Positions 1-64,000 of a stretch of 64,000 nucleotides of DNA are shown here, one piece after another (the first letter of the stretch is position 1; the number at the start of each line of letters is the position of its first letter). Below the pieces are notes generated by a model. It was given only the letters and a program-made list of their open reading frames with translations. It did no database searches and had not been told where the DNA came from. The DNA is taken from positions 186,001-250,000 of the forward strand of contig QWDQ01000023.1 of assembly GCA_003868215.1 (NCBI GenBank), read 5' to 3'. Both the position numbers and the translations under genes were made by a program. The stretch is from Pseudophaeomoniella oleicola. Taxonomy: Eukaryota; Ascomycota; Eurotiomycetes; Phaeomoniellales; Phaeomoniellaceae.

Positions 1-177
1 GAACAAAAATTGCCATCGATTAGGTCCTACTCTTGCCCGGTAGACATAATGAGGATCCCATGTCCAGATTGGATACAAGACCTCTGGGCTCAAATCGAGG
101 GCGGCCTGAAATGCAGGGGAATCATGTAGCCGCAGGTCCGTACGGAACCAGTAAATCACTCGAGGTTTCGACTGCAT
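1..177 (-). CDS. DNA photolyase / cryptochrome, N-terminal 59 codons (runs off left edge)
   Basis: This is the start of a photolyase/cryptochrome-family flavoprotein. Such enzymes either repair UV photoproducts with blue light or act as light sensors. Reading from the ATG at 177 towards the window edge gives an uninterrupted frame. It carries the family's N-terminal Rossmann strand (VIYWFRTDLRLHD, residues 7-19), then a LYPIWTWDP segment, and ends at VGPNRWQFLF. The RLHD and GPNRWQFL pattern resembles the (6-4) photolyase / animal-type cryptochrome branch more than class I CPD photolyase. The FAD-binding C-terminal two thirds lie outside the window, so repair enzyme and photoreceptor cannot be told apart. 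The start is well placed because the family begins only a few residues before this strand. The upstream region is shared with the 3' end of the kinase gene that follows. Confidence 0.85.
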   Translation of the reverse strand, partial: MQSKPRVIYWFRTDLRLHDSPAFQAALDLSPEVLYPIWTWDPHYVYRARVGPNRWQFLF

Positions 178-752
178 GGGATTCGAGCTAACAGAGGCAC
201 AATCCTTACAAACAGAATGATATAGATAGATATTCGATATTGGTCGATGATACCAGACAGAGATAGTTGTGCCTGAAGGATGCCACACCTTCCTCCATGA
301 AGAACAAAGGGCTGTCCTGGCTGCAGTTCTTGTCTTTTAGTGGTCCGTGAAAGTCATGATGTAAAGATGTTAAGGTTGCGGATGCGTCCGATCTGGTACG
401 CGACTTGTGGGGTAGGAGAGCAAGATCTCGCTGACTAAGATCAAGGACAGCAACATCCAGATACTCAGCAACAAGTAAATATGATAGGTATGTGCTTCTG
501 TTGGTGGTAGTGTAGACTCTGATTTTTGTAGAACTGCAAACTTGATGCATGTACGTATGGTGCGGTGATCATCATATTTTGAGTTTTCATCGCCAATGCT
601 CATAGCTGAGGGTCTATAAAACTGTTGACACTTTGGAGCATTGCTCCATCTGTTGACAGCATCTTTTTCCGCATGAATCTTGCCGTGAGATTAGACGTCC
701 ATCTGCATGGGCGTCAACACTCTGTCGCTCTGAATCGTTGACTGATATTGAC
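178..752. other. Intergenic: upstream region of the photolyase gene
   Basis: No convincing gene is seen. The stretch holds the 5' region of the photolyase gene (transcribed leftward from 177) and the 3' region of the kinase gene. The kinase frame ends at a TAA that is part of a good splice donor (AGGTAAGT), so an alternative 3' exon reaching about position 600 is possible. It would add a tail of about 35 residues not expected for the family. Confidence 0.5.
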
Positions 753-1478
753 TTACCTCGAGATCTCCCTGAAGTTCCAATCGATAGCTGGCGTTGGCAG
801 AATATTTTGAGCATGAGCTACCCTCCATAAAACCTCGCCCTCCGGATTGCCATTCACAAAGAGCCATGCATGTTCCTTAACGTAGTTCTGCCATACTGCG
901 ACATCATTGTACACGTCAGCCTTCCAATATTCCCCCGGTTGGGCGAATGGGCCAAAGCCGGCTTTACTGTTTCGACGAGCTCTGGCTGTTGCTTCGCTGG
1001 TCCGAAGAAGGATTGTCAAGTCCAGTCGTTGCCGAACTTGAGCATCATGAACGAGCAGGAAGCCATCGACAATAACGAGTGTCAGAGGTGTCGAAGCGTG
1101 TTCAGGGGGACCAGAGAGACAATCATCAAATAACTGTTTGACGCTGTCTACCTCGGCTTGACCCCCAACAGTATCTATGGCTTGTCGAACCCCTTGTTCT
1201 GGGGTGGTAATATTTGTGGAGTACCAACTGACATACGAATCCGGGAGCCTGCCGGTGATCTTGATTTGATCGAGGACTTGACATAGAGCCGCGTAGTCCA
1301 CGGATCCGGAATCAATCGGCGGTCCCGGTTTCGCCAGCTGGTGCTCCTCCTTACAGAAATCATCTGCGTATACAATAAGCGTGTTCGGATAGACGAGCGA
1401 GAACAAATATGATAACGTAGTCTTCCCAGCCCCAGGAGGGCCAGAAAGACCAAGCAAGAAGATTCGAGGAGTAGTCAT
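753..1478 (-). CDS. NRK1: Nicotinamide riboside kinase (Nrk1-type P-loop kinase)
   Basis: Predicted to phosphorylate nicotinamide riboside to NMN in NAD salvage. The 241-residue product matches the length of yeast Nrk1 (240). It has a P-loop near the N-terminus (GPPGAGKTT, residues 13-21), an ADDF motif where the family has the substrate-binding EDDF, the VIVDGFLL strand, a lid with paired arginines (ARARRNSK) and the family's C-terminal HAWLFVNG segment. I chose the ATG at 1478 because it directly precedes the first beta strand. The frame stays open 25 codons further upstream, but that part has no family counterpart. The stop codon overlaps a splice donor consensus, so a spliced 3' exon cannot be excluded. 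Single exon otherwise. Confidence 0.85.
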   Translation of the reverse strand: MTTPRIFLLGLSGPPGAGKTTLSYLFSLVYPNTLIVYADDFCKEEHQLAKPGPPIDSGSVDYAALCQVLDQIKITGRLPDSYVSWYSTNITTPEQGVRQAIDTVGGQAEVDSVKQLFDDCLSGPPEHASTPLTLVIVDGFLLVHDAQVRQRLDLTILLRTSEATARARRNSKAGFGPFAQPGEYWKADVYNDVAVWQNYVKEHAWLFVNGNPEGEVLWRVAHAQNILPTPAIDWNFREISR

Positions 1479-1990
1479 CTTGGTAACGTTTCGTGCATGT
1501 CTCCCGTAAGGAGCAATGTCAATGGATGTTCGGCATAAACTCGTCTCTCTCAATCATGTCTGAACTAATTAACCCTGCCCGTAGGTGTAGACCGGTCACA
1601 TAATTTTGATTGATTTTGGTCAGCGGATGTCTTCGGACTTCCGCGGGGCCTATGAACATCCGACCTTTCCACTACGAGATTCGGCAGAGAACTCAAGGTA
1701 TTAATTATACCTGAGTTTCTTACGTATCCTACCGTTTGATGTATATCGTCATCTATTATCAGAGCGGTTTTATGAAAGAAGAACTTCGGTCCTTGCCACG
1801 CGAATAGAGGTTGCGATTGCTCTACCAGGGATGAAGAGAGCAATAATGCATACTATGTACACCAATTGGCCAGATGGACGAAATATTCTACAATCGTCCC
1901 ACCCGTCTCCCATCAACGTCCAGTTAATCCATCGTGCAGGATCTTGGCTGCAAATGATAATGTTCAATCCAACCTTTTTGACCAGTATCA

Positions 1991-3833
1991 TAGTACTACG
2001 TAGTAGACTCGATTTTTACCGTAGTAACTCCTGATCGTCGTCTATCGCGGAGTTGCGGCAAGCGGTCAGCCGTTCTACCCCGCTCGTATGTCCAGGAACG
2101 GATGAAGTGCTGCTGATATCCTTGTAGACATAGTACTACGTAGTACGGTGACATACTACGGAGTAGACTGAACCCCAGCCAAGTCGCGTGTGATCAATAA
2201 TACCCCGAGACCCCAAACTTTGCAATGTTCTTGAGGATCGAGCCCACCTCCCTACTTTGTACTACGTAGTAGATACCAGTAGGTAAGGTCAGTCGACAAC
2301 CATACAATACGAGCCCTATAACATAGTAGATAATATCAACAGGGATTGTAAATGGGCTTCGGCCGGCAGATGTGCAGATTCGATCAAGTACTCCTGGTAG
2401 AAATCATTCTCCGACCCAATGCATTACTATGTAGTATACCCTCTCTGGAAGTGTTGTCCGTGGTGCTCATACTGCGTACTAGACGAAGGGTCAGGTGATT
2501 GCCATCAGGCCACTGTTTTCGCGAGATGCATGCATGACGGTGGAGATGTTGGCAGAGAACAATGAGTCCAGCTAGAACGAGTACGGTGATGGCTAACGAA
2601 TGGTAACTTATGGCGAGAGTCTAGGGGCAACGCCGAAAGAAGCGAAAACCCTTGGGCCCCTTGAGGGTGGCTTGACTTAACGGTAGCGGCCGCAGAGGAA
2701 AGACACAGTGACCAACACCGCCAGACATTACAGGGCCGCAGTAAAGTACCTACCTACCTACATAATCCTTTGAGGGGCTACGATGCGACAGGAGCCTAAG
2801 ACTACCTTCAGGTTCCTACCTATGGTACCGAGGCACTATTGGTATGTACCATGGGACTGTATCTATCTCTGTTCGTCTGTCTATTGTACTATGTAGATGA
2901 TCGCCACCTGCACATATTGTTTCCTTGGCCTCGTAACGCCACCGGGGTCGGGGTACTACGTATGTAACGTCCCAAGGATAGACTGACCACTTTCATCGTC
3001 ATCTTCACAATGGATACATGAGTAAGGGATCCACGTACATGAGCCTAAGGGACTAGGGAACATTTGTACGTACGTAGTACTACGTAGTACTGTAGATAAT
3101 CTAGATGGACATCTTGGTACCTGTACAGCGCAGCTGTTGGTTCCTGATGATCTTTGGTCCAAGCAAGCAGGAAGATGAGATACAGATCAGCAAATAGGCA
3201 AATATGAAGTGACCCCTCCCATCATGGATGTTTCTTTCAAGCTACTTCATAGTACCTACCTAGATATTACTGTACTACTACGTAGTAGTAAGTGAACTAT
3301 TCACTGCCGCAAGCGAGAAGCTGCTGGCAATCCTTGTCCCATCCCTCTCCACACTTTCCGCACTTTCCACACTTTCCACCACATTTTCCCCATAATTTCC
3401 CCATTTCACTAACGAGGGCGCTGGTGGGGCGAGGGGGGTTTTAACGCTTAGACGGGCCTGCCGGCATGTCTCTTTTGCCGCTCGTTCGTCTCTCTGCCGC
3501 TGCTCGGAGGTGATTGAGGTCATCAGCTTCTCGTTTTGCATCTCCATCGCTTCTTGGACTACATCTTCTATGAGTACTAGTACTCCGCTGCCGTCACGGT
3601 ACTTGGAACTACACGTAGTACGATGGAGCCTCCCCAATTGACCCGACTATTAACCCTATCTAGAGCTTCATAAACTACCTACCTGACGTGCCTAATAGAG
3701 CTGTAGTGTAAGGACACTACACGAGATCGGGATAGGAGGCTCGGTGGGAGAGGTAGGATATGTATTAGGCTCAAGAGTAAATTGACCGTTGCATTGTACT
3801 ACATAGTACGTACTATGTACTATGTAGTAATAT
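1991..3833. repeat. Cluster of TACTACGTAGTA-type palindromes
   Basis: Copies seen by eye: 1994-2005, 2133-2146 (GTACTACGTAGTAC), 2154-2165 (CGGAG variant), 2260-2271, 2425-2436 (TATG variant), 2887-2897, 2954-2962, 3077-3090, 3273-3290 (18 nt, TACTACTACGTAGTAGTA) and 3801-3818 (18 nt, centred on GTACGTAC). Isolated copies recur elsewhere at 25829-25840, 63298-63309 and 63478-63489. No surrounding element with longer terminal repeats or a shared flank is visible. Confidence 0.75.
3351..3388 (+). repeat. Short tandem repeat, unit about CACTTTCCR
   Basis: Four to five imperfect copies of a 9-10 nt unit (ACACTTTCCG, CACTTTCCA, CACTTTCCAC and a decayed ATTTTCC copy) follow one another in a pyrimidine-rich stretch. 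Confidence 0.6.
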
Positions 3834-4121
3834 GGATTCCAATTTTCTGGCCCGGTGACGAGGACCCTGAGCTATTTTCCCCTCGCATTGTATTCTGCCG
3901 ACCAATGCGCGTCACTTCTCTTTCGGTCGTCAGGTACCGAGCATAAAAGATACAATGGAACCCCCCATTTCTCGGATACATTCTTGCCAGTCTTCTTTTG
4001 TTTCAACCGTCATCTGTAAGTGTCGTTCGAGTCCAGACACTTCGATCCTCGACTGCGCATATCGGTATCTTTTTAAGACTATAGCCAATAACGGTGGCGC
4101 TGTTTCGGTCTTTGGCTCAAT

Positions 4122-6927
4122 ATGTGGCAGAATACCGCTTTGGCGGTCTCGCTTTTGGCGACGATCAATGGTCTGGCTGAAGCTGCAGTATGTGCTCACT
4201 TCTTCGATTTTGGTTCCCATGACGGTGGCTTTGCTTTGCTTTGATCGATATGACTGACCATCGAAAGACCTTCACCAATTATACCGGTCCACTCGCTTAT
4301 TCACCACCATCATATCCGTCTCCATGGAGTTCAGGAGCCGGCGATTGGGCCTCGGCCTACGAAAGGGCTCGCAGCATTGTAGCTCAGATGACCCTCGTGG
4401 AGAAGGTCAATTTGACAACGGGCGTTGGGTAAGTCGGATATTCCCGCTTGAGAAGGTACTGTACAAGAATGGCGCTGACATTGTGTCAGCTGGGAGAATG
4501 AACGTTGCGTAGGTGAGACGGGTTCGGTCCCTCGACTAGGCCTGCGAGGTTAGTTCGCTCTCAAACACCAATGGATACTTGTCTCACTGGACTGTAGGTC
4601 TCTGTTTGCAAGACTCTCCCACGGGTGTTCGAGATACAGATCATGTATCGGTCTTCCCTGCCGGAGTTAATGGTGCAGCAACGTGGGACAGAAGTCTGAA
4701 CTTCGCTAGAGGCGCAGCCATGGGCGCGGAACATAACGGCAAGGGTGTTGATGCCCAACTCGGACCCGTCTGTGGACCAGTAGGGCGCACACCTAACGGT
4801 GGCCGTAATTGGGAGGGGTTCAGCCCTGAACCATACCTTACGGGAGCTATGGTGGCCCAGACCGTGCAGGGAATCCAGTCTGCTGGAGTAATGGCAACGA
4901 CAAAGCATTTGGTTGGAAACGAGCAGGAGCACTTCCGACAATCGTCGGAAGCTCTAGGCTTCGGTTACAACATCACCGAGTCTGACTCCGCCAACATCGA
5001 TGACAAGACCATGCATGAGCTTTACCTCTGGCCATTCGCCGAGGCTATCAAAGCAGGCACCGCGTCAGTCATGTGTTCGTACAATCAGGTGAACAACAGC
5101 TATGCTTGCAGCAACTCGTATCTCCTGAACTACCTGATCAAGAACGAGCTCAATTTCCAAGGTTTCATCATGTCTGATTGGGCCGCTACACACAGCGGTG
5201 TCTCCGACGTCCTGGCCGGCCTTGACATGACAATGCCTGGTGATACAGCATTCAATGACGGATATACATTTTTTGGCACCAATCTCACGATTGCGGTGTT
5301 GAATGGAACCGTCCCAGAATGGCGAATTGATGATATGGCCACACGTATCATGGCCGCATTTTACTATGTGGGTCGTGATACCCACCAAATCCCTATCAAT
5401 CTCTATTCCTGGTCCCTCAACACATATGATAAGATCCATTACTACCCTGAGGATTCTCCTATCGGGTTGGTCAACGAGCATGTGGATGTTCGCGACGATC
5501 ATGCAAGCATCATCCGTGAGATCGGAAGAGCCAGCACCGTCTTGTTGAAGAATACCAACAATGCCCTCCCTCTGAAGGGTACCGAGAGAGTAGTTGGCAT
5601 TATTGGTGAAGACGCTGGCTCTAACCCTTACGGACCCAATGGGTGCAGTGATCGTGGCTGCGATAATGGTACACTTGCCATGGGTTGGGGTAGTGGTTCC
5701 ACCAACTTCCCGTACCTTGTCACGCCTGAGCAGGCTATCCAGAACTATGTCCTCACGAACACAAATGGCACTGTCTTCGCAATCCTGGACAATTACGCCA
5801 GGGACTCAAATCAAGTTCCACTAGTTGCTTCTCAGGCCGATGTTTCGCTTGTCTTTGTTAACGCTGACTCTGGCGAGGGTTACATAAGTGTTGACGGCAA
5901 CGAAGGAGACAGAAACAATCTGACGTTGTGGCATGACGGTGAAGGCTTGATCAGAAACGTCACAGGCTATAGCAATAACACCATTGTCATCATCCATGCT
6001 CCCGGGGCAGTCGATGTTTCAGGCTGGTATGATAATGAGAATATTACTGCTATCATATGGGCTGGTATCCCCGGCCAGGAATCTGGAAACTCCATTGTTG
6101 ATGTACTGTATGGAGCATACAATCCAAGCGGCAAGCTTCCTTTCACTATTGCGAGGTCGTTCTCGGACTACGGAACAGCAGTCCTCACGACACCGAACAA
6201 TGGCCTTACTGGTGCACCGCAGCTCGATTTCACCGAAGGCGTTTTCATCGACTATCGCCATTTCGATCAGCACAATATCACTCCTATTTACGAGTTCGGC
6301 TTCGGGCTTAGCTACACCACGTTCAGCTACTCGGGCCTGACCGTTACACCTGTAGGAGCTGCACCTTACGCAGCAGCGTCAGGTTTTACCAGTGCAGCTC
6401 CAGTGTCAAGCAATTCCACGTACGATCCTTCCGACTTCTTGTTCCCTAACGGATCATTCCCCCGAGTCGCTACTTATTGCTACCCGTATCTCAATTCCAC
6501 TGATCTTGCAGCTGCTTCTGGGGATGCAGAATACGGACTGAATGCGTCTGCGTACCTTCCTGCTGGCACCTCTGATGGCAGCGCTCAACCAATTCCTCCT
6601 GCGGGTGGTGCACCAGGTGGCAATCCATCCATCTGGGACATTGTGTACAACGTAACTGCCTCCATTACGAACACTGGGTCCGTAGTTGGTGACGAAGTTG
6701 CGCAACTATACGTGAACCTCGGCCCTGGTGAGCCACCCAAGGTTTTGCGTGGATTTGACAGAATCACCATTCAACCAAACGCAACTGCAACATTCACTGC
6801 AAGTCTGACACGAAGAGACCTGTCGACATGGGACACTCTTACGCAAAACTGGGTACAAGTCTCCAACGCCACGGTGTACGTGGGTGGTTCATCAAGGAAC
6901 CTACCTTTATCCGCGTCGCTGTCTTAA
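4122..6927 (+). CDS. Secreted beta-glucosidase, glycoside hydrolase family 3
   Basis: Hydrolyses terminal beta-glucosyl residues such as cellobiose outside the cell. Four exons join in frame: 4122-4187, 4268-4428, 4490-4548 and 4598-6927, giving 871 residues (the Aspergillus enzyme is about 860). Exon 1 codes for a signal peptide beginning [17 protein letters not shown] and ending near AEAA. The intron after it has a GTATGT donor and a CTGAC branch 10 nt before the acceptor. The GH3 N-domain carries [23 protein letters not shown] and the nucleophile Asp289 in [10 protein letters not shown]. The likely acid/base is Glu522 in NADSGEGY. A fibronectin III-like C-terminal domain follows, with many N-glycosylation sequons. 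Identity over the whole length to fungal extracellular beta-glucosidases is obvious. The gene stands alone, with the palindrome-rich block upstream. Confidence 0.95.
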
Positions 6928-7760
6928 AAGCCTTCAATTCTTGAAAATATTATTAACGTTATTTTTTTTTCCCCTTCCTTTTCTCGCTCTCTAATCAATC
7001 TTTGAGAGCCATTCTCCCACCTCGACTTCCTCTAGAGCCTTTATCTGGCGATCAGAGTAGACCGGTTCTATGCAAAACCCCTGTACAGGGCTGACACAGA
7101 CCAAGTCTCGATAGGGTGGACTGTTGCATCGTCGATGGGCATAAACCTCGACATAGAGACAAAGTCTCTTTAACGACGTTCTTAACGATTGAGCTCCACT
7201 CATGGAAAATAAAAATCTGGGTTCTCTTCTTTTTCCATCCATTCTTCCTCCCATTGCTATGCAAGCAATAGCCCGTAAAAGCGGGCTACAGCGCAGAACA
7301 ACCAGCTCCTGGTGGTGAATGTGTTTGCTGCTGCTTATACGTCCCTCGCTATTTACCTACCGCATCCTGATCGATTGTATTGAAAGGCGCGAGAGCAAAT
7401 GTACATAGGCCATCTCATATCTTCTCACCCTTCAAGTCAAAAAGCTCCCATCAGCGTCAAACTCGTCGCTAGCCACTACTCACTAACCAGCCGAAAAAGT
7501 TATTCATGCCTGTGGTAAAAACCCAAAATAGTGTATTGCATACAATTACTTCTATCGTGATCTATTTTATACATATCGATATCGATACGACCTTTTTCCT
7601 GTTTCACTGTCTTCTTTTCCTTCCGTCGTCGTTAATCCATTCTGGCCTCCCTCCCCTTTTCTCTCTCTCTCTCTCTCTGCGAAGTCACGCCTTTCAACCT
7701 CATGTATCAGACTGCGTATCATACAATCAACGGTGTGCAGCCGACGAACTCAGTACGAGA
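6928..7760. other. Intergenic between convergent beta-glucosidase and ERG24 genes
   Basis: This is the 3' flank of two convergent genes. It contains T-rich and CT-rich tracts and no supported gene. Confidence 0.5.
7660..7678 (+). repeat. CT dinucleotide microsatellite
   Basis: An uninterrupted T(CT)9 run of 19 nt just beyond the 3' end of the ERG24 gene, probably in its 3' untranslated region. Confidence 0.85.
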
Positions 7761-9330
7761 TCAATAAACTCCCGGCACGATCCTACTCCGAACGATACTC
7801 GTATACCTATCCCAATCCTTGCCGTACTTCTTCCTGCACTTCTCCTCGTCGCGCGACTCGCGGTGGATCAGCAGCACGGCGAAATAGAGCACGTAGAAAT
7901 AAGTGACGACGATGCCCCAGCCGCGCGCGGGGCCTTGCTCGACGACGCGTACGGTCTCGCCAGTGTCAGGGTCGAGGGTGCGGTTCGTGATGATGTAGCC
8001 GGCGATGCCGGTGGGGAGGGAGTAGGACCAGGACATGATCCAGTCGCCGAGGTAGTTGATGTGGCGGGCGCGGCCCCACCAGCCCGAGGTGATGAGGCGG
8101 GAACCGCTTTTCGTTTCGATGTATTGCAGGTGTGAGACTTTCGGGTCGTTGGGGTTGGTGCGGAATCGGTTCTTTTCGTTGTTCGCGGATCGAAAGATCC
8201 AATAGCCGAGGCCTTGGACGGCGAAGATCCCGGCGATGCCGTAGGGTCCGAGATTGACGGGGAAGACGGCTAGATAGCGTGCTTGGAGGGTGTATATGAA
8301 AGGGACCCAGACGACGTCGCCGAATGAGAGCATGAAGCCGAAGCCGTCGGCGATGATATCGATTGTGGTGAGAATGGCAGGTTCCATGTAGAACGAATCG
8401 AGGACGTAGAACGCTTGGAAAGCGGTAATGAGGATGATAGAGTCGGAGACGTAGCCGTAGGTAACATATTGGTGAACGCAAAAGGCGAGGTTGAGAATAA
8501 TCCAGCCCAACAAGCCAGGGCGGAGCTCACAGAAGATCTTGATATCGATCGTTTGGCCACCGATGACGGGGATGGCCTTTGAAATATCGACTCGAGGGTT
8601 AAGTTCCCGACCAATGAAGAAATCATACATGATGTTTCCACTGTGGCCTCCCGGAGCGAGCTCACGGTAACTGGGATTCGGTCCTCCAATGCTAGAAACG
8701 CTGAAGGAGCGGATGTAAACCCATGTGGCCAGCGCAAAGGAGATGATGAGATTTGTGGTGATTATTTGCACATAATTGTCCCAGATGAAAGACCACAGCG
8801 GAAACTGCGTGCCTTGCAACGCCGTGCCTATCCCTAGACCGGCCAACACAAGCAGCGCTGTGGGAAAAGTATTGAACTTATATTTGTGTTTACCTCCACA
8901 GGCCAATTTGACGCCCTCGACTTCTGTACCTGGAAGCAGTAGTTGCATGGCGAGCAGAAGGCCGTAATATGCTAATACCCATCCGAATACCTTGAGGTCG
9001 AACAGTCCTGCAACTCCGGTTGCTGGCCATGGGGTCTCTTTCCTCAATTTCTCGAGGGTGATCGTGGTTGGATGGAGGATGGATGGGGCAGGACAGCCCG
9101 ACACATCATTGCACAAGAAAGTCGCGAGGTAGACCAGTATCGGCAAGCCAAAGGTCACACCGAAGGCACCCAGCCTAAGAAGGATGTTAGCATTGGATGG
9201 CGCATTGAAGGCAGAGGACGTACGGTCCACCAAACTCGTACCCGTGCTTCTCAGAAACGACGGGATATGATTTAGCCTCGTTCCTCTTAGGCTTCAACTC
9301 CTTTGTGTGGTGCTTGTCATCTTGCGCCAT
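7761..9330 (-). CDS. ERG24: Delta(14)-sterol reductase, ergosterol biosynthesis
   Basis: Reduces the C14-C15 double bond left after lanosterol 14-demethylation; an integral ER membrane enzyme. Two exons, 9224-9330 and 7761-9174, are joined across a 49-nt intron (GTACGT donor, TGCTAAC branch) and give 506 residues. The N-terminus is hydrophilic and lysine-rich. About eight to ten membrane segments follow. Family signatures are GRELNPR, the CELRPGLLGW segment, DGFGFMLSFGDVVWVPF, QARYL and the C-terminal SGWWGRARHINYLGDW that binds NADPH in this family. These fit ERG24 better than the related ERG4, for example in the LNPR and FGDVVWVPF context. The downstream neighbour is the convergent GH3 gene. 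Confidence 0.93.
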
Positions 9331-10062
9331 TGTCGCAAATATAAGTCAATGCGATCCAATGCGCTCTGAAGAAAGAAAGAAATCTGGGGAAGACCAATGC
9401 ACACCACTTCTAGGCATGAATGGGTGGACAATTTGCAAGGTGTGATCTCCCCCCAATCTCTGATATTACTCTAGAAAGAGAACGGACTTCTTAAGGAACG
9501 TTGCGCTCACTTCATCGAAACCCCCTACAAATGAAACGTGAGTGGTACGAGCTCCGGATCTACATACAACCGAATGACTTCACGATGTTAATGTTATGAG
9601 ACGAAAACTGTTATGGTTAAGGCTTGGTCCTAGCCTTCCAACCTAAAATTCATGCTTATTTCACCTAATCAGGTACCACGGTACCATGGGTAAGGTAATT
9701 AACCTGTACCGGTACGGTAGGTTCCAGGTTTGTACGGCAGGTATTAAATGGCAGTAATCACGTACTGTACTGTAATCAGTAATCCCTTCTGCGCGCGGGA
9801 GAGCAGACTGCAGATCAAGGGATCCGTCACCATCACCATCACCATCCCATCAACTTATCCATCTTCGTCTGTCTCAGATGAACTGTCCTCTCTGTTCGAG
9901 ATTCTGTTATTTCTTACATTTCTTACATTTCTATTCTCTTCTATCTGTACACTACTACTGATTTCTGCTCTTTGAAAAGTCCTTGACTGCACTTTCCGCC
10001 GCTTCTGCCTGATCTACTGACGCTCCTTATCTGACTGCGCCAAAGGCGCTACTCTGACCAGC
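9331..10062. other. Divergent promoter region, ERG24 / MRH receptor
   Basis: Intergenic region between two divergent genes. It contains GGTACC and TACCGGTA-rich sequence around 9670-9720 and a C/T-rich tract just before the receptor start. No gene is supported. Confidence 0.5.
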
Positions 10063-11612
10063 ATGTTGTTCTCTGCATCCGTTCTCCTCGCGCTGATCCC
10101 AACCATCCTTGCCGCTGATTCTTCCTCCAAACATCCGAAGCCCTGCACCCTCCACTCGCCTACCACAGGTTCCTATTACGATTTATCAAAATTACAATTA
10201 CATCCGCCGTCGTCGAAATCGTCTTCGAAGGAAGCTCGGACGGATTCATGGCATGCTCGTGGGTATGACTATGGCGCCAACTTTACCCTGAATTTTTGCG
10301 GGCCTGTGATAGAGGACTTGGGGAAGGTTGAAGGAGTGTCGGAAGCGAAAGTGGCCAATGTTTCGGCATTCTACAAAAAGGGTGCGAAAACATACAGTAT
10401 AGGGGAAGCAAGCTCGGAACCGATTTTCCGTGGTCGCAAACTTGTACTCAACTACACCGACGGTAGCCCTTGTCCAGAAAACCCCTCCTCAAGCCTGAAC
10501 ACCAGAGGGCTTTGGGATGACGACGATGACGACGATGACGAGGAAGAGGATGAGAGACAGAAGTTCAAATCACCACCCGGACAAACTTCTTCCTCAACGC
10601 GCCGCAAGTCTACTATAATATCTTTTCTTTGTGACCGCGACCCTCAGTACACCGATCACCCACAGATATCCTTCATCGGATCCGTCGACTCCTGTTCCTA
10701 CCACTTTGAGGTTCGCTCCCGTGCAGCTTGCGGTGGCGCCCAGACACAATCACCGTCATCCCTTGGTCCCGGTGGTGTTTTCGGTGTTATACTCGGAATA
10801 GCCGTATGCGTATACCTGATCGGTGGTTGCGCCTACCAGAGAACAGTCATGCATCAAAGAGGCTGGAGACAATGTCCGAATTGGCAGCTATGGAAGGGAC
10901 TAGTTGACTTTGTAGGGGTGAGTAAACTTCTCAATTTGTTACACGGGGGACGCAGTCGAAAGCGAGGAAGATACGGCGAAGGGACCGGATGGGAACCAGA
11001 GGAAGGGCTGCTGAGAGGAAACAATCGATTGGATTGAGAAGAGCATCTGATTACTTTTCATGTTATATGCTATTGATTTGGGTTATATAAAAGCTTCAGC
11101 TGGGCATGCTGAAAGCACGACCTCTCTTATTTTTTGGGTGTTTCTCCTTATCTTGCCCATCTCTCACGATCTTGTACACTACCAACGCATATCCCTGTCA
11201 AAACGAGAAACAAGCAAGCACCAACATCATGTATCTGAGCTATCGAAAATCAAATGTATATATCTTCTTTCCTCCCTTTTTTTGCCCTTCCTTACCCCTT
11301 GTTTCTCACCTCCTTTTTTTCCCCTTCCCCTTTTCATACAAAAGTCCCCAAAACTGACAACATCCCCCTCTTTTCTTTCTTTTCCAATAGGACACATTCA
11401 TCATCCTTACATCATCTCTCGCCCACACCCTCCACCTCGACAACATCTTCTCATTCAACCGTGCCTTCAACACCGGAGGAGGAGGAGGCTATCATCGCGT
11501 CGGCGAATCCGGTGCAGGAGGCAGAGGATCTGGTCGCTCTGGCGGAAGACAAGGAGACGAAGATGACGAGAACAGGTTGATCGACCAGTTGGATGAGACG
11601 TGGGATGATTGA
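10063..11612 (+). CDS. MRH-domain type I membrane protein (Atg27 / Mrl1-like sorting receptor)
   Basis: A secretory-pathway receptor-like protein. Such proteins act in Golgi-vacuole sorting or Atg9 vesicle traffic. Exon 1 (10063-10917) codes for a signal peptide (about 1-18) and a cysteine-bearing luminal MRH-type domain with YDYGANFTLNFCGPV and SFIGSVDSCSYHFEVRSRAACG. The domain is interrupted by an acidic run of Asp/Glu near residue 150. A single membrane span (GVIFGVILG-like, about residues 240-262) and the cytoplasmic RGWRQCPNWQLW motif follow. Exon 2 (11391-11612) continues in phase with DTFIILTSSLAH and ends in the family's NRLIDQLDETWDD tail. Total 358 residues. The intron is 473 nt, far longer than its neighbours. 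Read-through would replace the tail with 40 unrelated basic residues. Atg27 versus Mrl1 orthology is not settled from sequence alone. Confidence 0.85.
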
Positions 11613-12779
11613 GCTTGCGGGGGGCGGCGGTGGTGGTAGCGGTGGTCATGATGGACGGACGAAGGGGTATTGGGACAATTGAGGATTTGGGTCCATGGCC
11701 TCTCTCTCACAAGCAGTGAATCAGACAGACAGCACAGATATCACAAAACTGGTGCAAGATACGGAACATAGGTACGTACCTAAGGCATATATATAATACG
11801 ATTGAAACAGAAAGGCAAAACACTCCTCCTTCTTACTCTTTCCTCCGAAAAAAGTACAAAAGTATCATCAGATCATACATATAACGTCGCACCTATATTT
11901 CCACGACACAACGACATTTGACGTACATGTTTTCAATTGATAATCGTGTGCTTGCTTGTTTAATGGACGACGAGTAGCAAGCTAGCATGCCATGAGTTAC
12001 ACTGTACACTACACTACCTACCTAGGTAGGTACGGTGCTTGCATAGGCACATATGGGTAATTAATTACTAATGCAATCCGACAAGGAGGAACAGAGAATC
12101 TTCGTTTGAGAATTGATCACAATATCTGCATACAAGCGAGAGAGAATAGGTTTAGAAGAAAAGAGCAACGAAGGATGGGCGTATCATAGGGAAAGCAAAT
12201 TTCCCCAATCCCTGGGGATCCTTTCCTTTTGAACCAACAATAACCTATAAGCTTGCTGAATGTGCGAAGCCTATTTCCTGCCAATTGAACGCCTTCCGTG
12301 TGTGCTAATAACTGACTAGGTGGTAGCTATGTGCACGTACAACAATGAGTCTCTGTGACAAAGGAGATTTAACAGCGAGTGAAAGTAAGAGATTAGGTGG
12401 TATGTTGGAGTTGCGATGCTCGTCGGATTTGGCGTCTATGATTACAACCCTAGGATGAGAGCGAGGAGGGTGGATTGGATACATCGCGCAGTTTTCCATA
12501 CCCTGTTGCAGGATCCTAATTGCCGGTCTGATCACGTGGAGGCCATTTTCCTTGTCAATGCTGTTCAGGTAATAACAGCAAACGCTGGTATTCTCTGCAT
12601 ATCCCATGCCGAAGACTATGAGACTTCAGCCCCAACCAAGAGGCGTCATAGTCGGAGATGTTTTTGATAAGCCATGCTCTCAAAAGTTACATCTAACATT
12701 GTAAAATATCGACCGGCCGGATGTGTAATGTCGACCAGCGCACCCTGGTCTGTCCTTTTTCCTATGTATGCAGCCAGCT
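11613..12779. other. Intergenic, 3' flanks of convergent genes
   Basis: Nothing coding is supported. At 12015-12032 there is a perfect 18-nt palindrome, TACCTACCTAGGTAGGTA, a longer member of a short motif seen again at 24733, 25873 and 35895. Confidence 0.5.
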
Positions 12780-15116
12780 TCATCTCTCACGGCTCTGCCA
12801 GCTGTTCAAATATGCCATGATGCCTACCCCCAGCAAGACAACCCCAAGCATTGATGCGTACGGTGCGGAATGGGCGACAAGCTCTGAACTGTCCATGGGA
12901 TGCCCGTCATCATTCTGCAGTAGGGTCGCAAGTGCTTGATGTAAATTCGAACTTATCCTCGATGGATGCTGCGAATGTGCCAGAGACGATGGTCCTGGTG
13001 GTGATTTCTGGCGCACCTTGTTTGACTGTGCTTTGCTGGGTCTGATTGTTGGCCCAAGAAGCGAAGATGGCGCGTCAATCGCCGTACCATCAGCAGAATC
13101 AGGCACCGAAGGAACTCCATCGACCACAGCTTTCTCGGCAGCCGCAGCCGCTTCTTCATTTTCTTGGCGGAATCGAGCGATCATCTCTGTGAGACTTGCT
13201 CGTGTCGTTGCCGCGTCATTTTCGGCTTGCTCTGCGCGTTGACGATATTGTTCCATTTGCTGCTTCATCTCTTGCATTTCATTGAGTAGAAGTTCTAGAC
13301 GCGTCTGTAAGGCCTCCGGAAAGTTTTCCTGGGACTTAATAGTTGGTTGTGGTACTTCCTGATCAGGAATCACTTCCTTCGATGTTCCTTCTGATGATGC
13401 AATAGCTGAGGGATCGAGCACCTGTTCCGAGCTGGAAGCGTCAATGACCCCCCTGTCTTCCCCGTCGCTTTCAAGTTTTCGCGCCTTCTCCTCCGCGGTC
13501 TCACGAGCTATACGCTCCTGCCGTAGTAAATCCTCCAACTGTTTGACTCGCACACCTTGTGAATGCAGCTCCTTTCTTGTGCTTGTCAACTCATCCACAA
13601 GCGAGAGAATTTGGCTTGATTGTACATTCACCGGTGACCCTGAAGTGGGGGATAGAGGCTTTTCTGTGTCTGACCTTCTTAATAGGCCATGTCCGATGCT
13701 TTCAGAAGGACTCGTCTTCGCGTCTGGCTTCTCTGGTAGTGGTTGCTGTGGCGGAGGAGCCGGGGGGTCGGAAAATCGCACCAGGGGGTCGATTTTAGAA
13801 CCCTTGGGGCGGCCGTTCATTTGGCGTGGACCTTGACTATCTCCCGGGCTTGTCTGCGCTTTTTCCTTTTCTGGAGACAATAATGTTTGTAAAAAGGAAC
13901 CTGTCTGTCCCAGGTCTGTGTTCTGTTGTTTGACTTGTTTCATCTCATTCTGGCATCGCCATTAACATTCGCACATTAATAACATCGACTGACTTACCGA
14001 AAGGACTTTGACGACGTGATCCACGTTGACCGGAACACTCCAAAAATTCAATTGCCGCTGCTGGCTAACAGCGCTAGCCTGGCTTCCTGCAACACTAGGT
14101 GGGCCCGACACTCTTCCATTTACACTAGATCCAGGAGTCCGACCTCGTGCGTGCATTGGTTGAGATAATGATGAAGGCAATAGACCAACTCCTGCCGAGG
14201 GATCAATATCCCCAAAATTCAGGTCAAGGACGTTGTTATTGTTTCCTGGGATACCTGCAAATTCGACCTTTGCAGACACTTTATGGTGGACTATCTCTTT
14301 CTGATCCTCACTGACAATGTCAATGCCCAGCTCGAGAATGTCCTGCTCACGCAATTCGTGAGGTTCAGATTCTCGATTTTCTGGAGATAATCTCTGCCCA
14401 TTGACGAATGTACCATTTGAAGACTTTACATCTCGAATGAAAATCTTCCCGGAGCGATCAGCCCATACTTCAGCGTGCTGGCGTGATAAGACTTTGGAAT
14501 CAAAGTAGCCGTTCAACGGCGTGGGAACAGTCTTAGCATTCGTCTGTCGTCCGACTTTGAGAACATCTGGGTAAAGCGGCACACTGATCTGCTTTCTCTC
14601 AAAGGTACCATTCATCGGAAGTAAACACAGCACTGCGGCAGACTCTAGACCCTGGCCATTGGCTAGTCGTACACCGTTTTGTTGCCTCTGAACATGTTGA
14701 GAGGGAACAACTGGCGAGGGCTGGTGAACAGCTTGGCCTGTGACAGCTGGAGCCTTTCCAGCAGTGGCGCCTGTTAACGCTTGAGTACGCCCTGTTGTTA
14801 CACCTGATGTGGGCTCTGCTTTGGGAGCAGGCCATATACCTCTGGAGAGCTTTTTCTTCCCTCCCCATTGTGGTCCATCGCCATTCGTTAAAACACCATT
14901 TGCATTCTGGGCAGAGGAGGCTGATATTGTCGAAGTGGACGATGTTGATGATGCCACAGACGATGAAGAATTCGTCCGCTGCACGCTCTTCCGAGGCATA
15001 TACATCCGGGAGGTATCGTCTGCGCTCATTGAATCAAGCACTCCCGAGATACCATTAGAATTCCATCCCAATCTTGGTAGCGGCTGGAAGGTCGGAGGGG
15101 AAGCAACCGCAGTCAT
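12780..15116 (-). CDS. FHA-domain, coiled-coil, tail-anchored protein (PRO45 / SLMAP / Far10-like)
   Basis: Predicted membrane-anchored scaffold subunit of the STRIPAK phosphatase complex. Two exons, 13998-15116 and 12780-13949, separated by a 48-nt intron, give 762 residues. The N-terminal 150 residues are Ser/Thr-rich and disordered. An FHA phosphothreonine-binding domain spans about 160-285 with the expected GR (189), SRQH (211-214) and SSNGTFVNGQ (232-241) motifs. Coiled coils follow (DELTSTRKELHSQGVRVKQL and the glutamine/glutamate-rich EMQEMKQQMEQYRQR segment). The last 30 residues are a hydrophobic span plus a short basic tail (SMLGVVLLGVGIMAYL), typical of an ER or nuclear-envelope tail anchor. 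The same order is known in fungal PRO45 and animal SLMAP. The gene is divergent from MGR2. Confidence 0.85.
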
Positions 15117-15973
15117 CGAGATAGCCCAAATAGATTCGTTAGATGATAATCGAAGTCTGCCAGTACCGTTGATCCGACCCCGACGCTACTTTCTTTTGGA
15201 AATTGTGCAATAAAAAAGCCAATATTCCCTCTTGAGTTATTAGTGTTGTTTCATCGGCAGGCTATCCCAACGTTGGAGACGTGGCTATAGAATGTAGTGT
15301 CGATGGGAGTGGCACGAGACAATCGTCCAGGACAGGTTGGTCGAAAAGATTCCGTCTCAACAGTAGGTGATCATGCAAAACGGCGCACTGTTCAGAGATG
15401 ATTGGCTTAGATCACAAGTTGGTCGATCCTTCATGGGTTTCCAAACGTAGTCTGTCGTCAAGAGGTTGAGGGGAGAAAGGGCGTCATCCAACGTGATGCA
15501 CAGTCAAGATCGAGAGCGAAATGACGAGGGATGGCAATTCAGGTACAAACGCTGATCGTGAATCGTAAAGTCGAGGCTAGGTCGTCAACAAGTCAAAAGA
15601 CAGCAGATTGAGGCGATGAGGGATATGTGGTCGGTGACATTGAATTTGTGACGGCTTTGAAATGTTGCATCGGAGACTGAGGCGTTGACAATCGAGAAGC
15701 GCGGCTAATGCGACCTCCCCCAAGACAATGACGCTAATCCTATCTAAGAACACGGCACGGGCGAGTGTGGGACCATATCATTCCATCCATTCACGAGGCC
15801 GTTGGTGAGCGAGTGAAAAGAAAGCTCCAAAAGCTTGGTCGCTTCTCCGCACTTATGGGTTGAGCGCAAGGTCAGAACGAGAGAGCAAGAAGATCGAATA
15901 CATCCAGCTGTTGCGGCCGGTGGGCACCTAGAAACCTTTTATCATCCTTTCCGGGTTCAAACACTTTTAAATC
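15117..15973. other. Bidirectional promoter region, FHA gene / MGR2
   Basis: This 857-bp spacer separates two divergently transcribed genes. No ORF with family similarity and no obvious TATA box near either start. Confidence 0.5.
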
Positions 15974-16482
15974 ATGCCTCCTGTTCCTGCCGGCGCTGGT
16001 GGTGTCCCTCGCGGACCGTCAGTCTGGGACAAGCTCAAGATGGGAGCTCTGATGGGTAGTAGTAAGTCTGGATGGGCTCTGATGACAAAATCATGCTGAC
16101 TTGAGCAGCCGTCGGGGGCATAATGGGCTTCATCTACGGTATATATGGATGAAGCACTGACTCAATGTATCTTGACTGAACCATTTCAGGGACTGTCACC
16201 ATCTTCCAATATGGCGCAGGCCAAGCTGGTGTTATGCGCACCCTAGGAAAATACATGGTAGCTTCAGGCGGAACGTTTGGGTATGTCACAAAGCTACGAT
16301 GGATTGTCACTTCGACTGATAGGAGGTTCTACGACAGCGTTTTCATGTCGATAGGGAGTGTCATTCGGAACGAGGAGAGCCCACTTCATGCTCAGGCTTC
16401 AGAAGCCTACCGACGTGCACAATATCCAGCAATCATCATGCCTCGTCATGACAGCTATCCCTTGAGGAAGAGGGAGGAGTAA
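15974..16482 (+). CDS. MGR2: Mgr2 / ROMO1-family subunit of the TIM23 translocase
   Basis: A small inner-membrane protein that gates lateral release of preproteins from the mitochondrial TIM23 complex. Four exons (15974-16061, 16109-16138, 16190-16280, 16338-16482) join to 117 residues, the usual fungal length. The product begins MPPVPAGAGGVPRGPS and has two glycine-rich membrane helices: KMGALMGSTVGGIMGFIYGT (about 22-42) and GTFGVFMSIGSVIR (about 66-79). A charged C-terminus follows. Exon 2 is only 30 nt and codes for about ten residues inside the first helix. The introns are 47, 51 and 57 nt with good CTGAC branch sites. In the third intron an upstream AG is skipped for the CAG that restores the helix frame. 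Confidence 0.92.
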
Positions 16483-16866
16483 GCTTTCAAGAGAAAAAAG
16501 AGCCACTGGGATGTTTCTTGTATATAATGACTGTTGGCGCATGGAGTTCGCGGTCAGGCGACAGGCAGCCGCTGTGTACAGTATGAATAGCTCATTAATT
16601 CACATCTCAAGCCAATAGCATGATCACAATCTCATGATTTATGCGAATAGCGCACTTTGTCCTTGTTCACCCATGCTTTCAAAATATGGTTTCATATGTG
16701 ACTTCTTGGTTGGTATTGAACGGGTGAAAAACCTGGGGTAACTTAGTGAGAAAACAAAGAACCTCGGGAACTACGTCTCGTAGCGTCGCGACGTCGACAC
16801 ATCAATTTTCAACCACCAATGGCAATCCAGGTACGCATAACAACCGGTTCGTAGAATCTATGACAC

Positions 16867-18144
16867 ATGTCAAAGCAAACATTGGAGGAGCGAATCGCCA
16901 CTGCTGTGCTCGAAAAGTTTCATGCACTGCCAAAGAGCAGTAAGCCGCGTGCATTTCCTGACGGCTCACAGGAATGGACGCCAATCAGCGGCGTAGTGTT
17001 GGCTATCAACGGAAGTTCATCAGGGGGCGATCTCAAATGCATTGCGGTTGCAAGTGGTTCAAAGTGCCTCCCACAGAGTGCTCTGCCCCTCTGCGACGGA
17101 CAGGTCCTTCATGACTGCCATGCCGAGATTCTCGCTCTTCGTGGCCTGAACTATTTTCTCGTCTCCGAAATCCTTCGTCTCCTCCGATGTGTCGATAATG
17201 CCTCCCAAGGCTCATCCTTATATGTACGTCGCTGTGTAGACATGGACAGTACAAAGGCGTATTTTGAGTTGGATCCAGATGTGTCGGTTCACATGTTCAG
17301 TACAGAAGCACCGTGTGGAGATGCCAGTATGGAAGTCCTGATGGCGGACAAGCCCATCGATGCAAGAGAACCTTGGACTTCTGATAGAGAACCGGGGGTT
17401 TTGCAGGGAAGGAGTTACTTTCAGGATCTAGGAGTATTGCGTCGGAAACCGTCACGTCCTGATGCTCCCCCAACAATGAGCAAGTCATGTACAGACAAAT
17501 TGTCACTACGGCAAGTGACTTCGCTCTTGTCATTTCCTGCTTGTCTTTTCGTTGTACCGTCTGCCAATACCTACCTATCGTTGTTCGTCCTCCCACAACC
17601 ACGCTTCTCAGAAACAGCTTGTGCACGAGCATTCGGGCCTTCAGGCCGGATGCAACCTCTCAGCGTCAGGAGCACCGGATGCGAACATCAGTACCGGCCT
17701 TTCCATGTCAAAACTGTCCCAATACCCTCCGTTGATATTCCATATAGTCGACCGTGCACAGGCAAGGTCAAAGTTGGGAACGTATCCGCATTGTGGATTG
17801 CTGGGCCCAACGGCCTCGGCACTGCTGTAAATGAAAGCCTCATCAACGGCGTTAAACAGGGCTATAGACAGTTTTCCAAAGATACACGCCGCTGTAGTGC
17901 GGTTTCCCGATATCAAATGGTCAACATGACCTGCGAAGTCATGTCGGCTTTGGACGAAGACGACTACCGAGCACTCTGTATGCATGCCATCGACGAGCAC
18001 AAGACTATATCCTACGGTAGCTATAAGGACATGCTCTCAGCTTTCAAAGTGCCAGGGAAGCGGACTGCTAAGGCTGCTGTCAGTGAGGCGCTGAAGGGTT
18101 GGCCAATGAATATTGGTGATCATGACTGGAAGCTCACGACATAA
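16867..18144 (+). CDS. TAD1: tRNA-specific adenosine deaminase 1 (A37 to inosine)
   Basis: Deaminates adenosine 37 next to the anticodon of tRNA-Ala. A single uninterrupted exon codes for 425 residues. The zinc-deaminase core is clear: HAE at residues 85-87 (His ligand, catalytic Glu) within LHDCHAEILALR, the STEAPCGDASM motif with Cys150, and the third ligand Cys in SKSCTDKLSLRQ. The A-deaminase C-terminal domain continues with TSLLSFPACL and ALWIAGPNGLG and ends KGWPMNIGDHDWKL. The motif spacing and the FSTEAPCGD sequence separate it from Tad2/Tad3 cytidine deaminase-like subunits. No intron is needed, unlike most genes in the window. Confidence 0.92.
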   Translation: MSKQTLEERIATAVLEKFHALPKSSKPRAFPDGSQEWTPISGVVLAINGSSSGGDLKCIAVASGSKCLPQSALPLCDGQVLHDCHAEILALRGLNYFLVSEILRLLRCVDNASQGSSLYVRRCVDMDSTKAYFELDPDVSVHMFSTEAPCGDASMEVLMADKPIDAREPWTSDREPGVLQGRSYFQDLGVLRRKPSRPDAPPTMSKSCTDKLSLRQVTSLLSFPACLFVVPSANTYLSLFVLPQPRFSETACARAFGPSGRMQPLSVRSTGCEHQYRPFHVKTVPIPSVDIPYSRPCTGKVKVGNVSALWIAGPNGLGTAVNESLINGVKQGYRQFSKDTRRCSAVSRYQMVNMTCEVMSALDEDDYRALCMHAIDEHKTISYGSYKDMLSAFKVPGKRTAKAAVSEALKGWPMNIGDHDWKLTT

Positions 18145-18671
18145 GCCCTATGGCTTGAGAAATGTCCCGATTTCACAGCTATCTCAAATCGGCCTTTGCG
18201 AGTGCTTGCGGTGCGGACAGACTTCTACAGTACTACATGCAAAAGTACAAATCAGCAAAACGACTGTTGTTTGTCAATGGTGTGTCAGCAAGAGTGAACA
18301 GAGAAATTTGAGAATTGTATTGACTTGCACGACCGAGAGTTTCTAAAATCGCGACGTATTGCACCTCAGATCACTAGCTGTTGTGTATAATAACAAATCA
18401 TCTGTCACAGACCCTTCGCTGAGGCCGATAGCCAATCTTCAGTCGGTATTTCACATTTGAACACACCGTCACCTCAAGTAGAAAACACTCAGTTAATGGC
18501 TAAGGTTGATTCCAATCCGTTGGTGATGCCTTAGCCAGCAACGAATTGTTCCAGGTCTCAGTAGCTTCTCCGTAATTCGGTGCGCATGGGCAGGTTGATG
18601 AAGCAGAACAAGGGGGGCACTGAAAGAGTACTGCATGTAGCGAAGCCAGCGATGCTCTTGATGAACAGCAG
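18145..18671. other. Intergenic between convergent TAD1 and kinase genes
   Basis: No gene or structured element is recognised here. Confidence 0.4.
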
Positions 18672-19780
18672 CTAAACCGTGCCGTTCTTTGACACCAATG
18701 CTGTTTCACCCAGCTCATTTTTGCCTTCCAACCACGCAAGATAACCATCAACGTCGGACTTGTAACCTGCCTCCTCCAACATTGGACTCAGTACCCGTGA
18801 CCATGCAGTTCGGTCATCATGGACCCAAGACTCGTCGTCACCGAGGATATAGCCGGTGCTGATACGCGGTCTAGTGCCAATGACGAAGCGAGGAAAGTAT
18901 CCGGCACGTTCCCAATCAATGAGTGCAGAAATTCGGGCGTAGCCTTGCTCCAATTCGACCATGATGTTAGTCGGGCCAGTATCATTGTGATAAAAGTGAA
19001 ATACTGAACCAACTTCGAGAGGTTCTGCACTCGGTGCCAGTTGCCGAAGATACTGCGCGTACTCGGCGGCGCCGAAGGGTCCGATCAAATGAGGTTGAGC
19101 TGTCATGATCGGTTCAAATTTTATGTCCTCGGCATAATTATATTCCTCGAGAGCAGTACCAGTTGCTGATTCAAACCTCGAAGATGTTATTGTTGCGAGC
19201 TCAACGGTGTAGGTAGTGATTTGTTTTGCAACGTCGGTGCGTTGAACCTCAGAAAGAGATGGCCAAGCCTCTACCAAGGTCATTCCTGATACCTTTTCCT
19301 CTATGAGATATGTTCGATTCTGAGCTTCATCAACCCAAGAATATATCACATTGGGTACAGGTATGGAAGGCGCGACCGTCTTCACGAAAGCAATCGTCTC
19401 TGCTTCCAATGCCATCCCAGGTAACCAGTAACGTACTTTGCAAATGGCATTATTCCCGAGCAACCAGACTGCTGAGGCGCCTCCTGCATCATAGATTTGG
19501 CCCGGTGCGGTTGGAATCTGAGCTTTCGGAGACACTGTAACGTCGTCCTTGCTCCTCTTACGAAGAGTGAAGGTCGATGGTCCATCTTTCCAGAAGCTAA
19601 TCGTGTCTTGTTGGATTTGGGCATCTGAACCAAGCTCTTCGCAGATGATCTCAGGGCCGAGAAACCACAGACCGGGTTTGGCAAGCAGTACTGAATCTCG
19701 CATAGGCGGCTCGGCGTCACTAATGTTGTGTCAGTGATTCAGTTTCTGCAAAGTCTCTGGAACACTTACATTAACACCAT
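18672..19780 (-). CDS. APH-fold kinase-like protein (aminoglycoside phosphotransferase family)
   Basis: A protein-kinase-like phosphotransferase of the APH family, widely expanded in filamentous fungi; substrate unknown. An 11-nt first exon (19770-19780, ATG GTG TTA AT) joins across a 50-nt intron to 18672-19719, giving 352 residues. Visible motifs are an N-lobe lysine in NAICKVRYW, the catalytic loop YHNDTGPTNIMVE (HxDxxxxN pattern) and the metal-binding ALIDWERAG followed by FPRF. There is no signal peptide. The family name should not be read as antibiotic resistance. The 5' exon is supported by GTAAGT and an in-phase TTAG acceptor. The alternative start at 19703 would drop 9 residues. Confidence 0.8.
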
Positions 19781-20400
19781 CTTGACCAGAATTGAGGATT
19801 GAGTTAAGTGTCTACTGAAACAGACGGAGAAGATTGACTGTAAGAGTGAAGGAAGTTGGTTAAATACTTGGAACCTTGCCAGGTGTAAGAAACACAGTGG
19901 GCTAGTGGAGGAATATATGGTAACACGAGCTGACCTTTGTTTGTTATTACTGTGTAGTACAGCAGCGACCACAAAGATGCTGATTGGTTGCTTGGGGGAT
20001 ATAATGTACTCCCACGCCAGTCTAGGAAAATACAAAGGCTGAGCACAAGGTGCCTATCAACAGATGGAGACAGGCCAATTGCTACTTCGTGTTCATTGAT
20101 TACGACATACCAAAATACTAAAGCTAAAGGAATATCAAAATCAACATTGCACTTCGATCACAGGCTCTCCGCAACGACCACGATCTTCGAGCACGGCATA
20201 CAAACATCACAAATGAAATAACCGATCAAACTATGGCTCCTTCATCCAATGATCACTCCTTCACTGACGCTATTGCTGTCCGCCCAGTACCGACCTTGTA
20301 TCCGAAGTATGAAGTGAGCAAGTTTAGACGTTGTCAGCCAAACACAGAATACCTGGATTAGAGAAAACTTACTAGCAATGATGTGCCCCGTGTAGGAGGT
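19781..20400. other. Intergenic with a short plus-strand ORF of unclear status
   Basis: Contains the kinase promoter. At 20233 an ATG opens a 27-codon frame (MAPSSNDHSFTDAIAVRPVP and on) that ends at a GTGAGC donor-like site. No second exon could be matched, so no gene is called. Confidence 0.3.
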
Positions 20401-20773
20401 TTATTTCTTCTTCTTTACGGTGAAGGGAATATTCTTGCTGCAATTAGTGCACTGCGATGACCCTGTCGGATTGTGCTGCCCGCAGTTGGGGCAATTGAGC
20501 ATATTGGTGGGGTCTTGGGTTGTCTCTGCAGCATTGTTTGCTAGGTCAGCAAGGATGAGGGAGCACATGATGATTTTGGCGAAAGAGAGGTTGAGTTAGA
20601 ACTTCTGTATCGTGGGAAATTGAGGAGCTGGGTCGTTGGTTGCCTTGTGAATATTCACAGCAACTTGGTGGGAAAGATGGAAGTATTTGTAGAGCTTCAG
20701 AACATAGCGTTTGCCATAGCAAGCATAACTTACTGTACAACGGTCTGTGAATCTCACCCAGCGCTCTCATCAT
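20401..20773 (-). CDS. Small zinc-ribbon protein, 59 residues, unrecognised
   Basis: Two exons, 20734-20773 and 20401-20540, join in phase over a 193-nt intron (GTAAGT donor, GCTGACCTAG branch and acceptor). The product starts MMRALGEIHRPLY and carries a zinc-ribbon pattern C-x2-C (CPNCG) then ten residues and C-x2-C (CTNCS). It ends in a lysine run, VKKKK. Without splicing, an ATG at 20568 would open a 55-residue protein with the same ribbon but a different N-terminus. I do not know the function. Zinc ribbons of this size occur in ribosome, RNA polymerase and assembly factors, and the basic tail would suit nucleic-acid or ribosome contact, which is inference. It is tucked between the kinase and an area of unclear coding. 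Confidence 0.6.
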
Positions 20774-20882
20774 AGAGTAGGACCGTACCGTCCATAGACG
20801 AGGGAAACCCTCATCATCCTTTGAGCGGTCCTGAGCAACAGGGAGTTGAAATTGCTAGGTGGTACAAAAGTGCAGACCGGTT

Positions 20883-21608
20883 TCATGATGACTGTGGCGC
20901 CCCTATAAGAGCCAATGCCTTCCAACCGTTCTCATCTTTAGACCTCAGTCTGAGGTTCTGCGCCTTTTGATCCAGCATTGCATATGTCGGCCTGCTGTTT
21001 TCCTTCTCGGGGCCTTCTATGCGCACCAATGGTGACAGGCCATTGGCGTGGACACAGATACCTCCCGATATATGTACCACCGTTGGGCGGGAATATGAAT
21101 GTGATATGGCCAGCTTGGAGGAACTCGGCGCTCTTAGATGCTTGACTCGGGGGTGAAATGTTTCCGTCCTGTGGACGCTGACCGTTGCTTCTGTTTGATC
21201 CAGCATGTTATAGAAGATATTTATCAAACACAGCAGGTTTTTTGGCTTGTGTCCAAATCAGCCTTGTAGTGGGAGAAGCGGCAACCTGAACACAGATGCT
21301 GGCTCGTATAGAGGGGCTTGCGCCTGACTTGCTTCTCATTCTGACAAGCGGCCCATACTGGAATATCATATTTTGGTCCTTGTTCCACGAACGTTTGCTG
21401 ATTAGCATCAACAGCGCGACACTCTCAAATGGCCCAAACCTGTACCTTGGTCAGCTGTTCCATTGAATAGAGATGATCGGATTGGTCCTAATACTCTGGC
21501 GGCATCTGCAGAGACTCCAGTGCCATTCTCTGCATTGATGTCGATATGCAACGTCGATTCTCCACGACCCATCTCGCTGTAGTTTGCGGAAACGTAGGCG
21601 GACGTCAT
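20883..21608 (-). other. Possible unrecognised minus-strand multi-exon gene
   Basis: Three overlapping minus-strand frames (21408-21608, 21208-21411, 20883-21227) look moderately protein-like. An intron with a GTACAG donor after TADQ and an ATTCCAG acceptor would join the first to VWAACQNEKQ and a cysteine-rich stretch (HLCSGCRF). I could not close a complete gene model or recognise a family. It could equally be decayed sequence. It lies head-to-head with the DUF7580-like piece. Confidence 0.2.
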
Positions 21609-21913
21609 CGGTGATTCAGGCAGCTTGAATTACGATGCGCGTCCCGAGGCGGTATCCATGTCATCACGGCCAATGCAATATTTTGAACTCGTCGACACTC
21701 AAAATCTCTAATTATGAACTTCATGGTTACCCTTGAAGTATCCAATGGCCAAAAGAGATTGCTTCATCATCCGAGTGTGGTTGAAGTCATTGAAGATGGA
21801 AATGACGATTTGGTGTTAGATTCCAGCTACCAACGTCAGAAACATTATATCACCAGGTAACCGATATTTGCCAGGCGATATTCAAACGCAACACAGCGCA
21901 GAAAGCCGCCAAA

Positions 21914-22561
21914 TTGTACTTGAACCATAAAGGCTGTTTATGCTACAATGCACAATCGCTCTCGCGGAAGAACCTAGCTGTCGGCATCCAATCTGTCCAC
22001 AGCCTCGCAGAATCTATTGGATCTAAACCTGCAATATTGTCTCTGAAGAAGCGGTTCTTCTTTGCAGCTACTATAGCTTCGTCGATGCTGCAACTTCAGT
22101 CTACCCCATGGGTCCGGGCTTTCAGAAAGGAAGCATTCCTTGTGCGAACGAAGTCTGATATCGTCCCTGAAGTCAACGCAGGCCTAAGTCTCGGTCATCA
22201 GCAGATCGACCTTGCCACATGCCTGAACTGTTCACAACCAAGCTCGAACCCCAAGACGGCAAAGTCAAGACACCAGCATCAGCTTGATCTGTTGGATCTT
22301 GGTATTCTCCTCATCGAGCTTTGGCGAAATCATACGATCGAGTCGTTCTGTGCTGCCCGAAACATCTCGACTCCAGTAGATCTAGACTCTCGTCAGAGTG
22401 TAGCACGAAGGTGGCTTGATGAGGAGGAAGATGAATTTATACCTGCAGTGTTTGGAGTGGCCGTAGTTTGTGTTGAATGTCGCTTCCCAGGCTTTACCTT
22501 TGACATGAACGATGAGAGCACCCGCCGTTTGTACTTTGATAATGTTGTCAAGCCTTTGTGA
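21914..22561 (+). CDS. DUF7580-like protein, C-terminal part (5' end unresolved)
   Basis: This is the C-terminal half of a fungal DUF7580-type protein, a kinase-remnant-like family often met in HET/prion-type signalling genes. Recognisable are LSLKKRFFFAATIASSMLQL followed by STPWVRAF, the LLDLGILLIELWRNHTIESF segment that corresponds to the pseudokinase H-helix region, and the tail CRFPGFTFDMNDESTRRLYF then DNVVKPL. Family proteins are normally 500-600 residues, with an N-terminal helical part that I cannot find upstream: no plus-strand frame over 60 codons exists between 20222 and 21913. A short frame from the ATG at 21723 (MVTLEVSNGQKRLL) might be an upstream exon. Either the gene has small 5' exons or it is truncated. 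The start coordinate is therefore only the first ATG of the open frame. Confidence 0.5.
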   Translation: MYLNHKGCLCYNAQSLSRKNLAVGIQSVHSLAESIGSKPAILSLKKRFFFAATIASSMLQLQSTPWVRAFRKEAFLVRTKSDIVPEVNAGLSLGHQQIDLATCLNCSQPSSNPKTAKSRHQHQLDLLDLGILLIELWRNHTIESFCAARNISTPVDLDSRQSVARRWLDEEEDEFIPAVFGVAVVCVECRFPGFTFDMNDESTRRLYFDNVVKPL

Positions 22562-22789
22562 GATAACTGTCGGATCTAGGGATGACAAGACGTTCTCATG
22601 AAGTTATAAGATGCTTCAATCGATCATGGGACCTGTCATTCTGGTGAAGTGCATGCAAGGTGCAGAAGATTTTTGTCTATCATTCGCTGCGACGACCGCT
22701 TGTCTTCTGAGCAGAAAGTCATCTGGAGCCAGGGTCGCCATGATATTTGATATCCTCGCCATATATACACCTTGCCAGCATTGCGTCAT

Positions 22790-23798
22790 CTAAGCTATGG
22801 TTCCCTCACAAGCCGCATTGGGATTCAATGGGTTCCCGATCGAGATTCCGAAATATTCCAAATGAGCGGCGTTGATACCGATCACACCATCTCCGATCCC
22901 ATACCCCGTTTCACTCTGATTACAGTCCTGCGGTTCCTGTCCAGAGCACTCGTACGTGGTATTGGCACTGGGTGGATCCATGCTTTGCCAGTACTCGGTG
23001 TGGTGGTGGCGATAACCGGCAGACGGGAAAGGGATCTGAGGGACTCCGTCGTTGCGATGCGTGGCTCGATACGCGGTTCCGCCTTGTCCTCCGAAGAGAG
23101 AATCGACATAGTCGGCGTAGGCTGGATCGCCTGCACGAGGTTGGCCGTATGTGAACAGATCGAGGCTATGACCAAGACCCATCAGAGCAGTGGCGGCAAA
23201 GGATGCCACACCTGCACCCAGGCTATGGCCGGTTACGGTCAAGCTGTAGGCGGGGTACGAACTCAGTGCTGAATCGATAGCGGAAGTCACATCGGCCTCC
23301 ACAGACAGGTACTGATTGAAATAACCTTCGAAACACTGGAATGGGATTTTAGTTTGCAACGAATCACCCTCAAAAGATTGCTAACAGGAATTACTTACGG
23401 TGCAGTTCCCGCAAGAGATTCCCTGTGCGTCACATGGGACCAGAGTTTGATCGAAGTCGGTAAGGAAATCCTGAACATCCGATGTCCCTCTAAAAGCGAG
23501 AATGATCTCGTTCATCGCGTCGTCCCGGAAAAGGGTGGCTTGGGTGTCGGTCGTGTGATTGTTTAGGTAGCTCGCTGCTACGGCACCATACGGAGGCTCA
23601 GTACAATTTGAACTGTACGCTGCGGACGAAAAAGCAGCATAACGAGTGAGATTGTTGAACAGGACCTCGCTGACTGTGATGGCGGAAAGTTTAGTAACAT
23701 AGGTAGATTTCAAACACGTTGCAGACAGACGTACCTGGAGTTCTTTGAGCTACAACCCAGCAGGCAAAGAGTGGAATGGACAAAGTGAAGCCACGCAT
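22790..23798 (-). CDS. Secreted class 3 lipase / feruloyl esterase-like alpha/beta hydrolase
   Basis: Extracellular ester hydrolase of the fungal lipase_3 family (Rhizomucor lipase, FaeA). Three exons (23735-23798, 23399-23673, 22790-23335), separated by 61- and 63-nt introns, join to 294 residues. A signal peptide, MRGFTLSIPLFACWVVAQ, opens exon 1. The catalytic triad is readable by alignment to FaeA: Ser151 in TGHSLGAG, Asp209 in HRNDGVPQIP and His271 in NAAHLEYFG. The oxyanion/lid region AFRGTSDVQDFLTDF is in place. Cysteines in CDAQGISCGNC and SGQEPQDC could form disulphides. FaeA-like features (the THRNDG and HTEYW segments) leave lipase versus feruloyl esterase open. Confidence 0.9.
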
Positions 23799-25976
23799 GG
23801 TGCCTGCAACTTCCAATCAATCCTTTCCGGATAGCCCTCCGGCAAGAACAGGTTAATTCTCGACTTGCGACATGCCCAGTCTTTAATGGTTTTCCACCAT
23901 TTGATTCCCCCCTGCTCTCCATGTCCGGATTCAAATATGGACGTCGTCATAGTTCTAACAATACATCGGATAAGTAGGTGTCTCTGGTGTTTGTTTTCCT
24001 TGACGTGCAGACTTACCGAGGTTGACTTGACTGTTGTACGCGTTGCAGTGGAGCGTGCCAGGTACCTGAGGGGAGTATCAAGCCGAGCATGCTCCGGTGA
24101 ACTACCATGGATCTGGGTTTTGAAACAAAGGTGCCAGCTAACCTTTGCCTTGAACAGGGGGTTCAGCCGTGAATCTTGGTTTGGCTGTCATGGTGGTGTT
24201 CAATTCAGGACAGAATCGTGCAATTCTTCCCTTTTATCAGCTCTTAATACTGCTGAGTATTGATAAAAGGTACTATTGTCGCAGAGTAGGAAGTCATTCC
24301 GACGGGAACCCCAGTTCTTTCGAATACTGCTTACCTCGGCATCACATCATGAAAAGTCGTCAATTACCTTCTCTAGACTAATTACCTACTATCCACAGCG
24401 GCATCCTATAATTCTGTACTTATTCTTGCCCGTGTCCGTTCTTGTTATGTATATATGTAAAGTCGATTGCAAGATTAGCATGAAAAGTTGTGTTGTATTA
24501 TTTCTTTATAATACAAAATCGCCGTGATTCGCATATAATTCTTATGAAGTTGGTTGAACTTGTTTCTTTTCCTTTCTTGTTCTCACATCGATGGCGAGAT
24601 GGGTGCTTAGAGGCATATTTGGGGAACGTCATGCGGGTTCGGAACTATTGAGGCCCCAAGCCAGGGTGACCCGGCCCTGATTCATCGATTAATTACTTGG
24701 ATAATTAGCTAGAATTCCGGACTCATTTTCCACTAGGTACCTAGCGACTAGGTAGGTAGGGAAGAAGTATCAGAGAAGGAGAAATGATAGCATGATTCTT
24801 ATCAAGAGATAAGGTAAACCTTGAGGAATTGTCGGTCTTCATTTCCTGATGTCGTGTTGTTTTCTCCTTTTTTGTTTTGTTTTACTCTTTCGGAGGTTCC
24901 TCAGGGGTTGAATACTTTATCTGAAAAGGAGAATGTTGGTCGCATATAGGTAAGTCACAGAACGCCAGTCACCGCCACCACACCTGCTCTGATAAGTAGA
25001 TTAAGAGACCAGAATATAACATAGTAGCCTTACAGACTTCATTCGTTCGGACAGGCAGACTTACAGTGTGTGCGAAAACCTGCACATGTTGGGCACCGAG
25101 AAACGCTTTCAATCCGTTGGCCACTCCCTTTGAGAATCTCTCTTTTGACAACCTCCTCATGCCCGAAATGATTGTATCTCATATTTGATTCGAAGTTGAG
25201 GACAGGACATCCCGTCCTATACGAATGATAATGGCTCAGCATTGCGGATGTCTTTGACTTCGATATCATGCCGCTCGAGTTTGGGTGTTTGTTCTGGTCA
25301 GTCCTCCCGCCGGAGCAGTGAAACGCAAAGAATATGGGCTTTTCGGTTTCATATAACTTATCTCTCTTCAGGAAGTGGTTGTATGTCCGGATCACTTTGC
25401 CCGTGTTCACCGACGGCAGGAAACACGTTTTGGTCATATATTGAGGCTTGCTTGGATTTACCTTGTCGGTCGGTAAAGGAATTGGTCTACTACAATCTTA
25501 TCACAGCTAGATGGCTACCTATGTCGGTAGAAATAGGTCACCTTATAAAGCTGCTTACCTCGCCGCGCGGGTTACCATATCATCGTATAGAATAGAGATT
25601 ACTCTAGCAACATAAGTTCTAGGATATCGCGGCGGTTCAAAACTCGGCCCTTTCCGTGAGGCACACAGTTCCCGTAGAGTTGATCAGATTCAAAAGCAAG
25701 ATCCGGAGGTCAATCCTCGCCTTTCTAGAGAAAGAGAACGAGTACAGACGAAGACTGAGCCCGTTAAGCATGACCTGATTCGTAACAATGCGGCCTATGA
25801 TCGGTACCGAGGCGAAGTCTAGGCAAAATACTACGTAGTAATTAGACAATGGAAAAAGAGGGTGACGATACATACCTAGGTAGGTACACAGGTGTGTCAG
25901 ACATTACTAGCCTCTCGAGAGACATCACGCCATAGTGGAGACATGGTTATATTTTACAGTAATGCACCTACCTTTC
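23799..25976. other. Gene-free interval, 2.2 kb
   Basis: Holds the lipase promoter and AT-rich sequence with no supported gene. A 132-codon minus-strand ORF (25039-25437) ends in a cysteine-bearing segment (SRCPTCAGFRTHCKSACPNE), but it matches no family I know and no splice partners were found. A 12-nt palindrome, CTAGGTACCTAG, lies at 24733-24744, TACTACGTAGTA at 25829-25840 and TACCTAGGTA at 25873-25882. Confidence 0.45.
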
Positions 25977-26095
25977 ACATACGACCATAGACTGTGGAAT
26001 ACAGGGCTTCCCGTCCGCTCAGCCGTACTTAAGCCACAGGTCGGGCGGTTAGTAGTTGGGTGGGTGACCACCAGCGAATCCCGTGTGTTGTATGT
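25977..26095 (+). rRNA. 5S ribosomal RNA, dispersed copy
   Basis: This 119-nt segment matches fungal 5S rRNA from ACATACGACC to GTTGTATGT. Helix I closes (ACATACGAC with GTTGTATGT, one G-U pair), and the conserved internal promoter and loop segments GTCCGCTCAGCCGTACTTAA and GTTGGGTGGGTGACCACCAG are intact. Compared with the Neurospora-type sequence as I remember it, both arms of helix II differ together (GACTGTGG with CCACAGGTC), and helix V shows a paired change (GCGG with CCGT). So the gene looks functional, not decayed. 5S genes in filamentous ascomycetes are scattered singly through the genome, as here. Confidence 0.95.
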
Positions 26096-26108
26096 TTTTG
26101 TTTTTTTT
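26095..26108 (+). terminator. RNA polymerase III T-run terminator of the 5S gene
   Basis: Two T runs (five T, one G, eight T) start at the last base of the 5S gene, a typical Pol III stop. Confidence 0.85.
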
Positions 26109-26886
26109 GTTCGCACTTGCTGGTGATTCTGCCTAGAATGAGCAGCAAGAATAGACGCTTGCAATGAGAATATTTTAGATGCAATGTCATCAGAGAAAGA
26201 CGGCAAGGACGCTCAAATTCACTCGAAACTGTGCAAATCTACGGTATCAGTTGACACCGCTGGGTGGCCTTTGATATTGTGTTGTGAAGAGCGGATATCG
26301 TGATCCTACTTCTACCAATAACGAGGTATGATCACCAGTAACAAATGATGTCGAGAGACCGTCACTGGACCAATATCTCGTCCCTACTCATATCTTTGCT
26401 CACACTATCAGAACAGTGTCAGGTTGGATTGCTATAATAGCTTCTCTGCTTAAGGCTGAGATACGTTGACACTTGTAGGTACCTAATTAGCTGTAGGCAC
26501 TGCCTGAAATCCAAACTGCTGTTCTCCAAGTAGATGATATATCCTCACCAGTAACAGAAGTATGGGAAGTTGATTGAACTATAATGAGGGGTTCCTTGTC
26601 CGTCCTAATACAGTAACCATATCAAATCTCCAAGAAAGATAGTGACATAATTCTCCTCAAAGCAAAAGTGATGCTTGACCTGGACGCCAGGCTTCCCGTT
26701 ATCCAAGAAACGGCTATGAGCCTCTGGTGCTTGATCTTCATGGCCTTTCCTTCTGATCTTGTCAATGAAATCCAAATGATTGTTGTGCTGCACATGGAAA
26801 TGCCTCCGTGTTGAAGAAAACAGGGTCCGCTCCAACCTCCACTATTGCGGAGAGAATCCGCCTTCGTGTGGATGTGCGCTATTAGG
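26096..26886. other. Intergenic, upstream of the Zn2Cys6 regulator
   Basis: After the 5S terminator there is no gene-like frame. The region is the presumed promoter of the next gene. Confidence 0.4.
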
Positions 26887-29800
26887 ATGGATCGAGGCGA
26901 GCCGTCCATGTCGAACACAGTCGCAAGTGTACACAAGGTCGAGACCAGCAGTCCCTCCTCGGCATCTGATGATCTGAATCCTGCATCTAGCCATCTTCAT
27001 CTCGGCACTCAGATGCAAAATGCACAGTCTGATCTCTTCTCTTCCGATGGGCCTGAGCTCATGTCACCATTCCCCGCAGATCTCAATTTAACCACCTTCG
27101 ATTCGCCTATCGACCCGAAAGTCAACAACGCGCATCCAAGTCTGGTGGGTGATGCAGCGCCCATTTCCACCATGATGATGTCTGCCGCTCATCCCTTGGA
27201 TGTTGGGAGCATGGGCTCAGGCTTCCCACAAAGGCATGATAACCTCGGCACAGCCGAACCATGGAGTCCAACTGGCTCGCGGGAACAATTGCATCTTTCG
27301 GACGAGAGTTTACCCCGTCAGGCTGGAGAGAAGAAGAAAGCTACGAAAATAGAGAGCCAGGAAGATGATGAGAGACCGCCTGCGTGGAGCGAGTTAAAGA
27401 CGAAGGCAGGAAAGGAACGAAAGCGATTGCCATTGGCTTGCATTGCCTGCAGAAGGAAGAAGATACGATGTTCGGGTGAAAAGCCTGCGTGTAAGCACTG
27501 TCTTCGATCCAGGATACCTTGCGTTTACAAAGTCACCACTCGTAAAGCTGCCCCACGAACCGATTATATGGCCATGCTCGATAAGCGACTCAAAAGGATG
27601 GAGGAACGAGTCATAAAGGTCATACCAAAAGACGAATTGCCGGACATGGCGATGGTGGGGAGAGCTGTGGTTAGACCGGCGCTTCCCACGCAGTTGCCCA
27701 AGCCAAACAACACACCTGTGAACAAAAAGAGGTCCGCAGACGAGGCATTCACCGACGAACTCAAGGAGTGGACGAAATCGAAAGGTCAACACGGAATATC
27801 TGAGAGCATATTAAAACGTCAGCAGACCAAACGAAGGGAGGAAAACACTCTGCTTTCGGAAGGGGCCGACTTTCTACCATCGATGGAGCTGCAAGAGCAT
27901 CTCGCCGAGGTCTTCTTTGACTGCATATACGGTCAGTCATATCTCTTACTCCACAAGCCGAGCTTCATGAGGAAGCTCAAGGCCGGGAACGTACCGCCGG
28001 TTCTGGCGCTCGCCGTTTGCGCCATTTCTGCTCGGTTCTCTACCCATCCAGAAGTGAGTACAGAGCCATCCTTCCTGCGGGGTGAATCCTGGGCGAGTCC
28101 AGCAAGGGCGATTATCGAGCAACGACACTACGAGCCAAACATCACCATCCTCACTGTAATGCTGATCTTAGGCCTTCACTATTTTGGGACATGTGAAGGG
28201 GGCTTGAGCTGGTCCTTCGGCGGGCAAGCTATGCGGATGGCATATGCCTTGCAGCTTCACAAAGAGACCGACTACGACCCTCTGGGTCGGAAGAAGGGCC
28301 AGACAACCGAGCTAAGTTTCACGGATAGGGAGATAAGGCGGAGGACTTTCTGGGCATGCTTCCTGATGGACCGATTCAATGCTTCTGGCACGGAAAGGCC
28401 CCCCTTCGGCAACGAAGAATTTATCCATATTCAGCTTCCCATAAAAGAATCTTACTTTCAGATGGAGATCTCTGGACCGACCGAAGACCTGGATGGGGGC
28501 GTCCCAAACCCAATTACTCCCGGTGACGGGCAACTGTCGGATCCTGAAGAGAATCTGGGGGTAGCAGCATATGTTATCCGGGCAATATCGCTATGGGGAC
28601 GGATCGTGAAGTACCTGAACCTTGGCGGGAAGGAGAAAGACAAGAATCTGTGCTGGTCGCCGCAGTCTGGGTTTGCAGCTCTCCAACATGAGGTTCGACA
28701 CTTCAATGAGAATCTGCCGCCTCTCCTTGCTTTCTCTCAAGAAAATTTACAAAACTACGCCGCTGAGCGAATGGCGAATCAATTCCTCTATCTCCACATT
28801 GTTTGCCAGCATAATACTCTCTTCCTCAATCGCTTCGCCATACCTAGTTCACCGGGCGTACGACCTCCAAGGGACGTCCCAAAAGATTTCCTCAACGAAT
28901 GCGGGAAAATGGTAATCGAAGCAGCGAGCCAGATTTCCACCCTTATTGATGCATCCAGCGGCCACCTCCTGACTGTTCCATTTGCAGGTTACTGTGCTTA
29001 CGCTGCAAGTACAGTGCACGTGTGGGGTATCTTCTCAAAGCAACCGCAGCTAGAAGCGGTTTCAAAAGAGAACTTACGGCACAGTTATAAATACTTGAAT
29101 AAGATGAAGAAGTACTGGGGTATATTCCACTACATGGCCGAGAGCATCAAAGATGTTTATCGAGCTTTTGCCGATGCGGCACTGAAAGGTACCTCCACCC
29201 CACGCTCAGGTATCGGTCAGGCGATGTTCCAGTATGGTGACTGGTTCGACAAGTATCCCCACGGTGTTTCCCACAGCGACTGGGAGGACACAGATAACAA
29301 GAAAAAGAAAGAAACAGGTACTGAAGCCGTCATGAGCCATCAATCGGAGCTTCAGAGCGTGGAAGAGTTCTTTGCCAGCTTATCCCCACCATCCAAGTCG
29401 GATAACCCACGGAAAGCAGCTCGTCGCTCAACAAAGACCACTGGAGAAGGCACCAGGAGCAAGAAACAGCCGAATAGATCTGATTCTAGCACGTCCCAAG
29501 GCAAGCCAACTGTGTCTCACCATACTGTCGATGAACCCACCCTACTGCAGAACCATCATTTGACTTCCCATCCGGTCTCATTGTCTGATCCGGCTCTCCT
29601 CCCTCCTGATCAGAGCCCGTCTTCTTTCCCTCCGCAATCGGTCAACACCACAGACTTTGATCTCTCCAACCATCCTCCATACCCACCTAGTTTCTATCCT
29701 CACCAATTGAATCAACTCGATCGCCAGATAGTCTTTGGTGCTTATGCTGGCCTCGAACCATCCACCGTAAGCCTCGACAACTTCCACGGTGGAAACAACA

Positions 29801-30165
29801 GTTTCGAGCATTACTGGGAAGGCGTAGATTTGAATGGCATGAACACAAACAATCAAACTACCTCTGCCTTTACCGCACCAGGGTACTTTGGTGGCGCCAA
29901 CGACCCTAGTAGTGCATGGTTCATGCCCTTCAATATGGATCCCCCCGAAATCGGAAGAGACAGTATGCGCGGTCTTCAAAGTGTTATCGGCGCTATTCCT
30001 GGCTTCGGCGGCGTCGGGAACGGTGATGGAAACGGGTTCTCTACTCAGGGGCCGCCGGGGCCTTCGGGACAAGAGCAACATCCGCAGTCAGGTCCAGATC
30101 AGACAAGTCATGGTATGGATATCGACATTGGATTGGGGGATCCTCATGATCTCAAACATGTCTAA
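26887..30165 (+). CDS. Zn2Cys6 transcription factor with fungal-specific TF domain
   Basis: Nuclear DNA-binding regulator of 1092 residues from the ATG at 26887, in a single exon. The binuclear zinc cluster (LACIACRRKKIRCSGEKPAC and on) begins at Cys185, is preceded by a basic stretch (KERKRLP) and is followed by a linker and predicted dimerisation helix (DYMAMLDKRLKRMEERV). The middle third is a fungal-specific TF domain: helical with LALAVCAISARFS, GGQAMRMAYALQLHKE and RRRTFWACFLMDRF. The last 250 residues are disordered, rich in Pro, Ser, Gln and Asn, and could be an activation region. The frame stays open 14 codons upstream of the chosen ATG without another good start. Target genes cannot be inferred from the sequence. 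No metabolic cluster surrounds it. Confidence 0.9.
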   Translation: MDRGEPSMSNTVASVHKVETSSPSSASDDLNPASSHLHLGTQMQNAQSDLFSSDGPELMSPFPADLNLTTFDSPIDPKVNNAHPSLVGDAAPISTMMMSAAHPLDVGSMGSGFPQRHDNLGTAEPWSPTGSREQLHLSDESLPRQAGEKKKATKIESQEDDERPPAWSELKTKAGKERKRLPLACIACRRKKIRCSGEKPACKHCLRSRIPCVYKVTTRKAAPRTDYMAMLDKRLKRMEERVIKVIPKDELPDMAMVGRAVVRPALPTQLPKPNNTPVNKKRSADEAFTDELKEWTKSKGQHGISESILKRQQTKRREENTLLSEGADFLPSMELQEHLAEVFFDCIYGQSYLLLHKPSFMRKLKAGNVPPVLALAVCAISARFSTHPEVSTEPSFLRGESWASPARAIIEQRHYEPNITILTVMLILGLHYFGTCEGGLSWSFGGQAMRMAYALQLHKETDYDPLGRKKGQTTELSFTDREIRRRTFWACFLMDRFNASGTERPPFGNEEFIHIQLPIKESYFQMEISGPTEDLDGGVPNPITPGDGQLSDPEENLGVAAYVIRAISLWGRIVKYLNLGGKEKDKNLCWSPQSGFAALQHEVRHFNENLPPLLAFSQENLQNYAAERMANQFLYLHIVCQHNTLFLNRFAIPSSPGVRPPRDVPKDFLNECGKMVIEAASQISTLIDASSGHLLTVPFAGYCAYAASTVHVWGIFSKQPQLEAVSKENLRHSYKYLNKMKKYWGIFHYMAESIKDVYRAFADAALKGTSTPRSGIGQAMFQYGDWFDKYPHGVSHSDWEDTDNKKKKETGTEAVMSHQSELQSVEEFFASLSPPSKSDNPRKAARRSTKTTGEGTRSKKQPNRSDSSTSQGKPTVSHHTVDEPTLLQNHHLTSHPVSLSDPALLPPDQSPSSFPPQSVNTTDFDLSNHPPYPPSFYPHQLNQLDRQIVFGAYAGLEPSTVSLDNFHGGNNSFEHYWEGVDLNGMNTNNQTTSAFTAPGYFGGANDPSSAWFMPFNMDPPEIGRDSMRGLQSVIGAIPGFGGVGNGDGNGFSTQGPPGPSGQEQHPQSGPDQTSHGMDIDIGLGDPHDLKHV

Positions 30166-31097
30166 AGCGGGGGGCATCGCTCGACCCCCACCATCCATCC
30201 CCTCATTCAACCTTGCTACATTTTTTCGTACTTTCATGTGGAAAAAGGGAAACCACCACTCTGATTCTGGTGTTCACCTGGACAGCATTCAGTCTTCTGT
30301 TAAGATGGGAAACACGCAAGTTGGGAAAGAGATGGGTCCTGGTAAAATATACGATGGGACAGTTTTACAAGCTAAATCAATAAGGGACACCCGACTGGCT
30401 GGCTGGATGGTTGTCTAGCACTGGGGTGGGCAAAGTACATATTCTAAGTAAGATAAGCACGTACGCACGCACGCAATTCACGGAACCATGATAATCAACA
30501 CGTCGTTCGTTGACTCGTTCGTTCGTTGTATATGAAAGAAATGCAAAAAGTTACAGTACTTAATATTTGGTCTTCTCCCTTTAAATCATCGAATCATCAC
30601 TTTTTTACACCTCCTTTCTTTCCACATGATGATCCGTAACATCACTCCATACCTGAACTCCCATGAGCCATGTAGAAAATGGGGAGTAGCGCAAAGCGTG
30701 CAGGATATGTGACAAGTCAGAGTGTGAGTATGCATACCTAAGGTACCTATGATATATAAGAAAAGGCCATGCATGCATACCATGTAATAATCATCGCAGA
30801 CAATATCAAAGCAACGATAGTAATAACCTTGTTCTTTATCATATCAGACAGTGTCTTAGTGTCTGACCCCTTTTGGTGTCAAATCATCTACCCATGTTGT
30901 CGCCATCCCGTAGAGCTCTGCAAGCTAGGCTATTGCGTTATCATACATTCATCTGCTCATAAACGAAGTGAAAGCTTTTCACTATTTGGAGACAAACGCT
31001 CAGATCCGAATTCCTGGGCGATGCACCACTACTTGGATCCATACACTCTTTTCCCTCATCGTATAGTGCTTCTGAGGTTACCGAAGTGGCATCTTCC
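30166..31097. other. Intergenic with short tandem repeats
   Basis: 3' flanks of two convergent genes. ACGC repeats near 30461-30474 and CGTT/TTCG repeats near 30500-30527 are visible. A GCATGCATAC segment lies near 30770. No gene is seen. Confidence 0.45.
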
Positions 31098-33145
31098 TTA
31101 GCCTCTTCTTGCACCCACCAACGAGTCAACTCTCGCCTGCCACATGTCCGCCCCATCGATTGGCCTATTGTTCTTTGCTCTTCCGGCAGCTGCAACGGCA
31201 GCAAAAATACCAGCCCCACTGCTTCCACCAATGGGACGTGTTGGTGTGACTGGTGTTGCCATAGGCCTAACAGTCGTGGCAGTCGCATGAGTGGGTCTGA
31301 ACCTCGGGTCTCTTGCAACACGTTGAGGTGGCTGAACAAATCCGCCTCTAACCCTCGTTGTCACGTCAGGTGTCCCACCGAAATAGCTACCCTTCTCCTC
31401 GGTGTTACGTGCAGTCGCCCAGTCAGGAACAGCTTTGACTTTGTGGAAGTTGCGACGTTGCTCCATTGACTTGTCGTCTCCAGCAAGAGGATAAGTAGAC
31501 AAGTTCGCATAGACATCGGTCAAGGCAATATTGATTGCAATACCATCATCTACTCCAGACTTGAACCCACTGGGTGCCATGCCTTTGTTTTCCATTGAGG
31601 CAGCTTCCCGGAGTTTTAACGCATGGTCCTGGATAACATGCTCTTCCAAATCATTTCTCAATTCCGGATTGCCTCTGTTGTCGAATCGAAACCATTGAGT
31701 AGCCTCCCCGAGACGGTTTTCATTTTCCCCTGAGTAAATTCGGTAGTCTGGAATGTGGATGGTCAAGCTCTTCGCAGCCTTAGCCATTGCTTTACATGTG
31801 CGTTGACGTTCTCTTCGACTGCCAGCGTTCAAAGTCATGAAACTAAGGTCACACCGCAACACCTCCATGCGTTCCCGCCATTCTCCATCCTCGTCTGTCT
31901 CGAACATCGCATGGTCCGCAAGGCTTGGAGGACCGATGTCACGGGGAAACGGTAAACCTGGGGCAGGATTATGCAACGCAGTCTCCAATGTGGAAGACCT
32001 CAGACGTGGATTTCTGGTGACTACATGAGATCCCTGGTCTGATGAGTTTTCGTAGTCTTTACCTTCCTTGTCAAGGTATCCTCCATCCTTGTGGAGATCT
32101 GGATTGTATATGACCGTCTTTCCTTTTCTTGATTTCGTCTCGTCAATGAACTTCTGCATTACCTTTGATGCATCGTAAGTTTCTTCGTGGTCTTCGTGGC
32201 TGGTGTGATCTGAAGGAACAGCCCCTGATGTAGCAATAGGCGCAGTCGTCAAGACATATTGGCTAGGAGCATTACTTGTGTTCGACATGTTCCCAGGACC
32301 GAACATGCTAGAGTTGCTTTGCAATCCAGGATGATGAGAGCCTCTATCAGCATCGACGGTGTTCATATACTGGCTCGTGCGGACACCAGATTCAGTGCAA
32401 GACTCGTTCCGCATGTCATTGGTGACTGGGTCGTTTGCTTGCATGTAAGCATGGTTGTACATCTCAGCGCCGTCCGGTCCGGTATCTGTCATAGTGGGGT
32501 AGCTTTCAGCGGCCATGGGCACGTTCGCGTTTTGCAATTCGATGAACTTCTCTTCTTGCTTAGTGGGACTAATGTCCTGCGGTACCATGATACTAGCAAA
32601 TCGATGCTGCTGAGCATCTGGTGGAGCAGAATGAGACGCAGCTGTCATAAATAGTCAGCCCGGTATCATGTTCAAAGATAAATATTAGTACCGTGTTCAT
32701 AGGAGATTGGAAATCCGTGCTGTACGTGAAATGGGTGCGGCTGAAACTCGACTCTTATAGGGCTCAGCTCTGATATGTAGGATGTCATACGCGCAGGTGT
32801 TCGCCCGGCCATGGAGACTAGAAGAGCTCGTCGCGTATCTGCAGATGATGATCGCGACACGATAGTTGCAGAATTGGTTTCTCCATCACTCTCCGAGCTT
32901 GCACCATCACCTGTAATAGGATCATATCTATCATCTTCACCAATATCATCCAGAGTCAGAGGCTTGTACGGCTTGTTACCCTTGTTGCGCGAGGCAATTC
33001 CAGTCCTAGTGAAAGCACTGAGAGACACCGGTGCGCTCTTCGGTGCTCTGTGCTGTTCCTCCAATTCTCGCTTAGCTTGTCGCTGTCGAGCCGCTGCTGC
33101 TGCCGTAAGCTCAGCAAGACGAGCCTGTGATCCAAATGATGACAT
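31098..33145 (-). CDS. Unrecognised protein, 665 residues, basic C-terminus
   Basis: Two exons, 32692-33145 and 31098-32641, join over a 50-nt intron (GTACTA donor, GGCTGAC branch, GACAG acceptor). I do not recognise the family. The N-terminal 150 residues include an alanine/arginine helix (RLAELTAAAAARQRQAKREL) and acidic and serine-rich linker. A long disordered part rich in Asn, Ser and Thr follows. The folded-looking core near residues 400-520 contains EWRERMEVLRCDLSFMTLNA, then SRRERQRTCKAMAKAAKSL and a charged helix ELRNDLEEHVIQDHALKLRE. The C-terminus is Arg/Pro/Thr-rich with RDPRFRPTHAT, FAAVAAAGRAKNNRPIDG and a terminal ARRG. The layout suggests a nuclear or cytoskeletal adaptor rather than an enzyme, which is inference only. 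The start MSSFGSQ was chosen because the frame upstream is leader-like. Confidence 0.7.
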
Positions 33146-34950
33146 GGTCAAACATGCATTCGTGGGATGGAAACGCTGATATGGATAAAGCAAAAATGGA
33201 AAAGGTAGAGTGAGGTAGATTTTCAGCATTGATATACTGCGATGAAGACTTAAACACCCGTCAAGATTTGGGAAGGAAGCAGGGGGCCGCGTACAGCGTT
33301 GAAACGGATGTGCACCTAAACACCTTCGCATGTCATTTAGCTTGCTTCACCATGCTTTTACAATGCAACCAAAGCAGTTTGTTATCCTAGTACAGACAAA
33401 GCATCACTGCCGTCGCTTTCTTCTCTTTCCAATGTCCTCATTTCTAGCCTCATATTGGGCTACTTTACCTTGGAGATAATGGCTGATGACAAACTTCTGC
33501 TGCCAAGTTCAACGAGCTTTGTACAGGTTGGCGTATGGCAGGACGAAGCTGATACAATATGACTCTGTCCTAGGGGACCTCACCAAACGTCTCAGAGCCT
33601 TTTCAAACCCTATCACGTAACAAAAGCAGAGCTCTGTATGAACTTGCAAAGGCCAAACAGTACCAGCAATCTCGTCAAACAGATGCGATGCCGTTGCTGA
33701 CAGGGACACGAGTATATGGACGAGAGCGTGCCACGGTAATCAGAGGTCATATGGCTCTCGGCCTACCGCGAAAACGAGCAAGGACATCCAAGGATGATAA
33801 AGAGAAGGCGTTATCAGACGGAACAGGATGAGAGCTCATATGCTGATCCAACGTTGGATAATGTGTTGTACAAATGAGGGTAGATTTGATTCATTGATAT
33901 GTAGAAAGGGAAAGGAAATGACAGCCACTGTCGCACCGCCACAGATCTACACTCGCCGCCACATATTGATCTCAAGATCCACGGAATGACGCCCGAATGA
34001 CGATGGACCCTATCGGAACTTCAAGCATTGTTCCATGGTTTCTTACCCCTATGATGTTTCGAAAAAGCACATTACACGATCATCATTCAGCGAGACCAGG
34101 ATGCAATGGCGGTATTCACAAGGTGTCAGGAGACAATACTGGCTAATTCCATGCTACTTGTTCTCAAGAAACTCCCTTTTCCAGCGCCATGAGATAAGTG
34201 GGATAGATAATTCGATGACTCCTGTTGCGATGTCGATGTCACATCATGAGCCTGAGAAAGCTCACTGTGTAATATCTCACGCCTGGCCTTCCTTTCAATG
34301 CAAGTTATTGTTCTGTGAAAGTTGGTCTATGTCGATCCCATGTCAGTTCCAGTTCAATCCGATCTTACTCATCAAAAGAGGCTGTAGTCACTTCGAATAT
34401 GTCAGAGGTACGGCGGAGGCAACGAGGGGGTAGTGGATTGTAGCAAGGAAGCTGTGAGGATTGTGATCGGGAATGTCGGTAGAGGGATTGGCTATGCATC
34501 ATGGCGCGATGGGCAATGTTGGTCAATAAACTAAGGTATATATCCTTGTCCTCAGAATCAATTGTGTGTCACCGCATTCATCAACGTGACGAAAGACATT
34601 TTCCAAGCCAGGATAGAGATTGGTTGCAATGCCTCACTCGGACATCTAAAGAAAGCCTTTGGGGACCGAGAAACAAATTGAGGAGAGATCCGCAGCATGC
34701 AGTGAATAACATGATTCCGCGGTGTCGCGATTGCATCAAACCTTTCACGCGGGCGGTGAAGTAGAAGGCACACCTTCTTACTCCTTTCACCTATAAATAT
34801 CTCCATTTCCTCAGTACATTTCCTTTCTCTTCTTTTTCCATCTCAAAATATCATCATTCTTCTCAACGAACACTCATCAGACTCATTTCATACAGTGTAC
34901 CTACCACAACACACTTGACCCATTTGACAATCAATCCACCAACAGCAACC
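33146..34950. other. Intergenic, 1.8 kb, includes the dehydrin gene promoter
   Basis: No supported gene. ORFs at 33509-33709 (minus) and 34035-34433 (plus) lack recognisable features. A TATA-like CTATAAATATC at 34791-34801 lies about 155 bp before the dehydrin ATG and is followed by a C/T-rich leader, as in strongly expressed fungal genes. Confidence 0.5.
34791..34801 (+). promoter_or_regulatory. TATA-box-like element of the dehydrin-like gene
   Basis: CTATAAATATC followed by a pyrimidine-rich stretch (CTTTCTCTTCTTTTTCC) and an A-rich transcript-start-like region fits a strong inducible fungal promoter. Position relative to the real transcript start is unknown. Confidence 0.45.
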
Positions 34951-35624
34951 ATGTCTGGTTTCATTGAGAAAGCAAGGGAGGCTCTCGCTGGTCACCACAC
35001 TACCAACGCTGGGCCCCACGAGACCAAGGTCGAGAACAAGCTCGATCCCACCGTCGACAGTGACCTTGACCATCGTCAAAACCCTCACTCTGCTGTGCCA
35101 AACACAGGGACTGCTCACAACGAAGCCGTAGGTGGTACTACTGCTGGGCCACATGGCTCAAAGACATTCAACAAGCTTGATCCTACAGTCGATAGTGATA
35201 GAGACCACCGTCAAAACCCAAACTCTGCTATCCCTGATGTCGGCACAGGTCATAATGAGGCATACGGTGGTACCACTGCAGGACCTCATGGATCAAAGAC
35301 CATGAACAAGGCCGACCCACGTGTTGATAGCGACAGAGACCACCGTGCAAATCCATCCTCACACGTTCCTCCCGTGGGTGAGCATACCACCGGCGGAATT
35401 GGTGCCACTACTGGTACAGGAGTCACAACTGGCGGCGCAACTACAACACATGGCAGTACCACCGCTGGACCTCACAACAGCAATGTGTTGAACAAACTTG
35501 ATGTAAGTGTCGCTCCCTTCGGTATGGAAGAGACCGGTTTCTAACTTGTTCTTCTTCACAGCCACGCGTTGATAGCGATCTTGATGGCAGCAAGACCATT
35601 GGCGGAGGCCGCACCACCCACTGA
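34951..35624 (+). CDS. Dehydrin-like DPR-motif protein (DprA-type)
   Basis: A very hydrophilic, glycine/histidine/threonine-rich protein of the fungal dehydrin-like group (Aspergillus fumigatus DprA/B/C), linked to desiccation, oxidative and cold tolerance. Exons 34951-35502 and 35562-35624 give 204 residues. The motif DP[T/R]VDSD occurs at 32-38, 77-83 and 122-128, exactly 45 residues apart, and once more at 184-190, split by the intron. Each is preceded by an AGPHxxK and LNK-like block, so the protein is built of three tandem 45-residue units plus a divergent fourth. An N-terminal amphipathic segment (SGFIEKAREALAG) precedes them. No signal peptide or membrane span. The intron lies exactly between the Asp and Pro of the last motif. 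Retention would end the protein 14 codons later. Confidence 0.88.
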
Positions 35625-36492
35625 ATCATGTCTTCAACAACTACTACTACATCGAACTTCATGCGGAAGGTCTTTCGACGATGGTTTAGGTAATTGGGTG
35701 AATCGACATGGCGGTACTACATACAGATGAACTTGGGCACCTTGGGATGGCTCTTCAATGGCTCTTACAAATGATTTGCTTCTTCACGATACCCCACCCC
35801 CTTCCCCTACGGCACTCTTGCTTGCACATGGCAAGTAGTGCACTTTGCTGCTTTCGTGCTTCACAAACAGAGCTGTATTAGTACTACAATCAAAACCTAG
35901 GTACCTGTTCGTAGCTATGGCTTTTCCAGAAAGATAACAGAAAAGTCCCAGGACAGATAATCCATCTCATATCAAAACCTTTGCCTTGGATGTTCTAAGT
36001 GTTCTCAATTGTCTATAAATCAAACTATAGCCTCGTTGACGCTATAGACCATTGATTTTACTTGACAACACTTAGCGCTCAACATGAATAATTTTGAGAG
36101 ATGCTTGGTCTTCTTTCTCTTTTTTGCATCTCAGGCCACTACATCTTTTAGGTGTTGAAAGACTTGACATTGGCTAAATGCTACATGAGAACTTTGGTAG
36201 AAAGGTTGACACATAATACCTGGGAACGAGACAGCACTTACTGATAAACAGAAGGTATGATTTGCTATTTAAGGTATCATAGAGCTAAACGCTTCATACA
36301 CAATAGACTTCCTGATAGACAGCAAAGAGATAGCAATCAGGAAAATGCATGCACTGTGAGGATAGAGTCGATGCAGGGAGGCCTAAGAATAGCAGACATG
36401 CAATTGAGCAATAAAAAACGCTCGCTAGGTCACCAAGGTGTCAAAATGTTGCCGGTGTTATGAGAGACGAGACCAGTGGTTTGTTCGAGCGG
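35625..36492. other. Intergenic between convergent dehydrin and aquaporin genes
   Basis: AT-rich 3' flanks. An ACCTAGGT palindrome lies at 35895-35902. No gene is supported. Confidence 0.4.
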
Positions 36493-37790
36493 TTAACGGC
36501 TGACGGTCTTTCCGTGGGCAATACCTGCGCGAGAGGCGTCTGGTGTCAACGGTTGTGCCGAGCTGGAACGGCCGACGCCACCATCCTCGGAAAATGGCCT
36601 TTCAAGGCCTGCTTCATGACTCGGTTGGATCACTGGCCTGTTGAGGTCTCTCTCAGGGTTGTAGACACCAGCCTCGAGATCATCGAAGTCCTGACCAGGA
36701 TTCGCTGTTTCGTATTCCGCGCTCTTGATGAACCAGAAGAAACTTGCGGCAAGAAGTGATCCTAGGAGAGGTCCGACCCAATAGATCCAATGCTCTGTTG
36801 GGAAAGAGTGGTTGACAACGCAAGGCCCGAATGATCTGGCTGGATTGAGAGACGCTCCAGTGTAGAACAGGCCTGATTCCATTAGCAGCAGCTCCAGAAT
36901 GAGGGCAACGGAAGAGGTTGAAGACTAATATGATCATAGGCAACGGCATGTCAAGGTAGCCCAGGGTCTGGGATGGCACTTACCAGCGAGTTCACAAACG
37001 AAAAGTGCCAAACCAATGCCGACCGGAGCAACAAATGTGGCTTTGTGCTTTTCGACTGCCAGCATCATAATCGTGAAAACCAGCACTGCTGTCAGAAACA
37101 TCTCTATGAAGACGCCTTGTGCTTTTGTAGCCCCTCCACCAAGAGTAGTAGTAACAGCCAAAGGACCAGGAAAGAGACATTTCACAACACCCGCGGCTGC
37201 CATACCAGCGAGGATCTGCGCGATGAAGATGAAGCAACTGCGTGCAAATGGTAAGGCGCCAATGCAGTAAAGACCAAGAGTGACCTGCACTGATCAGAGG
37301 ATATTCTATTCCGAGTAGTTTTAGAACTCACCGCAGGGTTGAACGCAGAACCGGAAACTCTGTAGAATACCCAAGCATTGACGAGGAGAGAGATGCCAAA
37401 GGCGAGAGCAATGTACATCAGAACCTGCGGGTTTGGACTTTGTGGCAAGTTTGTAGATGAGTCTCCCGAATTCGATTTGGCGCCATTGGCAACTTGTGTT
37501 CCAGCAAAAGCGAGGAACAGGAAGAGAAATGTGCCGACAAACTCGGCAGCACTAGCAATGAAGTGATTGCGAGCCCGGTTGGGAAGCCTGTGGAAGAACG
37601 GATGGGGTTTCGGGCCTTGCATACTGTCGGTCAGCGTCAAGTCTGTCGATGCTTTGGATTTTTCTTGTAAGGAGGAAGATGCTTGATTCTGATGGTATGC
37701 TTGATTCTGTTTATTTTTGCTGTTGTGATGAAGATGAAGAAAGGAAGAAAGGCCTGGCAAGAAGCCAGCCTTTGCCTGGATCCGATCCAT
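36493..37790 (-). CDS. Aquaporin (MIP-family water channel)
   Basis: Plasma-membrane or vacuolar water channel. Three exons, 37332-37790, 36984-37284 and 36493-36872, join in phase over 47- and 111-nt introns to 379 residues. The duplicated half-pore motifs are present: SAFNPAV in the first half, split by intron 1, and [12 protein letters not shown] in the second. Six membrane helices are visible (for example [20 protein letters not shown] and [20 protein letters not shown]). The arginine after the second NPA fits the selectivity filter. The C-terminal tail of about 70 residues is acidic and serine-rich. The start is uncertain: a CTGACCGACAG sequence just upstream of MQGPKPHPF looks like a branch site plus acceptor, so the protein may begin at the ATG at 37622 (323 residues) or have another 5' exon. 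Confidence 0.88.
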
Positions 37791-39860
37791 TGCGAAAGGG
37801 AAGGAGGTCCCTCGTAGTTTCCTACTCTCAGAAGGAAGCGGGAGAAGCGAGCTTCAAGGCGATGCAGCGTCCACGGCACAGACGTTGTAAGCACCGCTGA
37901 CCAAAATTGACTATATCCTGCTCTTGATTTCAATGCTCTTTTTAAGTCCAACAGCGGCGACTAATTTGCAGACCCCCCAAATGCACGTTGCGGAGAGAAG
38001 AAAGAGAAGTATTTCTGGTGAGAGGGGATATGTGTTCCAATCACGATTTCTGAGAAGCGAACCCAAGGAGACAGAAAGAAAATAATCGAAATAATTCAAC
38101 GTGGGAAGAAAGACTGAAGAAGTAGTACACAAGAGAGATGGTACATGGTTTCTTATCGACAGCGAGCACTCCATTATATTTCTTTGCTTCTCACGATCCC
38201 GTCGATGACGGCAGAGGTCCCATCCTAAGCCGTCCCGGGGTAAAAGCTACCTAATATACGACATCTTCTGAAAGGGTAGGGATAGCGAGAAAGTCAATCA
38301 CCGCCCATGAGTTATCAGGTAATACCGACCATGCATGGTTACGAGGCTGGACCGTGTCGAGGACCATGAGTGCATGATGATCAAGGATATTCTCAGGCTT
38401 GTATCAACCCATTCCGCTCGCGTGCGAACAACCACAGGCTCGTGTTGCGATGGCGGATCAAAGTGTGGTGTAGTGGGAGGGAGTCAGATTTGGTGTGTCT
38501 TTGGGGTTAGGACCGCCTCGAAATACTTCACCACCTTCCTTGGGCGGATCATCCGCTTTCGGTGTATAAGCGTCAACTTGTCTTCGCTTAGACTGCACGG
38601 AACTAACTTAAGTTAGCATCGCTCACTCGAGACTCGTTTTGATAAAGTAGCATCTCGGAAATCGATGAGTTCGTCAAGTGACAGTGGATCGTGGCCTTTG
38701 TGTCTGCAGATCTTAAGGCTAAGGATCATATCGTCAGGGCAGAGTCTAGACTACTATATCATCAATGATGACAGAATCGTCTTACAACTACTCCGGTTCA
38801 GTAGGCGTTTCAAAATTAATCCTGAAATCATTGTGGCTTCATCTTGAGATAAGTTTTGTTCAAATTACACGCAGTCATGGTACTCGTCTGCTGTCTAATG
38901 TCCAGATGTGACAAAACCGGGACAACGTTTCTTACTCTACCAGGTCATCCTATCAACAATTACTTTAGTGACATGTTTCATTGCCAGCGAATGAGTTACA
39001 GAGTACTGTATCATAATTAGTGTTGGCTATTGAGCATTCCACTCTCTTTACCCGTGCAAACTGAAGGTCACCGCCTTGATGAATCGCACGGGACTAATTA
39101 TTGTTTGAATTGAGGGTTGAAAGCCTTAAGGATTAAGGAATAACTATAGGGGCAGAGGCCCTATCATATACAAGATGGGAGGTTTGCCAGCCTCCTGATT
39201 TCAAACAATTATCTCTAGGGAGGGGGGAGAACAGTGTGACCATGGCTATTTTATGGTCAGGGTATGTTGGACAGACATGCGCCTTGGGCCTGAAGTAGAA
39301 GTCATGTGTATGCATTCGTACTTTATCTGTACATTAGGTACTGTAACAGATGTGTGGTCTTGATAAGCCCTTCATCATGTCACAATGAGTTATTTCCACT
39401 GGGTGAGGCTTCAAAGCCTGAGTGGAGGTCCAGACAGTCAACCCCGCTATACCTGCTAGCCCCGCTAATGTTTGGTAGATTTCATCGCCATTGATACTTG
39501 ACAAGCCATTGTTCATGGGCAAGGAAGATGACTGTCTATGTAGAATGACCAACAAGGCTGTCAGCTGAGGAGTGCATGCGTTGTCCAGGCAGCATAAAGA
39601 ATGTATGACGATTTCTTGGTACAACTGTGTTAACGTAACAGACCCTGTATTGTCTAGGCGTTACTACGTAAGATCAGGCAGGGCGTCAGTCAGTCGGCCG
39701 CCGCGCGGAACTCTCCATGTGCTTCGATCTCAAATTTCCATAGCCATCATCACCGCCACCTCCCTGCTCTATCTCTTGTCTAATACGAGCGCGTCATCCG
39801 GATGGCTGCTATGCTCTTCTTCTCATCTACATTTTGTCGATTCATGTAATAGATCATACC
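37791..39860. other. Gene-free interval, 2.1 kb
   Basis: Lies between the 5' ends of the divergent aquaporin and PA-TM-RING genes. Frames up to 104 codons occur but none resembles a known protein. A lone TTACTACGTAAG half-palindrome lies near 39661. Confidence 0.45.
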
Positions 39861-42572
39861 ATGCGCCCGTTACGGTTGATTTTGCTGCTAGCTCTGTTCG
39901 TCGCTCTGCCTATTTCCCTCACCTTCATATCGCTTGTTACGGCTCATCCACGCAATGGAAATGGTGTCGCCAGCACGTCTCCGCCGACTAGCCGGCTACG
40001 AGCCCTGTTCAGCTTCCAAACGCCCTCGTCTCTATTCCCACCCTCAGCGATGATCAGCCTGACCGATGACAATACTACTTTCTTCATCGCCAAGCCTGCA
40101 GACTTTGGCCCTCGTCTACCAGCGAAAGGACTGAATGGTCAACTGTGGGTTGGTGTGGGCTTCGGAGATGACGTTATGCGTGAAGACGGTGTTTTGACTA
40201 GCGCTGAGGGGGAGCTGGGTTGTTCAGATGTACCCGGATGGGATGGTGTGAGCAAGAAGAGCCATACTGTGAAGCCACCTAATGGGGACTCGCGGAAAAG
40301 TACAAAAAGCGATGACAAAATGGGAAATGAAATGTCCAAGGCGAATGCAGACAATCTGATGGACCCCAAACTACAGCCACAAGAGGACATGGAGGATGGT
40401 CAAAGATTACCAGACACAAATGATGGAACAGACGATCACCTTCACCACCCCCTACCGGAATCAGGGACTCCCAACGTGCCAGATGTCGGGAGATCTCCAG
40501 CACAGGATGGGAGTACAGAAAAGGGCGCTGCTACCGCCCATGCAGACATTCAATCGCTACAAGAAAGCGCGGAAATTGCCGGCAAGGTTGTCCTCCTCCG
40601 TCGAGGCGGCTGTGGATTTCTGGAGAAGATCAAATGGGCACAGCGCCGGGGCGCCATTGCCGTGGTCGTTGGTGATAATGCTCGTCATGGCTCGCTGCTT
40701 ACGATGTATGCGCGTGGAGATACATCTAACATCACAATTCCATCGGTGTTCACATCGCATACCACAGCCCACCTCCTGTCATCCTTGATGCCTCCAGAAG
40801 CTATGGATGACGGTGCCGATACAGCAAAGGCGGCAATGCAGACGCTTGCGACTGACACAAACGAGAGACCAACGGTGGATAGCAAAGATGATGGACCGAG
40901 CCTTAATCATGGGGATGGTTATGACAGTGTCTCAACAGATGCGCAAGCACGATTATCGTCCGCTACTGACGAGTCTCGTCAAAGTTGGATTAGGTCTTTG
41001 TTAAACGCTGTTGGACTTGCAGAAGATGTTGATGCTGCCGAGGAGGATAGCCGCCGACCTCCAAGCAGTGGCAATATTGACTGGGTTCTTGTGGAAGATT
41101 TCGAAGACGAAGATGCCAGCTCAGCTTCGGCGAGGCCAAAGGTTGGGCAGGACATCAAATCTAGCAAGATTACAATGGAGTCGACTAAAGGCTCCGACAT
41201 GAAAGGAAAGCACACAGGTGCCGATGACTTCATCATTGGTGAGCAAGATTGGCGCGATCCGGATTTGTTAAAGCCCATTCACAAATCCACGGATAATGCG
41301 ATGCCTGACTCGGAGAACGACAAGCAAAAGGTTCCCGATGAAGATAAGCACACGGATAGATTGAAAGGAGGCAGTATTACCCCTGGTAGTGGCGAGTACA
41401 TTCGTCCTCAAAGCCCTCCAGCGGGTAAGCATGGTAAGCCAAAGGGCAGTAAGGCTCCTCCTTCGAGGAGTGGAGGTCAGGCGGGATCGAAGAAAGGACG
41501 TTTCAGCTGGTTGGCGCCATCTGAAGAGCATAAAAGTAAAAGTGCGACGCAGAATGTGCCTCACAGATCAATCGCCTCAAGCAACAAGCCTAATCCTATC
41601 GTATCTTCGTTACCTCGTCCTACAGGTAAAGATGGTGACCACGACGGACTTTGGATTACATTGACGCCAGCAAGCATGTCGACAAGTCCATTCTTGGACA
41701 CGTTGTTGGTGCTTGTCGTCAGTCCTTTGGTAACGTTGACAGTCGTCTACGCACTCCTTTTGCTACGTTCCCGAATTCGGCGTAGACGCTGGAGAGCTCC
41801 TAAATCGGTGGTAGACCGATTGCCTGTCCGCACTTATCACACAATGTCTACGTCCGCTGTATCCTCGCAGTTGTCATCTCCTGATTCATCGTCACCCACT
41901 ACTCCCCTTCTACGCGCAACAGCTTCGACACGTTCTCGGCCTCGTTCTCGGACAGCTTCCAGCCTACCAACCAATTCAGAATCGGCACAGGCGCACATAA
42001 CATCAGGCACGCCTCCTGAGAAGCGGCACCCTGCACCCGTTTGGCGGAGGAGGTATAATGGACGCCAAGTAGAGTGTGTGGTTTGTCTGGAGGAATATGT
42101 GGACGGTCAAAGTCGAGTCATGAGCCTACCTTGCGGCCATGAGTTCCATGTTGAGTGCATGTAAGTGTTTTCGATGACAGCCTCTGCAACATTCTTGTGC
42201 TAACCATCACTCCACAGCACCCCGTGGCTAACAACACGACGCCGAACGTGCCCGATATGCAAAGGCGACGTAGTACGTTCAATGGCTCAGATGGCTCAAT
42301 TCAGTCCGAGTGATGAGGAGATATCAGGTCGCTCTGACGATATCCAAGATATTGCCGCTGAATCGAGAAATGACTCCCCGTCCGCGGCAATCCCAATCTC
42401 GAGAGGTGAAGCCGAAGATGAAGACCTTGAGCGTGCAGAGGATGGAACTGATGTTGGCTCAATCACCGACGAACAACCTATTCGGCGCGGCTGGCGAAGT
42501 CTGCTTAGCTTCTCCGCGTTGAGTGATAACCTATGGGCGGGTCGTCAAACTCCTGTGGACAGAAACCGCTGA
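39861..42572 (+). CDS. PA-TM-RING E3 ubiquitin ligase
   Basis: A membrane ubiquitin ligase of the endosome/vacuole system, whose family uses a luminal PA domain and a cytosolic RING-H2 finger. Exons 39861-42160 and 42218-42572, with a 57-nt intron inside the RING, give 884 residues. Order: signal peptide (about 1-27); first half of a PA domain (NGQLWVGVGFGDD, GELGCSDVPGW); a low-complexity insert of about 120 charged residues; second half of the PA domain (VVLLRRGGCGFLEKIKWAQR, AIAVVVGDN, IPSVFTSHTTAHLL); a long acidic linker; a membrane span near residues 612-636; and the RING-H2 CVVCLEEY...LPCGHEFHVECITPW...CPIC near 738-785. All eight metal ligands are present. The C-terminal 100 residues are acidic and disordered. 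Confidence 0.9.
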
Positions 42573-43122
42573 TGCATGAGTATCTGCTCTGACGGCATCC
42601 CACCTCGGTCTTGATTACTTGATACCCTACGTTACCTTCTGATTGGCATGTTTGTTGGTGGTTTCGTATTAGCAAGCGTGCATTGTACTAAGTAGTCTTA
42701 AGCGGTGCTAGTCATCGCCTGTGGTAGTCGTGATTATTGTCTCACCCCTTGCACTTACTGGGAACTTGCATCCAAACTTTCTGACCGGGACAGAGTGTTA
42801 CAACGTAGATGAGTGCTGGCTACACATATGTATCAGAAACATCGTGCCGGGGTTAGGGCTCTACAAGGCAAGTGATTATTATGTAGGTTCCTTGCTCATG
42901 TATTAATGAGGATGTGGGGGATATTTCCCTTCGCGCTCCTCCGCGTCGCGGAAGTCAGCGCCGGGACAATGACGTCGGGCTGCAGTTCACATTTCACCAC
43001 GAAATGAAATCTACCCGATCTGAATATTCATTTCGGCTCTTTTCAAAGCCTCAAACGAGACACACAACACTCATACACTGATCACTTGTCTAAGTCAGGT
43101 TCCATTCCAGGCTAGATCCATC
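42573..43122. other. Intergenic
   Basis: 3' flank of the RING gene and promoter of the Rrt8-like gene. A CCCCTTGC/ATGTATTAATG-type sequence and a GC-rich GCGTCGCGGAAG patch near 42930-42955 are visible, but no gene. Confidence 0.4.
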
Positions 43123-44048
43123 ATGTCAGAAAAGGTCAAAGAAGTAGCAATCGAGGAGGCGGAGAGGGTCAAGAGCCTAGCAGCTCAGGCTGTCAAATCA
43201 AGGGCGTACATCTACCCGGTCAAGGTAGGCATTAGATCGATCAGCATACTCACTGCTAACATGCCTAGGGGCTTGTCTACTTTGTTGGACACAGGAGTCT
43301 TTGGAAACCGCTTACTTCGAAGTTGGCACCGACAATAACTCTTGCGCTTGGTGTTACGACATTCATGTTCTTGGTTGCCTACGTTCCACAAGCTGCGGTG
43401 TTGGCATTTACAAGTGGCCCCATTGCTGCCATCTCAGCAGCTCTGTTGACTCTCAGCGAAAGCTCCACCATCACAAACCTCCTCTCACGTACTTTCCTCA
43501 TCGAGGATGCTCTTATCGATACTTTTGACGGCACACTTGTATCCAAAGGCTGTACGAACCTGGTCTCCGATGGTCGCGAGATCAAGTCTGGCAGAGACCC
43601 GATTGCAAGATTGGGTAAACTGGTCAAGAAGCCTTTCGTGAGATTTACACCGAAGGCCATAATCCGGTATCTCATGTATCTACCGCTGAACTTCATACCT
43701 GTTGTTGGGACAATCATTTTTGTCATCCTGCAAGGTAAACGCAGAGGGCCAGAAGCACATTCTCGATACTTCCAACTGAAGGAATGGTCCAAGAGGCAAA
43801 GTGAAGCTTTCGTTGACCAAAATCGAGCGGCGTATACTTCGTAAGAACTTCCCTAGCATGCGCAGTGGTACAAGAGCTAATTTATCTGCAGGTTTGGTGT
43901 GACCGCTTCCTTGCTGGAAATGGTTCCTGTCGCTTCCTTCGTTTTCGCCTTCACGAACAGTGTTGGTGCTGCACTGTGGGCAGCAGACATGGAGTCCAAA
44001 TCCTCAACAGCTCCTGGGCTTCGAGAGAAAGCACAAAAAGCTCAATAG
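43123..44048 (+). CDS. Rrt8 / outer-spore-wall-type membrane protein (EI24-like)
   Basis: Exons 43123-43224, 43269-43840 and 43892-44048 join to 276 residues over 44- and 51-nt introns. The product has a charged N-terminal helix (EKVKEVAIEEAERVKSLAAQ) and three to four hydrophobic stretches: GVTTFMFLVAYVPQAAVLAF, ISAALLTL, NFIPVVGTIIFVILQG and VPVASFVFAFTNSVGAALW. Between these runs a soluble segment containing RTFLIEDALIDTFDGTL. This pattern is that of the fungal Rrt8/Lds family (lipid-droplet and spore-wall membrane proteins related to EI24). A biochemical activity is not known to me. Family assignment rests on remembered motif similarity. The first intron is only 44 nt, the shortest in the window. 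Confidence 0.75.
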
Positions 44049-44710
44049 CACTATCATATGTGTGCTCATGCAGGGAGATTATCACACTTAGCAGATTCCG
44101 TACATGCCAAAGGCTTATTTTCGGATCGGATCCTACAAAAGTAACTCGAGCTAGTTCATAATTGCCCAACATTTTTCTATCCTTTGACCTCTCACAAGAG
44201 AGCAAGCCGCGCCGCTGTTATTTGAATTGCGAGCTTATGGCATCACGACTCGTACGACCATCCTGAAACCGCAGTTTGTAGATTGAGGAAATAAGGTGTA
44301 GACAATGAGGACGTCCTCCAGATCCAAACTGGTCACGAAAGGTTATGTCAGTATCACGAACCAATGATTCTCGCGGCCATCAAGACACCAAAACGTATTA
44401 TTATCATATCTGGCACACCTTAACGGAACACCAAATGCCAACTTTGTTCTGCCTCGAAACACACTTCATATGTCGCTGTCAACCTGTTTTCTTCTCTGCC
44501 ATTCACTCATTTTTGTTCTGAACTACATCGTCACTCTTCTGAGAAGATCAGCTTAACAGCTGACTGTCGGGCTTGGTCTTGGTCACTCACTTTCCTTCGT
44601 TGAGATCTCACCCTTTTCCATATCTGTTCCAAAGATTGAGCCCTTGCTTGCAGTAAGTTGACTTTTATGACGATTACATGCGTTGCCATACTGATTTCAC
44701 GGCCTAGAGT
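44049..44710. other. Intergenic
   Basis: Promoter region of the DUF4185 gene, with T/C-rich runs just before the ATG. No gene is supported. Confidence 0.4.
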
Positions 44711-46744
44711 ATGATGATCTTGTCATCTATCTACTCCTCACTATGGATTCTACTCTACTGTATAGTTCCCGTTCTGGCATCTGACGACCTGCAACATCGT
44801 CACATCGGTAGCGTTGGAGGGGTCGCTGCTGGTCATGCGCACATGCATCTACGAAAGGATAGTACACCGGTTGCGGCTAGTTCTTCGACCACGCCAACTG
44901 TAACCCTCACTTCGGCATCCTTCGCTGCTATAAGCAGGTCTACTTCTACAACGGATTGTTCTGCTAACAACGGAGCAATACTGGAAACAAATGATACAAG
45001 TCGCTACCAGATACTCTGTAATGTGGACTTTGTTGGTGGAGAGATCATTCCGTTCGTCAAAGCAACCACTTTTGAGGCTTGTTTGGCCAGCTGTGAGGGC
45101 TACAATAATCATACTCAGGCGGGTGACCAGTGTCTTGGTATTGTCTTTGTGCCCTCACGCTCTAGCAGCATCTACGCAGATAACTGTTACCTGAAGTCGG
45201 GTCTGAACTCTCCTGTACCTGCTGCTGTAACGCTCATTGCTGCTGTGCCAGCTGTATCTATAGCCAACGAAGTCTCCAGAGCAGCAATCCAGACAGAGAA
45301 AGCCACGGCTGCCATTTCATCTGCTATCATTTCCCAACCAACTAGTGGTCTCCGTTTGACAGCCACAGCTTCTTTGGACGAAAATTCAACATCTGCACCA
45401 ACACGGTACGCCTCCCGGAGTACAGTCATTGTCCCATCGGTTGGAGATGCAACAATTCTTGGTCCATCTGAGAACGAGCCGAGCTCGCAGTATGTCAAAG
45501 AGTCCCCTGCACAGCCAATCACCCTCGCCCATCAACTTCTTGTTGCAGGCGTCAATGCTGACTTAAGCAATGACTACCCCATTGCTCCTGATACTGGTTG
45601 CTATTGGCCGCGATTGACATACATCCTTGCACCCCTTTCTAACGTGCCACGCCTGGGCCGTGATGGCGGTAAGGGAGGCAGCTTACAAGGCCAGCATCTT
45701 TTCATCTTTTGTGATACTGTCAGCTACTCAACCGACAGTAGTGAAGAAGGCGAATTCCTTGGCATGGTCTCAAGCTCTGTCGCTATTGATAAGGGTATGA
45801 GAGCGACCAGTGGAATGTCTTTGGTGCTGCAAGATGGCATTGGTCAGTGGAGCGATGACGTTGGACGACTTCGTGGGTTCGCTCCCATGACGACGGGTGA
45901 AGAAGCATACAACAAGAAAATGGCTGGAGGTGGTGATCGCTACGCCGTCTGGCCTGGCTCTTCGATCATCCCTGTAAACGAATCAACGGCTGCTCTATTT
46001 GCATCCATTATTTATGATCAAGTCGACATGAACACGCAAGCAGCAGTCTTCACACATGTTGGCAACACCCTGCTTACTATTACGACGAGTGACTTTGGGC
46101 CTGTGGCTGATCGCATCGTCAATCAGATGTTTAGACAAGAAGAAGTGGCGTGGGGTTCGTTAGGTGGTATGCGCTCCTGGGGACGTCAAGGGCCAGGAGG
46201 CAGCGATGGCCGCATCTATATGTTCGGCAACGTGGATAATGGCGTCCTGGTTGGTCGTGTAGACGTTGAAGGGCTGGCCGACAGAAACAGGTACGAGTAC
46301 TGGAATGGCAAGTCCTGGTCAATGGAAATGCCAGACAATTCTTCAACGGCTTACCTGATCTCTGGAGAGGTGATGGACTTCGACATCTTTTACTCACCGC
46401 GCCATCTCACGTTCATTATGATCTACCTGAACAGATATGGGGACAATACCTTCTACTATCGTTATCTGGATTCTCCAGAGGCTATTCTTCCAGCCTACGC
46501 CGGAGGCGATCCGTCTTCCGATGTTGCTGAACAGATTGTCCAACATCCATGGTCACCGGAGAAAGTCCTCTATGAAGCGGCCAAACCGCCAGTCGGAGAC
46601 TACATTTACTCTGGCAGCTACCACGCAGGGTACTTCGGCGAAGATGATCTCGTTGCAGGGGGGAACAAACTGTTGTTGAGTTGGTCGCAGCACAGTCGCG
46701 AGAACGGCTACGACCATATGACTGTCGTAGTGACACTCGAATAA
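44711..46744 (+). CDS. Secreted DUF4185-domain protein
   Basis: Single-exon gene of 677 residues. It starts with a hydrophobic signal peptide (ILSSIYSSLWILLYCIVPVL, cleaved near ASDD), then a Ser/Thr-rich stretch and a cysteine-bearing module (YQILCNVDFVGGE, TFEACLASCEGY, QCLGIVF, NCYLKSGL) that resembles a PAN/apple-type fold. A second Ser/Thr/Ala-rich linker follows, and from about residue 280 a DUF4185 domain typical of bacterial and fungal extracellular proteins, with DTGCYWPRL, LFIFCDTVSYS, MFGNVDNGVLVGRV, YEYWNGKSW and FTHVGNTLL. DUF4185 proteins look like beta-propeller carbohydrate-active or binding proteins, but no reaction has been established that I know of. No membrane anchor or GPI signal is seen. 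Confidence 0.82.
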   Translation: MMILSSIYSSLWILLYCIVPVLASDDLQHRHIGSVGGVAAGHAHMHLRKDSTPVAASSSTTPTVTLTSASFAAISRSTSTTDCSANNGAILETNDTSRYQILCNVDFVGGEIIPFVKATTFEACLASCEGYNNHTQAGDQCLGIVFVPSRSSSIYADNCYLKSGLNSPVPAAVTLIAAVPAVSIANEVSRAAIQTEKATAAISSAIISQPTSGLRLTATASLDENSTSAPTRYASRSTVIVPSVGDATILGPSENEPSSQYVKESPAQPITLAHQLLVAGVNADLSNDYPIAPDTGCYWPRLTYILAPLSNVPRLGRDGGKGGSLQGQHLFIFCDTVSYSTDSSEEGEFLGMVSSSVAIDKGMRATSGMSLVLQDGIGQWSDDVGRLRGFAPMTTGEEAYNKKMAGGGDRYAVWPGSSIIPVNESTAALFASIIYDQVDMNTQAAVFTHVGNTLLTITTSDFGPVADRIVNQMFRQEEVAWGSLGGMRSWGRQGPGGSDGRIYMFGNVDNGVLVGRVDVEGLADRNRYEYWNGKSWSMEMPDNSSTAYLISGEVMDFDIFYSPRHLTFIMIYLNRYGDNTFYYRYLDSPEAILPAYAGGDPSSDVAEQIVQHPWSPEKVLYEAAKPPVGDYIYSGSYHAGYFGEDDLVAGGNKLLLSWSQHSRENGYDHMTVVVTLE

Positions 46745-47257
46745 GGCATCAACATGATCATGGCCAACGATCTCGAGCCGCAAGTTTGCATTCAGTTTCG
46801 CAAAAGAGGTTGAATAGCGACATACAGAAATCGTCCGTTTCGACCTCATCTCACCAAATTCTACCTCCGTAGCTGATCCTGGGCGCTTGCTATTTTAGCC
46901 TGAGGCATAAGCCCGCAAGTCTGACCTGTAGCCCTGCTGCCCTGACTTGCTACGAACGAGAAGATCACAAACGTGGAAAGATGTTCGTCTTATTCATGCA
47001 TTACCTTCTGTACCACCTCGAAATTTCATAGGTAAACAGCCAAAATGCGATTTGATCAAAATGATTTATCATATAAACCGTTCTTTTGATATCTCTTTGC
47101 GTACATGTAGCTAAGCTAATTAGATGGAGCCCACATAAAGAAACAGGAAGAACAACTTTGGCTTCTAAAACGAAGAATTCCTAATTGTATTGTGTGACAA
47201 GAAATTTGGTATATATTATTTATGAGTACATTTTCAGACATCAACCACCACAAACAT
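46745..47257. other. Intergenic between the DUF4185 gene and tRNA-Arg
   Basis: AT-rich from about 47000. No gene is seen apart from the tRNA that follows. Confidence 0.4.
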
Positions 47258-47380
47258 GGCCTAATGGCCCAATGGCAAGGCGCTTGACGTAAGTTCAATG
47301 ATTCACGATCATTGTGTATAATACTAACTACTGTCATAGTACGAATCAAGAGATTCCAGGTTCGACCCCTGGTTAGGTCA
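47258..47380 (+). tRNA. tRNA-Arg(ACG), interrupted in the anticodon loop
   Basis: Two segments, 47258-47288 and 47340-47380, together make a standard 72-nt cloverleaf. The acceptor stem GGCCTAA pairs with TTAGGTC (one G-U pair) with A73. A D-arm GCC/GGC, anticodon stem CTTGA/TCAAG, loop CTACGAA with T33 and anticodon ACG, and T-arm CCAGG/CCTGG with loop TTCGACC complete it. The A-box (TGGCCCAATGG) and B-box (GGTTCGACCCC, 47359-47369) are intact. A T7 run at 47402-47408 follows as Pol III terminator. The anticodon, as inosine after editing, would read CGU, CGC and CGA arginine codons. The 51-nt interruption lies between C32 and T33, not at 37/38, and its ends cannot be slid to another position. 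Whether this copy yields mature tRNA is open. Confidence 0.88.
47289..47339 (+). other. 51-nt GT-AG insert with spliceosomal signals inside the tRNA gene
   Basis: The insert begins GTAAGT, has a perfect TACTAAC branch site at 47322-47328 and ends CATAG, 11 nt after the branch. Length and signals match the pre-mRNA introns of neighbouring genes (44-80 nt). The first base of the insert (G) differs from the first base after it (T), and the last base before it (C) differs from its last base (G), so the boundaries are unique. Confidence 0.8.
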
Positions 47381-47401
47381 CAAATTATGGTTAATCCATT
47401 C

Positions 47402-47408
47402 TTTTTTT
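47402..47408 (+). terminator. Pol III T-run after tRNA-Arg
   Basis: Seven T residues 21 nt after the discriminator base, with a second run of five T shortly after. Confidence 0.65.
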
Positions 47409-47879
47409 GTTCTTTTTCGGTGCGGTGGAGAGACGGTTGTTTAGTAAGCATGGTGAGTGAGGCTTTATCGAATCTTCTTTCTTTCTTTTTTCTCAGAGCA
47501 AAACCCTAATTATTGCCTTACCACGTTACCAATACAGAAGAGCGAAGACTGCCGATCAACCGCCGTTGTATACACAAGGTGGATCGAGAGGAAGGTTCTT
47601 CTCCTTCCCAGCCTTGTTACGCTCGATAGGTAGTAAGCTATTCTTGGATGGATAATCAACAACGACCAGCGGGCCAGTTCCACTACATCGCCGTAGGCAG
47701 GCATCTTAGAACTTGCCATGTACTCCGTACCCTCCATGATCGTCATCGTAAGTGCCTAGGTAAGGTAGGTAGATAGGTACCTTGATAGAACTATATACAA
47801 GCAAAATGGGCTATCTAGTCGCGAGCGAGTGAGAGATTGATTCCCAGGGGTTTAAACCGGTAGGAGAATATCATATATC

Positions 47880-47898
47880 GGGGGGGGGGGGGGGGGGG
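47880..47898 (+). repeat. Mononucleotide G tract (19 nt)
   Basis: Nineteen consecutive G residues, followed within 150 bp by GTAT repeats (about 47919-47936), an A9 run and TAGG repeats (about 48023-48046). This sits just beyond the 3' end of the F-box gene. Confidence 0.8.
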
Positions 47899-48186
47899 TT
47901 TCATGAAGAAATTGATAAGGTATGTATGTATGTATGGGTGATTGTTTCCAAGTTTGGGGGAGGGAAGGAAAGATCCTCGAGGAGGAAGAGGAGGAAGGGG
48001 ATTCGTTGGTAAAAAAAAATTGTATAGGTAGATGGGTAGGTAGGTATAGTAAGTAACTTCTGGTATATAGCGACCTTCTTCATCCTCCTTCATAAGATTA
48101 ATGATATGAAACAAAATATGGATGTTCTGGTTTTGGTTTTGGTTTGATTTGGGTATCTGTCTGGCTGGCCTTTCTCTCTTCTTCTT

Positions 48187-49344
48187 CTATATGTCTTCCC
48201 AGAATATGCCCATGTCGTTCTTTGAAATCTTTTTCGTGGGGCGTGTTCCTCCGCTACCTCTTCCTCTATCGCTACCGATAATGTCTATTCCTACTCCCAC
48301 TCCATCAGCACTGCCTACATCCGACCCCGATGCGATGGACTCGTTCAACCGCCTGCCATGCTCCTTCAGGCGTACGTCTACATCCTCCGCGACCGCCTCG
48401 TCGTCATCGTCGTACACGTCGTCCGAGTCCATCGAGCCCATGAACGTAATTTGGTAGAGATCCTGCAGCCGTTCGACCAGGGCGGGTAGGATCATCATGA
48501 CGTCGCGAGAGTGGCGGCGGCCGTAGAAGATTTCGAGTTCGCGTAATGGGTGGTTTGGTTTGAGGACGTCGTCGGGGTCCAATGGCGGTGGAGAGGAGTT
48601 GGCGGATGACAAAGGATGGTTGTGATGATGGGTGGTGGCGTGAGATCTAGACAATAAAGGAGTGAGGTGGAGAAGCGGTTGACAGCCTTGGAGGAGGGAC
48701 TCTTGGGGAATATCGAGAAGTTTGAGGGAGGGGAGCTTGTTGAGAAACCCGGGTTGGATATGGGGCTTTTCGACGCCGAAGCGGGGGAATCGGAGGACTG
48801 TCAAGTATGGGAGATCTGCTACGGCGTGGATGAGAGCATCATGACTTTCCGTGCCTGATACTAGGATGAGGTTCAGCTCTCGGAGGTTGTGGCATTTGGA
48901 AAGCGGAGCAAAGGAGTTGATAGAAAAGGACGTCGCGTCAGCCACGAATGTCTCGAGGCCACCACGAACTCGTCGGAGTAATCGAGCTGTTAAACTTTTG
49001 CTGCTCGTGTAGACAAGACCTCCCATGTCAAGGTATCTGACAAAGAACCCGAGATCCACGGCTGCATGGCCTGTCTTCGCATGGCTTCCGACCGGAGGAC
49101 ATAGAGTGGCCGCGAACTTTTCGAAATTCTTGCCGGTCAGTCGTGGACGTGCATAGAGGTACGAAATGCAAGCGGAATACCAGATTCGAGAGACCAAGCA
49201 GCAAGAGTAGAGGGTACTCTGGTATCCCGCACTTGAAGGATCCAGGTATTCTACAATCTGGTTGATGATCTCAAGAGGTAGAGGGGGCGCTGGATGCAAT
49301 GGTGTGGAGGGCCGTGAGGATATCAGTTTCATGGCTGAGACCAA
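48187..49344 (-). CDS. F-box-like protein with leucine-rich region
   Basis: Predicted substrate adaptor of an SCF-type ubiquitin ligase. Single exon, 385 residues (a second ATG at 49332 would shorten it by 4). Residues 20-60 fit an F-box: PLPLEIINQIVEYLD, then CCLVSRIWYSACISYLYARP. The middle shows irregular leucine-rich stretches (LREL NLILVSGT, LPYLTVLRFPRF, LPSLKLLDIPQ, LRELEIFYGRRHS). The C-terminal 90 residues are acidic then glycine/serine-rich and disordered (DSDDVYDDDDEAVAEDVDV). No catalytic motif. The substrate is unknown. The gene is convergent with the tRNA and the G-tract region lies at its 3' side. Confidence 0.75.
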   Translation of the reverse strand: MVSAMKLISSRPSTPLHPAPPLPLEIINQIVEYLDPSSAGYQSTLYSCCLVSRIWYSACISYLYARPRLTGKNFEKFAATLCPPVGSHAKTGHAAVDLGFFVRYLDMGGLVYTSSKSLTARLLRRVRGGLETFVADATSFSINSFAPLSKCHNLRELNLILVSGTESHDALIHAVADLPYLTVLRFPRFGVEKPHIQPGFLNKLPSLKLLDIPQESLLQGCQPLLHLTPLLSRSHATTHHHNHPLSSANSSPPPLDPDDVLKPNHPLRELEIFYGRRHSRDVMMILPALVERLQDLYQITFMGSMDSDDVYDDDDEAVAEDVDVRLKEHGRRLNESIASGSDVGSADGVGVGIDIIGSDRGRGSGGTRPTKKISKNDMGIFWEDI

Positions 49345-49995
49345 GCGCTGTAGAGACTTTCCTTGTAGTCCGACAGCTCAAGGCTGGTATTTCCGTTTCC
49401 GAGAGTCTGCAAAGTGAGCTGAATGATCGGCCAAACCAGGTCTTGGTCTTGTATATCCCGCCGCCCTGGTTATTGTCGGTGGGGTAATGCTGCCAGACGG
49501 GCTCGAGACCATTGCTCGTAGATGGCCACTTGTTTCCTTGCTGAGTTGGAGAGAGACAATCCTAGCAGTGATTCGAGAACATGGTGAATATGATCTCTCC
49601 TGTATCGTAATTCCTTTTCATGTCCACGAAACTTGTCTCGGAAGTGAATTATGGTTGATCGCCATGTTCGTATGACGTCGGAAAAGAGACCGCTCCCGCA
49701 TATTTCTATATCTTGCGGCTTCGGCGGTAGTACCGATTCCGGGGAACGTTCCCATGAAGGTCACCATGGAATAAATAATGATATCTACCGGCCCAATGTA
49801 TGTATATATTGATTCCAAGGTGAATAGCCCACGATCACACTGAAACGGCAACCGATCTGATACCTATCGTACCAGGTTCCTATCTATCAGTTTGCCAGCG
49901 ATTTGGCTAAATTTTACATGTGGCAGACATGATGGCGTCCTGCATACCGAGACAACTTCAAGCCAGTTGACTGCAAAGTTGCTAGCCGGCTACGT
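49345..49995. other. Intergenic
   Basis: Promoter of the F-box gene and 3' flank of the HAD gene. No supported gene. Confidence 0.4.
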
Positions 49996-51474
49996 CTATA
50001 CTACTTCTTCAGCCCATCCCTCCTGCTGTAAAGCCCATTTCACCCCACTCCAAACATCATCCTGGATGACCGTTGGCTGGTATCTTGGTTTCCCCATCGA
50101 AGCTTCATCATAAACTCCACTCCTAAGCAATATACTCTTCCATCTTGTCCCTCTCGGAGATTCATATTGATTTGCGCCCCTAATGTCCGATTCCGGATTA
50201 TCCCCCACCATGTAGACTCTTTCCAATTCATGAGACTCTGCCATTTGTTGAGCTCCTAGCAGCTCTTGCCGGAAAGTGTTCAGTATCTTCTCGGCAAACG
50301 AATAGGTCTCATAGTACGGTTTACCTATCACCGTTCTGACAAGCTTCACGTCTCCTTTATTATCCGGATCCGTGAGAGCTCGCCACACCCCCTCAAAGGC
50401 TTCGCGGAAGGCACCCTGGCCGAGACGTGAAAGATGGTAAGATGCGGCCCATTCTAGGTCTGTGTTCGAGAACCAAAGTGACGGCTGACCATCTTGTTGG
50501 TACCCTCGATTTGGAAGGGACGGGTCATTGTTCCGCCGTGAGCGGGTGCCGACAAATCCACGATAAGAGAGCAGGAGATCAGCAATGACGCCAATGTCGA
50601 GTCCCCAGTCCCGAGGATCGTTGTATACGTGGATTGAGGATATCTGAAGGTTGGTCTCGGGAGAAAGGGAGGACAGCATGGACTGTGAGCGAGATACTGA
50701 AGCATCCGTTACAAGAGGCTTTGGAAGAGGGCGGGCAAAAGACTTGTAATAACTGTCGATGAACTGCCGTGAGAATGGCCAGATATCAGGATTAGCGACC
50801 AGAATGTCGCCGGGGGTGATAGCATGCTTGAACCCGTAGCTGGGTCGATGTTGTCAGCATGTTCATGATGATATCGTTCGGAAGCGCCGCCCGTAGTGCA
50901 ATTGATATGGCGTACCTTTCAGCAACTTCTCTAGGCTTCCCACCATCTCCTCCTACGACTAGCACATTCTTTTCCCTCAACCCTTCTCCTCCATCAGGCT
51001 GTCCCATCACTAGCTCCTGAAACGGCGTGTGGCTCTGTACAAAGTTCCTTGTATCTAAAGGCACCTCGAGAGTCCTGCTGAGGTCCTCGACTCGTTGCCG
51101 CTCGGTCTTGCCGCCGCCATTGGTAAGGAGGATGAAAGGTATATTCTGTGATTGGAGGTAGCGGAGAGTTTTAGATGCACCGGGGAGAGGAGCGGCGGAT
51201 CGCAGCAGGACACCGTCGATACTATGGGATACGGTGTTAGCAGCCAGCACAACAGAATTAGTGCAATATATGCAGACATGGTAGGGGGGATCACGGACTC
51301 GAAAGCGAAAGCGAAAGGTGCGGCCTTGGAGGAAGGTGACCGGCTGCTCTCCCAGCGCCGGATAGTAGGGGCTGCTCGCACCAATGGACTACATGATCGT
51401 ACGCAGCGCAAAGTATCTTTTGATACCCTAGTCAATACTGAGACCTTTTGCGCCCGCATACCGACAGAATGCAA
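49996..51474 (-). CDS. HAD-superfamily hydrolase, HDHD5/CECR5 type, probably mitochondrial
   Basis: Subfamily IIA HAD phosphatase-like protein related to yeast YKR070W and animal HDHD5. Exons 51299-51474, 50916-51221 and 49996-50839 join to 441 residues. The basic, Ser/Arg-rich N-terminus (SVGMRAQKVSVLTRVSKDTL) looks like a mitochondrial presequence. HAD motif I, FAFDIDGVLLRS, is created exactly by splicing exon 1 to exon 2. The cap region has FILLTNGGGKTE, the middle YAISYGFKH-type strand is restored at the second junction (RSYGFKHAITPGDI), and the C-terminal metal-binding motif is VYMVGDNPESDIRGAN. The first intron (77 nt) has an unusual GTCCGT donor. The substrate is unknown for this family. 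It lies in tandem with SEC21, 490 bp apart. Confidence 0.88.
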
Positions 51475-51964
51475 CCACGAACAGGAGCCAATGATCGCAA
51501 TGATCCCAATGCTGTTGCGCGAGTCCTGCTCAAGAGAAGCTTCAACCTATGATCGCGCTTCTCCGATAAGCATACTCCACCCCTCCGATCGTTGTGCCCA
51601 AGTAATTCATTAAGTGAATACATGGAATACCGCGTAAAGGGGTCTATCTAATAACTATAAACCGTTCGAAGGCAGACACCATCAAAGCAAACACATAGAT
51701 GATGTCTAGGGCGGTATACAAAAGATGATGAGGTGATAGCTTTTCATTCGCATTAATCGCATATATAATTTGAGGGTCCTTTTCTGCGTCACGTCACTTC
51801 TATCCTGCCACCGAAAGAGTTCGACAGACCCATACACACGCCATAGCATACATCGCTCAAAGGTCTTTTGCAACAGATCGCCATTAAAAATGCACATCAA
51901 GATCCATGAGCTGCGACTCAATCGGCCATTGCTTCAAAAGGCCGGACCACAAGAGTAGCAGCCT
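51475..51964. other. Intergenic, 3' of SEC21
   Basis: 490 bp between tandem genes. AT-rich 3' flank followed by the HAD gene promoter. No gene is seen. Confidence 0.4.
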
Positions 51965-54903
51965 TCAAGCAACACTTCCGATGATCGCAGCAGCCACGCC
52001 TTCATCTTCCGCTCTTACTGACACCTTGACTGTAACACCAGACTTGGCCGAATATGCCATCTTGATCAAGGCGGCCACTTTGCCTCCTAGGACGGTCTTT
52101 CCGTAGAGCTTCAGGGAATGCGTGCTGTTCGTAAGGGTGACATCTGTGCCATCCAGCGGCTGTAACGAAAGAACTGAAGCCAATTGTTCCGTAGCATCTA
52201 AAATAACATACGTTAGTGACTGAGCAACATTGTATAGCGATACCAAGGAGTCAAAGCATGAATGGATGGACCTACCTGCCAAACTCTTGATGTTCGATAG
52301 CTGCAACGTCTCACTTGCTTCTTCGCCATTTGCACCGGTTTGTTCCCAAACATGATCAAAGCTTCCCGCGAAAGCGGGAAGCACATAGTCAGCGCCCTTG
52401 AGTTCCAAGTCCTCGACCTGATACTCGTCATCGTAGCCCGACTCTTCTGCTTCACCTGAAGACGGGTCAATTTCTTTGCTAGTAAACCGAAGAACGTTTG
52501 TGAATGATGCGATGGGGAAACTTGATTCGCCGCCAAGTTTCTTGAACGCGACATAGATCGTTCCTGGTTCATTCGTAGAAAGCTTTGGTGCAGGAATGAT
52601 GAAATCTTCTTCAAGACTTTCTTCCTCTTCTGCGGGAGTGGCGACGACTGTGACATCTTCAAGGACAGTGTCAGGCAGAGTGTTCTTGACCTCATATTGC
52701 AACACGACATGCTCCTTGAAGACGTGCTTGATTGCCGAAACAACATATTCGGTCTCAATTTCAGTGAGCTCGACAGGAGCACTTGACTTGAGAACAGGAC
52801 CGTAGGCCTTGAGTTCCGGTATACGTGCAAATTGCTCGGTGTATTTCTGGGCAGCTGCAGTAGCGGCACTGGCGCCATCGGCGGCGCCGTTGATCTTGGG
52901 TTTGGTTGGACCTGTGCTGGGAGCTTTCAGCGTAGGGGTGGCCGTATTGAGCTTCTTCTTGCGTTCCTCAGCCAATGCCTGCTCCTGTGAGACTACAGGA
53001 ATGTTGGATATGTCGAAGGCTTTCACGAAGGTTGACTTGTCATCAGCTGTAACGTACATTACAAGTTGATGCTCGAACGTGGACAAAGAGTACATCGACT
53101 CATTCTTGATGAATCGCTCGGCCATTTCATCCTCCTCGTCCATCAAGCGAAGATTGAGCGCAGCCCGATCACGAACTTCGTCATCAGTATCATCCAAACA
53201 CCTTGTAAGAAGTACCTTGACACTCCTCTTGACCTCTGGGTCTTTTTGTCCGACGCCGAACTTGGCTAAAGCTGTGACAGCTGCAGCACGCACAAGGGCG
53301 TTTTCTAGGACAACCCGATTGTATATGTAGCGAATGTACTTGGTTGGTTGAGGAGCCTTGGGCCCTTCGAGACCCAGAAGATGGAGGATACGGACTGCAA
53401 GCTTGGTAAATTCGCAATCTTCAATGAACTCGCAAAGGTGTGAAAGAGTTTCCTCCTTGCTTCCGGGGACGAACTTGATCAGGTCAAACATGCTCTCCAC
53501 GACGGCCTTCTTGAATTCATAACCACCCTCGTCGCGTAAAATGCCGCTGAGGAAAGCCAGCATACCAGCTTGTTTGCTTGGAAACTTCAAGCAGAGAGTT
53601 CTTATGGCTTCAACAATTGTAATTTTAAACTCATCCGTGATATCAGCCATGAAACCCGTGATTTGTTTCATCAGCCTATCTACACTAGCTTCGTTTCCAG
53701 TCTTGAGGAGAGTTGTGATAGCAAAGGTAGCGATCGAACGGTTGCTATTTGAAATAAGCGCTTCGATATCTGGGTTGCAAGGATGAACGGCTTGAGGCTT
53801 GAAGGAAGCCAAGTTGTGAAGGATTCGTATGGCCGCAAATTTCGTAATAGCTCTTGGAGAGGTTAGGAAAAGCTGGAGAACATGAACGGCCTGAGACACT
53901 TCAGCGTCGGTAACGTCATGGATGTCGCAAATTGCTTTAGCCGCCTCGAAGTTGACCATCTCACTCTTGTGTCGAAGCCAGCCGTCTAACAATTGCATCA
54001 TCGGCTTCCTTAGACTATGGTCTTCCTCGGCCAATTTTGCTGCTAATCGGACCAGCATCATAGTTGCCGCTGGGGATTTCACAGCACCAGCTGCACCATA
54101 TTGTTGGACCATCTTGACAAGTGCCATTCGGTCATGCGCTCTCATCTGATATAGAAGGCCAATGGCATGATATTGTGTCATATAATTCGTGTTGGTTGCC
54201 GCCAATGTATGTTGTGAGCCTCCGAATCCTAGGAAGCCTCCAGAGTTTTTGGAGGATGAAGCTGCCTCTTGCGTTTCGCTCTGCCATCTCCGAACGACAT
54301 CCTTGGCCACTGGGAGAAGGTGATAGGAAGAAACAAGAGCTGCAGATGAGACTGATGGGGTTTTGTCGACAATGGCTGTTTTAATCAACCGCTCGATTGC
54401 TTGGACAGTTGTGGCCTGCCTGCGTTAGCTAAATTCATTGCTGTAAGAAGTGACCCTCGGAGCATACATCGATTATCCTGCACAATGCCCTTATAGCATT
54501 GGCTCTGTATATAATGTCGCTGCCGACGGACATATCCTTCATTATGATACTTGTCGACATAATGACATCTTCGGCGGTATGTGCGAGCTCCTTTATGATG
54601 AGATAGACCATCTGTCGCAACGACGGATCCTTGTTCTGGAAGAGCTTCGATATACCGAAGAAGAGAGTCGTGGCTTCGTTGGTAGGGAACTTCTCGCCAG
54701 TGAAGATCAAGACAGCGATCTTTGTCAGGAGTGTACGACATCTTCGGGGGGAAATTGGCGAAGAATTGAACAGACGCGCTGCAAACTGTAAGCTGGTGGG
54801 CGGTCAGGAACCAGGGAGCAAACGTACCTTCTTGGAAGACCAAGGTACGATCCAGCTTGAATCCAAGCTGGTCCGCATCCTCATCCTTCTTTGTGTAGCT
54901 CAT
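51965..54903 (-). CDS. SEC21: Coatomer subunit gamma (gamma-COP)
   Basis: Core subunit of the COPI coat for Golgi-to-ER vesicle traffic. Four exons (54828-54903, 54468-54778, 52276-54415, 51965-52197) join to 919 residues, the usual length. The product begins MSYTKKDEDADQLGFKLDRT and continues with ARLFNSSPISPRRC, FPTNEATTLFFGISKLFQNK and AIRALCRIID. This is the adaptin-like HEAT solenoid, running to about residue 540. A hinge with NTATPTLKAPSTGPTKPK follows, then the appendage domain from about 640 to the end. The 49-nt first intron and the second intron restore the family sequence exactly. The second intron offers two adjacent acceptors, GCAG-GCAG, only the second being in frame. The third (78 nt, CACTAAC branch) has an open frame, so its retention would insert 26 residues. 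Confidence 0.95.
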
Positions 54904-55322
54904 CTTGAGTGCGATTTCGAGTATACTATGTGTCGAGATGGTTCAAGTCGTGCTGCGCGGTGTGGGATATGGATTTTAGTTGCGCACCATTATCGGACAA
55001 TCATCGCCTTCCAATGCAGAAATAGGGGAATAAACAGACTGTAAGAGTGTATCTTTCAGTCGTCCTGTCAGCTTCCAGAGTATCAATGCAGATGGCGCGC
55101 AATGATTGTCGTTGTTGTGAACCTTCGAAAAGTTGCGTATCGTGGTCACATAGGTGTCCCCTTACAACAATGAACAGCTACATGCCCGTTCCGCGGGTTG
55201 TGTGGGGAGTTTTCAAGCCACAACCACTACGCGCAACAATTGTGGCTTGACTCCCAGCTATTTTTATAGGCTATGGCATTTTTCGTAGCTCACAACGTTG
55301 TACAACAAGTTGAGCTTTCAAT
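54904..55322. other. Bidirectional promoter, SEC21 / PLP2
   Basis: 419 bp between two divergent housekeeping genes. No TATA box is evident. Confidence 0.45.
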
Positions 55323-56178
55323 ATGGACATGCCAGTGAATGTTCCAGTGGATGACCCAAATGCAGATACCGAATGGTCTGAACCCCTCGCAATCTCAGAA
55401 GCCTGTCCGATTATCATAGCTAACATGACCCCTCCAGGAATGACATCCTTCGTAAACACGGTGTGATCCCGGAGAAGCCCCCATCACCTACGCCTATAAT
55501 TGAGGAGGCAATACTCGAAGCGCAGAAACGGGCTCACGAGAACCGACTTGAAGACAAGGATCTAGACGAATTACACGATCTTGAGGACGAAGAAGATGAT
55601 GCCTTTCTCGAGCATTACCGAAAGCAACGCATGGCCGAGTTGTCGACGCTCGCGAAGACTAGCATACATGGACAAGTGTATCCCTTGCAGAAACCAGATT
55701 ATGCCCGCGACGTGACCGAGGCATCTGACAAATACCATGTTCTGGTCCTTTTGACGTCGTCATTAGGGACAAATGTAGAGTCCAGGCTGCTCCAGGAGCT
55801 ATGGCGGGAACTGGCGACGAAGTATGGAGACATCAAGTTCTGTGAGATCAGGGCGGATCTCTGTATCGAAGGCTACCCTGAGCGGAATACACCAACTATC
55901 CTTGTCTACCATGCTGGTGAGATTAAGCGCCAAATCATCACACTCAGGGAGCTCAAAGGCATAAAAACAAGTATCCGGGGTACGTCCTTGCAAGCAGATA
56001 ATCCCCAACAATAAATAAGTTAACATAAGCAACAGATCTTGAATTTATGCTTGTTGAAGTTGGGGCCGTGGGAGAAAATGATATTCGGCTGAAGCAGAAA
56101 AATGAAGATGAGGATACGAAGCCCTCAGGGATTCGCGGAGCTACGGTCGAGGACGATGACGATGACGATTGGGATTGA
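55323..56178 (+). CDS. PLP2: Phosducin-like protein 2 (CCT chaperonin cofactor)
   Basis: A cytosolic thioredoxin-fold protein that assists the CCT/TRiC chaperonin in folding actin and tubulin. Exons 55323-55375, 55438-55979 and 56036-56178 join to 245 residues. The N-terminal helix starts MDMPVNVPVDDPNADTEWND and continues ILRKHGVIPEKP, as in the Plp2/PDCL3 branch. A charged helical linker (LDELHDLEDEEDDAFLEHYR) follows, then the thioredoxin-like domain (about 75-195) with HVLVLLTSS, KFCEIRADLCIEGYPERNTP and TILVYHAGEIKRQ. It lacks a CxxC redox site, as expected. The C-terminus is an acidic run ending DDDDDDWD. The first intron has a weak GTCTGA donor, but the family sequence TEWNDILRK across the junction confirms it. 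Confidence 0.9.
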
Positions 56179-57880
56179 GAGGGATAATCTAGCCCAGATG
56201 TTCCAAATGAGACTTGACCCATTCATCATGCTCGAAGTTTGACGGATCTCTGTGTCTCGAAGCGACGGGTTCCAACTTACCCATGAAATTCCCCAAAACG
56301 AATGCATGGACGACGAATCGAATACTTAGCTCTGACGATATCATGCGCTAGCCAGAATCATGGTCCGTACGCATTGCTGAGCACGATGATATGTGGTTCG
56401 TATCTTTGGACCAGTCATACGCAAAGACATGTGGTCTAACGGTCCGCGTATGCATGGTTCAACTATCCAAAAAGCCCATGCTATACTCATTCCAATCTCT
56501 CTCCAGCTACGACATTGCTCCAGATCCATCATTCTCTCCTAGCAAAGGTTTAACAACTCCTTGACCTTCCATCCCTCCGATCTCAAAGACAGACGACAGA
56601 AGCCAACAGTAACCCCCTTTTCCAAACAACAAACAACCCTCCTTCCTCGCAACTCAGAACGAAATCCAGGAAGACCCCGTTGCACACACCAATGCTCACA
56701 ATACGGACGGAGGCACACTGTCTATAGGTTCAGGTACCCCACATCAACCTTCTCAGCTATCTCGTTCGACAAAATGAAAACATTTGTCGAAATCCAACCT
56801 CGAGCCTCTGTGGCAAGGGCAATCATTCCCCCTTTTTCTATTGCTAGCTTCAAAGTGACCGGAATGATGTACCTGGCTGGCTGGCTGGCTGGATACCTAC
56901 CAATTCGCCTGTATGTCAGCTACGTGTAAAATTAGAAATGGGTATCATACCACAACTGGGTTCAAATCTCCCTCTCTTTAAAAAACGCACATACAGATAC
57001 AGAACTTCATTGTGATGTTTTGCTATCGTCCTAGTCATCGGTCAGAGCTGAGAAATCATGCTACCTGGATATGCCATGGCCGTGAGGACGCACGCTCATG
57101 TTTGTACGACCGCCGAGAGGAGGATGCGATATCAGAAAATTGATACGTATATAATAATGATGTATTTACATGACACCAATACGCCATCGACCCGTGAAAG
57201 ACTTTTTTACGTAATTACGTAGAAGGGGGAGGTGTGTCTCTATAACTTTCGTTGAGGTGGAAAATCGTAAGTGAAGCTGTGGCTCTGTTTGTGATCTTGT
57301 GTGATGATGTTTTTCCTTGGGCGAAGGGGGGAGTGGTTCCAGGAAGGCCTTTCAGCAGTAGGCCCTGACAGCTTTTCCATGATGCGTCTTATCCTTGCTG
57401 ACCCCTGCTTTGATGGTGTGCAGAGAGTTGGAGCTGCTGGATGCATCGGATTTGCTCGGTTTTGCTTGATGCTCCTATCGTCAGTAGATGTCGCGGCTGG
57501 TGGGAGGCCTCTCGGTATCGAATCTGAGGTGACTGACCTGGTGTGGGCTACTTGATCTTCGGGATTTGAGAAGGAGCGGGAGATGGGCTAAAACCTGAGA
57601 GGGGCCGATGACTGATAGAATCTGTGCTGCTTGAAAGTAGCTATCTGTCTGTCATGTTGCTGAGGTTATTATCTGAAAGTCCGTCACGTATAAGTTTCCG
57701 TTGCCGACAGTCTGCTGCTGTGAAAAATAACGCCGTGAAAGTTTTATGGAGCGGGGTGGGTTGTCGTACTTCAGGAGGCACTCGTAAGTAGTCCATGGTA
57801 TTCTTGCGTTAATAAATCTCGACTGTTCGTGTGTCTGTGTATTGCCAATAGGGTGAAGGTGACTGTCGCTGGGTGAACGT
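56179..57880. other. Gene-free interval, 1.7 kb
   Basis: 3' flanks of convergent PLP2 and bZIP genes. The longest ORF (56561-56929, plus) codes for a Pro/Arg/Thr-rich peptide without family features and includes the CTGG repeat, so it is not called. A TTACGTAATTACGTA stretch lies near 57210-57224. Confidence 0.45.
56873..56892 (+). repeat. CTGG tetranucleotide repeat
   Basis: Five perfect CTGG units in a row. Confidence 0.85.
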
Positions 57881-58940
57881 CTATATTAGTTCATTCTTTC
57901 CACCACTGGCACTTTCCGATATGGCAGCTACAACGTCTGCTTCCATGAAAGCCGGGCCTTGGCCAGTACACCTGGCTTTGTTCTTCAAGCGCTCACAGAC
58001 CTGCCCGATATCGACCAGACCTTGCTTGGTCAGTTCATGTTCCTGGATCACATCCCACAATTCTCCTGATGTCAGAAGTCTTTCACCTGTCACAGGGTCC
58101 TCTGCCATTCGGTGAGGAGCGGATAGCTTTCCCAGATGTTGCGAACGCTGGGGGACACCCTTCGAGTTTGCTAGTCTGTAGGAATCCGTTGGCACATATT
58201 GTAGAGGACCGGTACGTAAGGGCTCTTCCTCTACAGGATGGTCATTTGATAACCCATGCAAAGGGTGGGATGGAGACGCTGTTGCTCGAAGGATATCGCG
58301 TTCTGTTGCGACTTTCGCCAACTCTCGTTTTAGTCTTTCATTATCGGTCTGCGAGACAGAGTAGTTCTCTTCAAGTGTAGTAAGCCTTTGCTCGAGTTCT
58401 TTGACATGGCGCTCCTTGCGCTCACGAAAGGCTCGTTGTCTAGCAAGAAAGCATCAGTTTTTGATCTTTATAAGAAAGGATGTGCTGCATGATATTGACA
58501 TACGCTGCTCTGTTTTGTTCCTTTCTCTTGGATGATGCCGGTGCATTTGCATCTTTCTCTTCACTGCTGCTTCGTACCTGGCCTGACTCTACCGTCGGTG
58601 TTCCATCTACACTGGAGGGTAAGTAAGGTTGTGCTTGGTCGCTGGACTCGAGGCTAGCAAAGGCCGGATTGCTAAAGGCGCGAGCAGGGGGTGATGTTGG
58701 TGGACCGTACACATTGCGGTCATATGGAAGCTGGGTCTGCCCAAGCCCGAAGATGTTGTTGTAACCATTCTAGATATCGAGTAAGCAATCGCACGCACGT
58801 CGAATATATGAACATACATCAGGAGGGTACCCAACGGATTGATGTTGTTCATTGGGACCGGCATTTGATCCTATACCGAACATGGCATAAAATTGTTGAG
58901 GTTTATCTGAGTAAGGGTTATGTTGCTTCGAGTCATCCAT
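57881..58940 (-). CDS. AP-1-like bZIP transcription factor
   Basis: Nuclear regulator of the fungal Yap/Pap1 group. Exons 58818-58940, 58504-58769 and 57881-58439 join over 48- and 64-nt introns to 315 residues. The N-terminal 118 residues are Pro/Ser/Gln/Asn-rich. The basic region KRKEQNRAAQRAFRERKERH (about 120-139), carrying the Yap-type Gln and Phe substitutions, is split by intron 2 between the two alanines. A leucine zipper follows (LEQRLTTLEENYSVSQTDNE). The C-terminal domain is like the cysteine-rich domain of Yap1: LLTSGELWDVIQEHE, VDIGQVCERLKNKARC and ADVVAA. It keeps only two cysteines, and the N-terminal domain has none. This argues against full Yap1-style redox control, so a different Yap paralogue is likely. 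Confidence 0.87.
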
Positions 58941-60334
58941 CGTTGGCGTACACTTGATGGTGGGGGAGGAGGGTGATTGTCCGGGGGACGATGAATAGAA
59001 GTACTTCGCACTGAAACGTAGAGGATACTGTGGTCACTGGCGCCAGACGCGATAACCACCTACGGAAAGGCTGGATTTGCCATCAGATATGTGTGTTCAA
59101 GAAAGCATGTGAGACTCCTGAGGTCTCCCGATAGACTCGTAGATTCATCTCATTCCTTAGGCCTGTGGAAATGATCTCTGTATTCATCGACACTGTTCAG
59201 CTGCAATCAAGTAATGAGAGGAGTGCTTCTGACTACGAGCAGTGATAGGCAAGTTCGGACGCCATTGAACTGCGTAAAATGTATGCTGCGCCTAAAATCG
59301 TCGCAAGAGGTTACGAGGGGCTATATGATATATCATGCTGCCGGGGACCCCGCAAGCGTCTTCGCCTGAAATAATCCAACACCAATGAATCGGCAGTGAG
59401 CTTACGTCTGTCTTTGTCTATGGTTACCACACATTTAACGACAGAGATTAAAACACGTTACCTTTCCTACATAGCCGAGTCCTAACATGAGGGAAATAAT
59501 AATGTGAGAAGGGAAAATTTGTCAATTTGTTACTAATCGCCACGGCAATGACTGTTACCTCCCCAGAAGCCACCCTATCCATATTCCATCACCATGTACC
59601 TGGCAGTATCAAACACTCTCTGAGATGAAGAGCGAGAACCTCTAGACAACGTGAAAGGTGTCTTGAGGCCAAGCACTGATCCGCGATCCATTAATCTTCA
59701 TATTAGAAGTTCGTCCCCTTCAGTCATTGCTCGAGGTCGTAAAGAAATTCCACAATTAAAGCCACTGAACGCTGCGCAAGCAGAAATAAACAAATAGACG
59801 TGTTGGAAAATGCAAAGGGGGTTGGTGCTGATGTATGATGCAGTTGGATTTGTGTTGAAAACGATGGCTCCCTCGGTGGCTAGCCACCCATGTTCCTTTC
59901 CATAGCCTGACAAACATATGACCTCTGCGTCTATAGAATCCATCACGTTGTCCACTTGATGGTTCCGACAGCTAGAGATATGTCTTTCAACATAACTGAG
60001 TGACTGTCGGATGTCCTTTGCCAAACGTGGAAGCACTGCAAGCTGTAATCCAGAAGAGGACGCTAACGACCTCGGAAGACATACGAGAACCAGGTGAACA
60101 GAACCAGTATGGAATCCGAGTGGTGTCCAGCATTGCTGTTTGGATAGACAAAGGACCAAGCTCCAGGGAGATCCGACAAGGAGAGAGGGCAGTTCCACAT
60201 TTGAGACTGCCATCACGGCATTTACAATACCAATAAGCACTAGAGACATGCGTTCTGCTTCTCAAATAGACCGCCATTGGCTTTTGAGTGAAAACACTCA
60301 GTCTATGGCTGCCATTCGAGAAGTTGAACGAAGT
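58941..60334. other. Interval with one unassigned ORF
   Basis: Promoter of the bZIP gene, 3' flank of casein kinase I, and a 183-codon minus-strand ORF (59698-60249) with a hydrophobic N-terminus (MSLVLIGIVNAVMAVSNVEL). The ORF has no recognisable domain and lies immediately downstream of casein kinase I. I could not decide whether it is coding, so it is not listed as a gene. Confidence 0.4.
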
Positions 60335-61751
60335 CTAACGCCGAAGACTAGAAATTAGTCAGATCCATGTTTTCAGAATAGTCCCTCGGTCACGCAGCGG
60401 CAAACACCAGACGTAGAGGAGGGAGATCCCTTACTCGGAACCGGATCAATAAAGTACTCACATCCTGTCGCTTCCGCCCACAGCGCGGTTGGTCTCCGGA
60501 GTGTCGACGGTTCCACTGGCGCCTCGTTCCATTACCTTGCGGCGTTGAGTTGCGATGGCGGTAGGCTTGGATTGCGTAGCAGGATTTCCAGCAGTGGCCG
60601 CAGCGCTGCGTCGAGCTCTGTCCTCGTCGTCCTGAGTGGTGTTTCCAGCTGCTTGAGCAATGGCCTGGGCGTTCTTCTGATATTTGTAAACGGTCCAATC
60701 GAAAACGTAGTCGTACTGGAACGATTCCCGAACGAAAAGATCACGGAAGATCTTTCGGAGATACGAGTAATCCGGCTTGTCATCGAAGCGAAGTGATCGA
60801 GTGTAGTTGAGGTAAATCGCAAATTCGTTGGGAAATCCACGGCAGAGGACCTCGGTTGGCGTAGTCATCTTCTTCTCCATGATACGATCGTACTTCTGCT
60901 TCTTAGTAGCAGCCTTCAAACCTTGCCATGGAAGGGACCCGCGGCAAAAGTACAGCATGACATATCCGAGGGATTCCATGTCGTCCCGGCGAGACTGCTC
61001 AACACCAAGATGAGTGTTGATTGATGCATAACGAGCAGTACCAGTCAAGTTCTTATTTTCACGATATGGAATGTGGAAATGCGTCTTGGGGTCTCGGTAC
61101 TTCTTCGCCAACCCGAAGTCGATGACATTGACCTGGTTGCCACGCTTGCCGATACCCATCAAGAAGTTGTCGGGTTTGATATCTCGGTGAATGAAAGACT
61201 TCGCATGGATGTATTCGATACGCGAGATGAGCTGGTCGGCGAGAAGAAGCACTGTTTTCAGAGAGAACTTGCGATTGCAGAAGTTGAACAGGTCCTCCAA
61301 ACTAGGGCCAAGGAGGTCCATTACCATTGCATTGTAGTCGCACTCAGTACCAAACCAGCGGACAAATGGCACACCAACTCCCCCTGCCAACGACTTGTAC
61401 ACGCGGGCTTCATATTCGAGTTGAGGGTGTTTGGCCTTGACACTTTCGAGTTTGATGGCAATCTCCTCGCCGGAGATGATGTTGGTGCCTATACTCACCA
61501 TTAATATCCATCACCGATCTTAGGATTCATTTGAGGATACATACCCAAGTAGATATCACCAAAACTTCCACTGCCGATTTTTCGGCCAATACGGTATTTG
61601 TTACCAACTCGCAAGTCCTGTGCATAAACATATTAGCCACTTGCTCTCAGCTGTACCTCGGAGATTGTTCAATTGGCAGACATGACGATAGCACACCTTG
61701 ACTGACGAGGGGGATCATATATTCTCCAGTTTCACGTACCATTGTAGTCAT
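60335..61751 (-). CDS. Casein kinase I (CK1 delta/epsilon-type, Hhp1/CkiA-like)
   Basis: Ser/Thr kinase of the essential CK1 group acting in DNA repair, clock and membrane traffic signalling. Four exons: 61740-61751 (only four codons, MTTM), 61545-61617, 60462-61488 and a 13-nt last exon 60335-60347. They give 374 residues. The glycine loop [10 protein letters not shown], Lys41, HRDIKPDN with Asp131, DFG from Asp152, and the CK1-specific [19 protein letters not shown] are all present. The kinase core ends near residue 300 and is followed by a short Ala/Gln/Thr-rich tail ending GGSDRILRR. The last junction has a CTGACTAAT branch. If that intron is retained the protein ends GGSDRM, almost the same. 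Exon 2 carries most of the ATP loop. Confidence 0.94.
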
Positions 61752-64000
61752 CTTGATAGTCAACGTACAGGACTTCCCGTACGATAGATGCTTTCTGTGT
61801 TCACGGTATGTCCGCGGTAATTCGAGGTTGTTGAATCGAGATGAGTTCGGGGAAGAAGCGGTGTTCTCAGCCTAACTTCAAGGACGGTCAGCCGCAACGT
61901 CGTGCAATGACAATTAGAGCCGGTGATAGAAATTGGAAAAAGGATTTGTGAATATTGGAGGGATTCGGAGCATAATGTTGTCGGGGCGGTGAAGGTTGAT
62001 GTGACGGTGATCGAAAGTTGAGGGTTACACAAACCTTGCTTATTCCCTTGGGCAAAATGGCGGTGCAGCCTGACTTCTCACCTGGAGAGATCGGAAACAG
62101 ACTGTCAAGAAATCCTCAACACAGTGGGAAAGACTGTGATTGAGGGCTCTGGCCTGCTTGGTCAAGGTAAGAAGAAAAGAGAGTCGAAGAGGACGACAAG
62201 GTGGTGGATGAAGATGACTGAGAGTGGAGGAAGAGGAGAGTAGGAGAGAGATTCAAAGTTGGGTTGAGGAAAGGTCTCGGCGGTGGGAACATATTGAATA
62301 CTAAAGGTAATGGGACAAGCCCACCTGCGCCCTTCCAGACCTGCCTAACATGCACTTTTACTTTTGTACAATTACACATCACCTGTATACGACCTTCTTA
62401 TTTCCCTATTCGTCTTCCCTTTCCCTTTGCCTCTGAATCTCTTTTCGATGTATTGTTCAACCTCGAACCCTATCATGAACGCTTTACCTGGTGTTTGGGC
62501 CGGCCTTATCTTCATTCATGGACGCCTACTGTGTGTCTAGTACCCGTCATATTTCTCCTTGGTTACCTGATCGTCCGTAGATACCTTAAGTAGATGGAAG
62601 TACCCATGTTACGTATTTACCTGAGAAAACCATCCGCATTTGGTATCGTCATGAGCCTTCACTCTTGTCCGATTCGCCCTTGTGGCACCTACTTAACTTC
62701 TATGCCTTCACTTCGAACTGCAATTCGCTTAAGAGACCGACAAGTGAGAAAAGAGCGACGTTGTACATGTTACTTGAGGCATATAGGACTGCGGAAGGGC
62801 GTGTTGCTACTGAAGGCGTAGCCCACTTGCCTCAGGCATGTTAGGCTAGGTATTATATTTAGGTACTGTAGTAGGTATCTTATGCCCCTCTCCCGTACCT
62901 AAGTGACCGCTAATATTGCCGTCCTCGATATTCACGTATGTCTACAACGTAAGGTCCTATCTAATATACCTGCTCCGTCTGGGGACTTTTCATCTCAATC
63001 TATGACATCAATCTGTATCTGGTGGCATTTCCCTACCAATGCCCTCGGATCTCTTTGAGACATAACAGAAAAAGTTGCATCGCTGATGTACCTCTCAAGG
63101 TATCTCTAAGGATCCATGACTCGTCAGGCTGTGTATAATGGAGGCTTCAGGTGATTGACGTGTCAGGTTATATTGTCTTATTGTACATGTTCATGCAGTG
63201 GACAGTAATTACATTCTCCGTACCGAACATTTCTCAACACGTAAGAATGGCCTGACCGCCTTGATCTCCTTATGGCTGATACCCGACGTCCAACGTCTAC
63301 TACGTAGTAGAATCGCGCCCCCACTGAGTGAGTTCCACGGTTGTCTCTATTAAATACCTCGTGAGGCTCGTACATCATACATTATTGTAGACAAGATGTG
63401 TACATCGGCGTCTGACTTGCCCGCCGGGGAAATGGCAAAAATGGCTCTAATCTCCGGGTTTAGGCTTATGATAACGCTACTACGGAGTACACACGAGCTT
63501 ATTTAGGCTCCCTTGACTTTACTTTGGTGAACGGCGAGTAAGAGGGATGGAATTGTTAGCCCCCAATGTGTGCCCAACATGCTGATCCCACTCTTACGGT
63601 GACCTTCGCCCTTCCCTTGCTCATCAAGATCTACCTTGGTACAGGTAAGTTAGAGCGATATCTTGGGTTACCTTAAGTAGGTTTCCGGTGATGGGCTGAC
63701 CCCATGTCGTCTTGTGACCACAACGGTGAAGAAGGCTATGATTGTATGCTTTAATCACTCCCGGCATCTGACCATCATTTACTCCGTAGATACCTCGGTC
63801 CCTACATTCGATCACCTTAGTATGTTTGACGGCGTCCGTGGGAGGTGGTTACAGGTCAGCTACAAGACGGTGGATGCTAGTGTTGCTTGGAACTTTCACG
63901 TAACCCAGATGCCGCCTGCCTCCATAAATCTGGGAGATTAGACGGAAAGCCCACCGATAGCGACAAGGATGGTGGCGAACCTTCATTTACTATGTACGTA
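61752..64000. other. Gene-free right end, 2.2 kb
   Basis: Begins with the casein kinase I promoter. ORFs of 60-110 codons occur but none has family features or splice partners. TACTACGTAGTA (63298-63309) and TACTACGGAGTA (63478-63489) recur here, with TACTATGTACGTA at the very end, as in the block at 2-3.8 kb. Confidence 0.45.

Follow-up and report, generated by a model that had tools for sequence, protein, structure and literature searches.

The stretch of the Pseudophaeomoniella oleicola genome analysed here (64,000 nucleotides of contig QWDQ01000023.1, hereafter the window) contains at 47258-47380 the sole tRNA-Arg(ACG) gene found, which very probably carries a U2-type spliceosomal intron and is one of at least 12 such tRNA genes whose additional intron would be removed by the spliceosome. 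The observation made in the initial annotation, a tRNA gene interrupted by an mRNA-type intron, is real, well beyond chance and wider than first thought. Judged from the genes compared below, it is likely that spliceosomal introns have spread into the nuclear tRNA set of this fungus (12 of the 53 genes found), that the spliceosome is obligatory for at least seven anticodons, that it acts before the tRNA endonuclease in eight genes, and that a pair of Lys(CUU) genes has caught an intron gain or loss. These data suggest that the mRNA-splicing machinery is needed for part of the cell's tRNA set.

The interrupted tRNA-Arg(ACG) gene

The gene and its flanking signals comprise the following features, given in window coordinates.

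47210..47217, + strand: TATA-like element 5' of tRNA-Arg(ACG), TATATATT, read from the sequence
47258..47288, + strand: tRNA-Arg(ACG) 5' exon, 31 nt, ending at C32 (Rfam match, blind junction scan)
47289..47339, + strand: spliceosomal-type intron, 51 nt, position 32/33 (sequence, blind scan, signal count)
47289..47294, + strand: 5' splice site GTAAGT (sequence)
47322..47328, + strand: branch site TACTAAC, with branch A at 47327, 12 nt from the intron end (sequence)
47335..47339, + strand: 3' splice site CATAG (sequence)
47340..47380, + strand: tRNA-Arg(ACG) 3' exon with T33, anticodon ACG, T arm (B box) and discriminator A (Rfam, ARAGORN, blind scan)
47402..47408, + strand: T7 run, Pol III-type terminator (sequence)

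The segment 47258-47380 is a full-length match to the Rfam tRNA family (44.3 bits) with a long insertion within the anticodon loop. ARAGORN reports no tRNA in the plain window; when introns are allowed it reports an intron (32,51) in Arg(acg), and once 47289-47339 is taken out it calls a plain Arg(acg). Since GT and AG had guided the first reading of the loci, the choice of boundary was repeated blind, with a score made up of tRNA pairing and invariant bases alone. Among 1859 single removals of 30-120 nt, 47289-47339 is the unique best, and no slide of the exon/intron boundary is possible. ARAGORN and the blind scan both confirm the initial claim that excision of this segment leaves a good tRNA-Arg(ACG), and direct reading bears out the description of the insert as 51 nt long with GTAAGT, TACTAAC and CATAG.

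Three other candidate explanations of the locus were rejected. The spliced tRNA-Arg(ACG) scores 62, within the range of 49-63 for the 41 other tRNA genes, and this absence of exon decay argues against a tRNA pseudogene with decayed exons. A group I or group II self-splicing intron is disfavoured by the length of only 51 nt and by a search of 46900-47700 at E up to 10, which gave 3 matches with neither family among them, so that a catalytic core is not matched. A structured insert was discarded as its hairpin is no better than chance in comparison with shuffles (z 0.17). The fold of the pre-tRNA-Arg(ACG) is unremarkable (z -1.81), and the minimum-energy fold of the mature, unmodified sequence is not the cloverleaf.

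The form of mRNA introns in this genome was assessed in the window, where an ORF-bridging scan yielded 12 candidates of 44-128 nt; these are informative for length only, because the scan itself demands splice and branch letters. A single intron, in a sterol reductase gene, was confirmed by alignment with homologues: it is 49 nt long and reads GTACGT..GCTAAC..TAG. The best listed relative of the encoded sterol reductase is a Phaeomoniella chlamydospora protein (Eurotiomycetes, Phaeomoniellales) that shares 81% identity. The ectopic tRNA inserts described below agree in form with this one homologue-confirmed intron, which supports the earlier statement that the Arg insert carries the mRNA-intron signals of the genome. 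The U2-type assignment draws on a boundary that is independent of the signals (in the window gene), on the branch-site distance and on this mRNA-intron form. The window also encodes, 29 kb upstream of the tRNA gene and in the same orientation, an adenosine deaminase (A_deamin, PF02137; 16867-18144), a possible Tad1-type tRNA deaminase.

Ectopic inserts in the nuclear tRNA gene set

The assembly searched comprises 26.1 Mb in 112 contigs. A tRNA family search, in which 63 of 781 candidates were scored, gave 36 nuclear genes, and two B-box patterns, for which 40 places were fetched among the matches listed, added 16 more; together with the window gene these make at least 53 nuclear tRNA genes, a lower bound. 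The 30.9-kb contig C110, which holds 15 of the 51 tRNA matches of the family search, was taken as mitochondrion and left out. Each amino acid save Asp is represented by at least one listed gene, and Asp(GUC) and Thr(CGU) have no gene among the 53 found. A pattern combining the Asp(GUC) anticodon with a B box gave 22 matches, one of them the window gene, and none was accepted as judged from the printed letters; the corresponding Lys(CUU) pattern gave 9 matches, again none accepted from the printed letters, and it required A38, which excludes genes with canonical introns. The nuclear set found is small, mostly with one gene per anticodon. An adjoining tRNA-Ala(AGC) pair was observed at C42:130570-131600 (L128), one member with a canonical 37/38 intron and one without. 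Ten further loci (L091-L095, L097, L104, L117, L118 and L120) were rejected as tRNAs, since by eye they resemble a repeat family instead: they have B-box-like 3' ends and T runs, several share common blocks such as GACCTGCGACGGCT, and they are perhaps a Pol III SINE family.

Forty-one of the 53 genes found are uninterrupted or contain a canonical 37/38 intron alone, whereas at least 12 hold an ectopic insert of 51-88 nt located off 37/38. The interrupted genes are listed below with their loci and insert positions, the tRNA position numbers having been assigned by hand from the folds.

Arg(ACG), window: ectopic insert at 32/33
Phe(GAA), L052: ectopic insert at 16/17
Lys(UUU), L053: ectopic insert at 19/20
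Val(AAC), L055: ectopic insert at 17/18
Ile(AAU), L056: ectopic insert at 20/20a
Lys(CUU), L054: ectopic insert at 64/65
Pro(UGG), L089: ectopic insert at 24/25
Pro(UGG), L090: ectopic insert at 24/25
Gln(CUG), L099: ectopic insert at 23/24
Leu(AAG), L102: ectopic insert at 15/16
Tyr(GUA), L112: ectopic insert at 26/27
Trp(CCA), L114: ectopic insert at 26/27

The ectopic positions span the D arm, the anticodon arm and the T arm, with 0/12 at 37/38. In addition, 39 canonical introns were parsed in the genome, eight of which sit in genes that also bear an ectopic intron. Recognition of the interrupted genes by standard tools is uneven. Among seven of these loci submitted to Rfam, a tRNA match was returned in L052, L053, L089 and L054 and none in L056, L099 and L102. 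ARAGORN run without introns finds 0/12 genes before removal of the insert and 10/12 after it; with introns allowed, it detects 7/12 before removal and all 12 after removal, when the anticodon is right in 10 (Val and Tyr are misread). Gene finders that expect introns at 37/38 alone would miss or misread such genes, and before removal the anticodon called by ARAGORN with introns allowed is right in 1/12, for Arg only.

All 12 ectopic inserts start with GTNNGY, contain YTNAY with its A located 8-22 nt from the end, and finish with YAG. The stricter branch site YTRAY is present in 10/12, the branch of both Pro(UGG) introns being the weaker match CTTAC. All three signals occur together in 13 of 400,000 random stretches of matched lengths drawn from the fetched DNA, and GT..AG ends are found in 0/39 canonical introns as cut at 37/38 by the parser. 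In the blind scan, the fold alone selects the GT/AG boundary in seven of the 12 genes when a 1-nt slide is allowed: this boundary is unique for Arg, Gln and both Pro genes and forms a two-way slide tie for Tyr, Trp and Lys(CUU). The five D-loop boundaries (Phe, Ile(AAU), Leu, Lys(UUU) and Val) are ones that the fold cannot fix, and the GT/AG choice there is ours: the ties among equal removals number 36 for Phe, 17 for Ile(AAU) and 23 for Leu, and another removal outscores the GT/AG one by 3 points for Lys(UUU) and 1 point for Val. Introner-like elements were rejected, as the introns match their own loci only and are without near-identical genomic copies: with the 734 nt of joined introns as query, 12 matches were obtained at E up to 1, and every one fell on its source locus.

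The initial annotation had offered either a recent intron-like insertion or a tRNA matured by the spliceosome or a relaxed tRNA endonuclease. According to the endonuclease reading, the endonuclease and the tRNA ligase remove the inserts, as in Cyanidioschyzon merolae or Crenarchaeota, and the GT-AG ends are incidental. Two genes with the PF01974 endonuclease domain are present in the assembly, as the canonical introns require, and ectopic endonuclease introns are described for a red alga and for archaea (PMC4090602, PMC3978253). However, the central 4-bp helix of a bulge-helix-bulge forms 2/4 pairs for Arg and 23/48 over the 12 junctions, without excess over the 21.9 +- 2.2 obtained with shuffled partners, and the inserts lie at 32/33 in Arg and in no case at 37/38, on which grounds endonuclease introns of this type were rejected. 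A relaxed endonuclease would also leave unexplained the occurrence of GTNNGY..YTNAY..YAG in 12/12 inserts versus GT..AG in 0/39 canonical introns, as the enzyme has no need of splice or branch letters. We regard this part of the original alternative as very unlikely, whereas its spliceosome part has gained from the 11 additional genes, the seven anticodons, the Pro(UGG) pair and U6.

Gene copies, conservation and proposed maturation

The check for other tRNA-Arg(ACG) copies that the first reading had called for found none in the assembly beyond the window locus. The 3' anticodon arm of Arg(ACG), searched with up to 2 mismatches, occurs in 7 places in the assembly, of which the window locus alone is a tRNA, and BLAST with the joined exons likewise returns this locus alone for Arg(ACG). 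Assembly BLAST found no uninterrupted copy of Arg-ACG, Phe, Tyr, Trp, Lys-UUU, Gln-CUG or Pro-UGG (eight genes): the seven joined mature tRNAs gave 15 BLAST pieces, every one on the eight interrupted genes. The genetic code offers no substitute for the Phe, Tyr and Trp tRNAs, or for Arg(ACG) in the reading of CGU/CGC. Several essential tRNAs would accordingly depend on the spliceosome for their production.

The paralogous genes provide two contrasting cases. In the Pro(UGG) pair L089/L090, the mature parts are identical at 72/72 positions and the ectopic introns at 40/51 (Fisher p 3e-5), and the flanks match at 21/80 and 28/80; within the introns, the 5' splice site, the CTTAC branch block and the 3' end are kept. 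The combination of exon identity with intron and flank drift therefore points to an old duplication with exons and splice signals under selection. In the Lys(CUU) pair, L026 and L054 are identical at 86/86 positions, the canonical intron included, save that 53 nt (GTGAGT..GCTAAT..CAG) interrupt the T stem of L054; on this comparison, the pair reads as one fresh intron gain or loss.

Gene copies also bear on the possibility that the interrupted genes are dead through an intron-like insertion and that intact copies have taken over their role. For four of them, Val(AAC), Ile(AAU), Leu(AAG) and Lys(CUU), an uninterrupted sister gene does exist, as would be expected in that case. However, seven anticodons are without any intact copy found, including the sole Phe, Tyr and Trp genes seen; the spliced scores of the 12 interrupted genes (55-64) compare well with those of the 41 others (49-63); and the Pro(UGG) mature parts have stayed identical despite intron drift. 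We therefore consider the death of these genes extremely unlikely.

Transcription signals are shared by interrupted and other tRNA genes. A TATAW element at -60..-20 is present in 10/12 interrupted and 30/41 other genes, compared with 5% of random positions, and T5 within 60 nt in 12/12 and 41/41, compared with 3.4% at random, although the T5 counts are partly built in because 6/12 and 10/41 genes were found via patterns requiring T5. These signals weigh against a model in which a Pol II read-through transcript is spliced as mRNA and then trimmed to the tRNA, so that Pol III and the spliceosome never share an RNA. Such a model has the appeal that spliceosomal introns normally reside in Pol II transcripts, and it sidesteps the missing cap; given that the interrupted genes resemble the other tRNA genes in their TATA elements and T runs, we judge it highly unlikely.

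In the mechanism that we favour, spliceosomal removal from a Pol III transcript, Pol III would transcribe the pre-tRNA from the TATA element and the B box and stop at the T run. The nuclear spliceosome would then assemble on GTAAGT and TACTAAC and excise the ectopic intron via the branch A (47327), the joining of exons would restore the mature anticodon arm, and end trimming would come next. The D-loop introns divide the A box, and therefore the promoter of those genes must lean on the TATA element or the B box. Short exons and a missing cap make such an RNA an unusual substrate for the spliceosome. Because the eukaryotic tRNA endonuclease measures from the tRNA body, in the 8/12 genes with both introns the spliceosome would act first, and the tRNA endonuclease and ligase would then act on the restored body.

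Another Pol III-type RNA of this genome contains an insert as well. Six U6 matches were obtained (47 of 1565 candidates scored), of which one lies over the family cut-off. This one, at C32:203080-203235 (L130; 70.1 bits), is interrupted between GAGAAGAUUAG and CAUGGCCCC by 56 nt reading GTTTGG..GCTAAT..CTAG. The insert sits in the conserved core, after GAUUAG, with a boundary that may slide by up to 3 nt and a 5' splice site that deviates from GTNNGY. From this mRNA-type insert it follows that a Pol III-type RNA is probably spliceosome-dependent here too, that is, U6 of this genome probably requires the spliceosome. As for 5S rRNA as a second host, 0 of the 14 matches listed (120 nt each; 47 of 1233 candidates scored) are interrupted. 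These include a full-length 5S rRNA gene in the window at 25977-26096 on the + strand.

Implications and comparison with known systems

The standard account of tRNA splicing without the spliceosome is restated in a 2026 review (PMC13149111). Against this account, the sequence evidence presented here indicates that the spliceosome would have to act for essential tRNAs. If true, translation capacity would be tied to spliceosome activity, and a Pol III transcript besides U6 would become a routine spliceosome substrate. When leader and trailer are excluded, the mature exon part preceding the intron measures 15 nt in Leu and the one following it 9 nt in Lys-CUU; pieces as short as these could serve as probes of exon recognition. 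The two Lys(CUU) genes, one interrupted and one not, together with the insert in the U6 core, would make reverse splicing as an intron source directly testable.

A literature search, with most subscription journals outside its coverage, turned up no published example of a nuclear tRNA gene with a spliceosomal intron. The nearest systems differ in host or in mode of removal. For instance, in the U6 gene of fission yeast an mRNA-type intron lies close to the catalytic nucleotides, and its origin is thought to be reverse splicing (PMC10484740). The likeness lies in a spliceosomal intron inside a Pol III RNA, U6 of the present genome having an insert too; the difference is that fission yeast U6 is a single snRNA within the spliceosome, whereas the hosts here are tRNAs, with many genes and positions. 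In another case, two reviews (PMC4090602, PMC3978253) place ectopic eukaryotic tRNA introns in nucleomorphs and a red alga, either linked to the endonuclease or with excision unknown. Cyanidioschyzon merolae, the Guillardia theta nucleomorph and Crenarchaeota resemble the present genome in having tRNA introns off 37/38, sometimes beside a canonical one (PMC4090602). However, those introns are tied to bulge-helix-bulge motifs and the endonuclease or, in Guillardia, are 3-24 nt long with unknown excision; here, they are 51-88 nt long, have GT-AG ends together with branch sites, and show no tendency towards a bulge-helix-bulge.

Canonical eukaryotic tRNA introns share the tRNA gene hosts, with 39 parsed here and eight of them beside an ectopic intron; unlike the ectopic ones, they are fixed at 37/38, have no splice-site letters (0/39 GT..AG) and are removed by the endonuclease. 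Ascomycete lichen fungi carry spliceosomal introns in nuclear rRNA genes. These are similar in being mRNA-type introns in an ascomycete non-coding RNA, and dissimilar in that the host RNA is made by Pol I, whereas here it is tRNA. Spliceosomal introns in non-coding RNA genes are the known kind to which the present case belongs, and what appears new, with none reported in the literature searched, is the tRNA as a host class.
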